From an uncultured Saprospiraceae bacterium (GTDB lineage: Bacteria; Bacteroidota; Bacteroidia; Chitinophagales; Saprospiraceae): 53,927 nucleotides of DNA. Positions within the stretch are counted from its first letter, which is position 1; each line of letters begins with the position of its first letter. The notes under the pieces were generated by a model. It was not told the DNA's origin, ran no database searches, and worked only from the letters and a program-made list of their open reading frames with translations. Location: the NCBI GenBank assembly GCA_938015805.1, contig CALLXF010000008.1, positions 1 to 53,927 on the forward strand. Direction: 5' to 3'. Shown here one piece after another: positions 1-53,927 of the stretch. The position numbers and the translations under genes were made by a program.

Positions 1-18
1 AGTGAGAAAAATTATGGT

Positions 19-35
19 TTATACATTTTGTATAA
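19..35. repeat. Inverted repeat TTATACA-TTT-TGTATAA
   Basis: This is a perfect 7-bp inverted repeat with a 3-base centre, lying upstream of the first gene. A shorter relative (ATACA-TT-TGTAT) lies at 77-88. Paired dyads ahead of an operon could be operator sites, but no regulator is identified here. Confidence 0.4.
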
Positions 36-76
36 AAATAAATATATTAACTCACATTTTTGCTTTTATTCAGGAT

Positions 77-88
77 ATACATTTGTAT
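77..88. promoter_or_regulatory. Second ATACA/TGTAT dyad overlapping a TACATTTG -7-like element
   Basis: The dyad ATACA-TT-TGTAT contains TACATTTG (78-85), a match to the Bacteroidota -7 consensus TAnnTTTG. A TTTG lies at 59-62, but the 15-base spacer is shorter than the usual 17-23. It may be the promoter of the operon starting at 133. The dyad match is seen directly; promoter function is inferred. Confidence 0.3.
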
Positions 89-132
89 CAGAACGTTCGA
101 CGAATTACATTATTAATTAATCCAAAAACAGA

Positions 133-1257
133 ATGATGAAACACTTATTGATTTTTATTACAATGCATCTTCTCTTCTTTAAAGCTTCAGCTCAAATAGG
201 GTCAGGAGTAAGTAGCATTTGCCATACAGAAGTAAAAACGACGAAAATTAAAATCACTGACGATATTGATCCTAATTCTCTACAAGTTTTCGAAAAATTA
301 AAATTTTTGAAAAAGAAAATTACTACTGTCGAATCCAAATATTTTAATGCTGACGGCAACTATAATTCTTCAACAAAATTTATTTCTCATGAAAATGCAT
401 ATCCTGCCTGGTATGTTCCCGCATCAGAAACTATTTCAACAGAAAGTGGAATGCTCAGTTACTATGAAAAGGACAATAAATACCTGACGGGTGGATGGCC
501 AGGAGGTGCAAAGATTACTGACACAAATGTTGAGTACGGAACAGACAAAGAAACTCGCAAAAGATACGGTTTTAAAAAATACTCGAATAAAGAAAGAAAT
601 GACTTCAATACTTTTAATCGTGAAATCCAAAAAACTGGCTTATTGAGTTTTTATTCATTTTATGTCCCAAACAAAAATGAAAGAAAGGATTTTGAAAGAG
701 AGGGTTATAGAGTTTACACCAGCAAAGAATTTATTTCCATTGAAAATAATACTCATTCCTTAGTCTGGAATTTAAACAATTACTCCTTAGTCCAAAAATT
801 TTATGACTCTGGTCAATTACTCAAAATTATAACATCGCAATATCATTATAATGAGGTTTTTAATGAATATCTTATTTCTAATCAGGAAGCAATTAATTTA
901 TTGACTTTTACGACTGGTGACTGTTATGAGGAAGTAAGAAATACCACCTATAGCAACTACAGAAATGATTGTCAGAATAAAGCGTTTTCTAGGTCAAAAT
1001 CTGTTGAAGATGATAGAAAGACTTTATCAATTTACCCAAACCCAACCGATAAAAATATAACTATAACTTTCCCGTCTTACTCTTTATCATCACTAATAGA
1101 AGTCAGGGATTTATCAGGTAAATTGCTTGTGTCGGAAAGTTCTAAACCTAGAACAACATCATTAACAATGCATCTTGATAACAATCCTTCAGGTATTTAT
1201 ATAGTAAGAGTCATTCAAGACAAAAGCGTCCTAACCAAAAAATTTGTAAAACTTTAA
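133..1257 (+). CDS. Secreted protein with T9SS C-terminal sorting domain
   Basis: A hydrophobic N-terminus ending near ALQ-type residues (KASAQ, about residue 21) looks like a Sec signal peptide. The central region (about residues 25-290) is not recognised. The last 80 or so residues form a typical type A T9SS sorting domain: a SIYPNPT motif, then a beta-rich stretch, LSGKLL, GIYIVRV and a basic KKFVKL end. The domain family predicts export through the outer membrane and attachment or release by the T9SS sortase. It is the first gene of a tight three-gene set (12-bp gap to the next). The start is ATG-ATG at 133/136. The cargo function is unknown. Confidence 0.85.
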   Translation: MMKHLLIFITMHLLFFKASAQIGSGVSSICHTEVKTTKIKITDDIDPNSLQVFEKLKFLKKKITTVESKYFNADGNYNSSTKFISHENAYPAWYVPASETISTESGMLSYYEKDNKYLTGGWPGGAKITDTNVEYGTDKETRKRYGFKKYSNKERNDFNTFNREIQKTGLLSFYSFYVPNKNERKDFEREGYRVYTSKEFISIENNTHSLVWNLNNYSLVQKFYDSGQLLKIITSQYHYNEVFNEYLISNQEAINLLTFTTGDCYEEVRNTTYSNYRNDCQNKAFSRSKSVEDDRKTLSIYPNPTDKNITITFPSYSLSSLIEVRDLSGKLLVSESSKPRTTSLTMHLDNNPSGIYIVRVIQDKSVLTKKFVKL

Positions 1258-1269
1258 AAACCTAAAATC

Positions 1270-2841
1270 ATGAGATTATTAATATATATATTTCTTTTAT
1301 TACCTTTCATGGCATACAATCAAAATAACCAATGTTTAACTAATGGAGTAGATGGTTCTAAAATAGAAATTATTACAGACCCAGAAACTATTTTTCCTAC
1401 TCCCACGGAAGACTTTGATGGAGATGGAATACCAGACATCATAGAATGCCCTAATGGATTCCCGGATTGCATCGATAGCGATAATGATGGTGTTCCAGAT
1501 ATTATGGATACAGATAGTGATAACGATGGTATTCCAGATAGTCAAGAAGGTAACTCTGATTATGACAAAGACGGATTTCCCAATTATCTAGATTCGGATA
1601 GTGACGATGACGGTGTACCAGATAGTGATGATAAATGTCCTTTAGAAGTAGGGGCCGATGATGATGGTTGTGGGGATTTAGATAGAACAGTTTTTTGGGT
1701 ACATGGATGGAAAGGAAATGAAGAAAGTTGGTTTAAAGCGGGTAAAGATGTTGGTGCTCACGATTTTGAGGGTGGAAGGTTTAGGGTTACTAGCAAATTT
1801 GCTAATTATGAAAACTATCAAACATCATTAGAAGATTCTGCCGATAATCTAAAAGAAGATATTAGAGAACTTATTGATCCAAATTCAGAATCAGAAAGAA
1901 ATTTTGTAATTGCCCATAGTCTAGGAGGACTAGTTACTCGTCAGCTTGGATTAGTAGAAAATCCTTATAATAATGAAGGTAAATTAGCGTTTAATGGGAT
2001 CATAACATTCGGAACACCACATTTAGGTGCGGCAGCTGCAAATACATTAATTAATCAACCTGAACTAATAGAAGAATATCTGAAATATACTTGTGAATCT
2101 TTAGGAGCAACTAAAGTAATAGAAAATCTAACAGGTAGTTCTGAACTCAATTTATTATTAATCAACTTGGGTATTACGGATAAAGCCACTGATTTTGCAT
2201 GTAACGAAGGTTTAGATCTAATTATACCTGAAGCTATAATACATCTCACTACAAAAACAGAGCCTCAACTTACTACAGATTATTCCTCTAATATTCCAAT
2301 TATGTTAACGGAACATAATGCAGCTTTTTATGGTATCGAGGAGACAATAGATGATACGTTTACGCCTAAATGGATAGGAGCAATGAGATACAATCCTTCT
2401 GATAAACCGCTATATGAAGGTGATATTACTGATACCTATGGAATAGAACTAATAAATAATTATCTTAATACGTTTGTACACAAAGAAAAAATTTGGCGTG
2501 ATCGTATTTCAAGTCCTTTTCCTAAACAAGCAAGTGACATAGCAAATGCGTTTAAAAAAGGAATTGAATGGTTTACAACAATGGATCCTACTTATAGAAG
2601 TTTAATAGGAGCGATAGACATAGAGTTTGATCTATTGGACATTGTTATCATAGAAAAACCAGCAGACGGCTTTATCTTAGCAGAATCAGCTATGAATGCA
2701 CCAGGTGCTACTTATACACCCAGACTTATGCCTGGCTCTAATCATTTCCAAATGAAAAATGATAGTAATACGGAGCAGGCAATGACAGATATTTTTGAAT
2801 TTGGTTTAGACAGAGGATTTTTCAAAACCGAAAAAAGATAA
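1270..2841 (+). CDS. Secreted lipase-like alpha/beta hydrolase with thrombospondin type 3 calcium repeats
   Basis: A signal peptide of about 18 residues is followed (about 45-135) by tandem acidic D-x-D-x-DG-x-PD repeats of the thrombospondin type 3/calcium-binding kind. The rest is an alpha/beta hydrolase: the strand FWVHGWKG carries an HG oxyanion motif, and AHSLGG places the nucleophile at about Ser217. This resembles the PGAP1/triacylglycerol lipase group, so an extracellular ester or lipid hydrolase is likely, although the substrate is unknown. A possible late His lies in a GSNHF segment near the C-terminus. There is no T9SS tail or lipobox, so its final location is unclear. It sits in an operon with genes on both sides (1 bp to the next). 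Confidence 0.8.
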
Positions 2842-2842
2842 A

Positions 2843-4093
2843 ATGAAGAACATGATAAATTATATCTTAATCACTATAACTGCTGGTCTTATGCTTAGCT
2901 GCAATGAAAATGCAACTGAACTAATTGACCCTCCAACCATTAAAAAAGAAGTATTTGAATTAATTTGGGTGACATCCTTACATGATTCAAAAGAAATTGT
3001 AAACCTAAACAATGGTCAAGTGTATGATGACTTCTATATTTATTCTGGCGATAAAGACGATTCTTTGTCTCTTTTCGGATTCGATACTACAGAAGGTATA
3101 AGACTATGGGATTTTAATAATAGCTCTGAAGTAAGCGATGAAATTGATAAAAGTTTTTTATTTAACAGTAACTATATTGGTCTAACCAGTAAAGGACTGG
3201 TGTCTGTTAATCTAGATTCAAAAGTTTTAAATTGGGAAATTGCTTTAAGTCCTATTTATTTTAGAACTGCTAAAAGTTCAAAAGTTTATAATGATAATTT
3301 ATATTATCCAGTTGAAATTGGAGGTGTAGGACTTAATTCAGATGCTGTAGCAATTTTAAAAATAAATTTAGTTAATGGTGAATTCACCGAAATATATCGT
3401 AAAGAAAATGATAGCTCCGGAGTTAAATCCATTTCCCCGCCAGTTGTTAATTTCAATTCAGATGGTGATGAAATAATAATATTTAGTGAACGTCCAAATG
3501 AAGATACATCACCTCCTGCTACTATTCAAGATATCGTCGCATACAATGTCACCAAAAAAGTAGAGTCATGGAGAACATCCAATTTCTCCGCATTTTATGC
3601 CTCAAATGGCATTCATCCTCCAATTATCCATAACGATATCGTTATCACTGGTGGTGACTGGAGTATTTATGCCTTTGACATTAATACAGGTCAGCAACTT
3701 TGGAGATATCAGGTTCCTGGATATGATCAATTTGGTATTTGGACTACTACTAATCATCTCATTCACAATGATCGTTTATATGTTAACCCTTCTGGACATC
3801 CTATTATCTGCTTAAACCCTATTGATGGTTCTGTTATTTGGGAAAATCTAGAAGATGCTCCTAACTGCACCGATAATATGATCTATTATGAAAAAGAAGA
3901 TTATCTCGTTTATACTTCTTGGGGTTTAGGCTCTGTAATGATAATAGATGCCCTAACTGGAGAACTAGTACATAGAGAAAGATCTGAGGATTCTACCTTT
4001 AATAATGATCCGGTTTACGATCCTGAAACAGATATGTTTTTTACCAGCACTTATAAACATGCTATCGGATTTAAAATCAATCGGCCTGAGTAA
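2843..4093 (+). CDS. PQQ-like beta-propeller lipoprotein
   Basis: The N-terminus is a lipoprotein signal with lipobox LMLSC (Cys20). The mature protein is a run of beta-propeller blades of the PQQ/outer membrane BamB-like type, with recurring LxxxDxxTGxxxW-like units such as FDINTGQQLWRY, LNPIDGSVIWE and IDALTGELVHR. Such propellers usually act as binding scaffolds rather than enzymes, and no PQQ dehydrogenase catalytic residues are evident. It starts 1 bp after the stop of the lipase-like gene, so it is very likely cotranscribed. The operon ends at the hairpin at 4106-4147. The partner is unknown; surface or periplasmic attachment through lipid is inferred. Confidence 0.8.
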   Translation: MKNMINYILITITAGLMLSCNENATELIDPPTIKKEVFELIWVTSLHDSKEIVNLNNGQVYDDFYIYSGDKDDSLSLFGFDTTEGIRLWDFNNSSEVSDEIDKSFLFNSNYIGLTSKGLVSVNLDSKVLNWEIALSPIYFRTAKSSKVYNDNLYYPVEIGGVGLNSDAVAILKINLVNGEFTEIYRKENDSSGVKSISPPVVNFNSDGDEIIIFSERPNEDTSPPATIQDIVAYNVTKKVESWRTSNFSAFYASNGIHPPIIHNDIVITGGDWSIYAFDINTGQQLWRYQVPGYDQFGIWTTTNHLIHNDRLYVNPSGHPIICLNPIDGSVIWENLEDAPNCTDNMIYYEKEDYLVYTSWGLGSVMIIDALTGELVHRERSEDSTFNNDPVYDPETDMFFTSTYKHAIGFKINRPE

Positions 4094-4105
4094 TTATTAT
4101 GATAC

Positions 4106-4147
4106 AAAAGGAATAACCTGGATTTCTAGGTTGTTCCTTTTTTATAT
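4106..4147 (+). terminator. Rho-independent terminator of the 133-4093 operon
   Basis: Arms AAAAGGAA/TTCCTTTT and AACCT/AGGTT form one long stem with an 8-base loop, followed by a T-run. It lies 12 bp after the stop codon at 4093 and between convergent genes. Confidence 0.8.
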
Positions 4148-4163
4148 AAGGTAGATTACTTCC

Positions 4164-4952
4164 TTACCACCAGACCACAAAAAAAGACTGATAATGATCA
4201 TCTGTTTTACACCAGCACAATACAGATTGTTTCTCTCCTAGACTCTCATCAATCTTAACTATTACCGCCTTGTAACCTACCCATGATTTATGTTTGGATG
4301 GCTCCATCCCCCACTCCGTTTTTGTGGGTATATAGTATAATGAGCTGACATCGTTTATACTTTTAAATAATTCTAAATCGAGATAATAGCCTTTGATGGC
4401 TTTTATATAAACAGAGTCTATTCTTTGTTTATACTGATAAGGAACATATAAGGTGGCTAAGAACAATAACGCCTGTGATATTTGATTTGTATCTAAAGGC
4501 TCTATAGTCGCACTAGTAAGTTTATGATACAATAATGGAAATTGTTTTTCTTGTAGCTTTTGCAATTTTTGCTTTAATGTATCTTTTCGATTAGGTCCGA
4601 TCCAGTTATACTTCTCTATTTTAGAAACGCTAGGATCATAGAGATAAAATTTATACGCTAACTCTAAATGAAGTATTTTTTTTGTTTTGATTTCTTCGAT
4701 AATAAAATCTAGTTCGCCAATAGTTTTTTTACTATCGATTATTTGTAGATTCTCGTAAAGGACATTATAGTTTCTAGATGTTTTTATCAATTGAGAAACC
4801 ACTTTTTCTACTAGATGTCCTAATCTCAAATTTGTAGGTAAGTCAAATGATATGTCTTCTGGCACATCTAATAATGCTAGTCTAAAATCATCTACAGCAG
4901 GAATTAATTGGACCAGGTTTTCTGTTCTTAAAATGGAATGTATCCTAGTCAT
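4164..4952 (-). CDS. DUF1853 family protein
   Basis: The order of motifs matches the DUF1853 family as I know it: an RLGHLVEKV segment, then a segment on loss of NLQI identity, GELDFII, LHLELAYKFYL, and a W-GPN-x-D-x-L-x-x-K stretch. The E-D/E-x-K-like arrangement (GELDF...HLELAYKF) is reminiscent of PD-(D/E)xK nuclease-like folds, but activity is not established. It lacks a signal peptide, so it is probably cytoplasmic. It lies 50 bp downstream of the large FG-GAP lipoprotein on the same strand and could be cotranscribed. The family is commoner in Proteobacteria in my recollection, so its presence here may reflect transfer. Confidence 0.75.
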   Translation of the reverse strand: MTRIHSILRTENLVQLIPAVDDFRLALLDVPEDISFDLPTNLRLGHLVEKVVSQLIKTSRNYNVLYENLQIIDSKKTIGELDFIIEEIKTKKILHLELAYKFYLYDPSVSKIEKYNWIGPNRKDTLKQKLQKLQEKQFPLLYHKLTSATIEPLDTNQISQALLFLATLYVPYQYKQRIDSVYIKAIKGYYLDLELFKSINDVSSLYYIPTKTEWGMEPSKHKSWVGYKAVIVKIDESLGEKQSVLCWCKTDDHYQSFFVVWW

Positions 4953-5002
4953 AAATTATTGTTGTTACCTATTCAGCATGTTGTCTATTACATACACTTG
5001 TA

Positions 5003-8000
5003 TTACCTCAACTGATAAAATTGCATTGGTGAGCTATTATTGGCTATAGCCAAAATAGGTTTTGCTCCATTAACTTTTAATAAGCGAGCATCACGTACAT
5101 CTCCTGTCGCTGAGATACCTGACTCAGTAGGGCTAAGAGGTCTCCATTTACGATTACCTTGGTTTATAAGTACATTACCCGTTCCAGCATCTGATCTAGT
5201 CGTTTCTACTTCTCTATCATAAAAATTACCAGCGGTAAAAAGATCTTTATCACCATCGCCATCAAAATCATAAGCGATAATGCCATAGACAGGGGCTATC
5301 TGGCTTTCTAACGGTAGCTCGTATGCGGTAAAATTTCCTTTACTATCACCATAAAAAATAGTATGTGCAAAAGTGTATACCTCCTTAGTGGTCATTCCTT
5401 CTGTCTTTCCTTCTAAAACAACCTCTACAGTAGATTTTCCAAAAACATCATAGGTCTCAAATTTCTCTGCCACAAATGGCATCTGCTCAGAGGAACACTG
5501 TCTCCCTCTCACCGGAAAAGTTTTACCATCTTCATTAAATCCTAGATAGACATCGTTAGATCCATTTTTATCAAAATCATTTACAAATAATTTAAATGGC
5601 TCTGACTCACTGGCTGGATATTTATTATTAAGCCCATTGTTACCAGCTATAATGTCTAGGTGTCCATCACCATCTATGTCTTCAACCACTACCCTATTCC
5701 ACATACCATTAGTTTTTTCTAGACTCGGCGTAGACTCCTTTATAAACTTATTACCATCATAAGAATAGATCCCTAAAGGCATCCACTCTCCGGCTATAAT
5801 TAGCTCAGTTGTTCCATCATTATCGATATCTGCAGCTACAGCACTGGTAACCATTCCTATGTTATTAAAAACAGCTCCTATCTCTGAGCTCACATCTTTT
5901 ATTTTACTTGTTGTAGTTTGTAAGATTTTACTACTTGCTGATCTTCCATACTGACCAGGTACTTGTCTCCCACCAACAAAAAAGTCCATCAATCCATCAG
6001 CATTAAAATCATAGCTACAAGTTACACCTGTACTGATCTCTGTACCCTCTAATACCATACCTTTAGAAAAATCCTGATTATCACTATTTAAATACATCCG
6101 ATCAGTAAAGCCTTCTAACTTATCTCCATACTCATTTCCACCACTTCCTACATAAAGGTCTTTTTTTCCATCTTTGTTTATGTCAATAAAAAGAACTGAG
6201 CCATCCTCATATCCTTGATGCTTTTGGAACGAAGTATTTACGGCTTCATTAAAAACTCCGTTACCCTCACTCAAAAATATTTTACCGCTATTTCCTACAG
6301 AACCCCCAATATAGAAATCATCATTTCCGTCATTATTAAGGTCGGCTACATCCATAACGGGTCCTAGGCTACTTAATTTATATGGAATTAATATCTCCCG
6401 TTTATAATCGTCAAAAGGGTTTTCCTTATACACTATATTAGTTCCTTCTAAGGAAGAAAACATAGGAACATCTGATTTTTTACTAGGAACAGAACCCTTA
6501 GCATCTGCAATATCTATAACTAAAGTTTGATTCCCTGCGACTTCTTTTTTAGTCCATGTCTTACCACCAGGAAAAATAACGGTTACCTCTACCCGATCTG
6601 ATGTTCCTAATCCAAAATGAGTATTTGACTCGCTTGTAGACATATAACCACGGTATGGTGTATGGTCCATAATTTGAAAACCAAGACTACTCATAATTTT
6701 GATTCTCGATCCGATACCCTTAGGGTTAGACTTTGGACCTTTTAGTTTGATATTTATATAATTATTAATTTTCTGATCCGCGGAGCTATTTTTATAAAGC
6801 GATGCCTGATCGTTTGTGTTATTCATGACGATATCGAGATCCCCATCATTATCTAAATCTGCTAATGCCATTCCTTGAGACCACCCTTTCTCTTTAAAGC
6901 CCCACTGATTGCTTACTTTCTTAAATGTCAGATCACCATTATTACGATAGATAAAATTTTGAATTTTTACGGAAGGTGTCTCCCCTAATAGTTTTTTTAA
7001 ATCCTCTGGAGTTAATTTCCCCTTTTTAGACTTTACAAATTTTTCCTTTTTCTTCTCAAAATCCTTATTCCTCATATCCTTATAAAGGCCATTAGTAACT
7101 AGAAGGTCTTTATGCCCATCATTATCGATATCATAAAATAAAGGTGACCAACTCCAGTCTGTATTAGATATACCCGACATCTGAGCTATCTCACTATAGG
7201 TGTTATTTCCATTATTAAGCTGTAGTGAATTAAACATATACTGATGGTGATAACCATTATCCACTAGATTCCAGAATTTCTCTGGGTTCATACCACTCAT
7301 GTTAGTCTTCTGTCGATAATTATCTTCTGCGACCATGTCTACAGTATAAATATCTAAATGACCATCGTTATTAATATCAGCTATATCTGTTCCCATAGAG
7401 AAATTTCCGATATGCTTCATGGCCGTATGGATTTCATTCTTAAACGTCCCGTCTTTCTGATTAATGTAAAGAATATCTGGTTCCTCATAATCACAGGCAA
7501 TGTATAGATCAGTCCATCCATCATTATTAAGATCACTAGCAGTGACACTTAGCGTATAAGTATAATTGGTGATTTTACTGGGTGTTGTTACATCTGTAAA
7601 TTTTCCATTATCGTTGCGGTATAGTCGATCAGTAAATTGGAAATCCTGTGCAACTTTAATAGCTTTTCTGCCTTTGGACGAACTAGGAGGCTCGTTTGCA
7701 ACATATAAATCTAAGTCACCATCGTTATCCATATCAAAAAAGTTAGCCATAGTAGAATGACCTGTATCTGCAATATTATATTCCTGAGCACGCTCTGTAA
7801 AAGTGCTATTTCCGTTGTTTACATATAGTTTGTTGGCCAGTTTAGATTTATCATCAAAATAGAATTTAGAGACATAGATGTCCTCGTAACCATCCATATT
7901 AATATCAACAATAGAAATTCCCGTAGACCAGTTATTATCATCTATAATTCCTGCTTGTTTTGTAATTTTCTCAAACTGCAAATTTCCCTTATTCAGAAAC

Positions 8001-8308
8001 AACTCATCCCCTACCTGATTACCAGCAAAATAAATATCCTGGAGACCATCATTATTAATATCTATTATTCCTACTCCGCCTCCTTGAAAAGTAGCATCAT
8101 TAAGAATTATGTTTTGAGTAGCAGTTTCTTCTATTTGATTATTAAAATCTAAACCGCTTTGATCCGAGGAGATCAACGAAAAAAACTGTATATCCTCCGT
8201 ATTATCGAGGGTTTTTTGTAAACGCTCATCATCATGAGTTACTTGATCCGATTTACATGATATTATACATAAGAGGAATAAGTAAAAAAGGGAGAATCGG
8301 TTTTTCAT
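5003..8308 (-). CDS. Large FG-GAP/VCBS-repeat lipoprotein with ASPIC/UnbV domain (CRTAC1-like)
   Basis: The 1,101-residue protein opens with a lipobox (CIISC, Cys18), so it should be lipid-anchored. It holds many beta-propeller FG-GAP/VCBS units with calcium-loop signatures of the form D-x-N-x-DG-x-x-D (for example DINNDGLQD, DMDNDGDLD, DINNDGHLD, DLDNDGDLD) in two propeller-like blocks. Between them (about residues 560-600) lies the ASPIC/UnbV signature, around YRGYMSTSESNTHFGLG. Proteins of this type are abundant in marine Bacteroidota and are often found near SusC/D glycan-uptake genes; none is visible here. A calcium-stabilised surface adhesion or binding role is inferred. The upstream region carries parS-like sites. 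Confidence 0.85.
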   Translation of the reverse strand: MKNRFSLFYLFLLCIISCKSDQVTHDDERLQKTLDNTEDIQFFSLISSDQSGLDFNNQIEETATQNIILNDATFQGGGVGIIDINNDGLQDIYFAGNQVGDELFLNKGNLQFEKITKQAGIIDDNNWSTGISIVDINMDGYEDIYVSKFYFDDKSKLANKLYVNNGNSTFTERAQEYNIADTGHSTMANFFDMDNDGDLDLYVANEPPSSSKGRKAIKVAQDFQFTDRLYRNDNGKFTDVTTPSKITNYTYTLSVTASDLNNDGWTDLYIACDYEEPDILYINQKDGTFKNEIHTAMKHIGNFSMGTDIADINNDGHLDIYTVDMVAEDNYRQKTNMSGMNPEKFWNLVDNGYHHQYMFNSLQLNNGNNTYSEIAQMSGISNTDWSWSPLFYDIDNDGHKDLLVTNGLYKDMRNKDFEKKKEKFVKSKKGKLTPEDLKKLLGETPSVKIQNFIYRNNGDLTFKKVSNQWGFKEKGWSQGMALADLDNDGDLDIVMNNTNDQASLYKNSSADQKINNYINIKLKGPKSNPKGIGSRIKIMSSLGFQIMDHTPYRGYMSTSESNTHFGLGTSDRVEVTVIFPGGKTWTKKEVAGNQTLVIDIADAKGSVPSKKSDVPMFSSLEGTNIVYKENPFDDYKREILIPYKLSSLGPVMDVADLNNDGNDDFYIGGSVGNSGKIFLSEGNGVFNEAVNTSFQKHQGYEDGSVLFIDINKDGKKDLYVGSGGNEYGDKLEGFTDRMYLNSDNQDFSKGMVLEGTEISTGVTCSYDFNADGLMDFFVGGRQVPGQYGRSASSKILQTTTSKIKDVSSEIGAVFNNIGMVTSAVAADIDNDGTTELIIAGEWMPLGIYSYDGNKFIKESTPSLEKTNGMWNRVVVEDIDGDGHLDIIAGNNGLNNKYPASESEPFKLFVNDFDKNGSNDVYLGFNEDGKTFPVRGRQCSSEQMPFVAEKFETYDVFGKSTVEVVLEGKTEGMTTKEVYTFAHTIFYGDSKGNFTAYELPLESQIAPVYGIIAYDFDGDGDKDLFTAGNFYDREVETTRSDAGTGNVLINQGNRKWRPLSPTESGISATGDVRDARLLKVNGAKPILAIANNSSPMQFYQLR
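5040..5053. repeat. TTGGC-N4-GCCAA palindrome, copy 1 (N4 TATA)
   Basis: TTGGCTATAGCCAA, a perfect palindrome inside the 3' end of the FG-GAP lipoprotein gene. It is one of seven exact family copies in the window. Confidence 0.85.
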
Positions 8309-8472
8309 TCTAGGTCGCTAATTATCGTGATATTAATGAGGCTAAATTAAGAAGACTATGTTTAAAAAAGAATGATTAAACTGATTTGCTAGAGAGCTTA
8401 AGTTTCTTTGTTTATTAGGATCTAGAAACTAAAATTCGTTGATATAATATGTTCATTATAGTTCTTCTCTCA

Positions 8473-8486
8473 TTGGCTTAAGCCAA
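8473..8486. repeat. TTGGC-N4-GCCAA palindrome, copy 2 (N4 TTAA)
   Basis: This is the only exact copy lying between genes. Its palindrome extends to 18 bp, CATTGGCTTAAGCCAATG (8471-8488), and it sits 25 bp from the first parS-like site. Confidence 0.85.
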
Positions 8487-8513
8487 TGAAAAAATAGATA
8501 AAGAGCAAAAGCA

Positions 8514-8529
8514 TGTTCCACGTGGAACA
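8514..8529. promoter_or_regulatory. parS-like ParB binding site 1
   Basis: TGTTCCACGTGGAACA is a perfect 16-bp palindrome equal to the symmetric form of the widely conserved bacterial parS sequence (TGTTnCACGTGnAACA). ParB loads here to organise the origin region for segregation. No parA or parB gene lies in the window, so the assignment rests on the sequence match and on the nearby origin candidate. Confidence 0.85.
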
Positions 8530-8670
8530 CGTGTCTAGAACTACAAAAGAAACATTCAGTTAAAATAGATGAAAAAAATCAATAGGTATTATCCATACTT
8601 CTCCAACAACAATGCTTTAAAAGTATGAAAGAATGTAGGAGAAACCAACAGGTATATACCAATGCTCTAA

Positions 8671-8686
8671 TGTTCCACGTGGAACA
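8671..8686. promoter_or_regulatory. parS-like ParB binding site 2
   Basis: This is an identical second copy of the 16-bp parS palindrome, 157 bp from the first. Here the symmetry extends to 20 bp (8669-8688, AATGTTCCACGTGGAACATT). Two identical 16-mers this close are far beyond chance. Confidence 0.85.
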
Positions 8687-8783
8687 TTTAATGATATCTT
8701 AGTAGAATCTAATAACTTGGAGCTATTTTTGGATTAGTTTATATTCGACCTCGAATCATATTAATCATAATTACAAACCGTAT

Positions 8784-11120
8784 ATGAGAAGAATTCTATT
8801 ACTCTGTTTACTATTCATGGTAAGCACATTAGTAATCAGCCAAGACAACCTTAATAACAATAAGTTTAAACAACTAAAGGAAGAACTTCCTACACCTAAT
8901 AGTTATCGTTCCGCAGCCGGAGCCCCAGGACATGAATATTATCAGCAAGAAGCAGATTATAAAATGAAGCTTAGAATAGATGATGATACTCAGAAATTAT
9001 ATGGCGAAGAAACTATTACCTATCATAATAATTCGCCAGATGCTCTCTCCTACTTGTGGATGCAATTAGATCAAAATGTAAGAGCCAAAGATTCTGACTC
9101 TCATTTACTACGAGGAAGTAAAATCGACGATAATACTAATATTAAAAAGCTAGCGAATCTGACGTCTGATTTTGATGGTGGTTTTAAGATAGACTATGTA
9201 AAAGACCAGAGCAGAAAAGATCTAAAATATACCATTAATAAAACGATGATGCGTATAGATATGGATAAGCCCTTGGCATCTGGAAAGTCTTATACATTTA
9301 AGATAAAATGGTGGTACAATATAAACAATACCCGAAAGGATAGAGGAAGATCTGGTTTTGAGCATTTTGAAGAAGACGGAAATAACGTTTATGTCATAGC
9401 TCAATTTTTTCCAAGGATGTGTTCCTATAACGATGTTGAGGGATGGCAGAACAAACAGTTTCTCGGTAGAGGTGAATTTACCTTGATCTTCGGTGATTAT
9501 GATGTAGAAATAGAAGTACCGTCTGACCATTTGGTTGCATCTACGGGAGAATTGCAAAATGCAAATTCTATGATGACAGCTCCTCAGCGTAAAAGATGGA
9601 AGGAAGCCGCACGATCCTTAGAACAGCCAGTCACAATAGCTACACTGGAAGAAGCAGATAAAAGAATGGAAGGCAAATCTAAGTCATCTAAAACTTGGCA
9701 TTTTAAAGCAGAGAATGTTAGAGATTTTGCATTTGCAACTTCTCGCAGATTTATCTGGGATGCGATGGGAGTAAAAATGTCTGATGGAAGAACCGTCATG
9801 GCTCAGTCCATGTGGACTAAAGAAGGAGACTGTTTATGGAAAAAGTATTCCACTAAAGCAGTTGCTCATACAATAAAATGGTTCTCACATTACACATTTG
9901 ATTATCCTTATCCTGTGGCCTGGTCTATAGATGGCAATATGGGTATGGAGTATCCTATGATTTGTTTCAACTTTGGTAGATGTGAAGATGATGATACTTA
10001 CTCTCAAAGAATGAAGTACGGACATATAGGTGTTATTATTCACGAAGTCGGACATAACTGGTTTCCTATGATTGTAAATTCGGATGAGAGACAATGGACA
10101 TGGATGGATGAAGGACTATGTACTTATGTGCAATATCTGACTGAGCAACACTGGGAAAGAGATTATCCATCACGTCGGGGACCAGCACATCTCATTACTG
10201 GATATATGGGTGGAGATAAATCTAAAATATCACCGATTATGACTAATTCAGAAAGTATACATCAGTTTGGTAGTAATGCATATGGTAAACCTGCTACTGC
10301 TTTAAATATTCTTAGAGAGACAGTAGTAGGTAGAGAATTATTTGATTATGCGTTTAAAGAATATTCTAATCGATGGAAATTTAAACATCCTATGCCTGGA
10401 GATTTCTTTAGGACTTTAGAAGATGCAAGTGGGGTAGACTTAGACTGGTTCTGGAGAGGATGGTTTTACACCAATGATCATGTCGATCAAGCCATAACTT
10501 CTTTTAAACCATTTGAATTAGATAATATGGATCCTACTGTTACTATGAATGCAGCTAAAAAGAAAAGAGACGAAGGTCCTGTAAATATCAGTACGATTAG
10601 AAATAGAAAAGAAATCAAAGAAACTCTAAACGAGAAAGATCCAACTATAAATGATTTTTACACTTCCTATGACCCTCTAGAACCAAATGCAGTAGACGAA
10701 CAAGAATATTCAGAATATCTAGAAGGCTTATCAGAAAAGGAGAAAGAACTACTAAAAAATGGTAAGAAGTTTTATGAACTAAGCTTTGAGAATGTAGGAG
10801 GTCTAGTAATGCCTGTGATTTTTGATTTTGTTTATGAGGATGGTACTAGAGAAACATTTAGATTACCTGCAGAGATTTGGAAAACAGAATCTACTAAGTT
10901 TACCAAGGTTTTCCCTACAGATAAAAAAGTAGTAGAAGTTATTCTCGATCCATACTTAGAAGTTGCTGACGTAGATCGTAATAATAATTACTATCCTCCT
11001 AAAAAGGAGCTGAGTCGTTTTGATTTATTTCAGAAAAGTAAAAAACGTTCTAGAGAGAACCCAATGCAAAGGGCTAAGAGAGCAGAAGAGTTAAAAAAGA
11101 ATAAAGAAATTAAACCGTAG
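8784..11120 (+). CDS. M1 family zinc aminopeptidase
   Basis: The 778-residue protein starts with a signal peptide (about residues 1-19, ending ISQ). The gluzincin zinc site is complete: HEVGH at residues 420-424 and a Glu exactly 18 residues later (Glu443, WMDEG). The GMEYP segment just upstream (about residue 391) corresponds to the GxMEN-type exopeptidase motif that binds the peptide amino terminus. The family releases N-terminal residues from peptides; export suggests use of peptides in the periplasm. The C-terminus is highly basic (KKSKKRSRENP region) with no T9SS tail. It reads toward the candidate origin, against the local replication direction. The terminator is at 11171-11204. Confidence 0.9.
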   Translation: MRRILLLCLLFMVSTLVISQDNLNNNKFKQLKEELPTPNSYRSAAGAPGHEYYQQEADYKMKLRIDDDTQKLYGEETITYHNNSPDALSYLWMQLDQNVRAKDSDSHLLRGSKIDDNTNIKKLANLTSDFDGGFKIDYVKDQSRKDLKYTINKTMMRIDMDKPLASGKSYTFKIKWWYNINNTRKDRGRSGFEHFEEDGNNVYVIAQFFPRMCSYNDVEGWQNKQFLGRGEFTLIFGDYDVEIEVPSDHLVASTGELQNANSMMTAPQRKRWKEAARSLEQPVTIATLEEADKRMEGKSKSSKTWHFKAENVRDFAFATSRRFIWDAMGVKMSDGRTVMAQSMWTKEGDCLWKKYSTKAVAHTIKWFSHYTFDYPYPVAWSIDGNMGMEYPMICFNFGRCEDDDTYSQRMKYGHIGVIIHEVGHNWFPMIVNSDERQWTWMDEGLCTYVQYLTEQHWERDYPSRRGPAHLITGYMGGDKSKISPIMTNSESIHQFGSNAYGKPATALNILRETVVGRELFDYAFKEYSNRWKFKHPMPGDFFRTLEDASGVDLDWFWRGWFYTNDHVDQAITSFKPFELDNMDPTVTMNAAKKKRDEGPVNISTIRNRKEIKETLNEKDPTINDFYTSYDPLEPNAVDEQEYSEYLEGLSEKEKELLKNGKKFYELSFENVGGLVMPVIFDFVYEDGTRETFRLPAEIWKTESTKFTKVFPTDKKVVEVILDPYLEVADVDRNNNYYPPKKELSRFDLFQKSKKRSRENPMQRAKRAEELKKNKEIKP

Positions 11121-11170
11121 TGATTTAGAAAAAGTAATTACCCTTTGTAATACTAGAATTATAGATTTAA

Positions 11171-11204
11171 AAATAGCCTTACATTATGTAGGGCTATTTT
11201 TTTT
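11171..11204 (+). terminator. Terminator between convergent aminopeptidase and hydrolase genes
   Basis: AAATAGCC/GGCTATTT form the stem and eight T residues follow on the + strand. The stop codon of the leftward hydrolase gene (11184-11186) falls in the loop; AAA on the left side offers only a weak T-tract for the minus strand. Confidence 0.7.
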
Positions 11205-11972
11205 ACTAGGTATGTTTGACAAAAAATTACCGAGTATTCTATTAAACTCATCAGGATGTTCCATCATAGGTGCATGACCACATTTTTCTACAAAATGTAA
11301 CTCAGAACCTTTTATCAGTTCATTAAATTTATCCCCTACAAAGGGAGGAGTTATAGTATCTTCTTTTCCCCAAATAAGCAGGGTAGGACATGTTATCTCA
11401 TGCAACTTATCTTCTAAATTGTTTTTTATGGCTGATCTTGCTGTAGCGATAATATTAAGTGTTTTATTACGATCGTTCACAATTCCGTATACTTCATCTA
11501 CTAACTCCTTGGTCGCGATTTTAGGATCGTAAAAAGTAGATTCAGATTTCTTTTTTACAAACTCATAATTTCCTCTTGGTGGAAAAGTAGATCCTAGAGA
11601 ACTCTCAAACAAACCTGAACTTCCCGTAAGTGTAATAGAACAAACTTTTTCTTTATTCTGTAAAGCATAGAGTATACATAAATGGCCTCCTAAAGAATTA
11701 CCGAGAATGTGCACCTTATCAAATCCTTTAAAACTTACAAATTCCTCTACTGCTTTAACTAGACTTAAAAGATTTAGTTCTTTAAATGGAATTTCAAAAA
11801 TCGGTAGGATCGGAACTACCACATTATAGTCGGACTTAAAATTATTAATGATCCCTTGGAAATTACTTAAAGCTCCAAATAAACCATGTAACAGTAATAA
11901 AACTTCACCCTCAGTATCTGACTCCACATATGTAAAACCATTCTCCTCTTTAATTAAATCTTTAAAATCCAT
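11184..11972 (-). CDS. Alpha/beta hydrolase
   Basis: The canonical triad is visible: nucleophile Ser93 in GNSLGGH, Asp205 in WGKEDTITP and His233 in CGHAPMMEHP, with the oxyanion motif LLHGLFG at about residues 28-33. Length (262) fits the single-domain MhpC/BioH-like group of esterases and C-C hydrolases. There is no signal peptide, so it is cytoplasmic. It lies 36 bp downstream of the heme A synthase gene on the same strand and may be cotranscribed. The substrate is not deducible from sequence. Confidence 0.85.
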   Translation of the reverse strand: MDFKDLIKEENGFTYVESDTEGEVLLLLHGLFGALSNFQGIINNFKSDYNVVVPILPIFEIPFKELNLLSLVKAVEEFVSFKGFDKVHILGNSLGGHLCILYALQNKEKVCSITLTGSSGLFESSLGSTFPPRGNYEFVKKKSESTFYDPKIATKELVDEVYGIVNDRNKTLNIIATARSAIKNNLEDKLHEITCPTLLIWGKEDTITPPFVGDKFNELIKGSELHFVEKCGHAPMMEHPDEFNRILGNFLSNIPSKKNSPT

Positions 11973-12008
11973 ATAATATATTAAGCTAAACCAAATCTAA
12001 AATAGAAC

Positions 12009-13070
12009 TTATCCTTGTCTTTTAAACATATAGTTATGAAATAAACATACTCCTAGTAAAATAACAGCTAATCCTTGATGCATAGCTCCTAACTCCACAG
12101 GAATAGAACCTTTACAATTTACTAAAGTAACAATCCCCAGTACTACTTGACTTATTAACAGACTTATAAAGAATATTGCAGAAACACTTTTATCATTCAA
12201 TTTTAAAGTATAAAATGATTTTATAAATATATATAAACCACTGATTGTCAGTACATAAGCTAAAGATCTATGGATTACTTGAATCAATGAGGGTAAAAGT
12301 GTATTCTGATCATAATTATTGAAGTTATCCACAGTATATTGACTTATGTCGAAAACTATCTGTGGAATAAATTCGCCATTCATATCTGGCCAGGTAGGAT
12401 AAAATAATCCAGCTTTCATACCGGACATTACTCCACCAAAAAATATCTGTATTGCGAGCAAAACTGTAAACCATGAAAAATATCGTTTAATAGTAGAACT
12501 CACATTTATTTGCCTGATATTAAAAGCGTAAAAACAAGTCCACAGCATCATAGCGAAAACTGAAATACCAATACACAAATGCATAGCCAACTTATAAGCA
12601 TTTACCCAAGGTCTCTCAATCAGACCACTAGCTACCATGATCCACCCAAATGTTGCCGCTAAAGCTGCAAGTAATATGACTATTCCTAATCTCTTTAATA
12701 AAGGTTTATCTACCCACTTTAATGCCATAAACAACAAGCAAGGAAATAAAAATACAAACCCCATCAATCGTGCCCATAATCTATGTATGTATTCCCAGAA
12801 ATAAATAAATTTAAAAGTGCCACTGGTAAATATATTACCCATCTCCATATCCAAATTTATCTTCTCATACTGCGGAGTTTTTTTATATTCCTCAAACTCG
12901 ATCTGCCAAGATGCATCAGTCATAGGTGGAAGAGTACCTGTTATAATTTCCCACTTTGTAATAGATAATCCAGATCCTGTTAATCTTGTAATACCACCTA
13001 CTACAATCTGCATAAACAGCATAAATAAACCTAATAGCAACCAGACTTTTACAAACTTATTATACCGCAT
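12009..13070 (-). CDS. ctaA: Heme A synthase, COX15/CtaA family
   Basis: Heme A synthase oxidises the methyl group of heme O to formyl, giving heme A for cytochrome oxidases. The protein is an eight-helix membrane protein with the N-terminal GGITRLTGSGLSITKWE signature and four heme-liganding histidines in the expected contexts: His96 (EYIHRLWAR), His164 (AMHLCIG), His267 (VIHRSLAY) and His331 (AMHQGLAV). At 353 residues it matches the alpha-proteobacterial/mitochondrial-type length. The gene is the first leftward gene from the candidate origin. No cytochrome oxidase genes are in view. Confidence 0.92.
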   Translation of the reverse strand: MRYNKFVKVWLLLGLFMLFMQIVVGGITRLTGSGLSITKWEIITGTLPPMTDASWQIEFEEYKKTPQYEKINLDMEMGNIFTSGTFKFIYFWEYIHRLWARLMGFVFLFPCLLFMALKWVDKPLLKRLGIVILLAALAATFGWIMVASGLIERPWVNAYKLAMHLCIGISVFAMMLWTCFYAFNIRQINVSSTIKRYFSWFTVLLAIQIFFGGVMSGMKAGLFYPTWPDMNGEFIPQIVFDISQYTVDNFNNYDQNTLLPSLIQVIHRSLAYVLTISGLYIFIKSFYTLKLNDKSVSAIFFISLLISQVVLGIVTLVNCKGSIPVELGAMHQGLAVILLGVCLFHNYMFKRQG

Positions 13071-13179
13071 CGATTCCTTTTACGAGAACAAAGAAAATGA
13101 AAATATTGATCAAAAAATTCCCCCTCTCCTTATTTATAATAATTCAAATTTCAAACTTTTCTATTATTATTATTAAGGG

Positions 13180-13199
13180 TGTTAATATGTGTACAACCT
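13180..13199. repeat. Origin-region direct repeat, copy 1
   Basis: TGTTAATATGTGTACAACCT contains the first DnaA-like box. It repeats at 13302-13321 with two differences, both inside the box. Confidence 0.75.
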
Positions 13200-13301
13200 T
13201 ATAGATCAAACTATGGTTTTCTGCTTTTCTACAGTTATTCTATTTTAGAAAGAGTATAAATAGAATCTTCTCTATTCTTAATCAGGTAATTAACATCATA
13301 A

Positions 13302-13321
13302 TGTTAATATGTGCATAACCT
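13302..13321. repeat. Origin-region direct repeat, copy 2
   Basis: TGTTAATATGTGCATAACCT is the same unit as 13180-13199, 122 bp apart, and carries a TTATGCACA box on the minus strand. Confidence 0.75.
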
Positions 13322-13554
13322 AGTGTGGAATATAATTATAAAAGGTGATTACTGTATAACACCTTTACAAGCTCTGAAAAAATGACTACAAAAAATACAT
13401 ATATATATAATTTATATATTTTAGATGGCGATTGTCTATTACTCTGAGCTTATACACAGTTATTCACTAAATCTTTGTGTATAAAGAATAAATAGTCCTT
13501 CTGAAAATAAGATATTTACACTTTATATAAAAACATAATGTTTATAACTATCCT

Positions 13555-14013
13555 ATGCGGGTAATCGTACAACGAGTATTGCAATCTTCTGTAAGTATAG
13601 ATAACAAGGTGCACAATGCCATAGAACAAGGTATTTTATTGTTACTCGGAATAGAAAATAATGATAGTACGGAAGATATAAACTGGCTAATTCAAAAAGT
13701 TATTAATCTAAGGATATTTAATGACGATCAAGGAAGAATGAATATTTCTATAAAAGATATGGGAGGGAGTATTTTAGTAATTTCTCAGTTTACATTGTAT
13801 GCATCTACTAAGAAAGGAAACCGACCTTCTTATATAGCTGCAGCTAAACCGGGTATAGCTATTCCGCTATACGAGGATTTTGTAGATAGATTATCATTAG
13901 AAATAGGAGTTGATCAGGTAAAAACTGGAATATTCGGAGCAGATATGAAAATATCTTTAATAAATGATGGTCCAGTTACTATAATTATGGACAGTAAAAA
14001 TAAAGACTTTTAA
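13555..14013 (+). CDS. dtd: D-aminoacyl-tRNA deacylase
   Basis: Dtd hydrolyses D-amino acids (and glycine mischarged on tRNA-Ala) from tRNA. The 152-residue length is typical. Both family motifs are intact: SQFTL at residues 77-81 and N-x-GPVT at 137-142, which form the chiral proofreading site across the dimer. It is the first rightward gene next to the candidate origin and is followed after 1 bp by the MazG-like gene, so the two are probably cotranscribed. Confidence 0.95.
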   Translation: MRVIVQRVLQSSVSIDNKVHNAIEQGILLLLGIENNDSTEDINWLIQKVINLRIFNDDQGRMNISIKDMGGSILVISQFTLYASTKKGNRPSYIAAAKPGIAIPLYEDFVDRLSLEIGVDQVKTGIFGADMKISLINDGPVTIIMDSKNKDF

Positions 14014-14014
14014 A

Positions 14015-14353
14015 GTGGATATAAAGGAGGCACAGCAACGAGTAGATTTATGGATTAAACAGTATGGTGTTAAGTATTTTTCAGAACTAACTAATACAGT
14101 AATATTAACAGAGGAGGTAGGGGAGTTCGCAAAAATTATTGCTCGTAAATATGGAGAGCAATCTTTTAAAACTAAGGAAAAAGAAGCTAGTGCTACGCAA
14201 GACCTAGAAGAAGAGATGGCAGATATATTTTTTGTATTAATCTGCCTAGCAAATCAAATGAATATAGATTTAAATACTGCCTTTTTAAAAACGATAGAGA
14301 AAAAAACAATTAGAGATAAGGACAGGCATATCATGAATAAAAAATTACTGTAG
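14015..14353 (+). CDS. MazG-like nucleotide pyrophosphohydrolase
   Basis: This single-domain all-alpha NTP pyrophosphohydrolase carries the metal-binding E-x-x-E...E-x-x-D motif: EEVGE at residues 33-37 and EEEMAD at 65-70. Such enzymes cleave (d)NTPs to monophosphate and pyrophosphate and are thought to clean unwanted nucleotides. The start is a GTG at 14015, one base after the dtd stop; no ATG lies upstream in frame. The length (112) fits the small MazG-like group rather than full two-domain MazG. The exact nucleotide is unknown. Confidence 0.88.
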   Translation: MDIKEAQQRVDLWIKQYGVKYFSELTNTVILTEEVGEFAKIIARKYGEQSFKTKEKEASATQDLEEEMADIFFVLICLANQMNIDLNTAFLKTIEKKTIRDKDRHIMNKKLL

Positions 14354-14369
14354 TGTCTAAATTAATAAG

Positions 14370-15425
14370 ATGAGTCTAGAAGATAAAGAGGGCATTTTTA
14401 TAAAATTAGTAAAAAAGAAAACAGCTCTTTTTAGTATTCTTTTTTTGAGTGTACTGTTTATCTTATCTATATTTTCTTATTTCATTATTAATGATAATAC
14501 ACCAGATAGTAATAATCAGCAGTTAGAGATTGCTTTAAAACCACCAGGTTTTAGAACGGATATTTTATTGGCTCCTAAGCCAAATAAAAATAAGACAAAT
14601 ATATTCCAGCAATTAGTAAATGGCTCTCCTTCCTCTTATGATGAGATACCTTTTAAAAATATCACAGAGTTAGAAGGTTCTTATCGTTTAGTCAGTCATA
14701 TAGACAGGTTAAGATTTATTCCAATAAAGCAAACTACTATAACTAATAAAACTTATTGGTTAGGAACTGATAAATTTGGGCGAGACATACTTAGCCGACT
14801 TATTTTAGGAATAAGGATCTCTCTCGTAATAGGACTGATGGCTGTGTGTATCTCTTTAATAATAGGAATCGCGATCGGAGCAGCAGGAGGATATTTAGGG
14901 GGATGGGTAGATAAAGCCGTTATGTACCTAATAAATATAACATGGTCGATACCCACTTTACTTTTAGTATTTGCGATAGTTATTGCTTTTGGGAGAGGAT
15001 TTTATATCATTTTTCTTGCCGTCGGACTTACGTTATGGGTAGATGTTGCTAGATTAGTAAGAGGACAAGTTCTGAAAATAAAGGAAGAAGAATTTATAAC
15101 AGCAGCCAGAAGTTTATCTTATTCTTCATTTAGGGTCATCCGTAAACATATAATACCTAATATTATAGGACCGTTATTAGTCATCGCGGCTACAAATTTT
15201 GCTGTAGCCATACTAATTGAGGCGGGATTGAGTTATTTAGGTTTTGGGATACAACCACCAGCCCCTTCTGTAGGTAATATGCTTAACGAAAATTATGGGT
15301 ATGCAATTAGTGGGAAACCTTTTTTAGCAATTATACCTGCTCTGACGATTATGACGATGGTTTTAGCATTTAATTTAATAGGTTCAGGACTAAGAGATAT
15401 CTTAGATGTAAAATCTATAGACTGA
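14370..15425 (+). CDS. Orphan peptide/nickel-type ABC transporter permease (OppC/DppC-like)
   Basis: This is an inner-membrane permease of the dipeptide/oligopeptide C-type family. Features are an N-terminal membrane helix (about residues 14-38), an extended periplasmic region (about 40-128), the family signature GTDKFGRDILSRLI, five further helices and an EAA loop (EEEFITAARSLS) for coupling to the ATPase, with a C-terminal LSYLGFG stretch. The usual partners (B-type permease, ATPases, binding protein) are not adjacent, so it must pair with proteins encoded elsewhere. It lies 16 bp after the MazG-like gene and 10 bp before the phosphatase gene, in a co-directional run. Substrate unknown. Confidence 0.85.
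   Translation: MSLEDKEGIFIKLVKKKTALFSILFLSVLFILSIFSYFIINDNTPDSNNQQLEIALKPPGFRTDILLAPKPNKNKTNIFQQLVNGSPSSYDEIPFKNITELEGSYRLVSHIDRLRFIPIKQTTITNKTYWLGTDKFGRDILSRLILGIRISLVIGLMAVCISLIIGIAIGAAGGYLGGWVDKAVMYLINITWSIPTLLLVFAIVIAFGRGFYIIFLAVGLTLWVDVARLVRGQVLKIKEEEFITAARSLSYSSFRVIRKHIIPNIIGPLLVIAATNFAVAILIEAGLSYLGFGIQPPAPSVGNMLNENYGYAISGKPFLAIIPALTIMTMVLAFNLIGSGLRDILDVKSID
14568..14583. repeat. Related palindrome TTGGC-N6-GCCAA
   Basis: TTGGCTCCTAAGCCAA within the permease gene has the same arms as the TTGGC-N4-GCCAA family with a 6-base centre. Confidence 0.5.
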
Positions 15426-15435
15426 TCAGAAACAA

Positions 15436-16662
15436 ATGAACACGAGAGATTTAGCCATACTAGAAAAATTAGAAAAAGAACTCAGTTTAAAAGAGCTGCA
15501 GATCAAGAGTTTATTGACCATTACACAGGCAATAAATGATAATGTCTCTGCAGAAGGTCTTTATAATATGTATTCTAATTTTCTAAGTTGGGATATGGGT
15601 ATCGAGCAAATGGCTTTATTTATTCAAAGCAAAGAAGAATGGGACTGTGTCTGTCAGATAAATTATAAGCGTAAATCCCATAAAGCTCTCACAAAAGAAA
15701 TATTGAAATATGAGAGGTTACACACAGTAAAAGAGGATGATCAAGAGATATTACAATCGTTTGATATCATTATACCTGTCTATCATAAAAAAGAGCCTAT
15801 TGCTTTTAGTCTTATAGGAGGAATAAAGGATAAAGAAGATCTCTACAATAAAATACAATTTATCACCACGATTACTAATATTATCGCTGTAGCCCTAGAG
15901 AATAAACGACTATTTAATCGTCGGCTAGAACAAGAACAACTCAAAAAAGAAATAGAACTAGCCAGTGGTGTGCAAAAGATGCTTATACCAGAAAGCTTAC
16001 CTGATTATAAAAATTATCAGATCGCGAGTATTTATAAACCCCATTCTAACATAGGTGGAGATTACTTAGATTATATAGAGTTTGATAAAAATAAATTTGC
16101 TTTCTGTATCGCAGATATCTCAGGTAAAGGTGTACCAGCAGCTCTATTAATGGCAAATTTCCAAGCCATAGTTCAGAGCCTAATACATCAATATAGAGAC
16201 TTAGAAACTTTTGTATTTGCACTTAATCAAGCCGTGTACAGAATCACCAAAAGTGATAAATACATTACCTTTTTTATTGCACAGGTAGATTTAAAAAAGA
16301 AATCTCTTACTTATATAAACGCTGGACATTATCCACCTTTACTTACATCAGGAAATGATATTATTAGGTTATCAGAAGGTTGCACTGTGATAGGTGCTTT
16401 TGAGAAATTACCAGAAATAAAAGAAGAGACTATTTATTTAAAGAAAGATACGACCATACTGAGTTTTACAGATGGTCTCGCTGATCTAAAAAATAAGAAA
16501 GGAGAATTTTTTGAAGATGATAGGATAGAAGGCTTTCTAAGAAAAAATTCTAAGCATAATGTTCATGACTTCAATGATAAACTTCTAAAAGAAATTGATA
16601 GTTTTAAAGGAGATACAGCGTATGTAGATGATATAGCAATAATGACCTGTAAGATTAATTAA
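15436..16662 (+). CDS. PP2C/SpoIIE-type serine phosphatase with N-terminal GAF-like region
   Basis: Residues about 1-165 form a GAF-like sensory region, followed by a short helical linker (LEQEQLKKEIELASGVQ). The C-terminal catalytic domain (about 190-405) has the expected PPM motifs: GGDYLDYIEF, ADISGKGVPAALLMA, NAGHYPP, SFTDGLAD and VDDIAIM, with the metal-binding Asp residues present. RsbU/SpoIIE-type phosphatases dephosphorylate anti-sigma antagonists in partner-switching stress pathways. No STAS antagonist or kinase gene lies next to it, so the target is not shown by context. No membrane segment is visible; it is likely cytosolic. Its stop overlaps the next start by one base (TAATG). Confidence 0.88.
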   Translation: MNTRDLAILEKLEKELSLKELQIKSLLTITQAINDNVSAEGLYNMYSNFLSWDMGIEQMALFIQSKEEWDCVCQINYKRKSHKALTKEILKYERLHTVKEDDQEILQSFDIIIPVYHKKEPIAFSLIGGIKDKEDLYNKIQFITTITNIIAVALENKRLFNRRLEQEQLKKEIELASGVQKMLIPESLPDYKNYQIASIYKPHSNIGGDYLDYIEFDKNKFAFCIADISGKGVPAALLMANFQAIVQSLIHQYRDLETFVFALNQAVYRITKSDKYITFFIAQVDLKKKSLTYINAGHYPPLLTSGNDIIRLSEGCTVIGAFEKLPEIKEETIYLKKDTTILSFTDGLADLKNKKGEFFEDDRIEGFLRKNSKHNVHDFNDKLLKEIDSFKGDTAYVDDIAIMTCKIN

Positions 16663-17459
16663 TGGCAAGAAAGACTATATATAAGGAACGTTCTAGGATA
16701 TCCGCAGCATTTTTAGCTTTTTTTGGAGGCTTTATAGGTTTACATAAATTCTATCTTAGAGACACAGGTGGAGGTATATTTTTTATCATGATGGCTATCG
16801 TCACGAGTAATATGTTTTATGGGTTTCCATTATCTGCGATACTAGGAGTTTTTGATGCGATGAAATTGATGATGATGCCTGACTCAGAATTTGATAGAAA
16901 ATATAATAGACATCTACTTAAACAAAATAGATCCTACAGACAGACACCTCAAAGAAAAGTAGTCCAGAAAAAAACAAAAAGAGTTAGAAACAATCCATTT
17001 AAAAAAAGTGGTATAAAAAAGTATAAGGAGTATGCTTTAGAAGAAGCAATAGAAGACTTTAAAAAGGCACTAGAGATAGATGCTACAGATGAGGAAATAC
17101 ACTTTGATCTGGCTGGAGCCTATTCCCTTACGGAGAAAAAAGATCTAGCCTTTTTCCATCTTGCAAAAGCTGTAGAATTAGGTTTTAAAGATTTCGACAA
17201 AATCCAATCACACGATGATCTGGCTTTTATAAGGATACAACCCGAGTTTGAAGTGTTTAAGAAGAATAATTATTCAAATTATTCTAAATCAACAGGTAAA
17301 ATTAAAGCTGAAGAAAGTCCTCGTCCTAAAGAAAATTTACTTGATAACGACCTACTATTGTCACAACTAAATAAACTCAAAGAACTAAGAGATAAAGGTG
17401 TATTGACAGAAAGAGATTATGTCTCCGAGACGCGTAAATTAACAAGAAAACGATCCTAG
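16662..17459 (+). CDS. TM2 domain protein with TPR-like and SHOCT-like parts
   Basis: Residues about 10-72 are a TM2 domain: a basic N-terminus, FFGGFIGLHKFYL, a GGG turn and a second helix ending GVFDAMKLMMM. A basic linker follows, then a TPR-like helical pair (EEAIEDFKKALEIDATDEE..., about 125-185) and a C-terminal SHOCT-like segment (LNKLKELRDKGVLTERDYV). The known TM2 family has no settled role; a membrane-tethered scaffold is an inference. It overlaps the phosphatase gene by one base, which suggests translational coupling and a possible functional link. Confidence 0.8.
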   Translation: MARKTIYKERSRISAAFLAFFGGFIGLHKFYLRDTGGGIFFIMMAIVTSNMFYGFPLSAILGVFDAMKLMMMPDSEFDRKYNRHLLKQNRSYRQTPQRKVVQKKTKRVRNNPFKKSGIKKYKEYALEEAIEDFKKALEIDATDEEIHFDLAGAYSLTEKKDLAFFHLAKAVELGFKDFDKIQSHDDLAFIRIQPEFEVFKKNNYSNYSKSTGKIKAEESPRPKENLLDNDLLLSQLNKLKELRDKGVLTERDYVSETRKLTRKRS

Positions 17460-17504
17460 ATCAACAAATCATCGACTACTAACGTCTTATAACAAAGAAA
17501 AACA

Positions 17505-18164
17505 TTGATTGCATACGAACTCATATCAAAAAATATAGCTCCTCTCCATAAAAATGATACTGGAGAACAGGCTCTGATTATGATGAGTATTTATCATGTA
17601 CGACATTTACCTGTTGTGGAAAATGAGCAGTTTTTAGGTCTGATATCAGAGGATGAGATCATGGCTCAAAACCTAGACGATACTATCGAAACTTACGAAT
17701 TATCTAATAAACAGTTTTACGCAAAGGACCGCGATCATCTTTTTGACATAATCGGTAAAATTGCAAAACATAAACTCACAGTTATACCAGTTATAGATGA
17801 CGAGGGTTTTTTCCTGGGAATTATAAATCAGGAAGACTTGATCTCTCACTATGCAAATAGTTTCTCTTTTACAGAGCCAGGAAGCATTTTGGTTCTAGAA
17901 ACCAAAAGAATAAATTATTCTCTCGCAGAAATTTCTAGGATTATAGAATCAGAAAAAGGATCTATACTTACAAGTTTTTTAACGACTAATCGAGATTCAG
18001 ATCAGGTAACGATTACATTAAAAATTGCAAAACAAAATATTAATGCCATCATTGCTTCCCTAGAACGATTTTCATACGTGATAAAAAATACGTTTGTAGA
18101 AGAAGAGTTTGTAGATACTTTAAAAGAACGTTATGACTCTTTAATGAGCTTTTTAAATGTTTAA
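17505..18164 (+). CDS. Two-CBS-domain protein
   Basis: The 219-residue protein consists of a tandem CBS pair in the first 120 residues (HVRHLPVVENEQFLGLISE and LTVIPVIDDEGFFLGIINQ) plus a C-terminal ACT-like region. CBS pairs usually sense adenine nucleotides. The start is TTG at 17505: an in-frame TAA at 17490-17492 excludes an upstream start, and the residues that follow (IAYELISKN) match the N-terminus of related proteins as I know them. It overlaps the next gene by 8 bp. In Bacteroidota such genes commonly sit beside nadK and Omp85 genes, as here. Confidence 0.85.
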   Translation: MIAYELISKNIAPLHKNDTGEQALIMMSIYHVRHLPVVENEQFLGLISEDEIMAQNLDDTIETYELSNKQFYAKDRDHLFDIIGKIAKHKLTVIPVIDDEGFFLGIINQEDLISHYANSFSFTEPGSILVLETKRINYSLAEISRIIESEKGSILTSFLTTNRDSDQVTITLKIAKQNINAIIASLERFSYVIKNTFVEEEFVDTLKERYDSLMSFLNV

Positions 18165-19566
18165 GTATTATGTTTTTCTTTTTATTTGGCTTTCGCCAAT
18201 GTCGCTCTGGTCTCAAGAAACAGGACCTATTGCTACCATTCAAAACATTATAATAGAAGGAAATAATAGAACCAAAGAACGGATAATTTTAAGAGAATTA
18301 GATGTTACAAAAAGTGATACGATTTATTTAAAAGATTTTCAAGAACGCTTTTTTAAGACTAAAAAAAGACTACTTAGTACCGGTCTTTTTAACATGGTAA
18401 AAATAAATTTTCAAAATTATAACGATGTTACTAAGACCACGGATATACATATTTTAGTTAGAGAAAACTTGTTTATATATCCCGCTCCGATTATAGAGTT
18501 TGCAGATCGGAATTTTAATGTCTGGTGGGAAGAACAAAACCATTCCTTTAGTAGATTAAACTATGGCTTGCGTCTAGATCACATAAACCTGACTGGAGTA
18601 AAAGATAAACTAAAACTAAAATTACAATTTGGCTATACTCGTAAATATGAGATCGATTATATTTATCCTTATCTCGATGAGGCACAGACTATAGGTCTAG
18701 GATTCAATATCTTTTTTGCAGAGCAGAAAGAGATCGGATATATTACTCGTAACAATAAAACAGAATTTTTTCAAGCTGAGGATGAACGTAAGTTACTAAA
18801 CAGGTTTAGAGTCGGGACCACATTAAATTATAGACCTAACTTATTTACGTTTAACACAGTAAGACTAGAATTCCACAGGAATGGTATCGATGATATCGTG
18901 GCGACACAACTTAATCCTGACTATTTCCTCAATGGAAAGAAAAGTATCAAATTCTTTTTTCTCGAATATAATTACGAGTATAATAGAAGGGTTTTTGACA
19001 TTTATCCAGAAGGAGGTTACGCTATAAATTTTAATATAAAAAAAGAAGGTCTTGGATTATTTAATGACTTTAATAATCTGTCAGTTTATTTAGACCTTGA
19101 GAAGCATTTTAGGATAACGCGATCTCTTGTTACCACTTTCCGGCTAAAAGGAAAAACAAACTTGATTAGAAACGATGTTGCTTTTGCAAATAATACGGGA
19201 CTCGGATATGGGGATAATATAGTCGGAGGATACGAGCTATACGTATTAGACGGAACAGATTTTGTACTAGGAGAAACACAACTTAAAGCAAGATTTTTTC
19301 ACAAAGTCATAAATTTATCGAGGTATATGCCGATTCCTGCTTTTAAACAATTAGATCTTAAGATCTTTTTTAGATGGAATACAGATATGGCTTTTGTAAA
19401 TGAGCCGAGATATACTGATACTAATGATTTAAATAATCGATGGGTCGTTGGGTATGGACCATCAGTGGATTTTTTATTTTACAATAATTTCTTATTTAAA
19501 TTTGAATATAATTTTAACCAATTAGGAGAATCAGGGTTATTTATACATAATAGTTTATCATTCTAA
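18157..19566 (+). CDS. Short Omp85-type outer-membrane protein with one POTRA domain
   Basis: A signal peptide ends at about residue 20 (LWSQ). Residues about 24-105 read as a single POTRA domain (IATIQNIIIEGNNRTKERII...LLSTGLFNMV). The remainder (about 110-469) is rich in alternating aromatic beta-strands and ends in LFIHNSLSF, a terminal aromatic residue as in outer-membrane barrels. It is shorter than BamA (about 800 residues) and may be a TamA-like or POTRA-barrel export protein. Its start overlaps the CBS gene, and nadK follows after 3 bp. Confidence 0.8.
   Translation: MFKYYVFLFIWLSPMSLWSQETGPIATIQNIIIEGNNRTKERIILRELDVTKSDTIYLKDFQERFFKTKKRLLSTGLFNMVKINFQNYNDVTKTTDIHILVRENLFIYPAPIIEFADRNFNVWWEEQNHSFSRLNYGLRLDHINLTGVKDKLKLKLQFGYTRKYEIDYIYPYLDEAQTIGLGFNIFFAEQKEIGYITRNNKTEFFQAEDERKLLNRFRVGTTLNYRPNLFTFNTVRLEFHRNGIDDIVATQLNPDYFLNGKKSIKFFFLEYNYEYNRRVFDIYPEGGYAINFNIKKEGLGLFNDFNNLSVYLDLEKHFRITRSLVTTFRLKGKTNLIRNDVAFANNTGLGYGDNIVGGYELYVLDGTDFVLGETQLKARFFHKVINLSRYMPIPAFKQLDLKIFFRWNTDMAFVNEPRYTDTNDLNNRWVVGYGPSVDFLFYNNFLFKFEYNFNQLGESGLFIHNSLSF
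18186..18199. repeat. TTGGC-N4-GCCAA palindrome, copy 3 (N4 TTTC)
   Basis: TTGGCTTTCGCCAA lies within the signal-peptide codons of the POTRA outer-membrane protein gene. Confidence 0.8.
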
Positions 19567-19569
19567 TTC

Positions 19570-20454
19570 ATGAAGAAGCTACTAGTCTACGGAAAAAATG
19601 TCAAGGATCAGGATAGCACCTATATCCGCCAGCTTTTCGGGTCATTAAGAGACTTAGCTTTTGAGGTATCAGTATATAAACCCTATTACAAACAGGTAAA
19701 GAATTTACTACCTGATCTAGATTTCCCTACAGTAAGTGATCATAAAGAATTTAGAGAAGAAAAATTTGACCTAGTGATTACCATGGGAGGAGATGGTACG
19801 ATACTAAATGCTATGACCTTGATTAAGGATCTGAGTACACCGATGCTAGGAATAAATTTAGGAAGACTCGGTTTCTTAGCTAATGCCGAAAAAGCAAAAA
19901 TCCATCAAGCTTTATTAAAGATTCAAAATGGTAATTACGATCTTGAGGAACGTAACATGATCGGATTTAGAAGTGATGAAGATCATTTTAGAGATTGTCC
20001 ATTTGCATTAAATGATTTTACGATCCTTAAGCGAGATAATTCAGCGATGATTTTAATCCATTGTTACATCGATGGTGCCTTATTAAATTCTTATTGGGCA
20101 GATGGAATTATCGTTTCTACACCTACAGGATCTACTGGATATTCATTAAGTTGTGGTGGGCCTATAATTACACCTAATTGTGGCAACTTTGTAATTGCTC
20201 CAGTTGCTCCCCATAATCTTAATGCTAGACCGGTCGTGGTAGATGATAGCTCAGAAATTTCCTTTAAAGTAGAAGGACGGGCAGAGTCGTATCTGGTAAC
20301 ATTAGATTCCCGTAATGATATTATTACCTCAGAGAACAAAATAACTTTAAACAAATGTGACTTCCCAGCACGATTAATACGTCTTGATAATACTTCTTTT
20401 TTTAAAACCATCCATCAAAAATTGATGTGGGGAACAGATAAAAGAAACGGATAA
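19570..20454 (+). CDS. nadK: NAD kinase
   Basis: NAD kinase phosphorylates NAD to NADP. The GGDGT motif is at residues 73-77, followed by the NLGRLGFLAN segment and the DGIIVSTPTGSTGYSLSCGGPII stretch split across the active site. The length (294) is normal. It is embedded in the CBS/POTRA/nadK cluster, with 3 bp to the gene upstream and 7 bp to the one downstream. Confidence 0.95.
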   Translation: MKKLLVYGKNVKDQDSTYIRQLFGSLRDLAFEVSVYKPYYKQVKNLLPDLDFPTVSDHKEFREEKFDLVITMGGDGTILNAMTLIKDLSTPMLGINLGRLGFLANAEKAKIHQALLKIQNGNYDLEERNMIGFRSDEDHFRDCPFALNDFTILKRDNSAMILIHCYIDGALLNSYWADGIIVSTPTGSTGYSLSCGGPIITPNCGNFVIAPVAPHNLNARPVVVDDSSEISFKVEGRAESYLVTLDSRNDIITSENKITLNKCDFPARLIRLDNTSFFKTIHQKLMWGTDKRNG

Positions 20455-20461
20455 ATAACAG

Positions 20462-21103
20462 ATGAATAATGATGAGCTATCATATGATCGATCGATATTA
20501 ATTTTCTACAAAGAAATTAACGAATTCTCATTTAGAGAAAAAGTAAAATTTGTTGAGGAGAATAGACATGAGATAAATGCACTGCGTAACAATGATCGCA
20601 TGTATATAGAGTTAGATTTTTTGTTGTCTCTATTCCAGATCGGGGATTATGAGCGTTTTTTACAGTTTGTGGATCACCAATTAGAAAATGTAATCGGTTA
20701 CAACATTTTTACTTTTAAAAACAAAGATATTTACTTTCAGTTGCTACAAAATAAAGCATTGAGTTTATTCCATTTACGTAAAGACCAGCAGGGGTTATCG
20801 CTTGCTTTACAATTAAAAAGAATGTCTCAGGAATCAATGGTAGTCGACTACATTATACGTAATATATTACTTAGAAAAGAGAGGTTATGGTATCGACAGG
20901 TACATGCCACAGTTATTGCTTTAGCTTTTGGAGCTGCAGGAGTATTGTTTCTGGAACTTCTAGTGATAAGACCTTTTTATCCTGAGTTTATCACTATTAT
21001 TGAACCGCTGAGGAATATTATGTTGATTATTTCAGTTTTATTAGTAATAGTTAATCAGCTGGCTTTATATCTGATAGTTTCTAAAGAGATGAAAAAATCT
21101 TAG
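20462..21103 (+). CDS. Unrecognised protein with two C-terminal membrane helices
   Basis: I do not recognise a family. The first 130 or so residues are soluble, charged and probably helical (TPR-like in feel but without clear repeats). Two hydrophobic segments follow, at about 147-172 (ALAFGAAGVLFLELLVI) and 182-206, so it should be anchored in the inner membrane with a cytosolic N-terminal domain. It lies 7 bp after nadK and is probably in the same operon. Confidence 0.7.
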   Translation: MNNDELSYDRSILIFYKEINEFSFREKVKFVEENRHEINALRNNDRMYIELDFLLSLFQIGDYERFLQFVDHQLENVIGYNIFTFKNKDIYFQLLQNKALSLFHLRKDQQGLSLALQLKRMSQESMVVDYIIRNILLRKERLWYRQVHATVIALAFGAAGVLFLELLVIRPFYPEFITIIEPLRNIMLIISVLLVIVNQLALYLIVSKEMKKS

Positions 21104-21291
21104 ATCTAAAATGAATAAGATTTTTGCCTATACCAAATTTTAAACAGTTCACTGACTTGAGATCAGCAAAGAGTTACTGTTAATCCCATAATATGAAGTA
21201 TTTGTCTATTATTACCATTAACACTATTATGGGTAATCGATAAAACCCACAGCTTTTGTATTTTTATTACCAACCTAAGATTATACTTAAT

Positions 21292-23364
21292 ATGAAAAGA
21301 TTTATTCAGTTATCATTATCCATTGCAATCTGTTGTATAATGATATTTTCTTGCTCAAACGAAGCAACAAAAAAAACCAAAGAAGTCGTAAAAATTCCAG
21401 GTATTGATATGTCTAATATGGATACAATGACTAGACCTACCGATGACTTTTTTAGATATGTAAATGGCAAGTGGTTAGATAACACTGAGATCCCTTCTGA
21501 TAGATCTAGATGGGGAAGTTTTGACGAACTCAGAAAAAAATCTAGTTCGGATGTTCTAGCTGTTCTTAACCAAGCAATAGAATCTAACTCCTATGGTAAA
21601 GGCACAGATCAGTATAAGGCTGCTGTATTTTATAAATCAGCAATGGATACAATAGCAAGAAACGAAGTGAGTGTTACTCCAGTTATGAAGTATCTCGATA
21701 TGATAAAAGAGGTAAAGACTCCGGCAGACCTACAAGCATATAATGAGAAAACGATCTATTATGGAGGTAGAGCATTTTTTGATTTTGCAGTATTTCCTGA
21801 TTTAAGAAAAAGTACGATCAACACTTCTTACCTAGCTGGAGGAGAGATAGGATTACCAGAGAGAGATTATTATGTAAAAGAAGATGAAGATTCTAAAAGA
21901 ATACGGGAGGAATATGTAAAACACATAGAAAGGATGTTAGCATTTATCGATGTGCCTTCCGGCGAAAGGTCAGCTCAGGCTAAAAGTATAATGGCGTTAG
22001 AAACTAAACTAGCTAATGCGATGATGACTAAGGAGAAAAGCAGAAATCCACTTAATCTTTACAATAAGAGATCTATTGGAGACCTACAAAAAATGGTTCC
22101 TTCATTCCAGTGGGATTCTTTCTTTAAGAATATCGGAACAGGAGGAATGGATAGCATAATAGTTATGGATATAGGATATTTTTCTGCTCTAGAAGATATC
22201 GTAAAATCCTGTAGTCCTCAGGATATTAGAAATTATCTAACCTGGACTGAGTTTAACGGAGCGGCAGGATTACTAAGTACCGAACTAGAAGCTGCAAATT
22301 TTGATTTCTATGGAAAAGAACTTAGAGGAGCTAAAGAACAAAGACCGAGATGGGAAAGATCTTTAGATATGGCAAATGGCGTTATAGGGGAAGCGATAGG
22401 AAAATTATATGTAGACGAAAACTTTCCACCTGAGGCAAAGAAAAAAGCTGCAGACATGATAGAAAATATCAGAGCCGCTTTTAAAGATAGAATAGATAAT
22501 CTCGAGTGGATGACAACAGATACTAAAGTTAAGGCTCAAGAAAAACTAAAAAATATTACTGTAAAAATAGGCTATCCTGATAAATGGAAAGATTACAGCG
22601 ATATGGATATAAAGTCGAAAGACGATGGTGGATCGTTTCTTGATAATATGATCGCAGCAAGTAAGTGGTCTTTTGAAGAACAACTAGCCAAGATTGGAAA
22701 AGAAGTAGATAAGACAGAGTGGGGTATGTCACCACAGACAGTAAACGCATATTATAATCCGTTAAATAACGAAATCGTTTTTCCTGCCGCTATTTTACAA
22801 CCACCATTTTATAACTATACTGCTGATGAAGCTGTAAATTATGGAGGTATAGGTGCAGTGATAGGACATGAGATTTCTCATGGATTTGATGATCAGGGAA
22901 GTCGTTTTGATGCTCAGGGAAATATGACTAACTGGTGGACGGACGAGGATAGAGAAAGTTTTGATGCCAGAAATAAAAAACTGATTGATCAGTTTAATGC
23001 TTACGAAGCATTACCAGGTGTATTTGTAAATGGCGAATTTACACTAGGCGAAAACATAGGTGACTTAGGAGGTATAACAGCAGCTTATGACGGATTACAA
23101 AAACATTTTGCCGCTAACGGAAAACCAGAACCTATCGATGGTTTAACTGCAGAGCAACGGTTTTTTATGTCATGGGGAACCATCTGGAGAACTAAGATGA
23201 GAGACGAAGAATTACAAACTAGAATAAAAACAGATCCTCACTCACCAGGAAATTTCAGAGCGATCGGACCTCTTTCTAATTTACCTGCTTTTTACGAAGC
23301 CTTTGGTGTTAAAGAAGGAGATGCGATGTATCGTAAAGAGGAGGACAGAGTAAAAATCTGGTAA
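21292..23364 (+). CDS. M13 family zinc metallopeptidase (PepO/neprilysin-like) lipoprotein
   Basis: The ATG at 21292 is chosen over an in-frame TTG at 21256 because it places a lipobox (IFSC, Cys21) directly behind a short basic n-region. Zinc motif HEISH occupies residues 526-530, and the second motif ENIGD gives Glu587 and Asp591. The substrate-binding NAYYNP motif is present about 45 residues upstream of HEISH. The C-terminus ends in IW, typical of the family (C-W in neprilysin). Family members cleave short peptides; here the enzyme is lipid-anchored, probably in the periplasm. The terminator is at 23397-23426. Confidence 0.92.
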   Translation: MKRFIQLSLSIAICCIMIFSCSNEATKKTKEVVKIPGIDMSNMDTMTRPTDDFFRYVNGKWLDNTEIPSDRSRWGSFDELRKKSSSDVLAVLNQAIESNSYGKGTDQYKAAVFYKSAMDTIARNEVSVTPVMKYLDMIKEVKTPADLQAYNEKTIYYGGRAFFDFAVFPDLRKSTINTSYLAGGEIGLPERDYYVKEDEDSKRIREEYVKHIERMLAFIDVPSGERSAQAKSIMALETKLANAMMTKEKSRNPLNLYNKRSIGDLQKMVPSFQWDSFFKNIGTGGMDSIIVMDIGYFSALEDIVKSCSPQDIRNYLTWTEFNGAAGLLSTELEAANFDFYGKELRGAKEQRPRWERSLDMANGVIGEAIGKLYVDENFPPEAKKKAADMIENIRAAFKDRIDNLEWMTTDTKVKAQEKLKNITVKIGYPDKWKDYSDMDIKSKDDGGSFLDNMIAASKWSFEEQLAKIGKEVDKTEWGMSPQTVNAYYNPLNNEIVFPAAILQPPFYNYTADEAVNYGGIGAVIGHEISHGFDDQGSRFDAQGNMTNWWTDEDRESFDARNKKLIDQFNAYEALPGVFVNGEFTLGENIGDLGGITAAYDGLQKHFAANGKPEPIDGLTAEQRFFMSWGTIWRTKMRDEELQTRIKTDPHSPGNFRAIGPLSNLPAFYEAFGVKEGDAMYRKEEDRVKIW

Positions 23365-23396
23365 ATCAGATTTTAGAACAAAGCATATAGATCTAG

Positions 23397-23426
23397 AAAG
23401 GGAGTGTAATTAAACGCTCCCTTTTT
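23397..23426 (+). terminator. Terminator of the M13 peptidase gene
   Basis: AAAGGGAG/CTCCCTTT stem followed by TTTTT. A smaller hairpin, AAAATCTG/CAGATTTT (23353-23374), overlaps the stop codon just upstream. Confidence 0.8.
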
Positions 23427-23546
23427 ATATATTTCGATACTTATTATTGCGTAAAAAAAAACCTCACTAATTATCAAAATCGAACGAATAGAGATAGCAT
23501 CAGACAAAGAAATGACTCTACATCTTTTCAAAGCTTATAGACAATT

Positions 23547-24275
23547 CTAATATTCTACCTCTTCTAAAAATAAGCCTTGAGGAAAAGCAAACTGTATTGC
23601 TTCTTTCCGTGGTGTTCCTGTAAGTCTATTTTTAAAATCTGCTAGAGATAATTTGTTTAGACCGATAAGCAAGAGATCGTACATTAATATTCTGATCATA
23701 CCTCTTAAAAAACGATTTGCGGTAAGTTTAAAAACAAAGCGACCATTACCTAGATCCGTTAGAGATGCTGTATACACCTTACAAATGAGACTGTCATGTT
23801 TTTCGGGTACTTTACAAAAGGAACCATAATATTCATTCGCGATAAGCAGATCTGTTACCTCTTGCATTAGTTTTATATCTAGGTTTTCTATATCATAAAA
23901 AGAACTTACCTCTGAGATAAAAGGATTTTCTCTGGTATGAAAAAAATATTTATAAGTTCTCGTCTTTGCTCCAAAACGGCTATGAAAATTTTGATCCACC
24001 TCCTCTAAAGAGTATACAGCAATATCTTCTGGCAGCATTTTATTTAATTTATAAAGGCAGTTATCAGGAAGTGTATCGATATCAAAATGAGCATAAAAAG
24101 ACCTAGCATGGACTCCTTTATCTGTCCTGCCGCAGCCATTGACCACTATTTGCGACCTTGACAGGGTAGAGAGTACTTTTTCTATCGATTCTTGGACAGA
24201 AATCACATTATTTTGTCGCTGCCAGCCATGATAGTGGGTTCCGTTATATGACAAATGCAGTAAGTATCGTTTCAT
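23547..24275 (-). CDS. truA: tRNA pseudouridine(38-40) synthase
   Basis: TruA converts U38-U40 of the tRNA anticodon arm to pseudouridine. Catalytic Asp52 is in the conserved GRTDKGVHA segment, and the expected F-x-x-R-F/NRFLRGMIRILM stretch is present in the C-terminal half. The length (242) is normal. It is the only leftward gene between 13.5 and 36.2 kb and is divergent from secA. Confidence 0.93.
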   Translation of the reverse strand: MKRYLLHLSYNGTHYHGWQRQNNVISVQESIEKVLSTLSRSQIVVNGCGRTDKGVHARSFYAHFDIDTLPDNCLYKLNKMLPEDIAVYSLEEVDQNFHSRFGAKTRTYKYFFHTRENPFISEVSSFYDIENLDIKLMQEVTDLLIANEYYGSFCKVPEKHDSLICKVYTASLTDLGNGRFVFKLTANRFLRGMIRILMYDLLLIGLNKLSLADFKNRLTGTPRKEAIQFAFPQGLFLEEVEY

Positions 24276-24411
24276 AATATCAGCTATATAATGCTAAAGT
24301 GCCATACTGTCAGTAATTAGGATCTTGGTATAAAATTGGACATTCATAATATACTGTCCTCAGAAATTTTTCTCAGTTTATTAAATCGGAAGGGAAACCC
24401 TTACCTTTGCA

Positions 24412-24419
24412 AAACTAAA
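24412..24419 (+). promoter_or_regulatory. secA promoter -7 element
   Basis: TACCTTTG matches the Bacteroidota -7 consensus TAnnTTTG exactly, 8 bp before the secA start, implying a very short leader. No TTTG at the usual spacing was found upstream. Confidence 0.45.
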
Positions 24420-24427
24420 AATAAAAG

Positions 24428-27400
24428 ATGTTTAATTTTCTAAAGAAGGTATTCGGAACAAAGTATGATAAGGATGTAAAGCAATACACTCCTATAGTCG
24501 GTCAGATTAACGAGAAGTATGATTCCTATCGTTCCTTATCTAACGATGAGTTACGGGAGCATACCACTATATTTAGAAAGCGGATCGCAGATCACTTATC
24601 AGGGATAGATCAAGATATAAAAAACCTCAAAGCCCAGGCAACGGCAGAGAAAGATCTCGATATCAGAGAAGAGCTATTTAATGATATTGATAAAATGAAT
24701 CTCGATAGGGATAAGCATTTAGAAGATGTGTTAAAGGAAATATTGCCAGAAGCATTTGCGACCGTTAAGGAGACGGCTAGACGTTTTATGGAGAACGAGA
24801 TTATCAGCGTTACCGCTAATGATTATGATCGTGACCTTGCAGCAGCTAATAATTACGTGACTATAAACGGTACCACAGCAGACTGGAAAAACTCATGGAC
24901 TGCAGCAGGCGGAGATATTACCTGGAACATGTTGCATTATGATGTGCAGCTGATTGGTGGGATGGTTTTACACGATGGTAAGATTGCAGAAATGCAGACT
25001 GGAGAGGGTAAAACCTTAGTCGCTACCTTACCTGCGTACTTAAATGGATTATCATCATTAGGTGTACATGTCATTACCGTAAATGATTACCTAGCTCGTC
25101 GAGATTGTGAGTGGATCGGACCGATTATGCAGTTTTTAGGATTGACTATCGACTGTATAGATCGATATAAACCCCATTCTCCAGGAAGGATAAAAGCGTA
25201 TAACTGTGATATCACTTATGGAACTAATAATGAATTTGGATTTGATTATCTAAGGGACAATATGGTGCGTTCTCCCTCCGAACTGGTGCAAGGAAAACAT
25301 CACTTTACGATGATCGATGAGGTAGATTCTGTATTGATAGATGATGCTAGGACACCTTTAATTATCTCTGGTCCGATCGCAAAAGGATCAGAAGTTCAGG
25401 ACTATCAGGAATTAAAACCTAAAGTAGAGAAACTCATTGCCGCTCAGCGTAAACTAGTAACGACTTATTTGGCTGAAGCCAAAAAACTTTTTGCTGAAGG
25501 AGAGCAAGGATATGAGGAAGGACAAGCAGGTCTTGCATTATACAGAGCTCATAAAGCTTTACCTAAGTATAGACCTCTTATTAAGTTCCTCAGTGAGGAA
25601 GGTGTCAAAGTAACTATGCAAAAGGCAGAAAACCACTACATGTCTGAGCAAAACAAGCATATGCACATAGTGGATGAGCCTTTGTTATTTACGATAGATG
25701 AGAAAAACAGACAGGTAGAGCTTACAGAGCGAGGATCTGATTATATGGCTCAAGGAGAGAATGATCCAGAATTTTTTGTGATGCCCGATATCACGGAAGA
25801 GATGCAAGAACTAGATGAGAGAGAAAAAGAAGAAGATGTAAAACTTACAGAAGAGCGGGATGAGATTATAAATAACTATGCTATAAAATCTAAGCGTCTT
25901 CACAGTGTAAGTCAGCTATTAAAAGCATACACTTTATTTGAAAAAGACGAGGAGTATGTAGTGATGGATAATCAGGTTAAAATCGTAGATGAGTCCACTG
26001 GTAGAATGATGGAAGGAAGAAGATACTCTGACGGGTTGCATCAGGCACTAGAGGCAAAAGAGAGTGTAAAAGTAGGAGATATTACGCAAACCTATGCGAC
26101 CGTAACCTTGCAGAACTATTTTAGAATGTACCATAAACTTTGTGGTATGACTGGAACAGCCGAGACAGAGGCTAGTGAGTTTTGGGAGATTTATAAACTA
26201 GATGTAGTAGCGATTCCTACTAACAGACCTATTGTAAGAGATGATCGAGATGATTTAGTCTATAAAACTGCAAGAGAGAAATTTAATGCTGTAATCGAGG
26301 AGATCCAAAGACTAACGGATCAGGGCAGACCTGTATTAGTAGGTACGACCTCCGTGGATATCTCTGAGAAACTAAGTCGGATGCTTAATCTTAGGAATAT
26401 CTCGCACAATGTACTTAATGCAAAACAGCATCAGCGAGAGGCCGACATCGTTGCGGAAGCGGGAAAACCAGGAAAAGTTACGATAGCCACAAATATGGCG
26501 GGTAGGGGTACGGATATAAAATTATCACAACAAGTAAAAGAGGCAGGAGGATTAGCGATTATTGCAACAGAGAGACATGATTCTAGACGTGTAGATAGAC
26601 AATTGCGAGGTAGAGCAGGGCGTCAGGGAGATCCGGGTTCATCTCAATTTTATGTATCCCTAGAAGATAATCTGATGCGTCTATTCCAGTCGGATAGACT
26701 TGCAGGCGTGATGGATAAAATGGGGCATCAGGAAGGAGAGGTGCTTCAGCATTCTATGGTAAGTAAGTCCATAGAAAGAGCACAGAAAAAAGTAGAGGAA
26801 AATAATTTTGGGATACGTAAGCGGCTACTCGAATATGATGATGTTATGAACATCCAAAGAGAGGCCATTTATAAGAAAAGAAGGAATGCCCTTAAGGGCG
26901 AAAGGTTAGCCGTCGATCTAAGTAATATGTTTAGTGGACTTACTGAAAATATGGTTTTAAATCATAAGCGTTCAGGAGATTATGATTCTTTTAGGAATGA
27001 AACCATGAGCACCATCGGTATGGATCCGGATATGGAAGAATCTTTCTTTAGCGATCAAGGAGAGGCAGAGGTTTATGATGCTTTTGAGGAAAAAGTCTAC
27101 GAAAACTATCAGCGTAAGAGTGAGCAGATCACTCAGATGCTTTTGCCGATCATAAAAAGAGTTTACGAGAACGAAGGACATAAGTATAAAAGAATATCTA
27201 TACCGTTTACGGATGGTAGAAAAATGCCATTAAACATTGCAGCAGACTTAAAAGAGGCGATCGATTCTGATGGTACTACCATTATGAGAGATATAGAAAA
27301 AGCAGTGATGCTTGCAATGGTAGATAATAGCTGGAAAGAGCATCTACGTTCTATGGACGAACTTAAAGAATCTGTACAGTCTGCCTCTTTTGAGCAAAAG

Positions 27401-27742
27401 GATCCATTAGTGATCTATAAAATGGAAGCTTACGAATTGTTTGAGCAACTGATCGGAAAAATAAATTTTGAGGTTTGTTCTTATCTTATGAAAGGTAAGC
27501 TGATGATAGGTGGATCGGAAGATGTAAAAGAAGCTAAGGAACAACGTACAGATATGAGTCGTACCACTGCAGGAAGACAGGATAGTGCGAGACGAGCAGC
27601 AGCAATGGCAGCTGGACGTAGACCACAGGCAAAACCAGAGACATTTAAGAGATCAGATAAGAAAGTAGGACGTAATGATCCTTGTCCATGTGGCAGTGGC
27701 AAGAAGTATAAAAAATGCCATGGAACAGCTGTAGCGACTTAA
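24428..27742 (+). CDS. secA: Preprotein translocase ATPase SecA
   Basis: SecA drives Sec-dependent export. The Walker A is at residues 192-196 (GEGKT) after the MQTGEGKTL motif, the DEAD-type box is DEVDSVL, and later motifs include [10 protein letters not shown] and GRAGRQGD. The C-terminal SEC-C zinc motif [12 protein letters not shown] is intact. The protein is 1,104 residues against about 900 in E. coli; extra sequence lies in the N-terminal third and around 330-480, as is usual in Bacteroidota. It supplies the Sec export that precedes T9SS secretion. Confidence 0.97.
25469..25482. repeat. TTGGC-N4-GCCAA palindrome, copy 4 (N4 TGAA)
   Basis: TTGGCTGAAGCCAA lies inside secA, coding Leu-Ala-Glu-Ala-Lys. 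Confidence 0.8.
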
Positions 27743-27754
27743 ATGTATCAAAAA

Positions 27755-27762
27755 TAGATTTG
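27755..27762 (+). promoter_or_regulatory. Possible -7 element before the SPOR-rodA-tgt run
   Basis: TAGATTTG matches TAnnTTTG, 31 bp upstream of the SPOR gene start. No -33 element is obvious. Confidence 0.3.
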
Positions 27763-27793
27763 CATTCGTTACATTCGTATAGAAGCAATAGTA

Positions 27794-28186
27794 ATGAAAT
27801 ATTTTATCAGTATTCTATTTTTTATTCTAGTACAGAATAACACCGTTTTTTCTCAGGGCATTTCTGTTTCCGAGGAACCGGGTATTACTGCATTGATGAA
27901 TAAATATTTATCAAAAAACCAAGTAGAGGAATCTGTAAAAGCTTGGAGAATTCAGATCATAGCAACATCTGACAGAAGAGAAATGCAATCCACCAAGGCT
28001 AAATTTTCTAGTTTGTATCCCCATATAGATTTGGATTGGAAACATGTTGCACCATACTATAAGGTAGCAGTAGGAGCCTGGAGAGATAAATTATCCTGCA
28101 ATGCTTTTCTCGGCGAAATGAAAAGAAATTTTCCATTAGCTATTCCTGTTGTAGATAACATTAGAAAGGAAGTATTACTTAAATAA
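27794..28186 (+). CDS. Exported SPOR-domain-like protein
   Basis: A signal peptide (to about residue 21, VFSQ) precedes a region with SPOR features: WRIQIIATSDRREMQSTKAKF, then YYKVAVGAWRDKLSCNAFLGEMK. SPOR domains bind denuded glycan strands of peptidoglycan, often at the septum. At 130 residues it is small. It lies 8 bp before rodA, which suggests a cell-wall role with it. Confidence 0.75.
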   Translation: MKYFISILFFILVQNNTVFSQGISVSEEPGITALMNKYLSKNQVEESVKAWRIQIIATSDRREMQSTKAKFSSLYPHIDLDWKHVAPYYKVAVGAWRDKLSCNAFLGEMKRNFPLAIPVVDNIRKEVLLK

Positions 28187-28194
28187 ATTAGGCA

Positions 28195-29583
28195 ATGGCT
28201 CGTACTAGAGGTAAAGGGCTGGACTGGGTTATTATGAGCCTATATCTGAGTCTTGTGGCTATCGGAGTATTGATGCAGTATGCTACCTATTATAGTCCAG
28301 AGGCATCAGGTAATTTTAATGCTTCAGCTGTTTTTACTAGACAACTTTTATGGGTAGGTATTTCCTTAATCGCATTTTTTATGTGTTTACTAATCGACTG
28401 GCGTATATGGAATACTTTTGCTTATCCTATTTACGGATTTGCAATATTCTTATTACTTGCTGTAGTTGTTTTTGGGACGGAGATAAAAGGAGCAAGGTCT
28501 TGGATACAGATAGCAGGCTATTCTTTTCAGCCTTCTGAATTTGCAAAACTGGCTGCCTGCCTAGGAGTAGCTAATTTTATGTCGACTTTCAAAGGAGATT
28601 TTAGAAATAGCCGTGTCATTTTTGCTGCTATGGGATTAGCTTTTTTACCTGCCGCTTTGATCCTCCTACAGCCTGATGCTGGTTCTGCATTACTATTTTT
28701 ATCTTTTTTACTGTTGTTTTATGTTAGAGGCTTAAGCCCAATATTTTATGTAATTGGATTTACCCTTCTAATGATATTTATACTCTCTCTTATATATAGT
28801 CCGCAGTATGTTTTACTCGTCTCTTTATCCTTGATCATAGGTGTTTTTGTAGGTCAAATGTTCCAAGGTGTAATAGGAGCTATAGTGAGTTTACTATTAA
28901 TAATAGGTAGTTTCTTTGTATATAATTTTACGTTTTACCTTCCTATTTTGGGAGCACTGACCTTAGTCTCAGGTATGATTTATCTGATTAGAGAAAAGGA
29001 TCTAAAACTCACATTACAATTATCAGGAGTTTTATCTACTGTAGTGATACTGGCTTTTTCCACTAAGTATATAGTTGAAAATTTGTTACCTCCACATCAG
29101 CAAGATCGTATAAATGTTTGGTTACGTCCTTATCTATGCGACCCTAGAGGATCGCTTTATAATTTGATACAGAGTAAGATTGCTATCGGTTCTGGAGGTA
29201 TGCAAGGAAGAGGATTTTTAAAAGGAGCATTGACCAGATTTAACTATGTACCAGAGCAATCAACAGATTTTATTTTTTCTGTTATCGGAGAAGAACAGGG
29301 TTTTATAGGAGCTTTTAGCGTTATAATTATATATGCCGCTCTCATCATAAAAATTGTAATGGTAGCTGAGCGAGGACAAACAAGTTTTATTACTAATTAT
29401 GCTTATGCAGTAGTAGGATTTTTATTATTACATTTCTTTGTAAATATCGGTATGGTTATGGGACTAGTTCCTGTGATCGGGATTCCCTTACCGTTTCTTA
29501 GCAAAGGAGGTACATCTTTACTGGTATTTTCTATAATGATAGGAGCATTACTTAAAATGGATTTAGCTAGATTAAATAGATAA
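28195..29583 (+). CDS. rodA: Rod shape-determining peptidoglycan glycosyltransferase RodA (SEDS)
   Basis: SEDS proteins polymerise lipid II into glycan strands. The polytopic protein (about ten hydrophobic segments) carries the SEDS signatures GARSWIQIAGYSFQPSEFAK near residue 95 and a C-terminal VIGIPLPFLSKGGTS. An LQPDAGSALLF stretch corresponds to the conserved Asp region. The genes on either side (SPOR upstream, tgt immediately downstream) share its strand. It is assigned to RodA rather than FtsW by overall resemblance and isolation from ftsZ/mur genes. Confidence 0.88.
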   Translation: MARTRGKGLDWVIMSLYLSLVAIGVLMQYATYYSPEASGNFNASAVFTRQLLWVGISLIAFFMCLLIDWRIWNTFAYPIYGFAIFLLLAVVVFGTEIKGARSWIQIAGYSFQPSEFAKLAACLGVANFMSTFKGDFRNSRVIFAAMGLAFLPAALILLQPDAGSALLFLSFLLLFYVRGLSPIFYVIGFTLLMIFILSLIYSPQYVLLVSLSLIIGVFVGQMFQGVIGAIVSLLLIIGSFFVYNFTFYLPILGALTLVSGMIYLIREKDLKLTLQLSGVLSTVVILAFSTKYIVENLLPPHQQDRINVWLRPYLCDPRGSLYNLIQSKIAIGSGGMQGRGFLKGALTRFNYVPEQSTDFIFSVIGEEQGFIGAFSVIIIYAALIIKIVMVAERGQTSFITNYAYAVVGFLLLHFFVNIGMVMGLVPVIGIPLPFLSKGGTSLLVFSIMIGALLKMDLARLNR

Positions 29584-30729
29584 ATGGAAAATAAAATATT
29601 CAATGTATTATTATCTGATTCTAAAACTGAGGCAAGAGCTGGAATGATTACTACTGATCACGGTCAGATAGAGACACCGATCTTTATGCCTGTAGGGACA
29701 CAGGCAACCGTAAAAACTTTAAACCAAGAACAGATAGAGAGAGATGTAAAAGCACAGATCATATTAGGGAACACTTATCATCTATATCTTAGACCAGGGA
29801 CGGACATATTACAGAAAGGCGGAGGCTTGCATAAGTTTATGAATTGGGATGGTCCGATATTAACAGATAGTGGTGGTTATCAGGTGTATTCCCTTTCTGG
29901 AATGAGAAAAATAAAAGAAGAGGGTGTAAAATTTGCCTCGCATATCGATGGTTCAAAACATCTTTTTACCCCAGAGAGAGCAATAGATATACAGAGAGAG
30001 ATCGGTGCAGATATCATTATGGCTTTTGACGAATGTACGCCTTATCCGTGTGATAGAAAGTATGCAGAACGATCGATGCATCTGACACACCGATGGTTAA
30101 AACGATGTATAGACCACTTTGATAGTGAGGAAAATAAACCACTATATGGTCATAATCAGATATTAGCTCCGATTATACAAGGGAGTGTTTATTCTGATTT
30201 GCGTAAGAGGTCAGCGGAAAAAATTGCATCTTATGAGAGAGAGATAAACGCTATCGGAGGACTTTCTGTCGGCGAACCAAAAGAAGATCTATACCGAATG
30301 ACAGAAGAGGTGTGTGATGTATTACCTAAGCACACACCCAGATATTTGATGGGAGTAGGAACTCCAGAAAACATACTGGAATGTATATCTCTGGGTATAG
30401 ACATGTTTGACTGTGTATTGCCGTCTAGAAATGCAAGACACGGCATGTTATATACGTCAGAGGGAATTATAAATATAAAAAATGCCAAGTGGAAGGAAGA
30501 TTTTTCTGTGATCGATAATGCTGGTTATTGTCAGACGAGTATGATACATACTAAAGCGTATTTACGACATTTATTTGTTGTAAAAGAATCACTCGGTTTA
30601 CAACTAGCAACGTTACAAAATCTGAGTTTTTATTTATGGCTTGTAAAAGAAGCAAGAATCAGAATATTAGATGGGAGTTTTGCGAGCTGGAAAGAAATTA
30701 TGATGCCTAAAATCTCAAAAAGACTATAA
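29584..30729 (+). CDS. tgt: tRNA-guanine transglycosylase
   Basis: Tgt exchanges guanine-34 of tRNAs with queuosine precursor preQ1. The catalytic Asp residues are in place: Asp95 (TDSGGYQV) and Asp276 (FDCVLPSRNARHG), and GGLSVGEP is intact. The zinc-binding block is altered: aligned on AYLRHL, the three Cys of the CxCxxC motif read Gly, Cys, Ser, so two of three ligands are missing. My recollection is that Bacteroidota enzymes often vary here, so this may be lineage-specific. The ATG follows the rodA stop directly, and its stop overlaps the proposed start of the next gene. Confidence 0.93.
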   Translation: MENKIFNVLLSDSKTEARAGMITTDHGQIETPIFMPVGTQATVKTLNQEQIERDVKAQIILGNTYHLYLRPGTDILQKGGGLHKFMNWDGPILTDSGGYQVYSLSGMRKIKEEGVKFASHIDGSKHLFTPERAIDIQREIGADIIMAFDECTPYPCDRKYAERSMHLTHRWLKRCIDHFDSEENKPLYGHNQILAPIIQGSVYSDLRKRSAEKIASYEREINAIGGLSVGEPKEDLYRMTEEVCDVLPKHTPRYLMGVGTPENILECISLGIDMFDCVLPSRNARHGMLYTSEGIINIKNAKWKEDFSVIDNAGYCQTSMIHTKAYLRHLFVVKESLGLQLATLQNLSFYLWLVKEARIRILDGSFASWKEIMMPKISKRL

Positions 30730-31814
30730 TTAAGAAAATAGATTTATATATAATCAAGAAGTACTTAAGTACATTTTTTTTTACCGTATTCCTCATAACG
30801 ATGTTTGCGATCATTATGGATTTTGCGGAACGGATAAATCACTTTATAGGTCAGGAAGTAACGACGAGGGAAATCATCATGGAATATTATCTACCTTTTA
30901 TTCCGTGGATTAATGGATTGATGTGGCCCTTGTTTGCATTACTAGCCGTTATTTTCTTTACTTCTAGAATGGCGACTAATTCTGAGATCATTTCTATACT
31001 CAGTTCTGGTGTAAGTTATTATCGACTGCTGGTTCCTTTTATGGTAAGTGCTTTAATTATAGCATCTTTATTATGGTATGGAAATAATTATATTATTCCT
31101 ATCAGCACAAAAATTAAAAACGAATTTACAGCAGAGCATATCAGAAAATCCGAACAAAAAACCCACAGTAATCATGTTCATTTTTTTATTAACCCTGATG
31201 AAAAAGCGTACATCCGTTATTTCAAAAAAAAGGATTCATCTATTAACACCTTTAGATTAGAAAAATTTAATAACGGAGAAATAGTCTCTTTTACAAAGGC
31301 TAAAAAACTGACGATGAAAGAGTATCCTAATCGTTGGACTATGCATGATTACGAAGAGCGGCAATGTACAGGCTTAGAAGAAGATTTACTAATCGCAAAA
31401 GGAGAGACTAAGGATACAACCCTTAATTTTTCTCCTGATGATTTTGTGTATTACTCTAAGGCCATGGAAATGATGACCACCACGGATCTTCGTGATTATA
31501 TACAGCTAGAGCGATCGAGAGGTATAGGAGCTGCAAAGAAATTTGAGATTGAGTTATTTAGAAGAAGTGCCGATCCGTTTACTATTTTAATTCTCACACT
31601 CATCGGTGTATCCATTGCTTCTCGTAAGACCAGAGGAGGTATGGGATTACATCTTGCACTCGGTGTTATCATCGGGGCTCTATTCGTTATTTTGGCTAAA
31701 TTTTCGGCCACCTTTGTAAATAACTTATCTCTACCTCCGGCCCTAGGAGTATGGTTACCTAATATTTTCTTTTCTATCGTGGCTTTATGGCTTTTATTTA
31801 AGGCACAAAAGTAA
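30729..31814 (+). CDS. LptF/LptG-type lipopolysaccharide export permease, non-ATG start
   Basis: This YjgP/YjgQ family permease would work with LptB to lift lipopolysaccharide from the inner membrane. The first ATG (30801) would delete membrane helix 1. Reading back in frame restores KKIDLYIIKKYLSTFFF, the expected N-terminus, but the open frame from 30711 holds no ATG, GTG, TTG or CTG. ATT at 30729 (directly before KKID) or ATA at 30726 are the only candidates. A mid-protein soluble domain (about 125-270) is followed by three helices. It overlaps the tgt stop by one base, so translational coupling may aid the weak start. LptF versus LptG is not resolved. Confidence 0.82.
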   Translation: MKKIDLYIIKKYLSTFFFTVFLITMFAIIMDFAERINHFIGQEVTTREIIMEYYLPFIPWINGLMWPLFALLAVIFFTSRMATNSEIISILSSGVSYYRLLVPFMVSALIIASLLWYGNNYIIPISTKIKNEFTAEHIRKSEQKTHSNHVHFFINPDEKAYIRYFKKKDSSINTFRLEKFNNGEIVSFTKAKKLTMKEYPNRWTMHDYEERQCTGLEEDLLIAKGETKDTTLNFSPDDFVYYSKAMEMMTTTDLRDYIQLERSRGIGAAKKFEIELFRRSADPFTILILTLIGVSIASRKTRGGMGLHLALGVIIGALFVILAKFSATFVNNLSLPPALGVWLPNIFFSIVALWLLFKAQK

Positions 31815-31840
31815 GTTTTCATTTTTTATTGAAAATTAAT

Positions 31841-31855
31841 TTGGGTTTAACCCAA
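31841..31855. repeat. Palindrome TTGGGTTTAACCCAA, copy A
   Basis: A 15-base palindrome in the gap after the Lpt permease gene. The same 15-mer recurs at 39826-39840. Confidence 0.7.
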
Positions 31856-31996
31856 TGTTCTACTTTCTTAAAAGATTGATAATCAGGTTTTTACAAATAT
31901 TGCAGTTTCTATGTTTAAACATTGTTTAACGAAAACTTGGATTTTGTTTAACTTATCCTTAATTTTAAGTATTGATAAAAATTATAATCATTAGAT

Positions 31997-32530
31997 ATGT
32001 CAACATTAGAGTTTAATTCAAATTTTTATTCGCTTACTACGGCCTTAAGATCGTTTGCTTATAATCTCACTAAGAATGACGAAGATGCAAAAGACCTTTA
32101 TCAGGAGACTGCTTTCAGGGCAATGACTAACAGAGATAAATTTAGACCGGGTACTAATTTTAAAGCCTGGTGTTACACTATCATGAAAAATATCTTTATC
32201 AATAACTATCGGAAAAAGGTAAAGAGAAATACAATACTGGATTCTACAGATAATGATTTTTACATAAACTCATCTTCTAATGTGGTATCTAACGATGCAG
32301 GTTCTAACATGATGATGCAGGAGTTAAATAAAATGGTAAACTCATTAGATGATTCCATTAAGAAGCCTTTTGAGATGCATTTTGAGGGATTTAAATACCA
32401 GGAAATAGCAGACGATCTTAAGTTGCCTTTAGGAACTGTAAAGAGTCGTATATTTTTTGCTAGAAAAGCATTAAAAGAAATGGTTGTCAATTATTACGGA
32501 AGTATTAATATGGCTCGTACAGCGATATAA
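31997..32530 (+). CDS. ECF-type RNA polymerase sigma factor
   Basis: The 177-residue protein has sigma region 2 (about 12-80: DAKDLYQETAFRAM, TNFKAWCYTIMKNIFINNYRK) and region 4 (about 115-165) with a helix-turn-helix LKLPLGTVKSRIFFARKALK. The two are joined by a short linker, as in extracytoplasmic-function sigma factors. No anti-sigma gene is next to it; a small anti-sigma-like gene lies at 37640-37876. The gene is monocistronic, bounded by a 182-bp leader region and the terminator at 32557-32590. Confidence 0.9.
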   Translation: MSTLEFNSNFYSLTTALRSFAYNLTKNDEDAKDLYQETAFRAMTNRDKFRPGTNFKAWCYTIMKNIFINNYRKKVKRNTILDSTDNDFYINSSSNVVSNDAGSNMMMQELNKMVNSLDDSIKKPFEMHFEGFKYQEIADDLKLPLGTVKSRIFFARKALKEMVVNYYGSINMARTAI

Positions 32531-32556
32531 TTAAGAATAGAAGTTTTTGGTTTTAC

Positions 32557-32590
32557 AAAAGGGGTAGGATTAAGTTCTACCCCTTTTTTA
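32557..32590 (+). terminator. Terminator of the sigma factor gene
   Basis: AAAAGGGGTAG/CTACCCCTTTT stem with loop GATTAAGTT and a T-run following. Confidence 0.85.
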
Positions 32591-32657
32591 TTACTATCTA
32601 TCAGGGTAATAATTACAGTGATATTTATTCTTACCTTATCTTGAGATTCTATAGCCT

Positions 32658-33725
32658 ATGTCTCAGAAATTTACTTCAGAATTACTACGATGGTACCATG
32701 ATCATCCCAGACCACTTCCGTGGAAAGCGGATAATGATCCTTATAAAACATGGGTCTCTGAGATCATTATGCAACAGACTAGAGTGGCACAGGGGACGCC
32801 TTACTATTTAAGATTTATAGAAGCTTTTCCTACCATAGATGATCTAGCTAATGCACCAGAATCTAAAGTTTTAAAATTGTGGGAAGGATTAGGTTATTAC
32901 AGTAGGGCTCGTAATATGCATTTTACAGCAAAGCAAATACAAGAAACCTATGATTCTGTTTTTCCGGATGCTTATGATGATATACTTAAGTTAAAAGGTA
33001 TAGGACCTTATACTGCAGCAGCAATTGCTAGTTTCAGTTTTGGGTTGTCTTATCCAGTTGTTGATGGAAATGTGTTACGCGTCATCAGTAGGTATTTTGG
33101 AATAGAAAAATCTATAGATGACATCCAGACAAAAAAGGAAATCACAAAAATTTGTGAAGACTTAATACGTGATGTAGATCCCGCAGTTTTTAATCAGGCT
33201 ATTATGAATTTTGGGGCGACCCAATGTGTTCCAAAAAGTCCAAATTGTGTGAAATGTTATCTTTCTAAAGAGTGCAAAGCATACAAAGCAAATAGCGTAT
33301 CTATCATTCCGGTAAGGACGAAAAAAGTAAAGCAACGAAGTCGATATTTCCAGTACTACGTCATTGTCGATGGAGATCATATGTATCTCAGACAGCGAAG
33401 AAATAAAGATATTTGGAAAGGGCTTTACGAATTTCCAATGATAGAAAAAGATGATGAATGGCATTTAGGTATTCAAAAAGACATTGCCACCTTTTTTGAA
33501 TTCGATGGTATAAATATTTTGAGTCTAGAAGGGCATAAAGTTTTTAAGCAAAAACTTACCCATCAGACGATCTTTGCAAAATTTATAATCGTAGAGATTA
33601 TCAAGCCAGTAATTTTAGAGAAGGAGGAGATAATTAGAATAAAACAAGATAAAATCGATAAATATTCATTTCCTAAGACTATATTGAACTATATAAAAGG
33701 TAAATCACAGACAACATTGTTTTAA
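32658..33725 (+). CDS. mutY: Adenine DNA glycosylase MutY
   Basis: MutY removes adenine mispaired with 8-oxoguanine. The helix-hairpin-helix LKGIGPYTAAAIASF leads to the catalytic Asp (VVDGNVLRV), and a [4Fe-4S] cluster motif C-x6-C-x2-C-x5-C spans Cys190 to Cys206. The C-terminal NUDIX-like domain, about residues 225-345, recognises 8-oxoG. It opens the mutY-ssb-gldE-gldD run. Confidence 0.95.
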   Translation: MSQKFTSELLRWYHDHPRPLPWKADNDPYKTWVSEIIMQQTRVAQGTPYYLRFIEAFPTIDDLANAPESKVLKLWEGLGYYSRARNMHFTAKQIQETYDSVFPDAYDDILKLKGIGPYTAAAIASFSFGLSYPVVDGNVLRVISRYFGIEKSIDDIQTKKEITKICEDLIRDVDPAVFNQAIMNFGATQCVPKSPNCVKCYLSKECKAYKANSVSIIPVRTKKVKQRSRYFQYYVIVDGDHMYLRQRRNKDIWKGLYEFPMIEKDDEWHLGIQKDIATFFEFDGINILSLEGHKVFKQKLTHQTIFAKFIIVEIIKPVILEKEEIIRIKQDKIDKYSFPKTILNYIKGKSQTTLF

Positions 33726-33748
33726 ATTTACATTAGAAATTAAACGAG

Positions 33749-34186
33749 ATGATAAACAAAGTTTTACTTATAGGAAATCTAGGGAAAGATCCAGAGGTCA
33801 AGCATTTTGAAGGTGGAAATATGGTGGCTAAATTTTCCGTAGCTACTAATGAGAATTATATGGACAAAGCAGGGGAGTGGCAGAAAAAAACAGAGTGGCA
33901 TGATATAGTGGTATGGAATAAAAATGCTGAAAGAGCAGAAAAGATTTTAAAGAAAGGAATGATGGTTTATGTAGAAGGTAAACTTACACATAGAAAATGG
34001 CAAGATGATCAAGGTAATAATAGGTATACCACAGAGGTAGTGGCTAATTCATATCGGCTTTTAGAAAAGAGAGATAGACCAGATCAGATTGCCGGAGGAT
34101 CTTTTCCATCACCAACTGACGCCACACCGCAAACCAATACTAATAATACTACATCACCGCCTGCAGATGACGATTTACCATTTTAG
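33749..34186 (+). CDS. ssb: Single-stranded DNA-binding protein
   Basis: An OB-fold domain (residues 1-105 or so) opens with MINKVLLIGNLGKDPEV, followed by a low-complexity linker rich in Thr, Asn and Pro. The acidic tip DDDLPF binds partner proteins. It lies 23 bp after mutY. Confidence 0.96.
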   Translation: MINKVLLIGNLGKDPEVKHFEGGNMVAKFSVATNENYMDKAGEWQKKTEWHDIVVWNKNAERAEKILKKGMMVYVEGKLTHRKWQDDQGNNRYTTEVVANSYRLLEKRDRPDQIAGGSFPSPTDATPQTNTNNTTSPPADDDLPF

Positions 34187-34232
34187 TAAATTATGATGCT
34201 ACTGATGGAATTTATTCATTAAACAAAAAACT

Positions 34233-35642
34233 TTGGATCCTGATCCCCCATTACAATCTAGCTTAGTCGCTATTCCTTTTATAATTTTATTATCCTTTCT
34301 CAATTTTCTGGTTGGATTCATAGCCTTAGTTGTGCTCATTATTTTATCTGCGATGATTTCTGGTTCAGAGGTGGCTTATTTTTCCTTTTCTCCACAAGAC
34401 GAGGCAGATTTGGATGATGATGAGTCGCCATCTGTAGAAAGGATAAAAAAATTAAAGAAGGATCCAGAAAAACTCTTAGCAACCATACTGGTTTCTAACA
34501 ATCTGGTGAATATTTCTATTGTTATCGTTTCTGACCAGCTGCTGAGATCTGTTTTTGGCCCTCAGGCGTTTGACCAATTAGCAGGTTTTTTTATTTCCGT
34601 AATAGGTGATAGTTGGATGAGCATAGGAACCTTGTCGCAAGGAATTAGTTTTGTTATCAGTGTCGTGTTAGTAACATTTATTTTGGTTCTTTTTGGAGAA
34701 GTAGCTCCTAAGATTTATGCTAATCTTAATAATATATCTTTTGCAAAAACTATGTCTTTACCACTTACTGCTCTTACTAGTGTTTTTGGTCCAGTGAGTA
34801 ATATTTTGGTTTCTTGGTCTTCTAGAATTGAGAAAAAAGTGGATCAGCAAAAGGCAAATAATAGTTCGGCGACTAAGGAAGAGTTAGATAAAGCTATCGA
34901 GCTGGCGTCAGAACAAATGGACGACTCTCCGGAGCAGGTGGGTATGCTTAAGGGGATTCTTAAATTTGGAGATGTGGCAGCAAAGCAAATAATGAAACCC
35001 AGAGGAGATGTGGTCTCTCTTAATATAGATATCGGATTTAAAGAACTAATAGGAATTATAAAGGAGGCTGGATATTCTAGGCTTCCTGTTTATCGGGAGG
35101 ACTTTGACGAATTAGTAGGTATATTATATGTAAAGGATTTGCTTGGTCTATCAGAAGAGGCTGATGATTTTAAGTGGCAGGACCTAATCAGAGAAGGTAT
35201 ATTATATGTACCAGAGTCAAAAAAAATAAACGAACTTTTAAAAGAATTCCAAACAAAGAGAACCCATATGGCTATTGTTGTTGATGAGTATGGTGGTGCA
35301 TCGGGAATTATTACTTTAGAAGATATTTTGGAAGAGGTCATTGGAGATATTAAAGATGAGTTTGATGAAACAGAAGAAGTAGAGTATGTTAAGCTTAGTG
35401 AAAATCATTATGTTTTTGAAGGTAAAACGCTGATCAATGATTTCTGTAGAATAATAGATGAGGAGATAGAATTTTTTGATAATGTTAAAGGGGACGCTGA
35501 TTCTTTAGCAGGTTTATTACTTGAGCTTACAGGATTTATTCCTAAACCTAACATCGAAATAAATCATGAGCATTTTAGGTTTAAAGTAATATCTGTAACA
35601 AAGAGGAGAATAGAAAAAGTAAATGTTTTTATAAGCAAATGA
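34233..35642 (+). CDS. gldE: Gliding-associated membrane protein GldE (CNNM/CorC family)
   Basis: GldE is needed along with GldD for T9SS-dependent gliding in Flavobacterium. The protein has an N-terminal DUF21/CNNM membrane region with about four helices (to residue 200), two CBS domains (about 250-380: VVSLNIDIGFKELIG... and THMAIVVDEYGGASGIITLEDILEEVIGD) and a C-terminal CorC/HlyC-type domain. The only available start is TTG at 34233, giving MDPDPPLQSS; the in-frame stop TGA at 34203-34205 and the absence of ATG in between support this. It overlaps gldD by 4 bp. Confidence 0.9.
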   Translation: MDPDPPLQSSLVAIPFIILLSFLNFLVGFIALVVLIILSAMISGSEVAYFSFSPQDEADLDDDESPSVERIKKLKKDPEKLLATILVSNNLVNISIVIVSDQLLRSVFGPQAFDQLAGFFISVIGDSWMSIGTLSQGISFVISVVLVTFILVLFGEVAPKIYANLNNISFAKTMSLPLTALTSVFGPVSNILVSWSSRIEKKVDQQKANNSSATKEELDKAIELASEQMDDSPEQVGMLKGILKFGDVAAKQIMKPRGDVVSLNIDIGFKELIGIIKEAGYSRLPVYREDFDELVGILYVKDLLGLSEEADDFKWQDLIREGILYVPESKKINELLKEFQTKRTHMAIVVDEYGGASGIITLEDILEEVIGDIKDEFDETEEVEYVKLSENHYVFEGKTLINDFCRIIDEEIEFFDNVKGDADSLAGLLLELTGFIPKPNIEINHEHFRFKVISVTKRRIEKVNVFISK

Positions 35643-36238
35643 AACTACCAATAAAAAATATTGTCGTCATTTTCCTAGTGCTATGTTTTTGCGCTTGTAA
35701 AAGGGATGAGGTATATATTCCTAAGCCTAGGTCTTTCCCTAGAGTAGAGTATCCAGTAAAAAAGTACCAGGAGTTTAATGAGTCATACTGTGATTTTGGG
35801 TTTAGCTATCCTAGCTATTCTGAGATAGAACAAGACGAATATTTTTTTGATGAAAAACCAGTTGATCCATGTTGGTTTGATATTGTTACCACACAGTTTA
35901 ATGCTACTTTACACTGTTCTTACTATAGTATAGATCGAGAGACACCTATGGATAAATTAGTAAATGATGCATTTAAAATGGCTGGTAAGCACAATATAAA
36001 AGCAGAGTATTATAGTGAAAAAGTGATCAAAAGAGATGGTAATGTGGGAGGTATTGTTTTTGAGATCGAGGGAGATGTGGCTACACCGATACAGTTTTTT
36101 CTGACCGATAGTACGGATCATTTTTTTAGAGCCTCTTTGTATTTTAATAATAAAGTACGTCCTGATTCTATGGCACCGATTTACAAGTTTATAAAACAGG
36201 ATATAGACACATTAATAAACACCTTACACTGGAACTAA
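35639..36238 (+). CDS. gldD: Gliding motility lipoprotein GldD
   Basis: The lipobox CFCAC (Cys20) follows a short signal. Motifs YIPKPRSFPRVEYP and a long beta-rich domain match GldD as I know it. GldD is a lipoprotein required for gliding, chitin use and T9SS function. The ATG lies in an ATGA overlap with gldE. The next gene, recA, converges on it across a 216-bp gap. Confidence 0.9.
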   Translation: MKLPIKNIVVIFLVLCFCACKRDEVYIPKPRSFPRVEYPVKKYQEFNESYCDFGFSYPSYSEIEQDEYFFDEKPVDPCWFDIVTTQFNATLHCSYYSIDRETPMDKLVNDAFKMAGKHNIKAEYYSEKVIKRDGNVGGIVFEIEGDVATPIQFFLTDSTDHFFRASLYFNNKVRPDSMAPIYKFIKQDIDTLINTLHWN

Positions 36239-36240
36239 AA

Positions 36241-36277
36241 ATGGTCCTTATTTTCTAATAAAAGAAAACAGGACCAT
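36241..36277 (-). terminator. Hairpin, leftward terminator module 2
   Basis: ATGGTCCT/AGGACCAT plus TTTTCT/AGAAAA form a long stem. On the minus strand it ends in TTTTT (overlapping the gldD stop); on the plus strand no T-run follows. It is preceded on the minus strand by ATTGTACCCCTAATGT, shared with the recA terminator module. Confidence 0.55.
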
Positions 36278-36278
36278 A

Positions 36279-36294
36279 ACATTAGGGGTACAAT
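36279..36294. repeat. Motif ACATTAGGGGTACAAT, copy 1
   Basis: The motif is adjacent to the module 2 hairpin. A copy differing only by one extra G is at 36431-36447 next to the recA terminator. Confidence 0.65.
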
Positions 36295-36354
36295 AAATTA
36301 TTATATTTTAATTGGAGTTGTTGCTATTAAATTCCTGTATTAGAAAATCTGACA

Positions 36355-36362
36355 CAAAAGTA
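36355..36362 (-). promoter_or_regulatory. Possible leftward -7 element in the gldD-recA gap
   Basis: TACTTTTG on the minus strand matches TAnnTTTG. A transcript starting near 36348 would end at the module 2 hairpin, giving a possible small RNA of about 110 nt. No -33 element is evident. Confidence 0.2.
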
Positions 36363-36390
36363 TGTAATTCCTTTCTGTATTAGTAATAAT

Positions 36391-36428
36391 CTAAAAAATA
36401 AAAAGGCCCCGGCTAAATAGCCGAGACC
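36391..36428 (-). terminator. recA terminator
   Basis: On the minus strand GGTC-T-CGGCTA-TT-TAGCCG-G-GGCC forms a strong stem (with one G-U pair) followed by TTTTTATTTTTT. Confidence 0.85.
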
Positions 36429-36430
36429 AC

Positions 36431-36447
36431 ACATTAGGGGGTACAAT
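36431..36447. repeat. Motif ACATTAGGGGGTACAAT, copy 2
   Basis: Lies between the recA stop and its terminator; see copy 1 at 36279-36294. Confidence 0.65.
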
Positions 36448-36454
36448 TCTTTAT

Positions 36455-37513
36455 TTATTCTTCTACAGTTTCTTCTTCATTGGCGGAAGCCAAAGCTGAC
36501 TCGTCTACTAAATCAGGATTATAAACTGCTTTTATCTTATTTTCTATTTCCAGAGACACTTCGGGATTATCTAGTAAAAACTGTTTTGCCCCTTCTCTAC
36601 CTTGTGCTATTTTAGAATCTCCGTAACTATACCAGCTACCGCTTTTTCCGATGATATCATTTTCCACACCGAGGTCTACCATCTCTCCTGTTTTAGAGAT
36701 TCCTTCTCCAAACATAATGTCAAAATAGCAGATTCTAAATGGAGGAGCTAGTTTATTTTTAACCACTTTTACTTTAGTGGGATTACCCATGATATTACCT
36801 TCTTTATCTTTTATTGCTGCTCCAGATCTTCTGATATCTAATCTGATAGATGCATAAAATTTAAGAGCGTTACCACCAGTAGTCGTTTCTGGGTTACCAA
36901 ACATTACTCCGATTTTTTCTCTTAGCTGATTTATAAATACGCAGCAACATCCAGTCCTTCCTATCGTACCCGTAAGTTTACGCATAGCTTGCGACATCAG
37001 TCTGGCTTGCAGTCCCATTTTAGAATCACCCATTTCTCCTTCGATCTCAGCTTTAGGAACTAGGGCTGCGACAGAATCTATCACGATGATATCAATAGCA
37101 CCAGAACGGATCAGGTTTTCCGCTATTTCTAAAGCTTGTTCTCCGTTATCCGGTTGAGAGATGAGAAGATTTTCTGTATCTACACCTAGAGCTTCTGCAT
37201 AAAAACGATCAAAGGCATGTTCAGCATCTATAAAGGCTGCAATGCCTCCTTTCTTCTGACATTCTGCTATGGTATGTATAGCGAGTGTAGTTTTTCCTGA
37301 TGACTCGGGACCATAAATTTCTACAACTCTACCTTTAGGAAGCCCTCCTATACCTAGAGCGATATCGAGACCTAGCGAACCCGTAGAAATGGCATCCGCC
37401 TCTACTACTTGTTTATCACCTAGTTTCATGATAGTACCTTTTCCGTAAGTTTTTTCTAACTTATCTACAGCCAGGCCTAAGGCTTTTAATTTTGCTTCTT
37501 TCTCTTTGGACAT
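36455..37513 (-). CDS. recA: Recombinase RecA
   Basis: RecA catalyses strand exchange and SOS cleavage. Walker [10 protein letters not shown], the Walker [11 protein letters not shown] segment, the [19 protein letters not shown] loop L2 region and the C-terminal acidic tail are present. The open frame extends to 37591, but the start at 37513 ([12 protein letters not shown]) fits the family; the upstream 26 residues cover the promoter region. Regulation by a -7 element at 37537-37544 is inferred; no LexA box was recognised. Confidence 0.97.
36480..36493. repeat. TTGGC-N4-GCCAA palindrome, copy 5 (N4 GGAA)
   Basis: TTGGCGGAAGCCAA lies in the 3' end of recA, coding the Ala-Leu-Ala-Ser-Ala-Asn tail segment. 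Confidence 0.8.
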
Positions 37514-37536
37514 ATTATCATTATATATGAGGAATA

Positions 37537-37544
37537 CAAATATA
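37537..37544 (-). promoter_or_regulatory. recA promoter -7 element
   Basis: TATATTTG on the minus strand matches TAnnTTTG, 24 bp ahead of the recA ATG. A TTTA about 23 bp further upstream could be a weak -33. This supports the start at 37513 over 37591. Confidence 0.45.
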
Positions 37545-37580
37545 CGTAAGTCAATGAGATCAATGACTAAAGCAGAAAAT

Positions 37581-37616
37581 AAAAAACCCATATTCGTAAA
37601 TGAAGACGAATATGGG
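37581..37616 (-). terminator. Terminator of the small 37640-37876 gene
   Basis: CCCATATTCG/CGAATATGGG perfect 10-bp stem, followed on the minus strand by TTTTTT. Confidence 0.85.
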
Positions 37617-37639
37617 CTGACACCAAAAAATTTACTTAA

Positions 37640-37876
37640 TTAACTCATTGTCGGTCTAAGTTGATCTTTGCTATATTGCAGTATATTGTTGATAACGTTT
37701 TCTGAAGGATTTAATGAGATCTTATCTAATTCTTGAAAAGAATCATAAAGCCGTCTAAACTCTATGCGTAAAGCAGGATCTGCTTGCATTTTATCGTCTA
37801 ATGAGAAGTACTCTTCAAAAGAAGCTTCTCCATAAATAATACTGACTAGCTTGTTTAAATTGTAATTGTTCTCCAT
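37640..37876 (-). CDS. Small soluble protein resembling anti-sigma N-terminal segments
   Basis: A 78-residue hydrophilic protein, not confidently assigned. Residues 8-50 (VSIIYGEASFEEYFSLDD, MQADPALRIEFRRLYDSF) follow the pattern of cytosolic N-terminal segments of FecR/zf-HC2-like anti-sigma factors: a G-E-x-S start, then D-P-x-L-R-x-E-F. It has no cysteines for zinc and no membrane helix. It is monocistronic with its own terminator, a TACTTTTG -7 element (37894-37901) and a dyad at 37919-37936 upstream. A binding partner is unknown; the ECF sigma factor at 31997 is only a candidate. Confidence 0.7.
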   Translation of the reverse strand: MENNYNLNKLVSIIYGEASFEEYFSLDDKMQADPALRIEFRRLYDSFQELDKISLNPSENVINNILQYSKDQLRPTMS

Positions 37877-37893
37877 ATAGGGATTTAAATGAT

Positions 37894-37901
37894 CAAAAGT
37901 A
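37894..37901 (-). promoter_or_regulatory. -7 element of the small anti-sigma-like gene
   Basis: TACTTTTG on the minus strand matches TAnnTTTG, 18 bp before the start codon. The dyad at 37919-37936 would cover the -33 region. Confidence 0.4.
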
Positions 37902-37918
37902 TTACTTCCTTAAAACTG

Positions 37919-37936
37919 ATATTCGGAAACGAATAT
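37919..37936. promoter_or_regulatory. Dyad ATATTCG-GAAA-CGAATAT
   Basis: A perfect 7-bp inverted repeat with a 4-base centre, at the expected -33 position of the small gene. The same arm sequence occurs in the terminator at 37587-37616. It could be an operator or a leader hairpin of a longer transcript. Confidence 0.5.
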
Positions 37937-38061
37937 TGTGCTGTTTTAACCAAAAGAACATATTTTTTTATTTCTGATTTATCAATAAACTTCATGATAT
38001 TCTGAAGTCTCAGAAGAAAGTAAATATTAAGAGTAAAGGCAAGTCTTGGAACTATAGCTTT

Positions 38062-38487
38062 TTATTCTGTGACTCGATACCATTCTTGTGTTCTACCAAA
38101 CACAGAAAATTTTAGATAACCCCGGACTTCTAGAATATCAGGTGAGGCAAGTTTTATCTCACACCCGTATTCTTTTCCTTTTTTAGGATCGATTATTTTT
38201 CCGTTTTCGTAACCATTTTCTACTTTTTGTAAACCCCACATAATGACCATACCTTCTATAGGAGCATTTTTGCGATCACCTTTACATTTTTTACATTTTC
38301 TTAGTGTTGCGTTTTCTAGTAATTTGATAACCTTACCTTCTAATTTTCCATCTTTTTCGTAGATTTCTATGTGAGATTTTGCTTTCCCATCTTCATCATC
38401 TATATTTTTCCATATACCGATAGGACTTTGGCTAAAGCCAATAAAAAACAAACAAACGAACAAATTAACTAACAGGAATCTTTTCAC
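38062..38487 (-). CDS. Exported DUF2147 protein
   Basis: A signal peptide (to about residue 19, GFSQ) precedes a DUF2147 domain with its PIGIWKNIDDEDGKAKSHIEIY opening, central Cys pair (RKCKKCKGD) and GREYGCEIKLASPD-like segment (GKEYGCEIKL). The family forms small periplasmic lipocalin-like beta-barrels of unknown role. It overlaps the upstream aminotransferase gene by 23 bp and is the last gene of a four-gene leftward set. Confidence 0.85.
   Translation of the reverse strand: MKRFLLVNLFVCLFFIGFSQSPIGIWKNIDDEDGKAKSHIEIYEKDGKLEGKVIKLLENATLRKCKKCKGDRKNAPIEGMVIMWGLQKVENGYENGKIIDPKKGKEYGCEIKLASPDILEVRGYLKFSVFGRTQEWYRVTE
38428..38441. repeat. TTGGC-N4-GCCAA palindrome, copy 6 (N4 TAAA)
   Basis: TTGGCTAAAGCCAA lies in the signal-peptide codons of the DUF2147 gene, as copy 3 does in the POTRA gene. 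Confidence 0.8.
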
Positions 38488-39373
38488 AGTGTAAAGGAAT
38501 TTTATCTACAAAATTAGTTCTTATTTGGTTTAAAAGAGGATGTCTTGTTTTACCGGAAATTATTCTACCATCTAATTCTATGATTGGTGTTAGTTCGCCC
38601 ATCGTACCAGAACAAAACATAAGATCAGCAGAGTACAACTCTGTAAGAGAAAGATTTTTTTCTATGATCTCAATATTTTCCTCTTTACATATTTCTATTA
38701 CGAGACCTCTGGTGATGCCGGGGAGACAGGCATCGGCATGAGGGGTATACACTTTGTTATCTTTGATGGTAAAAATATTTGTTCCGTGTAGCTCGGATGC
38801 AAAACCGTAAATATCTAGCATCAAAGCAGCATCTACATTTGCAAAATTGGCTTGGATTTTTGCCTGAATATTATTGAGTAGATTATTATGATGAATTTTA
38901 GAGTCTAAGCTCATCGGCGAATTACGTCTAATCGTAGAAGTGATGACTTTTATCCCGTGATCGTTATCATAGACAGGAGGCTTCCATTCAGCTAATACAA
39001 TCAGACCACAGCCAGACTGATTTAAACGGGGATCCATACCCGACGTTATTTTATCACCTCTAGTTAAGGTAAGTCTGATGTGCGTATCATGATACATTTT
39101 ATTACTGACGAGAGTATTAAAAATAGCTTGTTTTACGGCATCTCTCATAGGGACATTATCAAATGCTAAAGCATGGGCAGAATTATATAACCTGTCTAGA
39201 TGTCTATCTAGCATAAACACACCTCCGTCGTATACTCTTAGTCCTTCCCATACTGCATCACCTCCTTGCACTACACTATCAAATACAGAGATCTTGGCCT
39301 TGGATCTAGGATATAAACCGTCGTTTACATAAACCTTAATATCTTTATTTTTATCATTAAATAGCTGTAGCAT
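38465..39373 (-). CDS. Class IV PLP-dependent aminotransferase (IlvE/D-amino-acid transaminase-like)
   Basis: The fold type IV features are seen: a VFDSVVQGGDAVWEGLRVYDG start, PLP lysine at about Lys159 (SKIHHNNLLNN), the Glu-bearing GFASELHGTNIF segment and CLPGITRG. Branched-chain and D-amino-acid transaminases share this family, and the sequence alone does not fix the substrate. It lies 9 bp downstream of the sulfotransferase-like gene, a pairing also found as a fusion in plants by my recollection, and overlaps the DUF2147 gene by 23 bp. Confidence 0.88.
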   Translation of the reverse strand: MLQLFNDKNKDIKVYVNDGLYPRSKAKISVFDSVVQGGDAVWEGLRVYDGGVFMLDRHLDRLYNSAHALAFDNVPMRDAVKQAIFNTLVSNKMYHDTHIRLTLTRGDKITSGMDPRLNQSGCGLIVLAEWKPPVYDNDHGIKVITSTIRRNSPMSLDSKIHHNNLLNNIQAKIQANFANVDAALMLDIYGFASELHGTNIFTIKDNKVYTPHADACLPGITRGLVIEICKEENIEIIEKNLSLTELYSADLMFCSGTMGELTPIIELDGRIISGKTRHPLLNQIRTNFVDKIPLHCEKIPVS

Positions 39374-39382
39374 TTTGTCGTT

Positions 39383-40105
39383 TTAGGCTTTGATGGCTTT
39401 ATCTAGTAATTTTTCATAGTAAATGTATGCTTCCTCATTGACATGTTTTAAGTTTTCTCTTAAAATTCTCGGGGTAGATTGTTGGTTTTTAAAATGTGTA
39501 GATTTATGTACATTTTTATACCAGTGTTTTGCCCAGACTCCATCCTCTTTTCTAGATCCTGGATTCCATGAGAGCATCGATTGTTGGAAATTTATATCTA
39601 GTAATTTGCATAATTTCTGGAGAATGATTTTTGGATTTTCTAGAAGAATTCCGGAATCTAAAACAACGGGGTTATCTCCTTTTTCTATAAGATAATTGTA
39701 AAGTTCCCATTCTTTTTTAATCCCTATATCAGCGATGGTAGGATTAGGAATTACTTTAGAAAAAGAAGTTAGGATTTCCGTAGTGTTTCTTATGAGAAAG
39801 ATGTTTTTAAAATCAAGTGAGAATATTGGGTTTAACCCAATAAAGTGATGAGCCATGTTTTTAATAAAAACCTCCTCTTTTTTATAGTTATCTTTTGTAA
39901 GATCATGAATAACCTCTTCTGGATCTGTCGATTGAGACCTAATAATTTCTTCTTTACCAGGATGATCTGCACCAGTTAACTGTAGGTAGTATGCGTAAAG
40001 AGGCTCGTCGATTATATGACATGATTTTCTGTTCCCAAAAGAATACATCAGAGCTGTAGAAATATTTCTAGGTCCAGAAATTAATTGAATTCTAGTGTTG
40101 TTCAT
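39383..40105 (-). CDS. Sulfotransferase-like P-loop protein
   Basis: The N-terminus RIQLISGPRNISTALMYSF reads as the 5'-phosphosulfate-binding loop of a sulfotransferase-like fold. IFLIRNTTEILTSF fits the 3'-phosphate-binding element, and HIIDEPLYAYYL follows the loop. The C-terminal half has a KHWYKNVHKSTHF segment. It is therefore a nucleotide-binding transferase-like protein, with sulfate transfer not proven. It overlaps the alkyltransferase-like gene by 14 bp and precedes the class IV aminotransferase by 9 bp, so a shared pathway is likely. Confidence 0.78.
   Translation of the reverse strand: MNNTRIQLISGPRNISTALMYSFGNRKSCHIIDEPLYAYYLQLTGADHPGKEEIIRSQSTDPEEVIHDLTKDNYKKEEVFIKNMAHHFIGLNPIFSLDFKNIFLIRNTTEILTSFSKVIPNPTIADIGIKKEWELYNYLIEKGDNPVVLDSGILLENPKIILQKLCKLLDINFQQSMLSWNPGSRKEDGVWAKHWYKNVHKSTHFKNQQSTPRILRENLKHVNEEAYIYYEKLLDKAIKA
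39826..39840. repeat. Palindrome TTGGGTTTAACCCAA, copy B
   Basis: The same 15-mer as 31841-31855, here within the sulfotransferase-like coding region. Confidence 0.7.
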
Positions 40106-40430
40106 TGTTTAAAGATTTTGGATGCCAGAATAATTCCTTAAAAGAAACTACTTTATCGTTTTTGACATCGACACCTTCTTTGATAAGTAGCTCGGCCATC
40201 TTAGTAGGTGTTTTAAACATCAATCTTCCGGACAGCTCCCCTTTGGAATTTACCACTCGATGAGCAGGAATTTTTATAGGGCTATTGTGGCATTTGTTTA
40301 GAGCCCAGCCCACCATTCTGGCGGACCCTAGAGCAAGATAATCGGCGATCGCCCCGTAAGTGCTAACTCTACCTTTTGGAATAGAGAGAGTTACTTCATA
40401 GACAAAATCAAAGTAGTGGTTTTTCTCCAT
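40092..40430 (-). CDS. Alkyltransferase-like protein without the acceptor cysteine
   Basis: This is the DNA-binding domain of the O6-alkylguanine-DNA alkyltransferase family (112 residues): PKGRVSTYGAIA helix, an Arg finger in SARMVGWAL and the active-site segment PAHRVVNSKGEL. The acceptor Cys of PCHRV is replaced by Ala56, so it cannot take the alkyl group. Such ATL proteins bind alkylated guanine and flag it for nucleotide excision repair. It heads a leftward set of four overlapping or close genes, with a good promoter directly upstream. Confidence 0.9.
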   Translation of the reverse strand: MEKNHYFDFVYEVTLSIPKGRVSTYGAIADYLALGSARMVGWALNKCHNSPIKIPAHRVVNSKGELSGRLMFKTPTKMAELLIKEGVDVKNDKVVSFKELFWHPKSLNNEQH

Positions 40431-40438
40431 AGAATGAT

Positions 40439-40467
40439 CAAATTTAGTCTAAATCGTTTAGCACAAA
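40439..40467 (-). promoter_or_regulatory. Promoter of the 40430-38062 gene set
   Basis: On the minus strand TTTG (40464-40467), a 17-base spacer and TAAATTTG (40439-40446) match the Bacteroidota TTTG/TAnnTTTG promoter. The leader to the ATG at 40430 would be very short. Confidence 0.5.
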
Positions 40468-40569
40468 TTAGTATTTAATCTCGATAAATGTCTCACAGTA
40501 AGCTTTAGAATATACCATTTAGAATCCTCGAAACTAATAGATACCTTTACGGACTTAAAGTATTTTTCC

Positions 40570-41136
40570 ATGTTGAATACCCAAATTATTGCAAGCCAAG
40601 TAGCAAACCTTACCGATGCCAGGTATTATGCCGCATGGGGTGTATCTTTTATGAGTTTTAATAGAAATCCAGGCGATAGTACTTTTATCAGTCGAGCGGA
40701 TTTAGTAGAGATCAGAGAGTGGGTAGAAGGACCTAAATTCCTGGGAGAGTTTACAGGATTAGAATCTCCTAATGAGATAGAAAAAATAGTAGACGAGGAA
40801 AATCTATCAGGTGCAATAGTCGGACCTTTTACTCCTCCAGAAACGATAAGTGCTCTGGATGTAAACCATTTAATTTGTGAATGCCTTTTAGAAAAACTGC
40901 CTCAAGATATCGATAGACCGGTTATTATTAAGTTGCATAAATCAGAGCTATCGACCTTAGTCGTTGATAGTCATAGGACTTGTTTTTTAGATATTTACGA
41001 TGTAGATCTGGATACGGTAAAACGAGTGATTGAGGAACACAAGTTTGGATTAGTTTTAAGAGGAGGAGAAGAGGAAAAAGTAGGCTTTAAAAGTTTTGGT
41101 TTTTTAGATGATGTTTACGATTTAGTGATGGACTAG
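40570..41136 (+). CDS. Degenerate TrpF-like (phosphoribosylanthranilate isomerase-like) protein
   Basis: The N-terminus IIASQVANLTDARYYAAWGVSFMSFN aligns with the TrpF start K-I-C-G-I-T-x-x-E-D-A-R, but the catalytic Cys position reads Ser and the Gly reads Gln. WVEGPKFLGEF and a C-terminal LVLRGGEE segment still follow the barrel layout, at 188 residues (TrpF about 200-210). This suggests a barrel retained for another use, with isomerase activity lost. No trp genes are near. A partial -7 element (TACCTTTA, 40552-40559) lies upstream. Confidence 0.65.
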   Translation: MLNTQIIASQVANLTDARYYAAWGVSFMSFNRNPGDSTFISRADLVEIREWVEGPKFLGEFTGLESPNEIEKIVDEENLSGAIVGPFTPPETISALDVNHLICECLLEKLPQDIDRPVIIKLHKSELSTLVVDSHRTCFLDIYDVDLDTVKRVIEEHKFGLVLRGGEEEKVGFKSFGFLDDVYDLVMD

Positions 41137-41164
41137 TTTATTACAGTCGTTGTTATTTAGAAAG

Positions 41165-42484
41165 TTACTCTTGCTTAATATTAATTTCTCTCTGAGGAAA
41201 AGGAATACTAATCTTGTGATCTCTAAATAGTTTATCTATACTAAAACGTAGATCAGATTTAATGTCATTTATCTGTATCAGTTTCTTAGAAAAAAAGAAT
41301 ATTTTAAAGTCTAAAGAACTCTCGCCAAAGTTTTCGAATCTTACAAATGGTTTAGGGTATTTAAGAATATTAGGATTTTCGGCGACAGCCTCTAGTAATA
41401 ATTCTTTTACTAAAGAGGTGTCACTTCCATAAGCTACTCCGATCTCTACCTCGAATCTAACTCGATCATTATAATGATTCCAGTTGAGCACTTGTTGATT
41501 TACTAACTGCGAATTAGGCATAATGATGGTCATGTTACCTCTGGTTTCTAGTATTGAAGATCTGAGACCTATTTTTTTAACAACACCTATTTCTCCTTCA
41601 AAATCTAAAGTATCTCCTACAGAAACAGAACGTTCAAAAAGTAAAACGATACCACTAAAAAAATCATTAAAGGTCTGTTGTAACCCTAACCCAAGACCAA
41701 CTAATAGGGCGGCAGCTCCACCCCATATTAAGGTCATATTTATTCCGAGTTCGTCTAGAGCGATAAAGACGGCTATAAAGTAGATGACATACTTAAGTAG
41801 TTGGTTTATTGCAAATTGAGCTCCGATATCAATACTGTTTTGCCTATATAAACCATACATTATTATTTGCGTAACGATCCAGATTAAAAATCGTGCAAAG
41901 AGTAACACAAGGACGGCGGAAATGATATTGGTTATTTTTAAACTGATCTCCTGACCATTTTCTAAAGTATGATCATATAGACCATAGTCAATATTTAGAA
42001 TACGTACAATGATGATTGCGGCGATTGCATATAGTATGTATTTTACGATTTGGGATGCTGAAGACACATTTTCATTTATGTCTTCTCCTTTGATTTTCCC
42101 TGCTCTTTGAGAATAAATCTTTTTTAAATAAAATTGGATTAAGAACCAGTCTATCAGTCTTGCGGCTTGGAAAATAAGCAGTCCTTTTAGAATCAAAGAA
42201 ATGCTTAAGGAAACACTATCTAGTTTAGAGAAGGTATAATCTAGATTAAGCATGATAACAGAACAAAGGATAAATAAAATAAGTACTGTCCAGTAAAAAG
42301 TCCGTTTTAATATGTTAGAATCTTCTAGATTTTCTTCCTCAGAAACAAATTGGATCTTAGACCATAAAAGCGATCTTAAGGAAAAAATAGCAATTGTAAA
42401 TAATAAGGTAAACAGTAAATAAATGAATATTTGACCTAGAGTCAAATACCAATTACCGTATTGCAAAATTATTTTTTCTATCAT
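41165..42484 (-). CDS. MscS-family mechanosensitive channel
   Basis: Several N-terminal membrane helices (to about residue 250) precede the MscS pore helix (WGGAAALLVGLGLGLQQTFNDFFSG) and the beta domain (SVSVGDTLDFEGEIGVVKKIGLRSS, IIMPNSQLVNQQVLNW). The C-terminal alpha/beta domain ends at about residue 430. It releases solutes under hypo-osmotic shock. It starts directly after the rsmG stop; the three genes 44238 to 41165 are probably one transcript. Confidence 0.92.
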   Translation of the reverse strand: MIEKIILQYGNWYLTLGQIFIYLLFTLLFTIAIFSLRSLLWSKIQFVSEEENLEDSNILKRTFYWTVLILFILCSVIMLNLDYTFSKLDSVSLSISLILKGLLIFQAARLIDWFLIQFYLKKIYSQRAGKIKGEDINENVSSASQIVKYILYAIAAIIIVRILNIDYGLYDHTLENGQEISLKITNIISAVLVLLFARFLIWIVTQIIMYGLYRQNSIDIGAQFAINQLLKYVIYFIAVFIALDELGINMTLIWGGAAALLVGLGLGLQQTFNDFFSGIVLLFERSVSVGDTLDFEGEIGVVKKIGLRSSILETRGNMTIIMPNSQLVNQQVLNWNHYNDRVRFEVEIGVAYGSDTSLVKELLLEAVAENPNILKYPKPFVRFENFGESSLDFKIFFFSKKLIQINDIKSDLRFSIDKLFRDHKISIPFPQREINIKQE

Positions 42485-43111
42485 TTAATGTTGGAGGTAG
42501 AGAATAAACTTTTCTTCAAAAAAAGCTTCTGCAAAGTAAGAACTTACAGGAGTAATTTCGTAGTAATCTGATTTATTAAGAGCTTTTACTTCTTCTTTTA
42601 TATTACCGCCTTTTAAAGCTATAATCCCATTGGGACGAGCATTTATTTGTTCATTCTTTATAAGTTTTAGAGTCCAGTTTTGTAGTTTTTCTATAGTGGC
42701 AACGGCACGAGTAACGACATAATCATATTGTTTTCCTTTAGACTCTTCAGCTCTTCCATGAATACCAAAAGCATTTTTTAGATCTAGTTTTTTTATGATG
42801 TCATTTACTACCATTATTTTCTTATTCCGGCCATCTATAAGGGTAAAATGAACATCTGGAAAAACTATGGCTAACATGATCCCAGGGAACCCACCTCCGC
42901 AACCTAGATCGAGTATTCTTGTACCTTTTTTAAAGTTTTGGAATTTGGCTATAGCCAATGAATGTAAAAGATGTCTTTCTTCTAAGTTCTCAATATCTTT
43001 TCGAGAAATTAGATTAATTTGAGCATTCCACTCTGGGTATAAAACCATTAGTTGTTTAAAAGAGGATAGTTGCTCATCAGAAAGAGAGAAATATTTATTG
43101 ATTAATTCCAT
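42485..43111 (-). CDS. rsmG: 16S rRNA (guanine527-N7) methyltransferase
   Basis: The SAM-binding glycine loop ILDLGCGGGFPG and the following VTRAVATIEKL segment identify RsmG/GidB. Length 208. In many bacteria rsmG sits beside mnmG near the origin; here it is about 29 kb from the candidate origin, with no mnmG. Its start overlaps the glycosyltransferase gene by 10 bp. Confidence 0.94.
   Translation of the reverse strand: MELINKYFSLSDEQLSSFKQLMVLYPEWNAQINLISRKDIENLEERHLLHSLAIAKFQNFKKGTRILDLGCGGGFPGIMLAIVFPDVHFTLIDGRNKKIMVVNDIIKKLDLKNAFGIHGRAEESKGKQYDYVVTRAVATIEKLQNWTLKLIKNEQINARPNGIIALKGGNIKEEVKALNKSDYYEITPVSSYFAEAFFEEKFILYLQH
42945..42958. repeat. TTGGC-N4-GCCAA palindrome, copy 7 (N4 TATA)
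   Basis: TTGGCTATAGCCAA, identical to copy 1, lies in rsmG. Both encode Leu-Ala-Ile-Ala. Confidence 0.85.
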
Positions 43112-44238
43112 GTAGCATTTTTAGAGTTAAATGCTGCTCCTGAAAAATATAAGTAGTAGGGTATCAACATTAAATCAAATATCGGAATAAAAAGCAACAG
43201 GTCCTTACCGTCTAATAACTTAAAAGTGGAGTATCCAGTAAGCATAAGTGATAACCATCTTATCAAAAATACTACAAATACTAGTTGGTAATAACCATTA
43301 AATAGTAGGAAAATGGCTAGTAAAAAACTTAAAATATGTAAAAATGGATGTAGGGCAAGTAAGACTTTATGTTCTAGAGCATAAGATGTAGAAACCCCAA
43401 AATGCCTTTTTTTCTGATTAGCATAATCTAACCAATTGGTCTTGCTATCTGAATAGACAAATGATTTAGGATCAAGCGCTATGCGAATCTTAGTTTTTTT
43501 AGCAGCCTGTTGTACCATAAGATCATCATCTCCAGAAGGTATATGCATATGTTTTGTATATCCATTTATATCCGCAAATAGATCTTTTTTAAAAGCCATA
43601 TTTCTACCTACGCCCATATATGGGATATTTAATAGTGCTAGCCCAAAATACTGTACAGCGGTAATAATGGTTTCAAATCGAGAGAATGCATTAACCCATC
43701 CTGAGGATTTATTTAATGGTCCATATCCTAGCACTAATCTATGATTATCATCAAGGTAAGAACCCATAATCTCTGCCCATTTAGAATCGACGGGATTACA
43801 GTCAGCATCAGTCAAAACAATAATTTGAGTAGAACTATTACCAATACCTTCAGTAAGTCCTAGCTTTTTTCCAGGCATATTTTTAGAAGGAGTCAGGATT
43901 TTCAGGATTTTTTTATTTGTGGATATTTGATTTAAAAGGATAGAAGAATCATCGATGGAGTAATCATCGACATATATCACTTCTGTTACATCATGTAAAT
44001 CAGTAATAAAAGAGAGATTACGTTGTATATTTGAATATTCGTTTTTCCCAATAATAACGATTGATTTTTTGCGTTTTTCTGCATATCTTACACCTTCTTT
44101 AGAGAAGTGAATCCTACCATAAAGAACCATCCAGTAGACGGAAGAGACAAATACGGCCAGAATAAAGAAAATTTGGGCTAGATACAAGTTTAGGTATTTG
44201 TTGTAAATGTAATTTAGCGGATATATTTTAAGCAGCAA
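43102..44238 (-). CDS. Membrane-bound family 2 glycosyltransferase
   Basis: An N-terminal hydrophobic helix (about residues 17-40) precedes a GT-A domain: IVIIGKNEYSNIQRNL, EVIYVDDYSIDDS, VLTDADCNP (DxD-type metal site), GVGRNMAFKKDLF and GDDDLMVQQAA. Three or more membrane segments (about 300-375) follow. It resembles polymerising or membrane-associated GT2 enzymes. The substrate is unknown. It overlaps rsmG by 10 bp. Confidence 0.88.
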   Translation of the reverse strand: MLLKIYPLNYIYNKYLNLYLAQIFFILAVFVSSVYWMVLYGRIHFSKEGVRYAEKRKKSIVIIGKNEYSNIQRNLSFITDLHDVTEVIYVDDYSIDDSSILLNQISTNKKILKILTPSKNMPGKKLGLTEGIGNSSTQIIVLTDADCNPVDSKWAEIMGSYLDDNHRLVLGYGPLNKSSGWVNAFSRFETIITAVQYFGLALLNIPYMGVGRNMAFKKDLFADINGYTKHMHIPSGDDDLMVQQAAKKTKIRIALDPKSFVYSDSKTNWLDYANQKKRHFGVSTSYALEHKVLLALHPFLHILSFLLAIFLLFNGYYQLVFVVFLIRWLSLMLTGYSTFKLLDGKDLLLFIPIFDLMLIPYYLYFSGAAFNSKNATWN

Positions 44239-44342
44239 ATCTAAACTAAAAATGATTTATAATCGTTTGCTATCTAACTGGGAAGTTAAATGGTAAAAGG
44301 TTAATTAACAAAAAACAACACATTAAATATTTTTATAATATG

Positions 44343-44350
44343 TATTTTTG
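44343..44350 (+). promoter_or_regulatory. Possible -7 element before the PorU2-like gene
   Basis: TATTTTTG matches TAnnTTTG. It overlaps the 44340 ATG, which argues for a start at 44358 or 44373. No -33 element is evident. Confidence 0.3.
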
Positions 44351-44357
44351 TGTAGTT

Positions 44358-47300
44358 ATGAAATTAAATAAAATGAGAACCACGTTTTTTGCTCTTACAG
44401 CAGTCTTTTTTACTTTTAGTTTGCAAGCTCAAATGATTAATGGCACAGATACGCTTTATGGGAATGAGTGGATCGATTATGATAAGACCTATTTTGAGTT
44501 AAAGCTAGCTGATGATGGTGTATATCGAGTAGATTATGTCGAATTACAGGATATGGGTTTTCCTGTGGACCAGACCACTGGTGCTAACATACAGTTGTTT
44601 TATATGGGCGAGGAGTATCCTTTACACCTATCTACAAATGGAGCCTTATCGGCGACAGATTATTTAGAATTTGTTGGAAGAAAAAACAGAGGAGATATAG
44701 ATCATCATTTATACATAAATGGGAAAGAAGATCAGCTAAATCCTGAGTATAGTTTATTTACGGATACTTCTAGTTACTATATCACTTTTGATAATAACGT
44801 TGAAGGGTTACGTTTTGAAGATTATGACCAAAGTGGAATTGCAAACATGACTGCTGAGCGTTTTTATATACATGAGGAGTTGAGTGTATTTAGTGATTTT
44901 CACTTTAAACCGATTTACAGAGGTTCTGATCATGTGCGGTATTCTTATTTTGATATTGGTGAAGGTTTTGGTACAACAACATCCGATAATTTTTCTACTC
45001 AGATAAACGCGGATAATCTAAATAATGACGGGCAGACATATTCAGAAGTGACTATAAGGCTGGCCGGAAATCCTAATCCACACGAATTAGAGATAGGTTT
45101 TAACAATAATAATATAGTAAAAGAAGACTTTAATGGTTTTGGTGTTAAACAATACACTGTACAAATACCAAATGCAGAGGTAGTTCCAAATAACACAATA
45201 GATATAAAAGGAGTACATGGCGGAAATTTTACAGATGGTTACTCTGTAGCATATGTTAAACTCCAGTACCCTAGAACACCGGAGATAGATAACGGTTTTT
45301 TAGAATTTGTTTTACCATCAAGTAGTGATGATAAGTACTATGAGTTTAATGTTTTAAATAACGATGATAGTTTTATTTTAATTGATAGTGATAATAATTT
45401 TAGATATCCAACATTAGTTGATAATGGCGTTCTTAAGTTTAAAGTTGCTGCATCAGATAAGTCTCGTAAGATTTTGGTTTATCAAGAATCACAGACTCAA
45501 AAAGTAAATACATCATATCAAAGAAATTTTATAGATTATACCGCGGTAGATCCTGATTTTTTATTTGTTACAAGTAAGCGATTATTTGAGGGACCAAACA
45601 ATGTAGTTCAGAATTATGCTAATTATAGAGGGACCCCGGAGGGTGGAGGATATATTCCTTATGTTGCTATAATGGAGGATTTAATAGATCAATTTTCTTA
45701 CGGGATCGATAGGCATAATATTGCGAATAGAAATTTTGCACATTTTGCTGAAGAGAACTGGTCTAATTTAGAATACTGGTATAATGTAGGTAGAGGTTTA
45801 GAATATCAGAATGTCAGGACAGAAGAAGGCTTTTTAGAATTTTATACGGACAACCATGTCCAGACTTTTGGGTCTCCTGGTTCTGATATGGTAATGTTAG
45901 CCTCTAATGGCGAAAGAGTACCTAAGTTTAAACTGGGTCGAATAGCTGTCACAACCGAGGATGAGTTAGGGTCATATTTTGAAAAAATAAAACTTCAGAA
46001 CGATTTACTCAGCCTAGACCAAACTTATGAAGCAAAAGGATGGACAAAGGAAATGATACATCTAAGTGGAGGATCGCCAGAAATCCAGAATGTTATTTTT
46101 AATAGCCTGGAGTCGATGAGAGAGATAATAGAGGTTAATAAATTTGGTGCTAATGTAAATACCTTTAAAAAGACTTCATCTAATCCCATACAACCAGCAG
46201 AGATCGATCAGATTCTAGAATTAATAGATAACGGTTTATCGATTATTACATTTTTTGGTCATTCGGGTGTCGGTACATTTGATTTTAACATAGAAAAACC
46301 TAGTGAGTGGAGCAACCAAGGAAAATATCCTTTAGTGATATCCTTAGGATGTTTGTCAGGAAATGTATTTACAAAATCTAAGGGATTAAGTGAAGAATTT
46401 GTACTAGAACCTGAGACAGGAGCTATTGCTTTCTTAGCTTCTGCAGGAACAGCTTATATCCAATCTCAAGCGGCCATAGGTGCTAAGTTTTATGATTATC
46501 TAGGAGAGGAGATGTATGGCAGTACTATAGGGTCAGTAATAAAAGTAATTTATGATGATAATAAAGAAATTCAGAATTTAGCTAATATTACCTTGATGCA
46601 GCAACTTACGTTGCATGGTGATCCTGCTATAAGACTAAACCCTCATCCTGGTCCAGATTATACTTTTGATTTTTCTTCCGTACAAACTAATCCTGGTATA
46701 GTAGATACGAATTTAGATTCTTTTGAGGTAAGTTTTGATGTGGTAAATATCGGGAACTTTATGGAAGACTCTATGAAAATAAAAATAGAGCACGTATTAA
46801 ACGACGGCACTATAAATTACAGTTCTGAATACCAAATCGATGGTTTTCCATATCGGAAAAATATAAAGCTGAATGTGCCTATTTCTGGGGCTGATATATC
46901 AGGAAAAAATTCTATAAGAGCTTATTTGGATACAGACAATCAGGTTGAGGAACTTCCAGACCCAAGTGCCGAAATGAATAATGAGTTGAATAATCCTGCA
47001 AACGGAACCCCATTTTCTTTTTACTCTACCAATAACACTCTTAATCCAACATGTCCCGAGGACTTTGGCATTGTAAATACTACAGAAGTTACACTACATG
47101 CTTCTACATTAAATGCTTTTGAAAAAACAAACACAAAATATTTATTTGAGATAGATACTACGGAGAAATTTAATAGTCCATCGCTCACTAAACATGATCA
47201 GACGAGTGCAGGAGGTTTAATTTCTTGGTCACCTGGAATAAACTTTGAGGAAGGGGATACCTATTATTGGAGGGTAAGTCCAGATTCTACATCTGCCGAT

Positions 47301-49379
47301 ATAGGTTACCAATGGAGAAATCGATCGTTTGTGTATTTACCTGATAGTGATTATGGATGGAACCAGAATCATTATGAGCAGTATGCTTATGATGATTTGG
47401 ATGGCATAGACTTCTCTTTAGAAAATGAGATGATATATGATACCTCTTCTAGGTCTATTGAATTAGTTAATGGGTTATGGAATATTCAATCAAATGGAAT
47501 TAAAGTGGATAATTCTGGTTTTTCTGAATCTGCTAGACCATGGCAGAATCTTTCCACAGGAGTATCTATTTCAGTAGTCGATCCTTTAACCGGTAAGTTT
47601 TGGTTAAATGGAACAGGCTCTCCTTGGGGAGGAGATTATGGAAGTATTACTGGAGGAACAGGGGTAAAAAGGGCATTTGCATATCCGACCTCCACAACTG
47701 AAGAAAGAGCTAAGATTATAGATTTCTTGAATGATGATATTCCAGATGGATATTATGTTATTTTTTGGACTTTGGTTTCTCAAAATGGCGATTATTTCTA
47801 TCATGACGAATGGGCACAGGATTCTTTAACCATAGGGAATAATATTTTTCAAGTATTAGAGAATCAAGGTTCTTTAAAATGTAGAGAATTAATTACTAAT
47901 GGTTCTGTTCCATATAGTTTTATGTATAGAAAAAATATTGAGGCAATAGATGAAGGCATTGGGTCAGGACAAGAGGATGTATTCAGCACTCAATTTTTTC
48001 TACCAAGAGCAGGAGTTGAAGGAGTATTGACCACGGTTCCTATTGGTCCAGCAAAATCATGGGATCGTTTAGAATGGAGGAGTTCACAGGTAGAAGTTAA
48101 TGATCTTTCTAATTTCTATATTGAAACTTACAATAATCAAAATGTTTTAGTAGAAACTTTTGATTATCCTAATTCAACCGAAGCGGTTATAGATCTTTCT
48201 TTTTTAGACCCTATATTACACCCTACAATAAAGTTAAAGTATGAAAGCTTCGATCAAGTAGATAGAACCACACCTCAAATAGATTATTTGAGGGTTTATT
48301 ACGAAGGTTATCCAGATATTGCATTAGATCCATTAAAAAACTTAGTTTTTAATAGTGATACTTTGCAGCAGGGAGAAAATTTATTCATCCAATATTCTAT
48401 AACTAATCTTTCATCATTTGCATTAGAGGACTCAATAACTGTTAATTATTTAATTACTGATAATCAAAATCAAACAATTCTAAAAAAGGCCACTCATTCT
48501 CCGCTCGATGCGGGTGAATCAAAGGCAATAACTTTTGTGCATAATACCGTAGAAATGTTAGGTGATTATACAATCGCAATTAACTTAAATTTACCAGAAG
48601 GAGTAAGGGAGAAAATAGATTTTAATAATTTCGGTATTAGAAGCTTTACGGTTCAAAAGGATAATAAAAATCCTCTATTAGATGTGACATTTGATGGATA
48701 TCATATATTGGATGGAGACATCGTGGCACCGGAGCCATTAATTAATATAACCCTAGAAGACGATAACCCTTTTTTACTTTTAACGGATACTAGTACTTTA
48801 CAGCTCATTTTGACACATCCTAATGGGGATATAGAGTATTTTGATAGTAATGATTCAAGAATTCAATTTTTCCCTGCAGAAAATGCTCAGGACAATAAAG
48901 CAAGGTTAGAATTTACTCCGTATTTGCAAAATGAGGGCGAGTATAAATTAAAAGTTCAAGGCTGGGATGCATCGGGAAATGTATCGGGAAATAATGATTA
49001 CCAAAGAACTTTTCAAGTTATAACTACAGAGGCTGTTTCTAATGTTCTCAATTATCCGAATCCTTTTTCTACGTCTACACAGTTTGTATTTACGATTACA
49101 GGAAGTGTTCCTGACTTTATGAAAATAGAAATCAGGTCTATGTCTGGAAAAGTAGTTAAAGAAATATTTAAAGAAGAGTTGGGATTATTGAGAGTAGGAA
49201 CAAACCGTACAGACTATAGATGGAATGGAACCGATGAATATGGTCAGAAACTAGCAAATGGAGTATATCTCTATAAAGTGGTGACTAAGAACATGGATGG
49301 AGAACAACACGAATTATATGATAATGGAACAAGTGAGTATTTTACCAAAGGCTATGGTAAAATGGTTATAATGAGATAG
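44358..49379 (+). CDS. C25 (gingipain-family) peptidase of PorU/PorU2 type with T9SS sorting tail
   Basis: A signal peptide ends at about residue 25 (SLQAQ). The C25 domain holds the catalytic pair His635 (FFGHSGVG) and Cys665 (SLGCLSG), numbered from 44358, and the downstream LTLHGDPAIRLNP end of the domain. Several beta-sandwich regions follow, then a C-terminal FlgD-like/T9SS sorting domain (NYPNPFSTSTQFVFT, MSGKVVKEIF, NGVYLYKVV). The length (about 1,670) and its own sorting tail suggest the PorU2 branch rather than the roughly 1,150-residue core sortase PorU. PorU removes the tails of T9SS cargo and attaches them to lipid. ATG at 44358 (or 44373) is preferred to 44340 because of the signal peptide and the upstream -7 element. 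Confidence 0.85.
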   Translation: MKLNKMRTTFFALTAVFFTFSLQAQMINGTDTLYGNEWIDYDKTYFELKLADDGVYRVDYVELQDMGFPVDQTTGANIQLFYMGEEYPLHLSTNGALSATDYLEFVGRKNRGDIDHHLYINGKEDQLNPEYSLFTDTSSYYITFDNNVEGLRFEDYDQSGIANMTAERFYIHEELSVFSDFHFKPIYRGSDHVRYSYFDIGEGFGTTTSDNFSTQINADNLNNDGQTYSEVTIRLAGNPNPHELEIGFNNNNIVKEDFNGFGVKQYTVQIPNAEVVPNNTIDIKGVHGGNFTDGYSVAYVKLQYPRTPEIDNGFLEFVLPSSSDDKYYEFNVLNNDDSFILIDSDNNFRYPTLVDNGVLKFKVAASDKSRKILVYQESQTQKVNTSYQRNFIDYTAVDPDFLFVTSKRLFEGPNNVVQNYANYRGTPEGGGYIPYVAIMEDLIDQFSYGIDRHNIANRNFAHFAEENWSNLEYWYNVGRGLEYQNVRTEEGFLEFYTDNHVQTFGSPGSDMVMLASNGERVPKFKLGRIAVTTEDELGSYFEKIKLQNDLLSLDQTYEAKGWTKEMIHLSGGSPEIQNVIFNSLESMREIIEVNKFGANVNTFKKTSSNPIQPAEIDQILELIDNGLSIITFFGHSGVGTFDFNIEKPSEWSNQGKYPLVISLGCLSGNVFTKSKGLSEEFVLEPETGAIAFLASAGTAYIQSQAAIGAKFYDYLGEEMYGSTIGSVIKVIYDDNKEIQNLANITLMQQLTLHGDPAIRLNPHPGPDYTFDFSSVQTNPGIVDTNLDSFEVSFDVVNIGNFMEDSMKIKIEHVLNDGTINYSSEYQIDGFPYRKNIKLNVPISGADISGKNSIRAYLDTDNQVEELPDPSAEMNNELNNPANGTPFSFYSTNNTLNPTCPEDFGIVNTTEVTLHASTLNAFEKTNTKYLFEIDTTEKFNSPSLTKHDQTSAGGLISWSPGINFEEGDTYYWRVSPDSTSADIGYQWRNRSFVYLPDSDYGWNQNHYEQYAYDDLDGIDFSLENEMIYDTSSRSIELVNGLWNIQSNGIKVDNSGFSESARPWQNLSTGVSISVVDPLTGKFWLNGTGSPWGGDYGSITGGTGVKRAFAYPTSTTEERAKIIDFLNDDIPDGYYVIFWTLVSQNGDYFYHDEWAQDSLTIGNNIFQVLENQGSLKCRELITNGSVPYSFMYRKNIEAIDEGIGSGQEDVFSTQFFLPRAGVEGVLTTVPIGPAKSWDRLEWRSSQVEVNDLSNFYIETYNNQNVLVETFDYPNSTEAVIDLSFLDPILHPTIKLKYESFDQVDRTTPQIDYLRVYYEGYPDIALDPLKNLVFNSDTLQQGENLFIQYSITNLSSFALEDSITVNYLITDNQNQTILKKATHSPLDAGESKAITFVHNTVEMLGDYTIAINLNLPEGVREKIDFNNFGIRSFTVQKDNKNPLLDVTFDGYHILDGDIVAPEPLINITLEDDNPFLLLTDTSTLQLILTHPNGDIEYFDSNDSRIQFFPAENAQDNKARLEFTPYLQNEGEYKLKVQGWDASGNVSGNNDYQRTFQVITTEAVSNVLNYPNPFSTSTQFVFTITGSVPDFMKIEIRSMSGKVVKEIFKEELGLLRVGTNRTDYRWNGTDEYGQKLANGVYLYKVVTKNMDGEQHELYDNGTSEYFTKGYGKMVIMR

Positions 49380-49381
49380 AA

Positions 49382-50029
49382 TTGAGAAACATAAAAGCAT
49401 TTATAAGACGTAAGTTAAATAGATTTCCAGGAACGGAAAAATATTGGGAAAAGCGATATGAAGAAGGTGGAAATTCCGGTTCTGGTTCATATGGAAGACT
49501 AGCTTTATACAAAGCAAACTTTTTAAAACAGTTTATTGATTTAAATAATGTTAATTCGATAGTTGATTTAGGCTGTGGTGATGGTAATCAATTACAACAA
49601 TTAAATCTTTCTGCGTCTTTTAAATATCATGGTGTGGATTTGTCAGACGTTGCTCTTCAAATTTGTAGGAGTAAGTTTAAAGAGACCTCCTTTTTATTTT
49701 CTAATTATCAAGATTTTAAAGAGAATTTTAACTTATATGAAATGGCTTTATCTATGGATGTGCTTTTTCATATAATCAATGAAAAAGACTTATATCACTA
49801 TATTGATGTTCTTTTTTCTTCGGCCACTAGATATGTTATTATATACAGTAGTAATGTCGAATATGAAAATCGATTTCATGTCAGAGATAGAAAATTTACA
49901 CCAATAGTCGAAAAGAAAATTAAAAACTGGAAATTAATATTTGAGGAAAAGAACCCTTATCCGTATGACTTAAATAATGCTGAAGCGACATCCAGAAGTA
50001 ACTTTTATGTTTATGAAAAACTCTCCTGA
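49382..50029 (+). CDS. Class I SAM-dependent methyltransferase
   Basis: The glycine loop VDLGCGDGNQLQQLN, the acidic GVDLSDVAL strand and the MDVLFHII strand mark a Rossmann methyltransferase (215 residues). The substrate is unknown; surface glycan or O-antigen methylation fits the neighbours. The start is TTG at 49382, 2 bp after the previous stop; no ATG or GTG lies close by in frame. The 3' end overlaps the convergent glycosyltransferase by 19 bp. Confidence 0.82.
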   Translation: MRNIKAFIRRKLNRFPGTEKYWEKRYEEGGNSGSGSYGRLALYKANFLKQFIDLNNVNSIVDLGCGDGNQLQQLNLSASFKYHGVDLSDVALQICRSKFKETSFLFSNYQDFKENFNLYEMALSMDVLFHIINEKDLYHYIDVLFSSATRYVIIYSSNVEYENRFHVRDRKFTPIVEKKIKNWKLIFEEKNPYPYDLNNAEATSRSNFYVYEKLS

Positions 50030-51120
50030 TAAAATGAATCCAGTTTATTATTTCTCAGTTCTAAATTGAATTTTTTTTCTACGTGTATCCTATTAGATGG
50101 TAGATATTCCCAACGGATTATTTTTTTAATTCCCTCTACAAATTCAATAATGTTTTTTTCTTCAACTAAAATACCGTGTTTCCCATCTTCCACGGTTTCA
50201 GGAATTCCCGCATGAAAGCTTGAAAGGATAGGCATTTGCATAGCCATAGCTTCGAGAATACTGATAGAGGTTGCTTCAATATCTCCTGAATCTGTTGTAA
50301 TAGAATGCTGCACATAGTATTTGTGCTTTTGGATTTCATCTATTAACTCTTTTCTTTTAAGCCAAGAAATTAAATGAATTTGATTCTTAATTGGGCTTGT
50401 TGCTATTTGATGTTGGATTTCATTTTTTAGTTCTCCATCCCCGATAAATGTAAGTGAAAAAGGTATCAGAGGAAATTTTTTATTAAAAGCTTCAAAAGCT
50501 TTAATTGTAAAGAAATGACCTTTTTTAGAAGTAAGCCTAGATACTTGAACAAAGGAATGATCATCGGGGAAGCTCGTTCTTTTAAACCACTTTAAATAGA
50601 CACCATTGTAAAGAATTTTGGCATTTTGAGAATTAATGCCATAGGCACTAAAAAGGTTTTTATGAAAAGCACAGACAAAAATAGGATGTATCTTAGGATT
50701 TTTGAATTTGGTTCTCCATCTAATTCTGTATTGTCTGGAGCCTTCTAAATATCTTTTAGTATCATAACCATGAAAGGTAATAAAGACAGGAATGTCTAAT
50801 TTTAAATTATCTAACAGTAATAAAGCTTGAATTCCAAAATGACAATGTATAACATCTGGTTTATATTGATTGAGATAAGTGTTTATTTTTTGAGAAAATG
50901 ACTTATTGTATCTAGATAAATAAAGAAATTTATCACTTATTCTTGATTTTAGGGATTTTTGGAAAGGTATTACTTTAATTTGGATGTCATTATGGTGGTT
51001 TCCTTTTTGGTCATTGCAGATTACAGTTACCTCATGATTTTTATTAAACCACCGTACTTGATTTAAAATAAATGTTTCTGAAGGAGATAAAAACTGTTCA
51101 ACAAAATATGTTATCCTCAC
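50011..51120 (-). CDS. Family 4 glycosyltransferase
   Basis: GT-B fold: FHGYDTKRY in the N-terminal half, and the C-terminal GT4 motifs SRLTSKKGHFFTIKAF, GDGELK, and E-x7-E (EATSISILEAMAMQMP) for the nucleotide-sugar donor. The start is GTG at 51120, since an in-frame TAG lies just upstream. It is divergent from the flippase gene with only 19 bp between, so each promoter must lie within the other gene or in that gap. Confidence 0.9.
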   Translation of the reverse strand: MRITYFVEQFLSPSETFILNQVRWFNKNHEVTVICNDQKGNHHNDIQIKVIPFQKSLKSRISDKFLYLSRYNKSFSQKINTYLNQYKPDVIHCHFGIQALLLLDNLKLDIPVFITFHGYDTKRYLEGSRQYRIRWRTKFKNPKIHPIFVCAFHKNLFSAYGINSQNAKILYNGVYLKWFKRTSFPDDHSFVQVSRLTSKKGHFFTIKAFEAFNKKFPLIPFSLTFIGDGELKNEIQHQIATSPIKNQIHLISWLKRKELIDEIQKHKYYVQHSITTDSGDIEATSISILEAMAMQMPILSSFHAGIPETVEDGKHGILVEEKNIIEFVEGIKKIIRWEYLPSNRIHVEKKFNLELRNNKLDSFYQESFS

Positions 51121-51139
51121 TGTAGTTATCTATGCATTA

Positions 51140-52594
51140 ATGACCGTATCTAAAAGTAAAATATATAGTAGTATAAAGTGGAATACTCTAGCTGTTTTTT
51201 TAAACATTGCTTTAGTATTTATACAAATGTATATTTTGTTTAGACTTTTGTCTAAAGAGGACTTTGGGATAATGGCATCGATTTCTGCAGTTTATTTTTA
51301 TTTAAGAGCGATTTGTACTTTTCAAATTGGAGAAGCCATTTTATATATTCCTAACATTGGAGTAGATAAAGAAAAACTGTCCAGTGTCTTTTGGGCATTA
51401 ATAATATTAAGTTCAATTTGTTATGCCTTAGTTCTTATTATTGGTCCTTTTTATGGACACTTATTTAAAGAAGATGCCGTATATTTTGGTCTAAAATGTA
51501 TTTGTGTCTTGCTATTTTTTGATGTTTTTTATGAAATCAATCGAGCTTTGATTCACAAAGAGTTATTATTCAAAGAACTTTTTAAAATATCATTCCTTGG
51601 AAAAGTAATTTATTTTGTTTCGTCTATTTTATTAGCTTATTTAGGGTTAGGATATAAAGCTTTACTTTTTTCATTTATGCTTAGCTCTATCTCAGAAACT
51701 ATATTTGCTATGTTTTTTGGTAGACGATTTTTTAAACCGCTTTTTTGTTTTAAATGGAGTAAGATAAAAGACCTATTCTCTTTTGGAGGTTATTCTTCTT
51801 TAGTTAGATTTTTAAGAGAGATTAGAAATCAGTTTGATACTATACTTGTGGGGAAGTTTCTAGGATTAGAGATATTAGGGGTTTACAATATTTTTAAGTC
51901 TTTATTTTTCAGAATTGTAAAAATTCTAGCTCCTTTAATTGGTAATGTAATGACCCCTCTTTTAGCTAAGGAGAAATTTAATCAAGTATTGTCTAAAAAA
52001 ATATTTTACAGACAAACAAAAGTCTATGTACAAATAGCTTTTCCCTTGTTTATTGGATTTTTAGTGTTTTCAAAAACTATAGTTGGTTTTTATTTTGGAA
52101 ATGAGTATTTAAACTATTTAGTTCTCTTTAAATTATTGAGTATTGCTTTTTGTCTTTCAAACATTACAGCATTAATAAACACGTTGGTTATAGCTTATGG
52201 TAAATTTAAAAGCTCTTTTCATTGGAATGGTTTAAGTTTATTCTTTTATTTGATAAGTGTCTCACTCATGTTTTCTAAAGGTGTTGAAGCATTTGCGTTA
52301 GGATTAATAATATTTTTTGTTGTTAAAACAGTTACGGTATTTTATTTTATCATCAAAAATTCAATTGGTGGAGAAATAAAAGAATTCGTCCGTTCTTTTA
52401 TGATGGAATTGATTTTTTCAATTTTATTAGGTCTGATTTTTACAATTATATTGAACTTTTCTAAAACCTCTGTTTTTATGGAATTACTACTTTTAGTAAT
52501 TTATACTTTTTTGGCAGTAGTCTTTTTTATTACAATAAATAGAAAAATAATTAAAGAATTGTTCCGTAATACTTTATCATTTAAATCATGGTAA
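51140..52594 (+). CDS. Polysaccharide flippase (Wzx/MATE-like)
   Basis: The 484-residue protein has about 12 hydrophobic segments and the opening SSIKWNTLAVFLNIALVFIQMYILFRLLSKEDFG of O-antigen flippases. It would move lipid-linked glycans across the inner membrane. It overlaps the sulfotransferase gene by 7 bp, which suggests cotranscription. Confidence 0.88.
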   Translation: MTVSKSKIYSSIKWNTLAVFLNIALVFIQMYILFRLLSKEDFGIMASISAVYFYLRAICTFQIGEAILYIPNIGVDKEKLSSVFWALIILSSICYALVLIIGPFYGHLFKEDAVYFGLKCICVLLFFDVFYEINRALIHKELLFKELFKISFLGKVIYFVSSILLAYLGLGYKALLFSFMLSSISETIFAMFFGRRFFKPLFCFKWSKIKDLFSFGGYSSLVRFLREIRNQFDTILVGKFLGLEILGVYNIFKSLFFRIVKILAPLIGNVMTPLLAKEKFNQVLSKKIFYRQTKVYVQIAFPLFIGFLVFSKTIVGFYFGNEYLNYLVLFKLLSIAFCLSNITALINTLVIAYGKFKSSFHWNGLSLFFYLISVSLMFSKGVEAFALGLIIFFVVKTVTVFYFIIKNSIGGEIKEFVRSFMMELIFSILLGLIFTIILNFSKTSVFMELLLLVIYTFLAVVFFITINRKIIKELFRNTLSFKSW

Positions 52595-53268
52595 AAATAT
52601 ATTCCCATCCAAGGTCCGGAACACATTTTTTAATGGAACTTGTCGCCTCTAATTTTTATTTTGATAAAAATTTAGAAACAAATAATAGAATTTTTGGTCA
52701 CTGGTCTAGATTAAGGAATTTAGAGGATATGGTGAAAAATGGAGCTTTATTTGGCTCACATTCTTTTGCACTTAGGAGACATCGATTCTTACCTATTAAG
52801 AAAATTTACATTTATCGTGATGGTAGGGATGTTGCTTTTTCTATGTGGAACTCTAAGTTTTACGATAAAGCCTGGGGAGATATTACGTTTAGCGAGTACA
52901 TTAGAAAAGATATCGACTGGTTTTCTACGCCTACGTTTAAGAGTTCTAGTAAAAGAACTATACTACAACACTGGGAAGATCATGTGGTCGGATGGCTTAA
53001 AACAAATGACCGTTTTATTTTAAAACTGAGATATGAGGAAGTACTAGCAGACCAAGAAAAGACTGTAAAACAGATAGCGGAATTTTTAAAACGCCCAATT
53101 CCTTCAAAGATAAAGGCTGTAAATAAACTGGTGGGCTTAGCTCCGAATAAGGGAAAAATCCATAAGTGGAAAGACCACTTAACTGAGGCAGATCACGAGT
53201 ATATTACAAATGTAATCCCAAATGGAATTAAATGGTTTTGGAATCACCCAAAAACCCAACGCACATAA
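52588..53268 (+). CDS. PAPS-dependent sulfotransferase
   Basis: The 5'-phosphosulfate loop HPRSGTHFLMELV and the 3'-phosphate element IYRDGRDVAFSMW are both present, followed by LRYEEVLADQEKTVKQIAEFL and the C-terminal G-K-x-x-K-W-K-D segment. A full sulfotransferase fold at 226 residues is somewhat short. It would add sulfate to the polysaccharide made by the neighbours. Its 3' end overlaps the last gene by 25 bp (convergent). Confidence 0.88.
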   Translation: MVKIYSHPRSGTHFLMELVASNFYFDKNLETNNRIFGHWSRLRNLEDMVKNGALFGSHSFALRRHRFLPIKKIYIYRDGRDVAFSMWNSKFYDKAWGDITFSEYIRKDIDWFSTPTFKSSSKRTILQHWEDHVVGWLKTNDRFILKLRYEEVLADQEKTVKQIAEFLKRPIPSKIKAVNKLVGLAPNKGKIHKWKDHLTEADHEYITNVIPNGIKWFWNHPKTQRT

Positions 53269-53927
53269 TACTTCCACAACTTTATAGAGTAATAATTTCT
53301 TCTTGATTCTCGCATCAGCGTTTTAGACAAATTTTTAAATCCATACTGCTTTGCCATAACGGCATACATAGCAAATTTTTCTGCGGCTAAGAAATCAAAA
53401 ATCTCAGTATTTACCCTATCTGATATTTCTTCAAAATACTGTTTTCTAAAACCTAGGATTGCGGCTACATTGATATAGGCACGAGTTTTTAATTGTTCTT
53501 CGTTTTGTACTAATAAGGAACCCATATGATCATGTATTCGATATACATAAGACACCTCCCTTAATTGTTTAATAGAATGATTTGCCAGAAGCCTGAGTAT
53601 ATAATAAGTATCTTGCCAATGCGGAAATTCTTCAGGGAAACGGATATCTGCACAGTACTGAGTAGGAATACATAAAGTCCATAGTCCACACATATTTTTT
53701 AAGGCAAACTGTATGGGATTTCTATGTTGAGCTTTAGAATAGATAGGTCCTATTTTTGTTCCTGAGTTATATTTATAACCGATTCTTAAAATTTCTTGTT
53801 TATATTTTTTATTGATGATGGCATTTTTAAAACTGCTGAGATGATGGTTTAGAATGTAATCATCATCATCTATAAAACATATATATTTTCCAGACACTTT
53901 TTCTAGTCCGAGATTTCTCGCTGTACT
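53244..53927 (-). CDS. Family 2 glycosyltransferase, cut by the window edge
   Basis: The reading frame stays open to the right end of the window (…TARNLGLEKVSGKYICFIDDDDYIL). The SARN-G-x-x-x-A-x-G-x-Y-I-x-F-x-DDDD motif shows the GT2 metal site is included and the N-terminal part is missing. The GTG at 53897 is internal, not a real start. The C-terminal half shows an AIL-GFR-QYF stretch and a basic end. Substrate unknown. Confidence 0.85.
   Translation of the reverse strand, partial: STARNLGLEKVSGKYICFIDDDDYILNHHLSSFKNAIINKKYKQEILRIGYKYNSGTKIGPIYSKAQHRNPIQFALKNMCGLWTLCIPTQYCADIRFPEEFPHWQDTYYILRLLANHSIKQLREVSYVYRIHDHMGSLLVQNEEQLKTRAYINVAAILGFRKQYFEEISDRVNTEIFDFLAAEKFAMYAVMAKQYGFKNLSKTLMRESRRNYYSIKLWKYYVRWVFG

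Follow-up and report, generated by a model that had tools for sequence, protein, structure and literature searches.

The ctaA–dtd gap and its DnaA boxes

The window, that is, the whole 53.9-kb stretch of DNA analysed here, is contig C8 of a 3,585,413-bp, 118-contig draft genome of a member of the Saprospiraceae. It contains a non-coding gap from which ctaA and dtd diverge, proposed in an earlier note as a candidate replication origin; the non-coding character, the length of 484 bp and the divergent flanking genes described there were all confirmed. Below, a near-box is a 9-mer with at most one mismatch to TTATNCACA.

12009–13070, minus strand: ctaA, heme A synthase (COX15/CtaA; PF02628 over cut-off, E 7.3e-84; NF045570 below cut-off)
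13071–13554, no strand: candidate oriC, 484 bp of non-coding DNA (75% A+T) from which ctaA and dtd diverge
13188–13196, minus strand: DnaA box TTGTACACA, box 1 of the conserved core (at most one mismatch to TTATNCACA)
13302–13318, minus strand: tandem box pair, TTATGCACA at 13310–13318 and ATATTAACA at 13302–13310, inside the second copy of a 20-bp repeat
13377–13426, no strand: least stable 50-bp segment of the gap, including the AT-only tract 13399–13423 (stability scan)
13450–13458, plus strand: DnaA box TTATACACA (box scan)
13460–13468, plus strand: DnaA box TTATTCACT, one mismatch (box scan)
13476–13484, minus strand: DnaA box TTATACACA (box scan)
13539–13547, minus strand: weak DnaA box TTATAAACA, one mismatch (box scan)
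13555–14013, plus strand: dtd, D-aminoacyl-tRNA deacylase (TIGR00256 over cut-off)

A DnaA-box cluster in non-coding DNA, parS sites clustered nearby and a strand-composition minimum were the features by which we judged the gap as an oriC; linkage to dnaA marks the classical arrangement. The box cluster is present: there are six near-boxes, three exact and three with one mismatch, comprising the five box-like 9-mers noted previously (three of them exact) and the weak sixth at 13539–13547. Among 5,000 dinucleotide shuffles of the gap, none had three exact boxes, four had two, and a single one reached six or more near-boxes. The window has 11 ORF-free stretches of at least 120 bp, and the ten others hold zero or one near-box each against six in the gap; the contrast in density is smaller, with five near-boxes in the best 350 bp of the gap and four near 51.2 kb, the next densest place. 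Genome-wide, TTATNCACA shows no excess (142 occurrences versus 135 for the reversed control), and this count was dropped as an origin indicator. The single 9-mer is uninformative at genome scale; clustering is the signal.

The least stable 50-mer of the gap, 13377–13426, is undercut at only two 50-mer positions in the whole window and is a possible second melting site.

A conserved unwinding core at the ctaA end

Side-by-side reading of the gaps of relatives revealed a shared element at the ctaA end, which the earlier note had not listed.

13155–13200, minus strand: conserved 46-bp core resembling a Basal Unwinding System, BUS (cross-genus matrix, profile R1, alignment A1)
13180–13188, minus strand: DnaA box 2 of the core, degenerate ATATTAACA, at an 8-bp offset and with a one-base overlap with box 1 (same offset in the aligned cores)
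13177–13179, minus strand: CCC spacer of the core (sequence reading)
13162–13176, minus strand: five DnaA-trios, TTA ATA ATA ATA ATA on the box strand and 3'-AAT TAT TAT TAT TAT-5' on the other

Along the minus strand the core runs from TTGTACACA through the overlapping ATATTAACA and CCC into TTA ATA ATA ATA ATA; the following triplet, 13159–13161, does not fit a sixth trio. The published BUS rule calls for three or more trios of the form 3'-NAN-5' no farther than 16 bp from a box; spacer lengths peak at 10–13 bp, and the boxes are mostly tandem (Pelliciari 2021, PMC8287927). The core has five such trios, at a spacer of 11 bp from box 1. Because the rule alone is easily satisfied by chance in AT-rich DNA (a judgement, not a computed value), it is conservation that carries weight.

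The search for the core started from seven seeds picked by eye, with cores taken from fixed stretches. A leave-one-out matrix recovered the core in 15 of 16 gaps at 16–42 bits, the second-best sites there scoring at most 12. These 15 form alignment A1, without L053, which had no core at that point and a weak one of 17.4 bits in a later pass; a further alignment, A3, left out 5 of 57 sources (L043, L055 and L023 as duplicate cores, L053 and L009 as weak) and tightened the threshold. With a 12-core matrix built without the window's genus, 13155–13200 is the top site in the 53.9 kb, at 28.4 bits versus 9.3 for the next. The same genus-less matrix scores the core on contig C15 of G052, from the window's genus, at 29.1 bits versus 16.1 for the next site. 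A matrix without G047:C45 gave 27.3 versus 12.2 bits there, and with both G062 and G057 left out the scores in sampled sequence were 25.6 versus 12.8 in G062 and 42.2 versus 14.0 in G057.

The trio register is conserved in relatives, in rows chosen by a profile that expects this register. In the alignment of 56 distinct rows, T occupies the central position of successive trios (columns 26, 29, 32 and 35) at 98, 100, 93 and 85%; in the 41 rows outside the 15 training cores it does so in 40, 41, 38 and 33, these rows too being picked by a profile expecting T. Starting with the second trio, the conserved T usually follows an A, and the base after it is A or G. The commonest first trio is 3'-GAT-5' (23 of 56 rows), the window core has 3'-AAT-5', and the second and third trios of the aligned rows are mostly 3'-TAY-5'.

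The AT-only tract that had been placed at about 13395–13423 does exist, with exact limits 13399–13423, but the conserved core lies at 13155–13200, at the ctaA end, and not near 13400. The 20-bp direct repeats reported earlier were located at 13180–13199 and 13302–13321, identical at 18 of 20 positions. The second copy is a near-copy of the core box pair, 122 bp away and with a better first box; inspection of the sequence beside its pair at 13302–13318 showed no trio run.

Distribution of the core and its neighbours

Searched against the window's own genome, profile R1 finds the core and nothing else at E ≤ 0.05 (E 1.5e-7). Within the Saprospiraceae it matches 94 of 120 genomes at E ≤ 0.05 and 67 at E ≤ 0.001, leaving 26 without a match at the looser threshold; about 6 of 120 would be expected by chance at E 0.05 if the rough calibration holds, and the R1 model was itself built in part from at least nine of these 120 genomes. 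At the 30 best R1 loci, ctaA adjoins the core in 29, and dtd lies within the 1.5-kb flank in 15, including the one locus that lacks ctaA. Of the two genes between which the earlier note placed the origin, ctaA is the neighbour that stays constant in the family; the other flank varies and is only sometimes dtd.

As an origin marker dtd was rejected: it is not a constant neighbour, because in G248, G125, G127 and G057 it lies 0.20–0.26 Mb from the nearest parS. At 13 loci (the window's own included and G052 counted once) where the end of ctaA and dtd are at most 1 kb apart, 4–9 near-boxes fall in the 500 bp preceding dtd; at six loci where that distance is 1.25–1.4 kb, the number is 0–3. In G062 and G057 the core adjoins ctaA, and the other flank is an SRAP-family gene (PF02586), not dtd. 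A second profile, R2, matched all 11 chosen genomes at E ≤ 0.05, with ctaA beside the best match in each of the ten other than the window's own. G052, G150 and G248 each have a second, weak R2 match (E 0.03–0.04), that of G052 having neither ctaA nor dtd nearby.

Class-wide, R2 matched 18 of 295 genomes at E ≤ 0.001 (16 outside the Saprospiraceae, 2 inside) and R1 matched 12 (10 outside, 2 inside), so that at this threshold a core of this form does not extend to the class as a whole; strict filters may miss some of the 277 genomes in which R2 had no match. The R2 matches outside the family include four of the six listed genomes of a second family in the same order. Neighbours of the core differ there, with nadA at L246, rpiB at L248 and pheS at L253 assigned by Pfam, and nadA-like genes at L244 and L252 and rpiB-like genes at L249 and L250 recognized by reading only. 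The R1 cores outside the family have 2–13 near-boxes within 600 bp, and in sampled sequence of G507, from another family, the core scores 33.7 versus 13.1 for the next site.

R2 had no match at E ≤ 1 in 12 dtd loci, mostly of Bacteroidales or their genera. Six loci, also mostly from Bacteroidales genera (L027, L047, L050, L061, L074 and L078), have a parS-like site with at most two mismatches 1.9–2.8 kb upstream of dtd. Such sites upstream of dtd, in places where R2 finds no core, are a hint that an origin near dtd may predate the Saprospiraceae.

dnaA lies away from the core

The dnaA gene is on contig C98 and not on the window's contig, and the DnaA that it encodes has all three Pfam DnaA domains and the DHTT motif. 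The 40 kb of C98 around it, made up of 30 kb to one side of the gene and the 8.6 kb that remain before the contig ends, contain no exact box, and their densest 450 bp hold three near-boxes. A better box cluster next to dnaA, which the earlier note had named as an argument against the gap, was not seen in these 40 kb, and the classical dnaA-linked arrangement of oriC was not found. Judged from the draft alone, C8 and C98 could adjoin. In G052, the contig with the core has 40 kb on its left and 136 kb on its right, and dnaA is on a different contig.

Relatives assembled into one to four contigs allow distances to be expressed on a circle, for which we used the main contig. The distance from dnaA to the core is 16% of the circle in G127, 20% in G248, 31% in G062, 45% in G125, and 47% in G057 and G216. 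Contig 1 starts at dnaA in six of the seven such relatives with a dnaA position, the exception being G127; in these six (G216, G057, G259, G062, G248 and G125) the dnaA match falls at bases 427–617, and core and parS lie megabases off. Six of seven being numbered from dnaA although core and parS are far away, the result matters for the default of placing the origin at dnaA.

parS sites and strand composition

The surroundings of the gap on the ctaA side contain two parS sites and an adjoining gene.

8514–8529, no strand: parS site TGTTCCACGTGGAACA (genome-wide pattern search)
8671–8686, no strand: parS site TGTTCCACGTGGAACA (genome-wide pattern search)
8784–11120, plus strand: M1-family peptidase gene adjoining parS (PF01433 over cut-off)

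At one mismatch or fewer, TGTTCCACGTGGAACA has only these two sites in the 3.59-Mb genome, and the control pattern has none; the two parS-like sites previously put 4.5–5 kb from the gap are confirmed, 4.5 kb away and the only pair found in the genome. In ten chosen genomes with parS positions (G152 not among them), the nearest parS lies 1.9–30.3 kb from the best core, and parS is clustered near the candidate origin in relatives as it is in the window's own genome. The distance is 28–30 kb in G248 and G127 (genus g22) and shorter in the eight remaining genomes; a single stray parS with one mismatch lies 1.9 Mb away in G216. Exact parS is absent from 178 of 398 genomes. ParABS origin domains have the parS consensus TGTTTCACGTGAAACA. 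The window resembles such a domain in having perfect parS palindromes only near the candidate origin, and TGTTCCACGTGGAACA, which differs from the consensus at two bases, is a putative ParB site.

Homologues of the M1-family peptidase are found at parS or at most 1.6 kb from it in G062 and G057. On the other side of the parS pair, the minus-strand ORF 5003–8308 (1101 aa) encodes a protein with FG-GAP repeats and an ASPIC/UnbV domain (PF13517, PF07593) and has no NCBIfam match.

The cumulative G−C minimum of the window falls at 13553, the penultimate base of the gap, in a window that has only 13 kb to the left of the gap and whose skew there partly follows gene strand. Left of the gap, genes of either strand have negative third-codon skew (−0.052 and −0.201, from eight genes only); right of it, both strands are positive (+0.189 and +0.118). 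All four signs recur in G052:C15, which has more genes, although there the cumulative minimum and the core are 13 kb apart and the 10-kb skew returns to negative values at 100–150 kb. Several measures go against a turn at the core: G047:C45 has none there, its right side being about zero or negative; intergenic skew in the window hardly differs between the two sides of the gap (−0.035 and −0.016); and the window's minima in purine and keto composition, at 8254 and 28003, are away from the gap.

For relatives we compared the signs of sampled 20-kb stretches with an origin at the core and a terminus placed to fit. The fit was 20 of 20 stretches in G062 (7,507,556 bp), 16 of 20 in G057 (4,345,237 bp) and 10 of 11 in G216 (4,185,531 bp); it was 16 of 20 in G125 (8,371,686 bp) and 13 of 16 in G507 (5,079,621 bp, another family), two genomes in which skew is weak and many values are near zero. 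A freely chosen origin fits no better in G062, G057, G216 and G507, and fits 17 of 20 in G125. A strand-composition minimum at the gap is seen in the G−C measure of the window, and the sampled chromosomes of relatives fit a turn at the core, those of G125 and G507 more weakly. The earlier note had allowed that a GC-skew minimum elsewhere would speak against the gap; the window minimum at 13553 and the sampled skew of relatives, which fits the homologous site, do not bear this out.

A proposed origin and its alternatives

The box cluster, parS sites, skew and conserved core support the earlier proposal, and the gap 13071–13554 is very probably the chromosomal replication origin. We propose that DnaA, encoded elsewhere on the chromosome, would bind the boxes of the gap, nucleate on the tandem pair 13180–13196 and then extend along the trio strand at 13162–13176. 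AT-rich DNA would be melted towards ctaA, where helicase would be loaded and from where two forks would depart; an accessory role is probable for the box pair 13302–13318, the AT tract near 13400 and the boxes 13450–13484. Segregation of the origin region would fall to ParB bound at the two parS sites, 4.5 kb from the gap. Judged from sequence elements, conservation, position and the strand-composition turn, this proposal as a whole, with oriC in the gap, a distant dnaA, melting of the core towards ctaA and ParB-directed segregation, is in our estimate highly likely.

The gap is also a divergent promoter region, and its boxes might instead belong to a DnaA-regulated divergent promoter or to a DnaA-titration site of the datA type, with the origin elsewhere. 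A second dense box cluster in G057 lends this some substance: at about 2044953–2045500 of its contig 1 (L204), 15 near-boxes in 500 bp are interleaved with parS, 7.4 kb from the core cluster. Its role may be titration, or it may be where DnaA and ParB meet, and dense clusters without the core therefore exist in the family. A titration site, however, is not expected to have a trio run, nearby parS and a skew turn; in relatives the same core sits at the fitted skew turn, and it stays with ctaA while the gene on the opposite flank changes. We regard this reading as very improbable. Chance clustering in an AT-rich gap, or the relic of a former origin, would agree with the lack of a genome-wide excess of the 9-mer, but three exact boxes appeared in none of the 5,000 shuffles, the cross-genus core score is 28.4 versus 9.3, and strand composition turns at the gap, so that we give this explanation almost no credence.

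A variant that overlaps with our proposal keeps the origin in the gap and moves melting to the AT tract 13377–13426 with the boxes 13450–13484, making the ctaA-side core an accessory. The segment is the least stable 50-mer of the gap and three boxes lie beside the tract, whereas the trio run and the conserved 3-bp periodicity at 13162–13176 argue for melting from the core; this variant appears unlikely, and melting from the ctaA-side core is the reading that we prefer.

Relation to known systems and implications

Two elements are already known: Bacteroidetes origins distant from dnaA (PMC4755523) and the BUS module (PMC8287927). The former, with reference to DoriC, describes Bacteroidetes oriC as commonly far from dnaA; like the origin of Prevotella intermedia OMA14, which is from a different family, and the Bacteroidetes origins in DoriC (PMC4755523), the gap combines a box cluster at a GC-skew transition with a position away from dnaA. 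With the Bacillus subtilis BUS it shares tandem boxes, a short G+C spacer and at least three trios, and its 11-bp spacer is within the 10–13 peak. The trio given as most frequent next to the box, 3'-GAT-5' (PMC8287927), is also the commonest first trio in the aligned relatives (23 of 56). In contrast, the window's first trio is 3'-AAT-5', the second and third trios of relatives are mostly 3'-TAY-5', and the origin proposed here is not beside dnaA. What the present analysis adds is the exact core, its tie to ctaA in the Saprospiraceae and a profile that finds the core in drafts. Our literature search, with most subscription journals outside its reach, returned nothing on a Saprospiraceae replication origin and dnaA, nothing joining oriC, Haliscomenobacter and dnaA, and nothing joining Bacteroidetes with the DnaA-trio; we make no claim of absence from print.

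More tentatively, and with somewhat less than even confidence, we suggest that one portable unwinding module occurs both in the Saprospiraceae and in some other Bacteroidia. It would consist of a box pair with a one-base overlap, a short G+C-rich spacer and a first trio that is often 3'-GAT-5' or 3'-GAC-5', followed by 3'-TAY-5', and would be fixed beside ctaA in the Saprospiraceae, with dnaA as far away as the terminus half (47% in G057 and G216). If this is true, the supply of DnaA would no longer be tied to origin copy number, and where the dnaA rule fails, origins would be located by means of the module alone. The core offers a direct test case for a Bacillus-type unwinding module in Bacteroidota. 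For the Saprospiraceae, our results argue against the default of an origin at dnaA, and a 46-bp profile that finds origins in fragmented genomes could allow growth to be read from coverage in uncultured members of the family.
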